From a virus, in IMG/VR virus record IMGVR_UViG_3300009506_000169, positions 1-26,217 of that record: 26,217 nucleotides of DNA; one strand, given 5' to 3'. A model generated the notes under the pieces. It was not told the origin of the DNA. It saw nothing but the letters and a program-made list of their open reading frames with translations, and did not search any database. Shown here one piece after another: positions 1 through 26,217 of this stretch (positions within the stretch are counted from its first letter, which is position 1; the number at the start of each line of letters is the position of its first letter). A program made the position numbers and the translations under genes.

Positions 1-1637
1 ATCTCCATTTCGCCGTCGAGAAGCCCGGTTCGTGTGAGCAACCAGAGCCGCGCTTTCTCGATCGTTTTGAACGATTCTGGCGCGATCGCCCCGACCGAAT
101 CGAGCTGGCTTCCAGGAGGCGCAATCCTGGTTATGTTTTCGGCCGCCGCGCCGGAGCGGTATTCTTCCGGCAGCGTATCATCAAAAGAAATGGTGCGTTG
201 AACGTCTTTCGCGATGCGCGAAACAATGATCCGATTGAGCTGCCCGTCCGTCTGCGGAAATGATTTGATCTCGTCGAAGGAATGCGACCGCGCCCCTCTT
301 TCTAGATTGAATGTGAGGCGGGTCGCGGAATCGTTATGGATATACTCGGCAGTATAACTCGTTTCACCATGAACCGACCGTGACCGGAAGATGTTGACTC
401 GTTGCCCCTTGAACCGCTCGTCTGCCGTGACGAACCATTCTTCATTGTCGATCGAAACAGTACCGAAGCCGGTGATCACCCGCGTCGTCATCGGTGCGAT
501 CGCGTTTCTGTAGTCGTCCTCCGTTACGAGGCGCAGCGGATATTCGAGAGAGCTTTTGTGAAAGCGATCGTAGAAGCCCCGCTTCTTGTTTCTCGTTGAT
601 ACGTGAGACCAATAAAAATAAAGCAGCTGGTCAATCGACTGGATGACGTGTCGATTCAGGCCGACCTCGACCGATTTCTTGAACGTCCCCAGGTTCGACT
701 CGATGATTCCCTTCGCATTCGGGTGGCCTGGCAGGTGTGTGCGAACCTCAACCCCGAGGACATCGCAGAAGGTATGAACGGCGGTCGATCCGCCGATCCC
801 GGATCCTTTGTCGCAGAAAAGGATTTTCGGCAATCCGTAAACCGGGCTATCTGCGAGCGGGGCTTTGTAGCCCTCGAGCGGGGATTTCTGTTTCGGCAAC
901 CAGAGCCACTGCAAGAACTTCAACCAGACCTCCGCGCGTTCTCCAAACACTCGCCGGCCAGGGAGTGCCGGTTCCGCGAACGGGCGAATAAAGAAGGCTT
1001 TCGAGTACATGTCGATCGCGGCGAACGTCCAAACCTTCGCGAGGCCGCGCTTTTGCAGATCGTCATCCAGGTGGGTGTCACCTGCCGGGTAATCGAACGG
1101 AACGATCTTCCCACGCAAATCCATGAAATAGTGCTCCATCGGGGTCGCATCAACGACACAAACATGGTTCGCATGTTCCGCTTCCAGTCTGTGCGCCATC
1201 GGTGTCCGTGCGAACGCTTTGAATTCCAGCCCGTGTTTTTTCAGAATTCGATTCCACTGGCTGACCGAATAATCGAGTGTGAGTTGCCCGGCAGATTGCA
1301 GCATTTCGACGGCCATCGTCGTCGAGACCCCGTATTTCGCTTTTTCTCCGGGCAGCGTTTTTACAGATGCAATCTTCATCGCTTCCTCTTTTTCGCGGAT
1401 CAATATCGCAGAGGATTTGCGGCTCTTTCGAGTTCGCGGTCCCTCTGCGATATCAGAGATCTGACGGTTTCCTGCTGTGACAGCGCGAAGCTTTTTAATC
1501 GCAGTTGCGCGAGTTTTGATCCCGGTGAACTCCATGAATTCCCGCAGGACTTCACCGCGTTGTGCTTTTCGAGTTGCCTGCTTGTATCGCGTCGCATACA
1601 TCAAAAGGATATCCTGTCCGATCTTCCAGCTCTTCAT
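1..1637 (-). CDS. DDE transposase, Mu A / rve type (3' end outside window)
   Basis: Phage DDE recombinase that would cut and join the phage ends for integration and replicative transposition. The minus-strand frame is open from an ATG at 1637 to the window edge (545 codons seen). The retroviral-integrase-like core is clear: D163 in VVDATPMEHYF, D276 in LFCDKGSG, and E313 in HPNAKGIIESN, spaced D-112-D-36-E. The N-terminal 150 residues are basic and helical, fitting end-binding HTH domains. After about residue 400 comes a beta-rich stretch (GFGTVSIDNEEWFV) like the Mu transposase C-terminal barrel. The start follows the previous gene's stop by 7 nt with a GAGG Shine-Dalgarno. It is the last gene of the leftward operon in view. 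A MuB-like ATPase is not seen and could lie beyond the left edge. Family call is firm; the number of N-terminal DNA-binding domains is inferred. Confidence 0.93.
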   Translation of the reverse strand, partial: MKSWKIGQDILLMYATRYKQATRKAQRGEVLREFMEFTGIKTRATAIKKLRAVTAGNRQISDIAEGPRTRKSRKSSAILIREKEEAMKIASVKTLPGEKAKYGVSTTMAVEMLQSAGQLTLDYSVSQWNRILKKHGLEFKAFARTPMAHRLEAEHANHVCVVDATPMEHYFMDLRGKIVPFDYPAGDTHLDDDLQKRGLAKVWTFAAIDMYSKAFFIRPFAEPALPGRRVFGERAEVWLKFLQWLWLPKQKSPLEGYKAPLADSPVYGLPKILFCDKGSGIGGSTAVHTFCDVLGVEVRTHLPGHPNAKGIIESNLGTFKKSVEVGLNRHVIQSIDQLLYFYWSHVSTRNKKRGFYDRFHKSSLEYPLRLVTEDDYRNAIAPMTTRVITGFGTVSIDNEEWFVTADERFKGQRVNIFRSRSVHGETSYTAEYIHNDSATRLTFNLERGARSHSFDEIKSFPQTDGQLNRIIVSRIAKDVQRTISFDDTLPEEYRSGAAAENITRIAPPGSQLDSVGAIAPESFKTIEKARLWLLTRTGLLDGEME

Positions 1638-1644
1638 ACAATCC

Positions 1645-2550
1645 TCACGGAACCATGGGCTCTTCGGTTCTCTGCTCTTCTCCAGGGTGTGTGTAGATGA
1701 TTGGTGACCATCGATCCCGGAGCCGTTCAATTGCTGCATCGATGCCGGCGATTGCCCGTCCCATGTGTCCGGCAAGCTTTGCGTCCACGAGATCGGGAGG
1801 GATGTTGTCGATCTGACCGAGCCGATCGAGAATGGCTGTGAAGGATTCGTCGAGCAGTTCGGACGCTTCGTCACGATGCGTAACGAATGCGATCCGCATC
1901 CCGTCCAAATCCTTTTTCCCCATGACATCCTGAAGTGTTTTTTCCAGGGAATTGATCTTTTCGTGCAGCTCACGCTTTTCGTCTTCGCTCTGATTAAGCG
2001 CCTGGTTGAGAGTGTTTACAGCCTCTTTCGAATTATTTAGAGCGCTCTTGAGTTTCCCCTCTTTCCCCTTCGAATCCTGTTCGACCTTTTTCTGGAACGA
2101 TCGGATGAACGACGGGAGATCAACCGTTTCGCCTCCCGGAAGAATGACGTGGCCTTCGGAAATTTCAATCTCCCCTTTCTTGAGCGCCTCCATCATCTCC
2201 GGATCTTTTTTCAGAGCGAGGAGCCCTGAAACTGATTGGTCCATGAGCTCGCCTGCGTTTGGCATATCGCCGAATGCATCCGCGATCTCGAGCATCCGCT
2301 GGGCCGTTCTGATTCCGTTTCCGAACATCCCGATGAGCCACTCGTTGAACGACTGACAATCATCGATCAGATAATATTTGTGATCCCGGACATCGCGGAG
2401 GCACAATCCGATTTGATGCAGATTCGACTTGATCTGATCCTTGATCGAATGAAACTGTGCCTGCTGCGCCGGAGAAAAAACGATCTCGCCGCCTCCGCTC
2501 TGATCAGGCAAAACCAGATCCTTCGTTTGCTGCTTCTTAACTTTTGCCAT
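1645..2550 (-). CDS. Coiled-coil early phage protein, function unknown
   Basis: 301 residues. The first ~30 residues are basic and Gln-rich. Residues ~30-110 are helical, with a segment (VRDHKYYLIDDCQSFNEWL) resembling the N-terminal helical region of phage/plasmid replication- or partition-associated proteins (DUF3102-like); that resemblance is from memory and not proven. Residues ~165-215 are a Lys/Glu/Asn-rich heptad stretch likely to form a coiled coil. The C-terminal ~80 residues are helical and acidic. No signal peptide or membrane segment. The start has GAGG 7 nt upstream, and the first 14 nt overlap the end of the winged-helix gene. It sits directly before the transposase gene, so a role in transposition or its regulation is plausible but inferred. 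Confidence 0.8.
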   Translation of the reverse strand: MAKVKKQQTKDLVLPDQSGGGEIVFSPAQQAQFHSIKDQIKSNLHQIGLCLRDVRDHKYYLIDDCQSFNEWLIGMFGNGIRTAQRMLEIADAFGDMPNAGELMDQSVSGLLALKKDPEMMEALKKGEIEISEGHVILPGGETVDLPSFIRSFQKKVEQDSKGKEGKLKSALNNSKEAVNTLNQALNQSEDEKRELHEKINSLEKTLQDVMGKKDLDGMRIAFVTHRDEASELLDESFTAILDRLGQIDNIPPDLVDAKLAGHMGRAIAGIDAAIERLRDRWSPIIYTHPGEEQRTEEPMVP

Positions 2551-2821
2551 CTTTTAACCTCGTTATAAAAAGATCTTTCTCTAGTTTCTGTTTCACAAAC
2601 CATCGCGCCTCGAGGACGCGATGGTAAACCGTGGTCGATATTTTGTAGCTGTTGTAGTGCTTCTCGATCAGATCCGCTTCGCGCAGTGTGAGTACTGCCC
2701 GCTCCACCGCTCGTCGGTTTCGTCCGGTTGCAAGGACGAGTTCATCGATCGTCCAGCTTTGCGGTTCGCGATTCCAGACAAGCTGTAGAATTGTGATTTT
2801 CAGATCTGACCGCGATTGCAT
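2537..2821 (-). CDS. Winged-helix DNA-binding protein
   Basis: 94 residues. A GTG at 2824, directly before the ATG, is an alternative start. Residues ~6-60 read as a winged helix: a first helix (KITILQLVWN), then TIDELVLATGRNRRAVERAV as the helix-turn-helix, then LTLREADLIEKHYNS as the third helix and wing. The C-terminus is basic. The TGA of the endolysin-like gene overlaps the ATG (TGATG), so translation is probably coupled. Such small MarR/GntR-fold proteins usually act as transcription regulators. As part of the early operon it could control the switch to late transcription, but no target site can be assigned. Coding call firm, role inferred. Confidence 0.78.
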   Translation of the reverse strand: MQSRSDLKITILQLVWNREPQSWTIDELVLATGRNRRAVERAVLTLREADLIEKHYNSYKISTTVYHRVLEARWFVKQKLEKDLFITRLKDGKS

Positions 2822-3585
2822 CACGCCACCTGCAACCTGAGTTCGTCGAGCGTCGTTTGGGTGCAGATCCCGTTCGGGAACAATCCGACCTTCGCCTGAA
2901 ATTTCCGGATCGACTCAAATGTCATCGGCCCGAAGTCATCATCGTCACGGATGCCGAGTTTTCTCTGAACCTCACCGACAAGCACCCCCTGAGAGCCGAT
3001 CCGCAAAGAGGAGGATTTGACCGACAGGTCATCATTCTGCATGATGATCACGGCAAAGATCTTCGTCCGTGCGTGACGCTCGTAGGCCCATTCGTACGCC
3101 TTTTTCCATGCGCCTTCAGGAGGATTCATCTTTCCGGTGACGGTAACGCATCCGGCAGAGGCCGGAGCGTATCCGTGAAAGTTGTCGGCAACGATTCCGT
3201 TCTGAACATAGTCATCGTCATCGCCGAGTTCCAGATCGCGGCTGCGCCAGATCGTGAATGACTGATTTTGAACCAGAGCCTGGAAGCCGCGGTGCCATCC
3301 TCTACGCCACGCGTACGGATAGTATCCGGACGCGATGTAATTGCACGCTCCCTGTCCGGCCAACTGTTGCTTCTGATATTTTATATGCGGATACGATCTG
3401 CCCGGAAGCACCTCGATCTCATCTGCATCAACGAGCAGAATCGTGTCACAGATATTGTCGCCGGTATCCTTCACAAAGTCCCCACGTGTATCCGTGTTTC
3501 TGAACACGACCACATGCGGAGTCGTTATATCAATCTTGAACGAGTTGCGCTCGTAAATGCTCTTCAAACGTTCCTGTGTTATCAT
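2821..3585 (-). CDS. Candidate endolysin with C-terminal peptidoglycan-binding domain
   Basis: 254 residues. The C-terminal ~60 residues (194-250) match the PG_binding_1 pattern: SLRIGSQGVLVGEVQRKLGI, then DDFGPMTFESIRKFQ and GICTQTTLDEL. The N-terminal ~180 residues contain NFHGYAPASAGC (H137, S143, C146). This recalls His...Ser-x-Gly-Cys motifs of phage cell-wall proteins and, more loosely, L,D-transpeptidase active sites. No signal peptide or membrane segment is seen, so it would need a holin. A very strong AAGGAGGGG lies upstream of the ATG. The preceding zinc-ribbon frame overlaps this start by 56 nt. It lies among early regulators and the transposase, not beside the holin/spanin genes at 8168-9152. 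The wall-binding role is well supported; the lytic reaction is not determined. Confidence 0.75.
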   Translation of the reverse strand: MITQERLKSIYERNSFKIDITTPHVVVFRNTDTRGDFVKDTGDNICDTILLVDADEIEVLPGRSYPHIKYQKQQLAGQGACNYIASGYYPYAWRRGWHRGFQALVQNQSFTIWRSRDLELGDDDDYVQNGIVADNFHGYAPASAGCVTVTGKMNPPEGAWKKAYEWAYERHARTKIFAVIIMQNDDLSVKSSSLRIGSQGVLVGEVQRKLGIRDDDDFGPMTFESIRKFQAKVGLFPNGICTQTTLDELRLQVA

Positions 3586-3757
3586 TAAAATCCCCTCCTT
3601 CTCGCGCCCGGTCCGTCCCTGGCCGAATCGCTGCTACGCTTTTAACTATGCACGCTCTACACCATCCATGTTGATACGTTTTCAAAACCTTCGCACCGCA
3701 TCGCGCGCATCTGATCGGCTGTGCTTCGCTGACCGATAGCGATGATGCGACGTTCAT
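3530..3757 (-). CDS. Small four-cysteine zinc-ribbon protein, Com-like
   Basis: 75 residues from the ATG at 3757. RCARC (C17, C20) and WCRAC (C33, C36) form two CxxC knuckles separated by 12 residues, a likely zinc-binding unit. Mu Com is a small zinc-finger translational activator of mom with a similar four-cysteine plan, which suggests the comparison. No mom-like modification gene is visible here. The Shine-Dalgarno is weak, and the ATG follows the membrane-protein stop by 2 nt, so it probably depends on coupled translation. The acidic tail overlaps the endolysin-like gene by 56 nt in another frame. An upstream extension of this frame also exists, but it would overlap the membrane-protein gene. 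Confidence 0.6.
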   Translation of the reverse strand: MNVASSLSVSEAQPIRCARCGAKVLKTYQHGWCRACIVKSVAAIRPGTDRAREGGDFNDNTGTFEEHLRAQLVQD

Positions 3758-3759
3758 GT

Positions 3760-4053
3760 TTATTTCATCGCACCAGACAGAGCTTCTGCAATTCTCCCGA
3801 TGGCTATGGTGAGCCCGATCGCGATCAGCACGGCTGCGATGACGACGCCACCTACGATCGTTTCGCCCGGATAGTACTTCAGCAGCCATTCAATCTTATT
3901 GCATCCCGCAGCCCATGCGCGCCGGATCTTCGCAAAAATTTTCACCGGATACTTCAACTCCGCTTCCGCATCCGGCACCAGCTTTTCGGACGACTTCTTC
4001 GCGGCACTTGAAACGGCATCGCGGTCTGCCATCTGTTCTGTTTTTTTTGCCAT
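3760..4053 (-). CDS. Small single-span membrane protein (holin-like candidate)
   Basis: 97 residues. The N-terminal half is charged and Ala/Lys-rich. One long hydrophobic helix spans about residues 66-87 (TIVGGVVIAAVLIAIGLTIA), followed by a short tail. A good AGGAG lies 7 nt before the ATG. It is two cistrons upstream of the candidate endolysin in the same leftward operon, so it might help the enzyme reach the wall. One-span class III holins exist, but the Ala/Lys-rich leader is also seen in other small phage membrane proteins. Function is not recognised beyond membrane location. Confidence 0.7.
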   Translation of the reverse strand: MAKKTEQMADRDAVSSAAKKSSEKLVPDAEAELKYPVKIFAKIRRAWAAGCNKIEWLLKYYPGETIVGGVVIAAVLIAIGLTIAIGRIAEALSGAMK

Positions 4054-4101
4054 TCGTGTTCTCCTGTATTTTTATGAATCAAAATGATTCCGTCTTTTGT
4101 C

Positions 4102-4428
4102 TCACCGCCGAAAGAATGACTCTAGAACTTGTGCCGCAGACGAAAGAACAGCATCCTTCGAAAATGAACTGACACTCACTCCGATGTACTTACACGCCTC
4201 ATCGATCATCGCTTTTTCATCGACCTGGCAGGGAAACCCGACAATGGTTCTGTCTGTACCTCTCTGCCGTTTTATGCGGAATCCCTGCCGATTCAGGAGT
4301 CGGCGCAATGCGGCGTAATCGAGTTCTTTCTTCTCCGCAAACGATTTGATCGTCCCGCCTCCGGACACATGCTTTCGCACCTGGTCAATGATATCCGGAG
4401 GGTAATCGTATTTCATGTTGTATGTCAT
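4102..4428 (-). CDS. Small HTH plus ribbon-helix-helix-like regulator
   Basis: 108 residues from an ATG at 4428. This start was chosen over an in-frame ATG at 4476 because TGAGGATCTC supplies a Shine-Dalgarno and the start falls just after the preceding stop. Residues ~8-55 read as a simple helix-turn-helix (SFAEKKELDYAALRRLLNRQ). Residues ~65-105 begin with a beta-like strand (TIVGFPCQVDEK) followed by two helices, a CopG/Arc-like ribbon-helix-helix pattern. A two-part DNA-binding protein is therefore likely. It lies in the early operon with other regulators. Neither half is a certain family match. Confidence 0.7.
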   Translation of the reverse strand: MTYNMKYDYPPDIIDQVRKHVSGGGTIKSFAEKKELDYAALRRLLNRQGFRIKRQRGTDRTIVGFPCQVDEKAMIDEACKYIGVSVSSFSKDAVLSSAAQVLESFFRR

Positions 4429-4435
4429 GAGATCC

Positions 4436-4666
4436 TCAGTTGTATTTGCTGGATTCCATCTTGTGCCGAATGTCATCCGCTTGATTGTTCAGGCTGTCCA
4501 GGAAGCTGGTAAACTCACAAGCAAGCCCCTTTTTTATCAGAAAGAGCCCGACGGCTGATACGAAGTGAATCAGAGTTGTTCTCTTGTATTCGATGCCTGG
4601 ATCTTTCTGCATTTGCTCGACTTCACGCATGACGGTGAAAACATCTTTGTGTGTGACCTTAACCAT
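4436..4666 (-). CDS. Small hypothetical early protein
   Basis: 76 residues from the ATG at 4666, preceded by AAGGGACGGGG, rather than from the in-frame ATG at 4699, which would overlap the upstream gene. It looks like a mostly helical protein with a semi-hydrophobic middle (LIHFVSAVGLFLIKKGL) that is too polar at its edges to be a sure membrane span. No family recognised. It is tightly packed between the Cro/Ner-like gene and the HTH/RHH-like gene, so co-transcription is near certain. Confidence 0.68.
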   Translation of the reverse strand: MVKVTHKDVFTVMREVEQMQKDPGIEYKRTTLIHFVSAVGLFLIKKGLACEFTSFLDSLNNQADDIRHKMESSKYN

Positions 4667-4677
4667 TGCCCCGTCCC

Positions 4678-4986
4678 TTACGCGACCTTTCGCGGCCATG
4701 TGCGAAGCTGCGGCCAGAGCGACAGCACCTGCGAATCGTTCAGTTCGAGATCGTTCTGGATTGTTGCGATATGCGAAATGCCAGCAAGACGCCCGTTAAC
4801 TGTATCGCTTAACGCGCGATAGTTTATATCGAGATCCGCTGCTGCTTTGGTCAGGTTCCCGTGCTTCATAATGAGCATTCCGCGAACACTTCTGAGGCTC
4901 TCCGGCTTGATCTTTCTCCATGTTGCCTCTTTTGCTGAAGATCCAGCCAGCGCAACCGCGCTAGCCCTATTATTCATTACACTCAT
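4678..4986 (-). CDS. Early HTH protein, Cro/Ner-like, first gene of leftward operon
   Basis: 102 residues. After a variable ~30-residue leader, residues ~35-90 carry a Cro/Ner-type helix-turn-helix: GNLTKAAADLDINYRALSD followed by VNGRLAGISHIATIQNDLEL. The RBS AGAGGG is 5 nt before the ATG. It is the first cistron behind the strong leftward promoter and lies divergent from the repressor, the position of ner in Mu or cro in lambda. A perfect 8-bp-arm dyad sits 14 nt upstream of its start and is a natural candidate for its own binding site. Role by position and fold; no direct family proof. Confidence 0.75.
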   Translation of the reverse strand: MSVMNNRASAVALAGSSAKEATWRKIKPESLRSVRGMLIMKHGNLTKAAADLDINYRALSDTVNGRLAGISHIATIQNDLELNDSQVLSLWPQLRTWPRKVA

Positions 4987-4999
4987 ATTACCCTCTTAT

Positions 5000-5017
5000 T
5001 AGTTAAAGATTTAACTA
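5000..5017. promoter_or_regulatory. Perfect dyad TAGTTAAA-GA-TTTAACTA, candidate Ner/Cro operator
   Basis: Eight-bp perfect inverted arms around a GA centre, 14 bp upstream of the first early gene and inside its leader. Its sequence differs from the CCCAA-type dyads, so a different protein (the Cro/Ner-like product) is the likely binder. Inference from position and symmetry. Confidence 0.5.
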
Positions 5018-5063
5018 CTGAGTGGCCGATAATAGCTTGGCGTGCTCCATTTCACGGGATAAT

Positions 5064-5077
5064 CCCTTTGTTTTGGG
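5064..5077. promoter_or_regulatory. Degenerate third repressor-type site
   Basis: CCCTTTGTTTTGGG keeps the CCC-N8-GGG frame, the TTGGG right half and the same 14-bp length as the two perfect sites at 5139 and 5170, with the left half changed to CCCTT. It lies in the leader of the early transcript. Lower confidence than the other two. Confidence 0.35.
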
Positions 5078-5088
5078 CTTGCCAAACT

Positions 5089-5105
5089 TCCGCCAATTTG
5101 GCGGA
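5089..5105. promoter_or_regulatory. Dyad TCCGCCA-ATT-TGGCGGA in early leader
   Basis: Seven-bp perfect arms around ATT. In the leftward transcript it would form a short hairpin near the 5' end of the leader. No T-tract follows, so it is not a terminator. It may be another protein site or an mRNA structure. Confidence 0.35.
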
Positions 5106-5131
5106 GGATTACTACTACCACTACTACAGGT

Positions 5132-5160
5132 AGTATCGCCCAAAGCTTTGGGAATGTCAA
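5132..5160 (-). promoter_or_regulatory. Leftward early promoter, TTGACA-N17-GATACT
   Basis: On the minus strand a perfect -35 TTGACA (5160-5155) is followed by an exact 17-bp spacer and a -10 GATACT (5137-5132). AT-rich DNA lies upstream. The predicted start is near 5125, giving a ~140-nt leader to the Cro/Ner-like gene. The spacer contains the whole CCCAAAGCTTTGGG palindrome, so a protein bound there would occlude RNA polymerase directly. Confidence 0.75.
5139..5152. promoter_or_regulatory. Repressor operator, CCCAA-AGCT-TTGGG
   Basis: Perfect 14-bp palindrome lying between the -35 and -10 of the leftward promoter. It shares the CCCAA-N4-TTGGG plan with the copy at 5170-5183; the two copies are 31 bp apart, about three helical turns. 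The likely binder is the adjacent cI/LexA-type repressor. Operator role inferred. Confidence 0.65.
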
Positions 5161-5169
5161 TAATAAAAT

Positions 5170-5183
5170 CCCAATATTTTGGG
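5170..5183. promoter_or_regulatory. Repressor operator, CCCAA-TATT-TTGGG
   Basis: CCCAATATTTTGGG, extended to 9-bp perfect arms (AAATCCCAA/TTGGGATTT). It lies between the leftward -35 and the repressor's TTG start, so it could serve both early repression and autoregulation of the repressor. A -10-like TAAAAT for rightward transcription is at 5164-5169, without a good -35. Confidence 0.6.
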
Positions 5184-5198
5184 ATTTGGAGATTTTTT

Positions 5199-5999
5199 TT
5201 GCGTGATAGACTTAAAGAGCTTCTGGAGTGTCTCGGGGTGTCGCAGGCTGAATTTGCCCGCGAGGTCGGGCTGTCGAAAAACCAGCTTGGCGAGGTGCTG
5301 GCCGGGAGGGCGAAGTCGATCTCAACGCCAACGGCAGCCTTGATACACGAGCGATATGGTGTGTCGCTTGAATGGCTCCTCGTCGGGAAGGGTGATATGT
5401 TTGGTGGTAGTGGGAGTAGTAATCCTGCGACAAATCTGACGGAGGATTCCGGAGCTGAACAACCGCTCCGTGAAGGACAGGTGATCCCGCCATCTAATCC
5501 GGAGGAAACCACAACCATCCCAGGCGGGGTGCCGGTTGCGACACTTCCGACTATCGTGCTGCGGTTCTATCCGGGCGGTATCCCGGCGGGTCCGCTCGAC
5601 ACAACTGATGATCACTTCGAGCTGGTTCAGGTGACGCTCACACCTCCTATCCGAAAGGGGTGCATCATGATTCGTGTTCGCGGTGAGTCGATGTTAGGGG
5701 CCGGGATCCTCGACGGGGACATCGTTGTGCTCGATACGAATATAAGGGAGCCTATGGATGGCGATATCGTGATCGTGACGGTAGACGGCGGATCCACCAT
5801 GAAATACTGGTTCCGGCGCGACCGAAGGGTCTATCTGGCCCCACACTCCGATCACCATGACCCGATCGATATCACGGACCGGGACGTTGTTCTAGACGGT
5901 GTTGTCGTGGAGGTCCGTCGGACGTATCAGCGGGCAGCGGCATACAGAAACGGCGGGTCTGACAGGGTCGAAAAAAATGGGGTGAAAAATGAATCGTAA
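5199..5999 (+). CDS. cI/LexA-type phage repressor with S24 self-cleavage domain
   Basis: 266 residues from a TTG start at 5199, chosen because GGAG lies 7 nt upstream and the HTH begins at once; the frame stays open to 5022 but that stretch covers the operators. Residues 1-65 are an XRE-type HTH (VSQAEFAREVGLSKNQLGEV). A Ser/Gly/Thr-rich linker follows. A C-terminal S24 peptidase domain carries the putative cleavage bond A130-G131 (GIPAGPLD), nucleophile S164 in RGESMLGAG, and K202 in STMKYW. It should maintain lysogeny by binding the CCCAA-N4-TTGGG sites and be inactivated by RecA-stimulated self-cleavage after DNA damage. Its last 11 nt overlap the ankyrin gene. Classical Mu repressor lacks this domain, so this switch is lambdoid in type. 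Confidence 0.9.
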   Translation: MRDRLKELLECLGVSQAEFAREVGLSKNQLGEVLAGRAKSISTPTAALIHERYGVSLEWLLVGKGDMFGGSGSSNPATNLTEDSGAEQPLREGQVIPPSNPEETTTIPGGVPVATLPTIVLRFYPGGIPAGPLDTTDDHFELVQVTLTPPIRKGCIMIRVRGESMLGAGILDGDIVVLDTNIREPMDGDIVIVTVDGGSTMKYWFRRDRRVYLAPHSDHHDPIDITDRDVVLDGVVVEVRRTYQRAAAYRNGGSDRVEKNGVKNES

Positions 6000-6639
6000 G
6001 GCGTTATCTATTTTCTTGTTCTTTCTTTCTGTATCGGTTCGTGCCGACGCAGGAGAGGATCTGAAGGTCGCGATCGGAACGCACCGGTTGCTCTCCGTCA
6101 TCAGCATGGTCAAGTCTCGGAAGGTGGATATCAACGGGCGGGAATCCTGGGCCGTTGCTTTTTCCGGTCACCATCACCATGCCAGCTTCAATTATCTTTA
6201 TTCGATGTCGCGTCCGGCTCCTCATCTATTTGGCGCGATTTTGTCAGCGCTCTGCTATTCCGATTTTATCCAGGAGGACGAGGCAAACGAGATGATCCGT
6301 GCCCTTCTGAAAAAAGGAGTTCACCCACCCCGTGACGTTTTGCACGATTGCTCAACTGTCGGGGTGATTCTAAACCTCCCGGTATCGACGGCAAAGATCC
6401 TCGTTGCCGCCGGTGCATCACCGCTCTCGGGCGAGGACGGAAAAAACGATTTTGGGTCGCTGCTGTTTCGGGCTGGAATGTCACCTTATTCCGATCTGGT
6501 CCGCTTTTTTGTGTCGAAGGGGGCAAATGTGAATTTCCGCCATTCCGACGGGCGGTCGGTTTTGCAGGTCGCAAAGCGGCATTTCGGGGCAGATTCGGAA
6601 ACAGTTCAATTTTTGATCCAGCACGGGGCCCGGGAGTAG
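5989..6639 (+). CDS. Exported ankyrin-repeat protein
   Basis: 216 residues. The N-terminus (MNRKALSIFLFFLSVSVRADA) is a clear signal peptide, probably cleaved near residue 21. Ankyrin-type units follow: DLKVAIGTHRLLSVISMVKS near residue 24, TAKILVAAGASPL around 133, and DLVRFFVSKGANVNF and ETVQFLIQHGA near the C-terminus. Ankyrin repeats mediate protein binding. Export suggests an envelope or periplasmic partner. The ATG overlaps the repressor's last codons, so it is likely co-expressed with the repressor in the lysogen. Candidate lysogenic-conversion or exclusion gene; the actual target is unknown. Confidence 0.8.
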   Translation: MNRKALSIFLFFLSVSVRADAGEDLKVAIGTHRLLSVISMVKSRKVDINGRESWAVAFSGHHHHASFNYLYSMSRPAPHLFGAILSALCYSDFIQEDEANEMIRALLKKGVHPPRDVLHDCSTVGVILNLPVSTAKILVAAGASPLSGEDGKNDFGSLLFRAGMSPYSDLVRFFVSKGANVNFRHSDGRSVLQVAKRHFGADSETVQFLIQHGARE

Positions 6640-6680
6640 CCGGGATTTATATTCAAAATATTACGCCAAGAGTTCAATAT

Positions 6681-7124
6681 ATGACTAAACGGAAACGGCA
6701 ACGCGAAAACAATCAAACGGCAACTGAAAAAGAGCTTGAATTGCAGTATCTATATCGGTATAAAAGTCTTAAACATAACAATATCAGCGGAATCGCCGCC
6801 CGTCTAGTTCAAAGCGGTACAAAATGGGGCGGATTGGTTGCTATCGCATATTTAGCATACGAAGCAATCATAGTACTTGCTGGGCAGACAACAAGGGCTG
6901 AGTTTGCTTTTTTAATTATATCGGAGCTGAATACAGACAGTTGGGTAGGATATCTATTCGGGGTGGTTGGGACTATATTTGGGGTAGCAAGTGAGAGGCT
7001 TCGCAGGAAAACAATTGCACGCCTTTCCAAAAGAATTGCCGAATTTGAAAAGGAGCAAAATCCTGAAAGACTGAGTTCTGGTTTGACCGAGCTTGGCGAA
7101 ACGCATGGAGATGATAAATTATGA
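6681..7124 (+). CDS. Unknown two-span membrane protein (cargo pair, gene 1)
   Basis: 147 residues from the ATG at 6681; an in-frame extension back to 6348 only runs through the ankyrin gene. A basic N-terminus (TKRKRQREN) is followed by two hydrophobic segments, about residues 49-68 and 87-104, then a charged helical tail rich in Arg, Lys and Glu with a PERLSSGLTELGET motif. No family recognised. The gene is visibly AT-richer than its neighbours, has no strong Shine-Dalgarno, and shares ATGA with the next gene, so the two products probably work together. Horizontal acquisition is likely. Confidence 0.7.
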   Translation: MTKRKRQRENNQTATEKELELQYLYRYKSLKHNNISGIAARLVQSGTKWGGLVAIAYLAYEAIIVLAGQTTRAEFAFLIISELNTDSWVGYLFGVVGTIFGVASERLRRKTIARLSKRIAEFEKEQNPERLSSGLTELGETHGDDKL

Positions 7125-7720
7125 ACAGTGGTCTGTTTTCTATTCTGACACTTTTAAGCTTGTGGGTATTCTGGACCTATCTCTGGAAAGAATACGCAAT
7201 TTCCCTTTTGCGCGAAGAGCTTTTTTCTCTCCGGGAACAGCTCTTTAATCTCGCACACAAAGAGAGAAAAATCGCGTTTGATTCTGTGGTTTATCGATCT
7301 CTCGAAATTACTCTGAACGGAACGATTCGATTCGGTCACTCTCTGAGTCTTATAAAACTATTTATTTTTAATTTCTTGAATGCAGCTGCATATCCAAATA
7401 GAAAGGTCGTAAGTAAGTTCCATGTCCAGTTTCTTCGGAGTTTCAAAAAGATAGAAGATAAGGAATTAAAATCTCGCATTGCGAATTTATCCTATCAATA
7501 TGAAAAAATTGTTGTTATGTATTTCGTGCGCACATCGCTACTATTTGCGGCTTTTGTTGGTGGAGTTATCCTTTACCGTATGTGCGTTGCTGCCACTAAA
7601 AAGATGTCGTCTGCCGGTCTCTTCAGAAGATCAGCGAAAGAGACGATCGATGCAATCGTTAATCCGTTTCTTCCGGCTTTAAAATATCAGGCCAGCCAGT
7701 CACTCTCACTCGCTGCGTGA
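7121..7720 (+). CDS. Unknown membrane protein (cargo pair, gene 2)
   Basis: 199 residues. An N-terminal hydrophobic helix (about 4-22, LFSILTLLSLWVFWTYLW) is followed by a charged helical region, a weaker hydrophobic stretch near 75-90, a basic helical middle, and a second strong span near 134-156. The tail is basic then Ala/Ser-rich. No family recognised and no catalytic motif seen. Translation is coupled to gene 1 by the ATGA overlap, and it has the same AT-rich composition. A two-protein membrane system with a defence or superinfection-exclusion role is possible, but rests only on location and architecture. Confidence 0.7.
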   Translation: MNSGLFSILTLLSLWVFWTYLWKEYAISLLREELFSLREQLFNLAHKERKIAFDSVVYRSLEITLNGTIRFGHSLSLIKLFIFNFLNAAAYPNRKVVSKFHVQFLRSFKKIEDKELKSRIANLSYQYEKIVVMYFVRTSLLFAAFVGGVILYRMCVAATKKMSSAGLFRRSAKETIDAIVNPFLPALKYQASQSLSLAA

Positions 7721-7732
7721 TTCGATAAATCC

Positions 7733-7738
7733 TTGACA
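7733..7738 (+). promoter_or_regulatory. Isolated -35-like TTGACA
   Basis: A perfect TTGACA lies 30 nt before the HTH gene at 7768, but no good -10 is found at 16-18 bp (the best, TGTGAT at 7751, is only 12 bp away). It could be an activator-dependent promoter or chance. Confidence 0.25.
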
Positions 7739-7767
7739 AAACAAAAAATCTGTGATCTGCAAATCTC

Positions 7768-8013
7768 ATGCAGGATCCGATTGCTCTTTTTGAAATCGAT
7801 CCGGATGACCGGATCGGACCACGCGAGGCGGCAAAAGAATTCAATCTCGGCTCTCCCCGCACAATCGCCAACTATCGCGACCGCGGCCTCCTGAAGTACG
7901 CGCGTCTCAATTCCCGCAAATACATTTATTCGCGAGCGCAATGTCGCGAAGTTCTGAAATCCCATACGATTCCCGCCACCCCGACACCACAGCTTCATTT
8001 TTTTGACGCGTAA
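7768..8013 (+). CDS. MerR/excisionase-like helix-turn-helix protein
   Basis: 81 residues. A pattern typical of the excisionase/MerR winged HTH is present: IGPREAAKEFNLGSPRTIAN, then YRDRGLLKYARLNSRKYIYS and RAQCREVLKS, i.e. recognition helix, wing and terminal helix. It sits alone between the cargo genes and the late region, with its own candidate -35 and a terminator-like hairpin downstream. By position it might be the middle or late regulator equivalent of Mu Mor/C, but its fold is not that of Mor/C. Fold call reasonable, role inferred. Confidence 0.7.
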   Translation: MQDPIALFEIDPDDRIGPREAAKEFNLGSPRTIANYRDRGLLKYARLNSRKYIYSRAQCREVLKSHTIPATPTPQLHFFDA

Positions 8014-8032
8014 GCGGAAAGTTTGGCACTTG

Positions 8033-8057
8033 TTCGAACGATGCGCAATCGTGCGAA
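8033..8057. promoter_or_regulatory. Imperfect dyad, TTCGAACGAT-GCGCA-ATCGTGCGAA
   Basis: Ten-bp arms with one mismatch around GCGCA, 20 bp beyond the HTH gene and about 110 bp before the first late gene. It is a candidate activator or operator site for late transcription. Position-based inference only. Confidence 0.4.
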
Positions 8058-8120
8058 TCATGTCCGTTGCCACCACCGAAAATTTGTGATTTAATCTCCT
8101 CATCAAATTTCAATGTGGAA

Positions 8121-8137
8121 GCGAAAAAGTTTTTCGC
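8121..8137. repeat. Perfect palindrome GCGAAAAA-G-TTTTTCGC
   Basis: Eight-bp arms around one G. The right arm overlaps the first two bases of the GC-rich terminator stem, so the two RNA structures cannot both form in full. It may be part of an attenuation-like switch or simply a terminator leader. Confidence 0.4.
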
Positions 8138-8159
8138 GGGGGGAGACCCCCGCATTTTT
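8136..8159 (+). terminator. Intrinsic-terminator-like hairpin before late genes
   Basis: GCGGGGG-GAGA-CCCCCGC is a perfect 7-bp GC stem with a tetraloop, followed by ATTTTT. It would end transcription from the cargo/HTH region. It lies only 8 nt before the ATG of the first holin-like gene, so late transcripts either start within or after it, read through it, or use it as a 5' hairpin. Confidence 0.65.
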
Positions 8160-8167
8160 CGAGCGAT

Positions 8168-8434
8168 ATGGCACTACCGAGACAAAAGCAGAATCACCAG
8201 GTCCATCTTTTTGATGCATCACGACCGGCGCCCGGTCCTCTGTTTACGCTGAAGGATATGATCCACTACTTCGTCCTGCTTGTGACGATGGTGGTCTTCT
8301 ATTTCACGGCGCTGAAAGATCAAGAAGTGCGGATCGCGATCCTTGAAACGAAGATCGATTCTATCACTCATACACTCGAAGATATCAAGATCCAGAGCCG
8401 GTCCGTGCTCGACGCTCTCACGCAAGGAAGGTAA
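8168..8434 (+). CDS. Small membrane protein, holin/antiholin candidate
   Basis: 88 residues. A ~30-residue polar leader is followed by one membrane span (about 32-49, IHYFVLLVTMVVFYFTAL), then a heptad-rich tail (EVRIAILETKIDSITHTLED) likely to be a coiled coil. The Shine-Dalgarno before 8168 is weak; an internal ATG at codon 31 preceded by GAAGGAT is an alternative start that would keep the span and coiled coil. It is followed 2 nt later by a second small membrane protein and then the spanin, so it belongs to the lysis cassette. Whether it is the holin or its partner cannot be told. Confidence 0.72.
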   Translation: MALPRQKQNHQVHLFDASRPAPGPLFTLKDMIHYFVLLVTMVVFYFTALKDQEVRIAILETKIDSITHTLEDIKIQSRSVLDALTQGR

Positions 8435-8436
8435 AC

Positions 8437-8697
8437 ATGGAACGAATCATCACTCTGGCAGTAGGTCTTCTGATCATTCTCGGGTCAAACTTCATGTCGA
8501 TCATCACGAACGACAGCGTGATCATCGACACGTCAGTCATCAGGCTGACAAATCTCGGAGCGTTGACGCTGACCGGAATCGGTTTGATCATCTACTCCAT
8601 TCCTCCCGTTGTCTTCGGCAAGATCGGAAAATTTTTCATGTGGGTACTGAGCGCTGTTCGCGGCGGATCCAGCAAAGGCCAGGACGGTGCAGTGTGA
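8437..8697 (+). CDS. Two-span holin-like membrane protein
   Basis: 86 residues with two hydrophobic segments (about 4-24, IITLAVGLLIILGSNFMS, and 37-60, LTNLGALTLTGIGLIIYS) separated by a short polar loop, and a basic/Gly-Ser tail: the architecture of a class II holin. AAGGAAGG lies upstream of the ATG. The end overlaps the spanin start as GTGTGA. It should make the inner-membrane lesions that release the endolysin. Assignment rests on topology and neighbours. Confidence 0.75.
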   Translation: MERIITLAVGLLIILGSNFMSIITNDSVIIDTSVIRLTNLGALTLTGIGLIIYSIPPVVFGKIGKFFMWVLSAVRGGSSKGQDGAV

Positions 8698-9152
8698 AGC
8701 ACCGGTTCATACAACCTCGTATGGCGAGGGTTTTTTCCCTCTTTACCCTCGCCATCTTTTTCATTCTCGGGTGCCGGTCCGGCCAGATCGGTCCCGTTGA
8801 TGTAAAGGGTCAGCAGCAGCGAAATGCCGAAACACAGGGTCGTCTGGATCATGCGATCAAAGTTGCTGAGTCGGCGAAGTCGTGTGAAGGAGGGATGAGT
8901 GACGAAGAAAAACAGGATTTGATTGCCTCTCTGTACGATGCGAAATCGCGCCTGCGTGAGTGTTCATCCGCCCTGCAAAGACAGGAGGATTACACAAAAG
9001 AACAGGGGAAAGAGATCGCGTCCCAGAAACGAGAAATCGACTCTCTGGCATTCTTCGCCCGGATCGGAAAGATAGCGCTCGGCGTTATCGGTTTGCTGTG
9101 TGCAGCAGTGATTGTGATGGCAGTGGTTCGATTATACCTCGGAAGGCGGTAA
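8694..9152 (+). CDS. Candidate unimolecular spanin (u-spanin) lipoprotein
   Basis: 152 residues from a GTG that overlaps the holin stop, with AGGACGG upstream. The leader is basic, then hydrophobic, then the lipobox FFILGC (lipidated Cys27), directing it to the outer membrane. The periplasmic part is polar and helical, with long Gln/Glu/Arg heptad-like stretches and two more cysteines (C64, C90). A C-terminal inner-membrane span (about 125-148) precedes a basic YLGRR tail. Lipobox plus C-terminal transmembrane anchor in one chain is the plan of phage T1 gp11, which fuses the two membranes in the last step of lysis. It directly follows two holin-like genes. Confidence 0.8.
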   Translation: MKHRFIQPRMARVFSLFTLAIFFILGCRSGQIGPVDVKGQQQRNAETQGRLDHAIKVAESAKSCEGGMSDEEKQDLIASLYDAKSRLRECSSALQRQEDYTKEQGKEIASQKREIDSLAFFARIGKIALGVIGLLCAAVIVMAVVRLYLGRR

Positions 9153-9727
9153 TGGCGTATTCGGCAACGGTAAAGGAGCGTGCATACACCCTGTTTCTGA
9201 TGGGGAACAATCCGGAGCAGGTTGCCGACATTTTGCGCGAGTCGCACCCGAAGATGAGCGCGAACACGATTCGCGCATGGGCTGAGAGCGAGAACGAATC
9301 GGGTGAGACCTGGTTCGATCTTCGCGGACGTGTTGATTCAGCGGCCCGCAAGCGGATCGAATCGCAGGCGGCGAGCGAGCGTGCACGGGGTAAATCCAGG
9401 GCATCGATGATCGCGGCGGGGCTTTACGATCAGATTGTAAAGGCTCTTGCGGATATGGAGATCAAGTCGATCGAGCAGGCAGTCTATGCGTTTCGCACGA
9501 TGCAAGAAGCCGCGATCAAACTGGAAGACGCGGAAATGGAACGGTGGCACCCGGTCAACGCGTCGACGGTAGTGCTCGAAGTTCTGGAAGAGATTCCGGA
9601 TGTGAAAAAGGCCCTCCGCGCGAACTGGGGTCAGTTTACGAAGCGACTGTCCGAGCGCCTTGATCGCGCGACGGACAGTAAAGAGATCGAAGTGGCGGCG
9701 ATAGAACCGCCGTCTCGAAGGAGATGA
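9152..9727 (+). CDS. Terminase small subunit, Mu gp27 / DUF1804-like
   Basis: 191 residues. The ATG overlaps the spanin stop as TAATG, with GGAAGGCGG upstream. The N-terminal HTH (VKERAYTLFLMGNNPEQVAD) is followed by an alternative-repeat helix (NTIRAWAES) and the ETWFDLRGRVDSAARKR segment typical of DUF1804-like proteins. A helical middle and a basic C-terminus follow. It should recognise phage DNA and present it to the large subunit. The next gene is the large subunit, which supports the call. Family match is by pattern. Confidence 0.82.
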   Translation: MAYSATVKERAYTLFLMGNNPEQVADILRESHPKMSANTIRAWAESENESGETWFDLRGRVDSAARKRIESQAASERARGKSRASMIAAGLYDQIVKALADMEIKSIEQAVYAFRTMQEAAIKLEDAEMERWHPVNASTVVLEVLEEIPDVKKALRANWGQFTKRLSERLDRATDSKEIEVAAIEPPSRRR

Positions 9728-9731
9728 CATT

Positions 9732-9812
9732 ATGAAAAAATTTTCATTTTTTGCGATGCTTGCGTTTCTCCTCTTCGCAGGATGCGGACCGGTTTTCGCG
9801 GAGGAGAACACG
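9732..9812 (+). other. In-frame lipoprotein signal peptide fused ahead of terminase
   Basis: Twenty-seven codons from a well-placed ATG (AAGGAG at 9718-9723, 8-nt spacing): basic start, hydrophobic core, lipobox FAGC, then an FAEE cleavage-like end, running directly into the terminase ATG without a stop. It may be the remnant of a small lipoprotein gene whose 3' part and stop have been lost, or a decoy product. Confidence 0.6.
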
Positions 9813-11435
9813 ATGAACGAAAAAGATCGTCAGTTTCTCGAATCGATTATTGAGCGAGGGGATCGTCAGTACAACCGGCAGACGCAGGAAGAGTTCATGC
9901 TCAAGCACATTGTGGTCCGAGAAGACGCTTTTATCAAGCCGTATTCATTCGATGGATATGCCGTATGGCGTGACATCACGCGAAAGGTAAAAAATGCCAC
10001 GAATGTTGTGTTCCAAAAGGCCGCGCAGGTCACCTACTCAACATGGGCACTCTCTCGGCTCGCGTGGAAAATAGATGGAACACGATTGAAGGCCGGGGTT
10101 TTCTTCCCGGACGACACGGCAATGAAGATTTTCGTGCAGGATAGAGCAAATCCATTTCTTGAAGATTCAAAATATCTGCGAAAGCAACTGGCCTCCGGCG
10201 ATGTAAATAACACGAGTCTGAAACGCCTTACCGATGCAACCCTGGCATTCCGCGGGACATGGTCAAAAACAAAAGTCAAATCGATCGACCTGGACATCGT
10301 TATGCTCGACGAGGTGGATGAGCACGATGCCGAAAATATTGAATTCGTACCCGACCGGATGCTGGCGTCAAAACTCGCCTGGATGATGGCCGGTTCCCAG
10401 CCCTCCTTTCCCGACTTCGGGATCAACGCGATGTATAAAAAATCGACCGCGTCAAAATGGTTGATCCGGTGTTCGTGCGGTCACTGGTCGGATCTGGTTC
10501 AGCGCATGCTCGAAGACCCGGAGATGGTAATCAGAACCGGAAAGTCCGGCAGTCATTACGTATGCGAAAAGTGCGGAAAGAAACTCAATAATCAACGTGG
10601 CGAAAACGTAGCGACGAATATTTCTCATCCGATTCCCGGGTTCCTGGTTTCGCAACTATACACCCCGCTCGATCCGTTCCGCGTAATTGATCGATTCAGG
10701 AATGCGAATACTACCTTGAAACGAAAGGCTTTTTATATTTCCGTTATCGGTGTCCCGTATACGACAGATGAAGAGCAACCGGTTACGCAAACTCTTCTCG
10801 ATCAATTCCGGGGTGATCAGACTCTCCGCTCCGGATCGGAATGGTTCACATACTTCGGGGCAGACCAGGGCGATATCGTCCACATGGTCTTTGCAGAACC
10901 GACCACCGATGCCCGTCTGAGGATCATCGGACTTGCGAAGCTTTCTGTTCTTGATGAGGTCGCGCACCATGCGAAGATCGAAGCGTTTTCAGTTTATTCA
11001 GGAATCATCGATGCGATGCCGAACAAAAGCTGGGCCCTCCGTCTCGCGCTGCGCTACCCGGACAACATTCGTATCCAGTATTTTTCAAAACGATTCGCAG
11101 AGAAGAACGAAACGATCCCCGGTGACGATGAGGGTGTCGACGTGGTTTTCGCGAATCGGGACGAGTCGTTGCAGGATACGATTGATGCTATCAAGGCAGG
11201 GATGTTCATCTTTCCGGATAAGACCCGCCTGTCCGGACCGGACCTTGCTCTGGCTGAAGAATTCGACACTCATCTGAAAAACCTGATTCGGGAGCGAGGA
11301 GAAGACGCGTCCGGAAAGCCGGTGTATCAGTTCAAAAAGAAAATCGCGAACCACTTCGGGATGGCACTGAACTCTCTGCGACTCGCGTATGAATCTTCCG
11401 GCGAATCGGAAGGGGTCTCGCCGCTCGTATCATAA
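9813..11435 (+). CDS. Terminase large subunit, GpA-like; N-terminal lipoprotein-like extension from 9732 in frame
   Basis: 540 residues from the ATG at 9813 (GAGGAG 6 nt upstream). The packaging ATPase has a divergent Walker A region (QKAAQVTYST, residues 68-77, without the usual Lys-Ser/Thr), a Walker B (DIVMLDEVDE, from residue 161), a zinc ribbon (C220, C222, C251, C254) and a nuclease part beginning near GADQGD with a later DAMPNKSWALRL motif. The frame is also open to an ATG at 9732 with an even better AAGGAG. That upstream part encodes a textbook lipoprotein signal (LLFAGCGPVFA) that makes no sense on a cytoplasmic motor. I therefore favour 9813 as the terminase start. Motor identity is firm. 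Confidence 0.88.
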   Translation: MNEKDRQFLESIIERGDRQYNRQTQEEFMLKHIVVREDAFIKPYSFDGYAVWRDITRKVKNATNVVFQKAAQVTYSTWALSRLAWKIDGTRLKAGVFFPDDTAMKIFVQDRANPFLEDSKYLRKQLASGDVNNTSLKRLTDATLAFRGTWSKTKVKSIDLDIVMLDEVDEHDAENIEFVPDRMLASKLAWMMAGSQPSFPDFGINAMYKKSTASKWLIRCSCGHWSDLVQRMLEDPEMVIRTGKSGSHYVCEKCGKKLNNQRGENVATNISHPIPGFLVSQLYTPLDPFRVIDRFRNANTTLKRKAFYISVIGVPYTTDEEQPVTQTLLDQFRGDQTLRSGSEWFTYFGADQGDIVHMVFAEPTTDARLRIIGLAKLSVLDEVAHHAKIEAFSVYSGIIDAMPNKSWALRLALRYPDNIRIQYFSKRFAEKNETIPGDDEGVDVVFANRDESLQDTIDAIKAGMFIFPDKTRLSGPDLALAEEFDTHLKNLIRERGEDASGKPVYQFKKKIANHFGMALNSLRLAYESSGESEGVSPLVS

Positions 11436-11462
11436 GAAACGGAAACGGAAAAGGGAAACGGA

Positions 11463-11876
11463 ATGGATCAGTTCAAACTCACAATCAATCTTGCGAAGGT
11501 GGATCAACAGGATGCAGTCCTGATGAAAAACATCGTCAACGACGTTCAGCTTTACGATCGCGATCTCGGTGACGATGGTGAAACGTTGAAGGTCAAAAAC
11601 AGCACCGGCCTTGAAGAGGTGGTGTTGCGCGGAACCGGAACGTTTTTGCTGATCGAATCTCACTGGGAGAACTCCGATCAGGCAGCCGGTATCGTTGCGG
11701 GCGCAAGGGCTCCCGTTGAGGTGCAACTTCAAGTTGCCGGCGTGTGGTCAACGTCATGGCTGCCTGGATCCCGTTTTACATTTGAGGATTGCGGAACGAT
11801 AACCGGATTTCGCGTTCGCAATCCGGACGCTACCGATCATGTCTCGAAAGTACGGTTCATCCACGGAGCGGTTTAA
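11463..11876 (+). CDS. Hypothetical structural protein
   Basis: 137 residues, beta-rich with no signal or membrane span. The N-terminal ~45 residues carry a helical segment; the C-terminal half (VEVQLQVAGVWSTSWLPGS and FTFEDCGTITGFRVRN) looks like a beta-sandwich. AAAAGGGAAACGG precedes the ATG. It lies between the large terminase and the protease genes, a place sometimes held by head-fibre or decoration proteins. Family not recognised. The stop is 2 nt before the next start. Confidence 0.68.
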   Translation: MDQFKLTINLAKVDQQDAVLMKNIVNDVQLYDRDLGDDGETLKVKNSTGLEEVVLRGTGTFLLIESHWENSDQAAGIVAGARAPVEVQLQVAGVWSTSWLPGSRFTFEDCGTITGFRVRNPDATDHVSKVRFIHGAV

Positions 11877-11878
11877 CG

Positions 11879-12973
11879 ATGTGGGAGATCGATAAAAAAG
11901 CGGGGATTGCTCGTCTCGGCGACTGCGAGATCGGTAGAGACGGGACCGGGCGGATCAAACTCGCTTCGGCGAGTATCGTTGCAGCTCAGGCAGTCCTCTC
12001 GGCGCAAGAGGCAAAACCGGTTATCGAAGGTGATTATCTCACGGTTCCGTTTCGTTCTCTATCTGCTGTACTGATCGAAGGGTGGTGGCTTGATCTGACG
12101 GATGAGGCTATGCTCAGAGCGGCAGTCCCTCTTTTTGACAGAGTTACAATTTATGGGAATCACAAACCAGACGTAAACGCTTGGCTTGGGGTTATGATGA
12201 GCCCGACATGGTCGCCGGCGAGCGGCTCGAATCCTGCCGGAGTGAATACTCTTTTTAAGATCGATGCGAAGGAAAACCCCCGTATCGCGAAAGGTCTCAC
12301 GATGGAGCCACCGGCTATCAATGCCGCATCAGTTGAGATTCGATTCGCTGCACAACGATCCCATTCTGATATGGGGTGGGAGTTCTATGAAAATCTTGGC
12401 CGGGAGGTGGACGGAGAAATCGTTCGCTATCTCGTGACGAAGATTTTTCGCATTCCGGAGGTTTCACTGGTTTATTCCGGTGCGGATCCGAATGCGCGGC
12501 AATTATCGGTCCCTGGAATCAACATGGAGGAAAAAGGAAACATGGAACCAAAAAACGACATCGAAAAGGTCGATTCAAAAAAACTGAAGGCGCTGGAAGC
12601 GGATAGCGCGGCTCTCGCTGAACTGAAAAAGGAGATCGGCGATGTCCCCGTGTCGGCCCTGCTCGACGCGAAGAAGTGGCACGACGGCGTACTCGAAAAA
12701 AATCGAGAAGCGGCGGTTGCCGCCTATCAGCTCGCGAAGGGTGAAGCGGCAAAGCCCGAGATGATCGAGATGATCAAATCGGCCAACTTTGCGCAGGCGG
12801 CTGCGTTCCTTGATGAGTTTCAGAAGGAAACGGACTCACGGCACCAGCTAAAGTGTAAGAAGTGCGGATCGCTCGAGATCTCGCGCGAACAATCTGCCGG
12901 TTCCTCGATTGAGACGGACGAACAGGAAGAATCTGGATTCAATTACGAGGATTACAAGATCGGGAAAAAGTGA
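11879..12973 (+). CDS. Prohead protease with C-terminal scaffold region
   Basis: 364 residues. The N-terminal ~210 residues match the phage prohead serine protease pattern: YGNHKPD with candidate His95, a Gly-rich strand (WLGVMMSPTW), INAASVEIRF with candidate Ser151, and PEVSLVYSGADPNAR. The C-terminal ~145 residues are charged, helical and Ala/Lys/Glu-rich as in capsid scaffolds, ending with a CKKCG knuckle and an acidic tail. The start at 11879 was preferred over an in-frame ATG at 11789 that lies inside the upstream gene. It cleaves and clears scaffold during head maturation. This arrangement parallels Mu I/Z and lambda C/Nu3. Catalytic residues are inferred from motif position. Confidence 0.8.
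   Translation: MWEIDKKAGIARLGDCEIGRDGTGRIKLASASIVAAQAVLSAQEAKPVIEGDYLTVPFRSLSAVLIEGWWLDLTDEAMLRAAVPLFDRVTIYGNHKPDVNAWLGVMMSPTWSPASGSNPAGVNTLFKIDAKENPRIAKGLTMEPPAINAASVEIRFAAQRSHSDMGWEFYENLGREVDGEIVRYLVTKIFRIPEVSLVYSGADPNARQLSVPGINMEEKGNMEPKNDIEKVDSKKLKALEADSAALAELKKEIGDVPVSALLDAKKWHDGVLEKNREAAVAAYQLAKGEAAKPEMIEMIKSANFAQAAAFLDEFQKETDSRHQLKCKKCGSLEISREQSAGSSIETDEQEESGFNYEDYKIGKK
12542..12973 (+). CDS. Nested scaffold protein from internal start
   Basis: In-frame ATG at codon 222 of the protease gene, preceded by GGAGG (12526-12530) and AAGGA close to the ATG. It would give a 143-residue product containing only the charged scaffold region. Mu Z and lambda Nu3 arise in just this way from protease genes. 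The sequence supports an internal start; its use is inferred. Confidence 0.6.
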   Translation: MEPKNDIEKVDSKKLKALEADSAALAELKKEIGDVPVSALLDAKKWHDGVLEKNREAAVAAYQLAKGEAAKPEMIEMIKSANFAQAAAFLDEFQKETDSRHQLKCKKCGSLEISREQSAGSSIETDEQEESGFNYEDYKIGKK

Positions 12974-13144
12974 GCCCGTCGTTAAACGCAACAGGAGCGC
13001 CGCATTTGAACGCTTGATTCAATAGCGTCGCGATGGTGGGGGCAGCGGTTTGGAACTCTCTGGAACCGGTTTCCCTGGCGCACACGGGCAATGATTTACA
13101 GGTCGACAAAGTCATACGACATAACGAGCACAAAACGGGACAAA
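12974..13144. other. Gap between scaffold and portal genes
   Basis: A 171-bp stretch in an otherwise packed late operon. Short open frames exist, including an extension of the portal frame back to an ATG at 13091, but none has a convincing Shine-Dalgarno or recognisable product. No strong hairpin or promoter was seen. Confidence 0.4.
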
Positions 13145-14518
13145 ATGGGACTTTTTACGAGAAAAAAACGGACCGGTGACGATGCATCCGCAATGATGAC
13201 TGCGGATCTCGCCACATCACGCACGTCCGAGCAGGTTGTGGCGGATGTAACTGCGTCAGTGCAGCCATCCTTCCCGATCTGGTCGATTGACCTGATCCGA
13301 AAGCTCGTGCTGACAACGCCGGATCTGGCACAGGCAATGCGTCGGAACGTTTTGCTCACGAACGCCGGATTCACATTTTCGCTGAAGGGCGCCTCGAAGA
13401 GGACGCAGGAGGCGGCACAGCTCGAGATTAAAAACTTTTTCGACGAGCACCCCGGACTGACGAAAAAACTGACCCGTCAGATTTTTATTTGCGGGGCACT
13501 CAGCGCGGAAGCAATCCCTGCACTGAATCTCTCCGACGGGATCGACGAAGTCCGGCTGGTGAAAGCGGAGACGATCCGATTCAAAAAAGAGATTCTAAAA
13601 ACAGCGAAAGGGGAGCGATCACGATTCGTCCCGCATCAGCAGCAGAATGTGGGACTCGTCCGGCTCGATTCTGATCTTTACCGCTATGAAGCAATCGAAA
13701 CCGATGAAGATTCTCCGTATGCGATTCCCCCCTTCATTTCAGCTATGCGATCGGTGATCCGGCAGCACCGTGGAACCGATCAGCTCGACTCGATTTTTGA
13801 ACGGATCGGCATGTTCGGCTTCCTGTCGTTTTTACGAAAAAAGCCAAAGGTGAGGCCTGGAGAAGACAATGCGAAATACCAGTCACGGATAATGAACGAG
13901 CTCAAGGATTTACGCGATTCGGTTACAAAAAAACTCAAAACCGGCATCATATTCTCGTACGATGACACGAAAGTCGAGCACAGCAACGTTACCGGTGACA
14001 CACGAGGATTCCAGGACGTCTGGCGGGCAAATGAGGAACAGCTGGCCTCCGGGATCGACACCGATCTGTTTTTGCTCGGTCGGAGCTATTCGTATACCGA
14101 GGCATATGCGAAGGTGGCTGCTCGGCTGTTTCAGATGAAACTTCCTGAAATCAACATGATGATCGAGCGCTTTTATAAAACGACGCTGACGTATCATCTC
14201 CGTGCGAAGGGGTTCGTGTTTGATCGCATCTCCGGAAAATTTGAAATCACATCGATCGATCCCGTTGCAGATGCGGCTGCCGAAGAGGCAAAATGGCGGG
14301 CGACTCAGCAGCGCGATAACGTCCTGTATGCACGGGTAAACAACGGCATCATCAAACTCGACGACGCGGCTGTTGAAATGGGATATGAGAAGGCGACGGG
14401 AACCCCGCGCCAGCTGAGTCCACCTGTGCAATTTGGAATATATGAAGACGAGAATGTCATCTCATTTGAGAGGGCAAAAAAAAAACGCACACCTGCGGGT
14501 GCTGCGGTGATGACGTAG
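13145..14518 (+). CDS. Portal protein
   Basis: 457 residues from MGLFTRKK, a start typical of portal proteins, chosen over the in-frame ATG at 13091; its Shine-Dalgarno is weak. Residues ~40-80 (FPIWSIDLIRKLVLTTPDLA) begin the portal core. The helical RGTDQLDSIFERIGMF stretch and the LASGIDTDLFLLGRSYSYTE segment fit the clip/stem region of HK97/Mu-type portals. The C-terminus is basic. It forms the twelve-fold ring through which DNA enters and leaves the head. Neighbours (protease before, MuF-like after) agree. The family call is by pattern and context. Confidence 0.83.
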   Translation: MGLFTRKKRTGDDASAMMTADLATSRTSEQVVADVTASVQPSFPIWSIDLIRKLVLTTPDLAQAMRRNVLLTNAGFTFSLKGASKRTQEAAQLEIKNFFDEHPGLTKKLTRQIFICGALSAEAIPALNLSDGIDEVRLVKAETIRFKKEILKTAKGERSRFVPHQQQNVGLVRLDSDLYRYEAIETDEDSPYAIPPFISAMRSVIRQHRGTDQLDSIFERIGMFGFLSFLRKKPKVRPGEDNAKYQSRIMNELKDLRDSVTKKLKTGIIFSYDDTKVEHSNVTGDTRGFQDVWRANEEQLASGIDTDLFLLGRSYSYTEAYAKVAARLFQMKLPEINMMIERFYKTTLTYHLRAKGFVFDRISGKFEITSIDPVADAAAEEAKWRATQQRDNVLYARVNNGIIKLDDAAVEMGYEKATGTPRQLSPPVQFGIYEDENVISFERAKKKRTPAGAAVMT

Positions 14519-14535
14519 ACGCAGCGGCACTTGCC

Positions 14536-15438
14536 GTGCGAAACGCCCGCCTCGGTTCGAAGGATCTTGATGGCGAGCGAATCCTGAACAAAATTCAGGA
14601 GGATTTTCTGCGGTCGTTCTTTAATACATACGGCGCCGCGATCGATCAGTTCGTTCGCGCTGCCGGGAAACTCATCGATCGGGATGATGCGGTTCCGGCG
14701 ATCGTGAATCTGTTTCGCAAGGAATTCGGAACGAAATTTCCGGATGCGGTGTATTCCGATCTGGCAACCGTCATGTCGGACACCTGGAAACTAGGAATGA
14801 CGTTCCCCGTGTCGGCAGATTGGAGCAAGGCGAAGCCGCCGAAGCACGCGATCGAGTGGTTTGCGAAGGCGAATCACTTCGATATTGGCCGGACGTTCCC
14901 GGATTACGAGGAGAAGATCCGTGAAGCCGCTGTTTCGGCTCTGGCGACCGGAGACAACAAAAAGGCGCTCCGGAAGCTGGCCTCGGAAATCCCGGGGGTG
15001 CTGGACGACGAGAGGTTACGAAATCGGCTCGGTGATGTCGTACGAAATATGCAGAATCGCGCGTTCACATTTTCCCGCGTGAAGGGGATGGAAGCGGCCG
15101 GGATTACTCGAGCTGAGATCGTCGCCGTGATCGATGATCGAACGTCTGCGATCTGTCTGATCCTCGACGGGAAAACGTTCGAGCTTCGCACGGTGAGCAC
15201 GTTTATCGATGAGTTTATCTCGACGGAATACGATGAAGCGTTCTGGGGAAAGTTCAGGAACCCGTCATTTGAACCGTCGAAGGATGAGGTGCAGGAAGCG
15301 GGATCCCGTCGCGATGCGATCAAAAAAAAGCACGGGGATCTGATGAAGTCATCCGGCGATGATGTTCTGAAACAGCTCGGGCACCCGACATCGCCGTTTC
15401 ACTACAAGTGTCGAACGCTTGTGATTATGAGCGAGTAA
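14536..15438 (+). CDS. MuF-like minor head protein
   Basis: 300 residues from a GTG at 14536. The ribosome site is poor and the frame stays open into the portal gene, so the exact start is uncertain. A helical N-terminal half precedes a MuF/SPP1 gp7-like C-terminal half: TRAEIVAVIDDRTSAICLI followed by DGKTFEL, ending with HPTSPFHYKCRTLVI, the characteristic His-Pro...Cys-Arg ending of this family. It binds the portal and is taken into the head, possibly ejected with DNA. The order portal then MuF is common in Mu-type and SPP1-type phages. Confidence 0.85.
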   Translation: MRNARLGSKDLDGERILNKIQEDFLRSFFNTYGAAIDQFVRAAGKLIDRDDAVPAIVNLFRKEFGTKFPDAVYSDLATVMSDTWKLGMTFPVSADWSKAKPPKHAIEWFAKANHFDIGRTFPDYEEKIREAAVSALATGDNKKALRKLASEIPGVLDDERLRNRLGDVVRNMQNRAFTFSRVKGMEAAGITRAEIVAVIDDRTSAICLILDGKTFELRTVSTFIDEFISTEYDEAFWGKFRNPSFEPSKDEVQEAGSRRDAIKKKHGDLMKSSGDDVLKQLGHPTSPFHYKCRTLVIMSE

Positions 15439-15458
15439 TTTTTTGAAGGAGAAAGGAT

Positions 15459-15839
15459 ATGGCATTAAAAGGTATTGGTGTGGATAACGAAGGTGCAGTC
15501 GAATCCGATGAGATTTTGACGTTCGAACACACCGCACTCGTTGCGGCGAACGAAGGGAAGCTGGTAAAAATTTCAGCCAGCAACACAGTCGCATTGTGCG
15601 CGGATGGTGACCCCTTCATCGGACAGATCTTGAAGGTGGAGAAAAACAAAACCTGTTCAGTGAAGTTGGACGGGATCGTAACGATTCCCTATACGGGCGC
15701 TGATCCAGCGCTTGGATTCAGCCCCCTTATCGCCGATGCGGCTGGAGGAGTAAAAGTCGGAATTGGAACAGGCCCGGATCAAATTCGTCGTGTGATCAAC
15801 GTGGATGTTGCGAACAAGATCGTCACATTCCTGTTCTGA
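15459..15839 (+). CDS. Head decoration / capsid-stabilising protein
   Basis: 126 residues, Val/Ala/Gly-rich and beta-structured: a disordered start (ALKGIGVDNEGAVESDE), an EGKLVKISASNTVALCADGD strand pair, and a GILTIPYTGA-like mid strand near 69-76. This composition and the place directly before the major capsid gene suggest a DUF2190-like decoration protein. AAGGAG lies 9 nt before the ATG. Family assignment is by size, composition and location. Confidence 0.7.
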   Translation: MALKGIGVDNEGAVESDEILTFEHTALVAANEGKLVKISASNTVALCADGDPFIGQILKVEKNKTCSVKLDGIVTIPYTGADPALGFSPLIADAAGGVKVGIGTGPDQIRRVINVDVANKIVTFLF

Positions 15840-15876
15840 TTTGACGAGTGAAATAAAAATATAAATTAACTTTTTC

Positions 15877-15894
15877 GCCTCCATCGATGGAGGC
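15877..15894 (+). promoter_or_regulatory. Perfect hairpin enclosing the capsid gene Shine-Dalgarno
   Basis: GCCTCCATCGATGGAGGC is fully self-complementary. Its right arm carries GGAGG (15889-15893), the only Shine-Dalgarno for the capsid TTG at 15900. The weak T run (CTATTTT) that follows makes a terminator less likely than translational control. AT-rich sequence with TTGACG and TATAAA-like elements lies just upstream, but their spacing (13 bp) is poor. Confidence 0.6.
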
Positions 15895-15899
15895 CTATT

Positions 15900-16949
15900 T
15901 TGTCAGCTACAAAAAAAATTATCTCTCTCAGTCTTGAGAAAGGGATGTATACCGAAGCGAAGCGTTTGGGTATTTCATTTACGGATCTTCTGGCGCGAGA
16001 GGAAAAAAAACAAGGCTACGCGCCAGCAGGTGATGCAGCGAAGCTCGATGCATTTGAGCGACAGCTCGTAATGAATGAAATCAATTCAAAAGCATCACTC
16101 GTTGAAGAATTCTTCAAAACCAGCGAGTCTGCCGTTCTGTTTCCGGAATATATCTCGCGTCAGATCGAGCTCGGTATGGAAATCGGAAAGCGGGAAGTGA
16201 AGATGTCCGATATCGTTGCTGCGACCGAAATGATCTCGAAATCTGGCGCTGCCCGTATCCCAGCAATCGATCTCGCGAATTCGAAACGGAAATCTGCAAA
16301 GGTGGCGGAGGGAGCCGAGTTCCCGAAGGTGCAGATCAAGTTCAAGGACAAAACGGTCGTTCTCGAAAAAATCGGAAAGCAGTTCGAGTTTTCATATGAG
16401 GCGATACGCCGCATGTCGCTTCCGGTAGTAAACCTGCTTTTGCAGCACATCGGACATGAGCTGGCTCTTCAGAAAACTGAACAGGCACTCCTTGTCATGC
16501 GTGATGGTGACGGGAATCCAGGTTCAGCGGCAGATCAACCTGCCGGGATAGCAACATGGACCTATGCACGGTACGTTGAGCTCGCACTGGGAGCGTCACG
16601 AGGCCATGAGTTCACGCACCTCTGCATGAATAACCTCATGCTTCAAACGATCCTCACAGACGATGTGAACTTTAAGCAGTTCCAGTCGGTGAACATCCTC
16701 GAGCGGTTTTTGACGACCGGTGAAATCACCGATTTTCTTGGCGTTAAATGGACAATCCATCCGGATGTCGATAACGATGCGATCCTTGCGTGGGAACAAC
16801 GGACAGGGCTCGTCGAGTACAAAGAGGCCGGGTCGCAGATTGTCGAGTCGGACAAGATCATCGAGAAGCAACTCGAAAAAACTGTCATCTCGGAGACGGT
16901 AGCGTTCGGTAAACCGTTCAGCAATACGGCCCGCTGGCAGATAAAGTAA
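15900..16949 (+). CDS. Major capsid protein, HK97-fold
   Basis: 349 residues from a TTG at 15900, with GGAGG 6 nt upstream inside a hairpin. The N-terminal ~85 residues form a helical, charged delta-like region. From ~90 on, the order KVAEGAEFPKVQIKFKDKTV, IGKQFEFSYEAIRRMSLPVV, QPAGIATWTYARYVELALGA, ILAWEQRTGLVEY matches the E-loop, spine helix and A-domain of HK97-type capsids. A role as the head shell is well supported by this and by its neighbours. No Lys/Asn cross-link pair can be judged by eye. Confidence 0.87.
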   Translation: MSATKKIISLSLEKGMYTEAKRLGISFTDLLAREEKKQGYAPAGDAAKLDAFERQLVMNEINSKASLVEEFFKTSESAVLFPEYISRQIELGMEIGKREVKMSDIVAATEMISKSGAARIPAIDLANSKRKSAKVAEGAEFPKVQIKFKDKTVVLEKIGKQFEFSYEAIRRMSLPVVNLLLQHIGHELALQKTEQALLVMRDGDGNPGSAADQPAGIATWTYARYVELALGASRGHEFTHLCMNNLMLQTILTDDVNFKQFQSVNILERFLTTGEITDFLGVKWTIHPDVDNDAILAWEQRTGLVEYKEAGSQIVESDKIIEKQLEKTVISETVAFGKPFSNTARWQIK

Positions 16950-16954
16950 CCGCG

Positions 16955-17368
16955 ATGTTGAATCAAATTGAAGATGCGAAACAACTGATCGGGATCGATC
17001 CGGAAGCGATCGGCCTCAGCGATGACGTGAAGCTTTCAAACGACGTTACGCCGTTTGAGCAGTATTTGCAATCCGCATCGCTGATCACAAAACGCCAGAT
17101 TCAATTCTGGGGTGGGGATGTAGATCATCCGGGTGCGAATGAGCTGGCGGCAGAAATCCTGCTCCTTCGCGCACAGATCGTGATCGATCACGAGGTTGTT
17201 TCACTCACGGATTTCGATGAGATTCAATCCGGAGGATCCGGCGGCATGCGGTTACGATCGAAACGGATCACGCGTGAGGAGAGAGGCGAGATTGTCGCCG
17301 ATCTCCATACCCGTGCTATGAATCTGGTGACCGGTGAAGATCCGGCGGATTTCGCAGGGGTTCTTTGA
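16955..17368 (+). CDS. Head-tail connector-like protein
   Basis: 137 residues starting MLNQIEDAKQLIG, acidic and helical in the first ~90 residues, with a Gly-rich turn (GGSGGMRLRSKR) and a helical C-terminus. Size and place directly after the major capsid fit a gp6/gp36-type head-completion connector. The TTG of the next gene overlaps its stop (TTGA). Specific family not recognised. Confidence 0.7.
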   Translation: MLNQIEDAKQLIGIDPEAIGLSDDVKLSNDVTPFEQYLQSASLITKRQIQFWGGDVDHPGANELAAEILLLRAQIVIDHEVVSLTDFDEIQSGGSGGMRLRSKRITREERGEIVADLHTRAMNLVTGEDPADFAGVL

Positions 17369-17769
17369 GTCAGAAGATGCAGATGCGACGCGGCTTCAAG
17401 CGGACCGCTCAATGGCAGTTCACGATTCTCGTGCCGGATGGCCGGATCGGGAAGGTGGCCGCGACCGCGAAAATGTCGTATCGCATCGGTTGTGTCGTGA
17501 AGGGGATTTATATCCCGCAACGGTCTTACAGTTCGCACGGCCCCGGGGGGGAGCGGACCGGGAGTAGCGAGGCGTTTCAGATTCTTCCGGAATCTGTGGC
17601 GCAGATTCAGTTTGATTCAAAATGCCGCGTCGTTCGCGGCGATATGCAGGGCGGCACCTGGAAGGAGTCCGACGAGTATGCGATCAAGCACATCCGTCGA
17701 GAACCGGATACGGGGAAATTTTATCTTCTGCATGCAGAGATAGAACAGTCCCCTCGAGGAGATAGATGA
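17365..17769 (+). CDS. Head-tail joining-type protein
   Basis: 134 residues from a TTG overlapping the previous stop. It is basic and beta-rich: AQWQFTILVPDGRIGKVAAT and YRIGCVVKGIYIPQ look like strands of a small barrel, followed by RVVRGDMQGGTWKESDEYAI and KFYLLHAEIEQ. This fits head-closure/joining proteins of the HK97/SPP1 type in size and context. The end overlaps the next gene by ATGA. Function inferred. Confidence 0.68.
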   Translation: MSQKMQMRRGFKRTAQWQFTILVPDGRIGKVAATAKMSYRIGCVVKGIYIPQRSYSSHGPGGERTGSSEAFQILPESVAQIQFDSKCRVVRGDMQGGTWKESDEYAIKHIRREPDTGKFYLLHAEIEQSPRGDR

Positions 17770-18257
17770 GGTTACTGATTCAAAATGACGGAATCGGAAA
17801 GGCTTTGAAACGAATGGGTTCGAAGTTTCCGGCAGAGCTGTCCCGCGCGACAAAACGGAACGCGCGGGTGGTTCAGCGCGTTGCCGTCCAGGGGATCCGG
17901 ACGAACTCCCTTGCACATAACAGTATCCAGAACTGGGCCCCGCTCTCCGAACGTTACAGCATTATCAAACGTTCGCGTGGCGGCAGCTCGAAGCTCCTGA
18001 TCGGTGCAAACGTACCGGCATCGTCCCGGGATCCGTCCCATGCCGCAGGCGCGTTGATGCGCAGCATCGAGGTTACGGATGTTTCTCCTCTGCGCAGCGA
18101 AACCGGAACGAATATTCCTTACGCGCGCGCACTCGATAAAGGGTATGCGCCGAGGAATCTACCGGCAAGACCGATTTTTTTACCTGCCGCAGAAGAGGCG
18201 GGAGACGAAATGAAATCGAACTGGGACGAGGCAATTCGAAGGGGGACTTCGCCATGA
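17766..18257 (+). CDS. Virion morphogenesis protein, Mu gpG / HK97 gp10-like
   Basis: 163 residues. An opening amphipathic helix (IGKALKRMGSKFPAELSRAT) with many Arg/Lys, then NSLAHNSIQNWAPLSERY and LLIGANVPAS, then a GALMRSIEVTD strand and YARALDKGYAPRNLPARPIF. This (small, basic, Leu-Pro-Ala-Arg-Pro-Phe near the end) is the usual signature of Mu gpG/HK97 gp10-type tail-completion proteins (RPFL/PARPI motif). ATGA overlaps on both sides show coupled translation. Confidence 0.78.
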   Translation: MRLLIQNDGIGKALKRMGSKFPAELSRATKRNARVVQRVAVQGIRTNSLAHNSIQNWAPLSERYSIIKRSRGGSSKLLIGANVPASSRDPSHAAGALMRSIEVTDVSPLRSETGTNIPYARALDKGYAPRNLPARPIFLPAAEEAGDEMKSNWDEAIRRGTSP

Positions 18258-18886
18258 GAGCTCTTCATTTGCAGTACATGCGTGAGCTGGCAGCGGAGAT
18301 CTCGCACGGAGGAACAACTCCGTTTTTTACTCCGAAAGCGCCCGAACCGAACCGGTTTCTGGAGATCGAACCTCCGGCAAATCGGTACCGCGAGCTGATT
18401 CCGTTCGCCGTGGTTGTGAGCCTTCCATCGCGCCCGGAACGAGACGGTCGAGTCCGCCGATTCCTGCCACCCGGCAAAAACAAAACGCCGGGGCCGCTGT
18501 TCGGGATGAAAACGATTCGCAAGCTGCGGAGGTTGTTTTCGCAAAAGTACCATTATCGCCTGGAGTTCTGGGTCGAAGATCCGGCCGATGATGTCGTCTC
18601 AGACCCCCGGCCGGAGACGAATGAATTCGCGATCTATGATCTCGAATTGCCGCGAGAGTCCGGGATCATTGATCAGGCGTTGGTGTATGTGAATGCGAAC
18701 AGGTATTTCACAGACGGCGTCTCACCGGTGCTGGTCACGCCTATCGATTCCGGAATCGTTACCGATCCGGCCGGCGAGTTGAGCATCTACAAGGTGTTCG
18801 TAGAACTCGAGTTCAACGATGGAATTTATTCTGTGTCAGAGTATACATCTCTTGATGGTGCGGATATCAATATTGCAAGGAGTTAG
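18254..18886 (+). CDS. Tail-completion-type protein, unidentified
   Basis: 210 residues. The N-terminal half holds a Pro-rich basic stretch (GGTTPFFTPKAPEPNRFLE) and a FAVVVSLPSRPERDGRVRR segment. The C-terminal half is acidic and beta-rich. The order after the gpG-like gene and before a tail sheath suggests a tail terminator or completion protein. Overlaps the previous gene by ATGA; the next starts 2 nt after its stop. No family recognised. Confidence 0.66.
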   Translation: MRALHLQYMRELAAEISHGGTTPFFTPKAPEPNRFLEIEPPANRYRELIPFAVVVSLPSRPERDGRVRRFLPPGKNKTPGPLFGMKTIRKLRRLFSQKYHYRLEFWVEDPADDVVSDPRPETNEFAIYDLELPRESGIIDQALVYVNANRYFTDGVSPVLVTPIDSGIVTDPAGELSIYKVFVELEFNDGIYSVSEYTSLDGADINIARS

Positions 18887-18888
18887 AG

Positions 18889-19158
18889 ATGAAATTCAAG
18901 GAATACGTAGAACAAAACAAAATTTCAAAGTACGTTGCAGCGGCGTTTCGCTCGCATCTGAAATGCGAGGATGATTCGGATGTTCCAGAGATAAAGCTGC
19001 TGGAGGAATATGCCCGTTTTTCCGGCCGCGAAAAGGTCGAACATGCGAATCCGCATAAACCGAAACCGGGAGCTACCGCCCCGCCGGAAACACGATCGAC
19101 TGCCCCCGCATCGGAGACATCAAACACATCCGACGACCCGCAGAAAAAAAAGCGGTAA
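18889..19158 (+). CDS. Small hypothetical tail-region protein
   Basis: 89 residues. The first ~50 are a folded-looking helical part (FKEYVEQNKISKYVAAAFRS); the rest is Pro/Thr/Ala/Ser-rich and basic, probably disordered. GGAG lies 6 nt upstream. Similar small proteins sit before sheath genes in other Mu-like phages, but I recognise no family. Confidence 0.62.
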   Translation: MKFKEYVEQNKISKYVAAAFRSHLKCEDDSDVPEIKLLEEYARFSGREKVEHANPHKPKPGATAPPETRSTAPASETSNTSDDPQKKKR

Positions 19159-19186
19159 CGAATCGTAATCACTCAAGGAGAGCAAC

Positions 19187-20683
19187 ATGGCAACAGGAAA
19201 GGTAACGGTACAGCACGAAAACGGCGGCCTCGGCAATTCGCAATTCATCGCCGATCGGATCCACGCAAAGGTGGGTCAGGCAGAAGGTGGAACCGCGAAC
19301 AAGATCGAAATGATCCTGAACGGTGAACACGCGAAAAGCATTTTTGTACAGGGGGCTCTCGTCGATTCTCTTGTTCAATACTTCGAGGAGTTCGATGAAA
19401 ACCTCGGACAGGTTCCGCAACCGGTTCTCTGTGTCCGACCGGACAACGACGTGGCTGGATCAGTCGATGCGGCGATCAAAGATGCCGGCACCGGAATCGC
19501 GGCACTTCCAACTACGGCAGGCGTCCCGACCGGTTCGCGACTGGTCTTTCTGAAGTTCACAAAAGCGGGTGCCCACGGAACGGCGGAGTTTCGCAGATCG
19601 ACAGACGGCGGTGTCACGTACGAGGCCCCGCTCGTCACTCCCGCATCCGGAAGCCCCATCACACTCGCTGCCGGAGTGACAGCTACGTTTGTGGACGATG
19701 GAGCTACCCCTCCAGACACGTTCCATGCTGACGACATCTATCGGTTCGTCATCAACGGACCTTCCCCGTCGGTCGCCTCAAAGCTTACCGCAGGCGAATC
19801 CCTCCTGCGCGAATACCGGCTGCGCATGACACATTTCATCGGCGGCGTAGATCGTGCGTTCGCTGAAGCCGTGAAGCTGATGTTCCTGGATATGGAGACC
19901 CTGCACGACAATCCGGCGTTCGCGATCCTCGAAGCGAAAAGCTTCGCAGAACAAATGGCACCCGGAGCTGCCGAAACCGCAGCGAACATTGATCTCTACT
20001 ATCAGCAGATCGATGCGGAGTTCGACCCGTTTTACGACGATCGTGTCGCAATCGTTCCGGTTCGCGGACGATACATCCCCGGAGGGATCGCTGCCGCCGG
20101 AGGGTATGACGCGATCGCCCGTTCCGGACCGGCCGGAGTCTGGCGAAATGCGGCAACACTGCTGACCGCTCACATCTGCGCGGGGCCCGTGAATGAATCC
20201 GCCGCGTACGTGAAGCGGCATCGCTCTCGAACGATGGTCGAGGTCGAGCACTGGGATGCCGGATACCAGAACTGGATGGATACCCTGCACGACAAAGGGT
20301 TCACGGTCCTGAAGGAGTACAACAATTTCGAAGGTATCTACCTCGCACGCGATCTGATCAAGAGCCATCCCGATTCCGATTTTCGTGGGATCCCTGAACG
20401 GCGTCGCGCAGACAAGATGGATCGAATTCTGTATCAGGCATCGCTCCCATATCTCAACGCCGATACCGGCATTACCGATCTGGATTACGTAGGAGGGGTC
20501 GTTCGTGCAGCGGTTTCTGCGAAGATGATGAATCCTACGTCACCGGAGATTTCCGGGTTCGATATCGTTCTCGATCCGGATGGAACGTTTCAAAGCACAG
20601 GAACGTTGATGGCACGGATGTCGATGAGCCTGGCAAACAGGATTGGATCGATCTCCTGGACGACAACGATGTCGCGGGCATAA
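19187..20683 (+). CDS. Tail sheath protein, DUF2586-like
   Basis: 498 residues. A typical N-terminus (KVTVQHENGGLGNSQFIADR) is followed by domain I, and about residues 105-190 form a beta-rich insert (TGSRLVFLKFTKAGAHGTAE, DGGVTYEAPL, DDIYRFVI). The C-terminal part has the sheath core (VAIVPVRGRYIPGG, then HWDAGYQNWMDTLHDKGFTV) and ends in an NRIGSISWTTTM strand. This protein should form the contractile layer around the tail tube. CAAGGAGAGC precedes the ATG; the tube gene follows 23 nt later. Assignment strong; the family name is from memory. Confidence 0.85.
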   Translation: MATGKVTVQHENGGLGNSQFIADRIHAKVGQAEGGTANKIEMILNGEHAKSIFVQGALVDSLVQYFEEFDENLGQVPQPVLCVRPDNDVAGSVDAAIKDAGTGIAALPTTAGVPTGSRLVFLKFTKAGAHGTAEFRRSTDGGVTYEAPLVTPASGSPITLAAGVTATFVDDGATPPDTFHADDIYRFVINGPSPSVASKLTAGESLLREYRLRMTHFIGGVDRAFAEAVKLMFLDMETLHDNPAFAILEAKSFAEQMAPGAAETAANIDLYYQQIDAEFDPFYDDRVAIVPVRGRYIPGGIAAAGGYDAIARSGPAGVWRNAATLLTAHICAGPVNESAAYVKRHRSRTMVEVEHWDAGYQNWMDTLHDKGFTVLKEYNNFEGIYLARDLIKSHPDSDFRGIPERRRADKMDRILYQASLPYLNADTGITDLDYVGGVVRAAVSAKMMNPTSPEISGFDIVLDPDGTFQSTGTLMARMSMSLANRIGSISWTTTMSRA

Positions 20684-20706
20684 TTTTTTAAGGAAGGAGT
20701 AATCTC

Positions 20707-21156
20707 ATGCCAGAAGGAAAAGTTTTAAAGCCGGGTGATATCATCCCGCAAGCCGGTGCCTGGGAAGGATTCCAGGCCAATATTTTCGGATTCGAGATGA
20801 TCGACTTCACGTCGTTCGACTTGATTTACGAAGCGGAATTCGAAACAAATTACGGTAAAGGCGGGCAACCGGTAAGCTGGTCGATCAAGAAATACAAACG
20901 AACCGGTGGAGCGACGCTCGGCCTCGAACAGATGACCGATCTATTCAATGAAGCGACCATTTTCGGTGGTGATTTATTGATGCTGCCGCCGCTCCCGGTC
21001 ACGGCGAGTTGTCAGATGGAAAAGTACATCTTCAAATTGATCATTCCGGCCGCGAAGATCATCAAATTCCCGCTGAACTGGAAAGAGGGTCAGTCAAAAA
21101 CGGAAGTTCCGCTTGAATTTGGAATTACCAGCTATCCAATCATCAAACTGGTATAA
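20707..21156 (+). CDS. Tail tube protein
   Basis: 149 residues, beta-rich: IFGFEMIDFTSFDLIYEAEF and GQPVSWSIKKYKRTGGATL begin the barrel; FEWxx-like strands end with PLEFGITSYPIIKLV. AAGGAAGGAG lies upstream. It follows the sheath directly, as tube genes do in contractile-tailed phages, and the chaperone with frameshift comes next. Sheath/tube/chaperone/tape-measure order makes the role clear even though sequence homology is weak. Confidence 0.8.
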   Translation: MPEGKVLKPGDIIPQAGAWEGFQANIFGFEMIDFTSFDLIYEAEFETNYGKGGQPVSWSIKKYKRTGGATLGLEQMTDLFNEATIFGGDLLMLPPLPVTASCQMEKYIFKLIIPAAKIIKFPLNWKEGQSKTEVPLEFGITSYPIIKLV

Positions 21157-21181
21157 TCAAAAAAATAAGAAGGAGAACAAC

Positions 21182-21607
21182 ATGTCAAACGAAAACAATG
21201 GAATCGTCCAGGTTATGGGGATTGAAGAGGCGAAGAGCCACCTTCCTTCATCATACGTTCCTGTCGATGAGGAGTTTATCGAAAGATACCGCGAGCCGAT
21301 CGACCAGCTGAAGGCCAGGCACGCCGATAAAGGCGGACTCCTCATCCTCGAGGTCGATGAGTATTCTGGAATCTTCAGGATCCCTGGCCGTGAGCATCTC
21401 AGCAGGATCTCAAAAAAGCAGAGCCAGACTAACCGCTCCGATGCATTGCAATCAGATCTGGAACTGTGCGGATATTGCCTTATTTATCCGTCCCTGGAAA
21501 CGTTTGAAGGATGGCTTTCAAAGGCTCCCGGTCTTCCATCAGCATTTGCAAAAAAGCTGCTGGATGAATCAAAAATAACCTCGGAGGCGATTGCAAAAAA
21601 GCTTTAA
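21182..21607 (+). CDS. Tail assembly chaperone (G-type, zero-frame product)
   Basis: 141 residues. AAGGAG lies upstream of the ATG. Helical, charged protein with a middle domain (GGLLILEVDEYSGIFRIPGR) and a C-terminus KKLLDESKITSEAIAKKL. It sits between tail tube and tape measure, the standard place of a G-type chaperone. Close to its stop is the in-frame heptamer A AAA AAG, and a 64-codon open -1 frame continues beyond, so a minority of ribosomes should make a longer protein. An identical heptamer 45 nt earlier would lead only to a quick -1 stop. Confidence 0.8.
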   Translation: MSNENNGIVQVMGIEEAKSHLPSSYVPVDEEFIERYREPIDQLKARHADKGGLLILEVDEYSGIFRIPGREHLSRISKKQSQTNRSDALQSDLELCGYCLIYPSLETFEGWLSKAPGLPSAFAKKLLDESKITSEAIAKKL

Positions 21608-21795
21608 CCGCCAGTCGTGCAGACATCGAAGCGGGGGAAGGAGTTGTCGAGCTCCTTTCTGCTCACTACAACCTTCCCCCGCTTGAATCTGAGGAAACCT
21701 CTGTTCTCATGCGGCGAGTGGCGGAGATTGAATTTCTCGAAAAGCATCTATCCGATCGGATGATTTATTCGATTAAAAAGGCTTTGTCAGAGTAA
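21182..21795 (+). CDS. Frameshifted tail assembly chaperone (G-T-type fusion)
   Basis: Product of -1 slippage at 21595-21601: the first 140 codons to AAG, then 64 codons read from 21601 (GCT TTA ACC ...) to TAA at 21793-21795. The added part begins ALTASRADIEAGEGVVELLS, contains RRVAEIEFLEKHLSDRM and ends AIKKALSE-like (SIKKALSE), acidic and helical. In lambda (gpG-gpGT) and Mu-type phages such a pair loads the tape measure. No other start or gene uses this -1 frame. The fusion length would be 204 residues. Confidence 0.78.
21595..21601 (+). promoter_or_regulatory. -1 ribosomal frameshift heptamer A AAA AAG
   Basis: Canonical X XXY YYZ in the correct phase: GCA AAA AAG in zero frame, with the -1 frame open for 64 codons beyond. 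The zero-frame stop TAA is 3 nt after the heptamer (21605). Confidence 0.8.
21629..21684 (+). repeat. Thirteen-bp stem downstream of the frameshift site
   Basis: AAGCGGGGGAAGG (21629-21641) pairs perfectly with CCTTCCCCCGCTT (21672-21684) around a 30-nt loop whose ends (GTTGT/ACAAC) can also pair. It starts 27 nt after the heptamer, farther than the usual 5-9 nt, so it may act when partly unwound or have another role. Confidence 0.65.
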
Positions 21796-21800
21796 AAATA

Positions 21801-21828
21801 TTGACTGAAATTATGCTGACGTTATACT
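21801..21828 (+). promoter_or_regulatory. Sigma-70-type promoter TTGACT-N16-TATACT
   Basis: Good -35 (21801-21806) and -10 (21823-21828) with a 16-bp spacer. The expected transcription start, 7 nt after the -10, is 21835, exactly the A of the next ATG, which predicts a leaderless message. It would drive the small membrane gene independently of the late operon. Confidence 0.7.
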
Positions 21829-21834
21829 GTAAAT

Positions 21835-22020
21835 ATGAACGGAGAAGAAACCAAACGCATCCCATTCCGGGAGCGGTTTCCCTACGTTGCGGAGAATGCA
21901 CCGGTGCGTTTCGGTATATATCTGCGCTTTTTGCCGGTCGTCATTTTCTTGTTGATTCTCGCCATCATTCCTATCGCCGTCATTTTTTCGTTTTTCGTTC
22001 TCCATTTAATTTTCGGATAA
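21835..22020 (+). CDS. Small membrane protein with its own promoter
   Basis: 61 residues. A charged, cytosolic-looking N-terminus (NGEETKRIPFRERFPYVAE) precedes a long hydrophobic stretch (about 30-60), enough for one long or two short membrane helices. No Shine-Dalgarno is present upstream, but a strong promoter places +1 on the ATG. It splits the chaperone and tape-measure genes, which are adjacent in most tailed phages. Such inserts (morons) often act in the lysogen, for example in superinfection exclusion. No family recognised. Confidence 0.62.
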   Translation: MNGEETKRIPFRERFPYVAENAPVRFGIYLRFLPVVIFLLILAIIPIAVIFSFFVLHLIFG

Positions 22021-22024
22021 AATC

Positions 22025-22045
22025 TTTCCTCCTTTCCGGAGGAAA
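22025..22045 (+). promoter_or_regulatory. Hairpin enclosing the tape-measure Shine-Dalgarno
   Basis: TTTCCTCC-TTTCC-GGAGGAAA: perfect 8-bp stem, 5-nt loop. The right arm is the GGAGGAAA that serves the ATG at 22049. No T-tract follows, so it is not an intrinsic terminator. This is the second late gene here with its ribosome site inside a perfect hairpin. Confidence 0.6.
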
Positions 22046-22048
22046 TCC

Positions 22049-24217
22049 ATGAGCTCCTCCGTTTATGAAACGGGCCTTGCCGTCACGGCATACGATGGCG
22101 CCACCGCCGTATTCCGAAAGATCGGATCTCACTGGGATTCCGTAAAACAAAAACTGAAAATGTCCGACACGGATATGGCCTGGGTAAAGCAGCTTGAAAA
22201 ACGAATCCTCATCGCCGGTTCTGTCTTTGCGATCGCCGGCGGAATGTTCATCTCGACAGTCGGAAGCATGACCCGATCGCGTATCGCGATCGAGGAGCTC
22301 ACGGGTGACATCCGTACCCTCGGTGCTACGGACTCAGAGATCCAGAAAATCGAAACGGCCACTGCGAATCTTTCGGCGCGCCTTGGCCTCAGTCAGTCGA
22401 CACTTCTTACCGGGGTCTACGACATCAAGAGTGCGGTGTCGACGCTGGACATGTCTACATTGCCTGAGTTTACCGAGGCGATCGGCAAAACTGCAATCGC
22501 GACGAAGGGCTCGTTCGAGGAACTCAGCAAGACGTTCGGGATGGTGTATAACCAGTTCGCGCATCGATACAAACATCTGAGCGATGTTGAGTTCGCGAAA
22601 AACCTCGCAAATAATGTGACGTGGATGGCAAACAAGTTTCGTGCTGACGGCGAAACGATCAATCAGGCGTTCACCACGCTCGGCTCGTCGGCGGCCGTTG
22701 CCGGCATCACGCTCGAAGAGCAATCAGCCGTGATCGGTCGCCTCCTGAATACGATGGTTCCGTCAACTGCTGGAAACAGCTTTCGCGTCTTCATCGATAA
22801 GCTCGACACCGGTCTTGCGAAAATCGGGATCTCGAAGATTGATCCGGTTACAAAGAAAATGAAGTCCATCCCGGACATCCTCGATGAGATCTCGAAAAAA
22901 TACCCGGACATGGGGAAGTCGGCGAAGATCCTGAACGAGGCATTCAGCGAGGAAGGGCTCAAGATGATCAAAGAGCTCACCCCTCATACGGCCGCTCTTC
23001 GCGACGACATGGCGGAAATCGCATCCGCTTCGATGGGAAAAAACTGGAAATTCCTCGACGAAGCGTCGGCGAAAAAGCTGGAAACACTTCCGGCGAATCT
23101 TCGCCGTATTCAGGAGGGGTGGACGTCGCTCTGGGGACAGATCTCCGGCGCGTCATCCGGCCCGCTGCTGACCGCAACATCACTCCTGGCAGACATGCTC
23201 GAGTGGTTTGTGAAAATCGCCGGCGAGCACCCGCGCTTTGCAAAATTCATCGGGACAACTGCGCTTCTGGTGACCGGATTGACTGCACTTGTCGCCGGTA
23301 TCGTCGCGGTCCGATCGGCAATGATGATCTGGACGATCATGAACTACTATAATACCCTCGCCCAGTCGGCGAATCTCACGATGTCTTCAGCTCATGCGAT
23401 CGGCCTGAAGGCCCTCGGGACATCGTTTGTTTCGGCAACCACAGCCGCCTGGGGCTTCACCGTCGCGCTTCTGACGAATCCGATCACCTGGATCGTTCTC
23501 GGGGTTGTGGCTCTTGTGGCGGGACTTGGCGCTCTAATCTACTACTGGGATGATGTTTCCGCGGCAACGACAAAATGGTTCACGGAGACGAAAGCAGCAT
23601 TCTCGAACTTCGCAATCCCCGGATGGGTGCAGGGTCTCGCAGCATGGTTGATGCCATTGGTCACACTGCCACTTCTTGCAATCGCTCACTGGGAGACACT
23701 TAAAGGGATCGCCGGGGACCTCTTCGCTGGAAATCTAGAAGGTGCCGTTGACAAGATAAAAAACCTTGCGAAACGAGCCGGATTCGGATTTATCTTTGCG
23801 TTCATTGACGGTATCAAAGCGGCCGCGTCAGATCTGTGGAGCGGAGTCGGCACGCTATTCGAAAAACTCGATCGATACCTCCCGCACTCCGACGCGCGCG
23901 AAGGGCCTCTCTCCAGACTGACCGCATCCGGACGTTCACTCGTGACAACATTCGCAACCGGGATGATCGCGGCAACCCCGATACTTGCGAACACCAGTGA
24001 AGATCTTGCGAAGGAGGCGCTCCGCACACCTACCATCGTATCAGAAACACTGTCTGGTTCTGGAGGATCCGGCAGCAGTCCAAAATTCGCGTGGAACGGC
24101 GATCTACACATGACTCTCCAGTATCCGAAAAGCAACTCGCGATCTGAGTTCAGAACTATGATTATTGAGATCCTCACAGAGATTATAGACAAAGAAACTC
24201 ATGGCGGTGCTGCGTGA
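22049..24217 (+). CDS. Tail tape measure protein
   Basis: 722 residues, the longest gene in view, right after the chaperone region. Residues ~45-75 have a hydrophobic helix (IAGSVFAIAGGMFISTVGSM), followed by a PhageMin_Tail-like region (LGLSQSTLLTGVYDIKSAVS, TTLGSSAAVAGITLEEQSAV) and SFRVFIDKLDTGLAKI. Two further hydrophobic blocks lie near residues 405-440 and 470-500. The C-terminal part is amphipathic with a Gly/Ser-rich link before the end. The protein sets tail length and helps DNA cross the membrane. Overlaps the next gene as GTGA. Confidence 0.88.
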   Translation: MSSSVYETGLAVTAYDGATAVFRKIGSHWDSVKQKLKMSDTDMAWVKQLEKRILIAGSVFAIAGGMFISTVGSMTRSRIAIEELTGDIRTLGATDSEIQKIETATANLSARLGLSQSTLLTGVYDIKSAVSTLDMSTLPEFTEAIGKTAIATKGSFEELSKTFGMVYNQFAHRYKHLSDVEFAKNLANNVTWMANKFRADGETINQAFTTLGSSAAVAGITLEEQSAVIGRLLNTMVPSTAGNSFRVFIDKLDTGLAKIGISKIDPVTKKMKSIPDILDEISKKYPDMGKSAKILNEAFSEEGLKMIKELTPHTAALRDDMAEIASASMGKNWKFLDEASAKKLETLPANLRRIQEGWTSLWGQISGASSGPLLTATSLLADMLEWFVKIAGEHPRFAKFIGTTALLVTGLTALVAGIVAVRSAMMIWTIMNYYNTLAQSANLTMSSAHAIGLKALGTSFVSATTAAWGFTVALLTNPITWIVLGVVALVAGLGALIYYWDDVSAATTKWFTETKAAFSNFAIPGWVQGLAAWLMPLVTLPLLAIAHWETLKGIAGDLFAGNLEGAVDKIKNLAKRAGFGFIFAFIDGIKAAASDLWSGVGTLFEKLDRYLPHSDAREGPLSRLTASGRSLVTTFATGMIAATPILANTSEDLAKEALRTPTIVSETLSGSGGSGSSPKFAWNGDLHMTLQYPKSNSRSEFRTMIIEILTEIIDKETHGGAA

Positions 24218-24759
24218 TAAATCTCGGCGGAGTCCCTCCGGTCAGCGCCGGCCAGATCGTCGATTCGTACGAAATCGCATTCGGCGACCCTCTGATCCTG
24301 TCCGGTACAGGGGAGAATAAAAACGTTTCATTTCGGTTCCCGCCTGGAACGAAGATAGGTCTGTCACAGAACCGAATCATGACGGCAACCAAAGTACCTG
24401 ATCGGTCCGGATCGATAAAGGAGATGAGCGGGTTCGATGACTGGAAAATAGATATCGAATTCAATCTTGTCCTGCCAGTCTACAACGACATGATCCAGAG
24501 AACAGACACAAGGATCGATCGCGTGGCAGATTTTCTCGGCTTTCAATCGATCATTGATGCACTTAAAAAGCTACACCGCGTCTGGAAGCAAGATCGAAAG
24601 CTCTCTGTTCTGAATGCGAAAATGAATGCACTCGAAATCGAATATTTCGTTGCCGAACAATTTTCAATCCCTGACAACGAGACGTATCACCACCAACCGG
24701 TGCGTCTCTCCGGATTAAGTGACACCGATTACGAACTGATTCTCGAGGGGCAGGCATGA
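24214..24759 (+). CDS. Baseplate-region protein, DUF6046-like candidate
   Basis: 181 residues from a GTG overlapping the tape-measure stop. The middle has PPGTKIGLSQNRIMTATKVP followed by SGSIKEMSGFDDWKIDIEF, a strand-rich pattern found in tail proteins next to LysM partners. The C-terminal half has a helical IIDALKKLHRVWKQDRK and then a strand repeat. Position between tape measure and LysM protein suggests an early baseplate role (Mu gpN-like or P2 gpU-like). The family name is only a suggestion. Confidence 0.68.
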   Translation: MINLGGVPPVSAGQIVDSYEIAFGDPLILSGTGENKNVSFRFPPGTKIGLSQNRIMTATKVPDRSGSIKEMSGFDDWKIDIEFNLVLPVYNDMIQRTDTRIDRVADFLGFQSIIDALKKLHRVWKQDRKLSVLNAKMNALEIEYFVAEQFSIPDNETYHHQPVRLSGLSDTDYELILEGQA

Positions 24760-25109
24760 TCGTCATCTGGAGAGATCGCGACACGTTCGAACGGCTTGCC
24801 GCCCGCTGGCTTGGTGACTGGACGCTTGGCCCGTTCATTCGAGACCGCAACGGAATCGGTGCGATCGATCCAGACGCATACACCAGAATCGAAATCCCTG
24901 ACGATTTTCCAGGAGCAGAACAGAAATACCTCGTCCAGGATGGAGATAGCTGGGAAAGCGTCTCTGCTTTGCATTATGGATCAGAGCGAGGATCAGAGCG
25001 AATCCGCAATGCGAATCCCGGTTCCCATATTTATGAACGGGTCGGTGAAAAAATCATCGTTCCGGCGCTGATCAACACCTCGAAGGTGAAGAGGTTGCGA
25101 AGTGCTTAA
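24756..25109 (+). CDS. Tandem LysM-like tail protein (X-type)
   Basis: 117 residues. Residues ~57-105 are LysM/gpX-like: KYLVQDGDSWESVSALHYGS, a helix, then IYERVGEKIIVPAL. The first half shows a weaker copy (DTFERLAARWLGD ... DAYTRIEIPDDF), so two LysM-like units lie in tandem. Such proteins sit between tape measure and hub in P2/Mu-type phages (P2 X before D) and bind glycan or the hub. ATGA overlap before; overlaps the hub gene by 8 nt. Confidence 0.75.
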   Translation: MIVIWRDRDTFERLAARWLGDWTLGPFIRDRNGIGAIDPDAYTRIEIPDDFPGAEQKYLVQDGDSWESVSALHYGSERGSERIRNANPGSHIYERVGEKIIVPALINTSKVKRLRSA

Positions 25110-26217
25110 CCTCGACTTCAAACTCCAGATCGGAAAGTTTTCAGTTCCGCATATCGTCCGTGCGGAGTGGAAGCACTCTCGCAGCGTTTTCGTGCAGGAA
25201 TTTTCAGTGATCCTCCCTCCTTACAAAAACATTGATGAGGTAAAAAAAGGGGAACGCGTAAAATTTTTCTGTGGCTACAAAGAAGTTCATGGGGAGAATC
25301 TTCCACTCGAATTTGAAGGGCTCGTCTATGAAATTGGTGCTCCGAACTTCCGCGAGACGGACGATAGTGAGGCGTATTATCGACGCACCGGCGGGGCTCG
25401 CGAAGGGAGGATGATCGAGATCAAAGCGCGCGATCCTCTGTACGAACTGAACTTTGTTCCGGTTTCAAAAATCTGGAAGCCGAGCAATAAAAATGCAATG
25501 AGGACATCGATATTCTGGAAGATGCTTTCTGATCTTGTCGGTCTTCCGATCAAGATGCAGTATGATCCACATGCAATCAATCAGTCCGATGGAATAGAGC
25601 TGGCAATTTTTCAGGGGATGTCGGTCATGAAAGCGTTCGTTATAATACATCGCATCCAGTTGAACGGCCTCGGACTCGACATCTATTACAGGGACGGGGC
25701 GATAGTTCTGCGCGATCCAGGCGACATTGAACAGATGCAAAATGAGATTGGAGTTTTTGTATTCGGAAAAAATATCATTGACGATGAACTATTTTCCCGC
25801 CCGGGGTCGGAGATAAAGGTTCGCGTACGCGGATACAATCAAAGCAACGGGTACTATATCGAGTCAACATACCCAACTTTGCTTGATCTGAAAAACATTC
25901 GTGTATTCAACCGACATGAATCTGCCACCGGCGAATATGCTGATTCCGTTCTCTCAGAAAAAATAAAAAACGACTACACAGAACAATTGTTTGATCTGGC
26001 TGGCGTCACTTCGATTGCTGATGCAAAAAGAAAAGCAATGAATATATGGGAGGAGATCGCGGGTGAGGGATTTCAGGGATGGTTCAGTTCATTCGGCTAT
26101 CCATCAGCCAGTATCGGTGATGTGATTGCGATCAGGGATCCGTCGAACCGCCTCCGTTCCGGTCTCGCAATCGTCGATGCTGTCGAAAAAAAATTCGACT
26201 GGTCAAGCGCTTCGTAT
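25102..26217 (+). CDS. Baseplate hub protein, P2 gpD / Mu gpP-like (3' end outside window)
   Basis: 372 codons visible from a GTG at 25102 (GAGG at 25090-25093). The frame has no stop up to the edge. N-terminal LNLDFKLQIGKFSVPHIVRA and FVQEFSVILPP form beta strands of a gp27/gpD-type hub. The middle has IFWKMLSDLVGLPIKMQYDP followed by IELAIFQGMSVMKAFVIIHR. Late strands include KVRVRGYNQSNGYYIES. It should cap the tube and hold the spike. Assignment rests on order after the LysM protein and overall pattern. Confidence 0.75.
   Translation, partial: MLNLDFKLQIGKFSVPHIVRAEWKHSRSVFVQEFSVILPPYKNIDEVKKGERVKFFCGYKEVHGENLPLEFEGLVYEIGAPNFRETDDSEAYYRRTGGAREGRMIEIKARDPLYELNFVPVSKIWKPSNKNAMRTSIFWKMLSDLVGLPIKMQYDPHAINQSDGIELAIFQGMSVMKAFVIIHRIQLNGLGLDIYYRDGAIVLRDPGDIEQMQNEIGVFVFGKNIIDDELFSRPGSEIKVRVRGYNQSNGYYIESTYPTLLDLKNIRVFNRHESATGEYADSVLSEKIKNDYTEQLFDLAGVTSIADAKRKAMNIWEEIAGEGFQGWFSSFGYPSASIGDVIAIRDPSNRLRSGLAIVDAVEKKFDWSSASY

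Follow-up and report, generated by a model that had tools for sequence, protein, structure and literature searches.

What keeps the leftward early genes of this phage silent, and which protein reads the palindromes that lie between them and the divergent repressor gene? The preliminary description had proposed that a cI-type repressor does so through a compact operator set unlike that of Mu. We analysed the 26,217-bp stretch as a whole (the window) together with distantly related loci. Our reading, drawn from sequence comparison and given a probability of about 0.87, is that the region would be a B3-type lysis-lysogeny switch in which an S24 repressor, acting on two putative operators named O1 and O2, silences the early promoter PE (Table 1).

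Table 1 Predicted features of the switch region and of the leftward early operon, in window coordinates.
Feature	Position	Strand	Details
Transposase, early operon	3..1700	(-)	phrog_310 transposase E = 2.1e-23; phrog_2610 E = 2.1e-98; cut by window end
301-aa early protein	1645..2550	(-)	phrog_6963; beside transposase, in the position of the B3 DUF3102 protein
First early gene, 102 aa, weak Ner-like HTH	4678..4986	(-)	best Ner-model match in window, E = 0.0074
Inverted repeat arm A, 32 nt	5096..5127	(-)	start of predicted early transcript
Early promoter PE, predicted	5132..5160	(-)	-35 TTGACA 5160-5155, 17-bp spacer, -10 GATACT 5137-5132
Operator O1, putative	5139..5152	(.)	CCCAAAGCTTTGGG, perfect 14-bp palindrome in PE spacer; position kept in relatives
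Operator O2, putative	5166..5187	(.)	AAATCCCAATATTTTGGGATTT, core 5170-5183; spacing kept in relatives
Repressor gene	5199..5999	(+)	XRE HTH + peptidase S24; TTG start, GGAG 5188-5191; in-frame ATG 5154 as alternative start
Inverted repeat arm B	5404..5435	(+)	repressor interdomain linker (GGSGSSNPATN)

The window comes from a distant B3-type transposable phage. It encodes a DDE transposase of the PHROG transposase family in an operon divergent from the repressor, and its gene order is B3-like, with leftward genes for the Ner-like HTH protein, a small HTH regulator (winged-helix-like), the DUF3102-position protein, assigned by its place plus a phrog of unknown function, and the transposase. 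The late genes lie on the repressor side and run rightward, encoding a terminase, portal, Mu F-like minor head protein, major head protein, contractile tail sheath, tape measure and baseplate. B3 and Fc02 (Beetrevirus) share with the window a leftward early operon with an HTH regulator, a DUF3102-type protein and a transposase, a divergent repressor, and overlapping divergent promoters, pE and pC2 of the B3-like Fc02 overlapping in a 106-bp divergent region (PMC9936078). Close sequence kinship to B3 is absent: the transposase is 20–28% identical to its relatives, and a single-sequence tblastn missed B3. The early operon also carries, between the regulators and the transposase, an endolysin-like gene (2821–3585) with a C-terminal peptidoglycan-binding domain, an odd location for a lysis gene.

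The repressor has the layout of S24 (cI/LexA-type) repressors, with an N-terminal HTH (HTH_3, E = 4.6e-8) and a C-terminal Peptidase_S24 domain (E = 3.3e-19), each passing the Pfam cut-off. Among solved structures LexA/UmuD and 434 repressor come nearest, and the Ser (GESM), the Lys (TMKYW) and the Ala-Gly bond (IPAGP), judged by eye, are at their usual places. Its start is uncertain, TTG 5199 having the GGAG seven bases 5′ and ATG 5154 being in frame. With normalised scores of at most 0.25, the protein is remote from the repressors of the relatives, so the window's own operator sequence is not itself conserved; searches of viral and genome collections found no close relatives of the repressor or the transposase, and a search of sequence collections with the exact O1 region returned no match. 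Directly after the repressor gene, and overlapping its end, lies a gene (5989–6639) whose product has ankyrin repeats and a probable signal sequence; it is possibly a lysogenic conversion or exclusion gene.

Direct reading of the minus strand bore out the promoter of the preliminary description, TTGACA and GATACT being 17 bp apart with the whole CCCAAAGCTTTGGG palindrome inside the spacer, TTCCCAAAGCTTTGGGC; transcription would be expected to start near 5125. PE is the only sigma70-like match in 4600–5700 and ranks second in the whole window in a position-weight scan, whose sigma70 model may not fit the host. The second CCCAA-N4-TTGGG, described as lying 31 bp away (start to start) beside the repressor start, was confirmed as an exact match, and these two are the only exact copies in the window. 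The arms of O2 are 9 bp, making it a longer palindrome than originally given; it stands just upstream of the repressor gene, 12–29 bp from TTG 5199, or, if ATG 5154 is the start, within the codons after it. Palindromes paired within 60 bp, with the same 5-bp arms and a 4-nt loop, never arose in 200 shuffles of the window and arose once when the 213-bp intergenic region was shuffled 5000 times; the repeated pair is not a product of chance. By contrast, the degenerate third site proposed at 5064 found no support: it has two arm mismatches, and CCCAAN4TTGGG matches with two mismatches occur at chance frequency across the window. Its 12/16 matches are a level that 4% of shuffled motifs in the region reach, and no peak at its offset was found in the relatives. 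We rejected it as an operator. Other palindromes also occur nearby: a perfect one, TCCGCCAATTTGGCGGA, in the predicted early leader (5089–5105), whose arms differ from those of O1 and O2; an imperfect one in the vicinity of 5420–5448 in the repressor gene, loosely similar to TCCGCCAATTTGGCGGA; and TAGTTAAAGATTTAACTA (5000–5017), just upstream of the ribosome-binding site of the Ner-like gene, possibly a further regulatory site or an RNA hairpin.

The two-site layout is a real recurrence across many related transposable phages, with different letters. Alignment of distant transposases (20–28% identity) fetched a discovery set of 80 viral loci and, with the procedure unchanged, an independent set of 80 bacterial-genome loci; removal of near-duplicates left 58 viral and 48 genome loci, 106 in all. 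At each locus the best early promoter beside a divergent repressor-like gene was taken and the symmetry of its spacer scored, with a 'repressor' profile that had drifted to take in short HTH proteins. At least six of eight symmetric pairs were present in the early-promoter spacer at 66% of the 106 loci, compared with 8.3% of 815 control promoter-like sites elsewhere within those loci (examples are TTGACA-GGTATAAATATTTATAC-CATAAT, TTGACA-GAGGAACAATTGTTCCT-CATAAT and TTGACA-GTTGCAGAATTCTGCAA-CATAAT), and a strong spacer palindrome is missing from about a third of the relatives. The best second copy of a locus's own motif lay 28–34 bp towards the repressor at 32 of 58 viral and 25 of 48 genome loci (9.0% and 9.2% for controls at matched positions; Fisher 5e-18 and 2e-13, respectively), with a mean offset of −31.3 bp in both sets and −31 bp in the window. 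A smaller class of relatives has the copy at about +22 to +25 instead, and the O2 of many relatives overlaps the start codon of the repressor gene. The geometry recurs and the palindrome sequence varies: conservation among relatives, for which the preliminary description had suggested searching with CCCAA-N4-TTGGG, lies in the two-site arrangement and not in its letters. A scan for CCCAAN4TTGGG pairs in viral contigs turned up 31 loci, most of them from an unrelated family with 22-bp spacing that lies more than 1 kb from any S24-like match and that we rejected as the same system. Pairs exactly 22 bp apart, in L089, L091, L093, L094, L096–L099, L101, L104, L106, L108, L110, L112 and L114–L116, apparently represent another conserved operator family.

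Among named phages, B3, Fc22, JBD67 and PhiKM have the spacer palindrome; their second copies lie at −33 (weak), −32, −34 and −30, respectively. The B3 early promoter, TTGACA-GGTGCAATATTTGGCAC-CACTAT, carries its palindrome in the spacer as PE does; unlike in the window, its second copy is weak (10/16 at −33). The repressor of the window has an S24 domain, whereas B3 ORF18 is 136 codons long, and the sequences are unrelated. No spacer palindrome with a second copy was found in the switch regions of Mu, D3112 and DMS3. Mu, itself transposable, resembles the window in having a repressor divergent from a ner-transposase operon, as do D3112 and DMS3 (Casadabanvirus) with their c repressor. In contrast to the window, asymmetric CTTTTCAGTAAT-type sites are repeated in the Mu repressor region, which has no matching spacer palindrome pair, and D3112 and DMS3 are without the spacer palindrome and its palindromic copy at −31, DMS3 having repeated CTATAGAACTTGAAA-type sites. 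The window holds two symmetric sites only rather than the clustered asymmetric Mu-consensus copies of a Mu-type O1–O3 plan, and Mu c is not known to be an S24 protein. The notion of compact cI-type operators in a transposable phage unlike Mu stands as regards the XRE/S24 repressor, the transposable phage and the difference from Mu, but nothing about the plan is special to this phage: a spacer palindrome whose second copy lies on the repressor side, about 31 bp off, is the layout typical of B3-type phages.

Operator similarity across 95 loci correlated with the similarity of the repressor N-termini (Spearman 0.137), exceeding all 300 permutations (largest 0.126; null s.d. 0.035), compared with a weak correlation with the opposite early protein at the Ner position (Spearman 0.057, s.d. 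0.032). In addition, there are many pairs of phages in which the operators are almost the same and the repressors similar (0.4–0.7), with unrelated early proteins (<0.1). Operator similarity tracks the repressor more than the early protein, which indirectly favours the repressor as the ligand. Together with spacer symmetry and second-copy spacing, this covariation strongly favours the two palindromes as operators of the S24 repressor, one in the PE spacer and one on the repressor side, much as the preliminary description had it. Ner-like proteins of Mu-type phages bind between both divergent promoters. Such binding, which the Fc02 paper also describes (PMC9936078), and the presence of a Ner-like gene in the window would suit a reading in which the palindromes serve the Ner-like protein, shutting PE and the repressor promoter in lytic growth while the S24 repressor binds elsewhere; given that the operators vary with the repressor more than with the Ner-position protein, we consider this quite improbable. 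The two proteins might possibly share the palindromes. Lambda CI and Cro offer the analogy, binding shared sites. A purely accidental origin, chance palindromes beside a chance promoter, could appeal to the shortness of the motifs and to the chance frequency of two-mismatch copies in the window, yet the shuffles of paired exact palindromes and a geometry kept in two independent sets refute it in practice and leave it a negligible probability.

For the S24 repressor, a precedent exists in lambda, whose S24-type CI acts on palindromic operators, OR1 overlapping the PR spacer and a further one lying towards the repressor gene. The window is alike in its S24-type repressor and in its palindromes, one in the early-promoter spacer and another on the repressor side, and differs in having two sites ~31 bp apart instead of three ~23–24 bp apart and in that no PRM-like promoter, a lambda feature, was recognised in it. 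We propose that repressor dimers bind O1 and O2, and that the dimer on O1 would cover the spacer between −35 and −10 and exclude RNA polymerase from PE, leaving the leftward Ner-transposase operon silent. O2 is about three helical turns from O1, and hence on the same DNA face; it plausibly helps O1, regulates the repressor gene, or both, probably steadying O1 occupancy through cooperative contact and, from its place at the translation start region of the repressor, probably limiting repressor synthesis. Following DNA damage, RecA-stimulated self-cleavage of the S24 repressor would be expected to lift repression (SOS induction).

How O2 acts bears on where the repressor mRNA begins. The best plus-strand score in a position-weight scan of 4950–5215 was only 6.8 bits, and no consistent repressor promoter was found among the relatives. 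The best plus-strand promoter-like candidate upstream of the repressor, TTGCCA-17-TTTTAT at 4047–4075, has a position loosely like that of the distal promoter pC1 of Fc02. If the repressor mRNA started far upstream, there would be no autoregulation through O2, which would then be a helper site for cooperative O1 binding only. This version has a substantial chance of being right, although somewhat short of even: no strong repressor promoter was found next to O2, repc in Fc02 lysogens is apparently transcribed from pC1 (PMC9936078), and the O1–O2 spacing is near three helical turns, but a dimer on an O2 that covers the repressor start codon, as in many relatives, should keep transcription or translation from starting, and could also act as a roadblock to mRNA coming from a distal promoter. 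It is highly unlikely, in our view, that O2 is mainly an RNA element, its hairpin and T8 (5193–5200) terminating or attenuating rightward transcription or controlling repressor translation; a terminator-like call at 5166–5187 on both strands and the T8 directly before the TTG start point that way, but the stem has just three G-C pairs, five bases separate it from the T run, and it repeats the O1 arms, and what relatives preserve in their second copy is the operator sequence and its spacing, not a terminator.

The switch is framed by an inverted repeat whose arms are 88% identical (28/32 matched) and enclose exactly PE, O1, O2 and the DNA-binding (HTH) domain of the repressor. It scores 20; none of 300 shuffles scored above 14, and none of 73 relatives equalled it, the nearest, L164, scoring 18. 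In L164 (5401–6206), repressor-like and Ner-like proteins are recognisable paralogues, divergently encoded (GIPLAELWPQWYG / ARPLAEIWPHWYG), and its repeat arises from this paralogy and so offers no parallel to that of the window. The reading frames of the two sides agree (GSSNP), and the left-hand one is open as far as a stop at 5015; translation of the reading frame opposite the repeat gave no meaningful match, and among the genes scanned in this partial-genome window the transposase was the only recombinase recognised. The sober reading is that a sequence was once duplicated in inverted orientation, with Gly/Ser codons of low complexity. That the repeat is a recombination boundary, allowing an immunity-specificity module to invert or be exchanged, seems very unlikely; were the module to invert, the HTH domain would gain, in frame, a different short tail that ends at 5015, and PE would face away from the early genes.

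With its layout recurring across relatives, the locus is a switch of an ordinary type, and what is unusual is how well its geometry is conserved. The open papers that were searched contained no report of this family-wide geometry; for the operators of B3-like phages the only useful one was the Fc02 transcription study, the main text of which does not discuss operators (PMC9936078). With the geometry fixed and the operator letters free, operators and immunity groups become readable straight from sequence, and could be read off in this way for hundreds of B3-type transposable phages. The resulting natural repressor-operator pairs could serve the study of how DNA-binding specificity evolves and the prediction of superinfection immunity.
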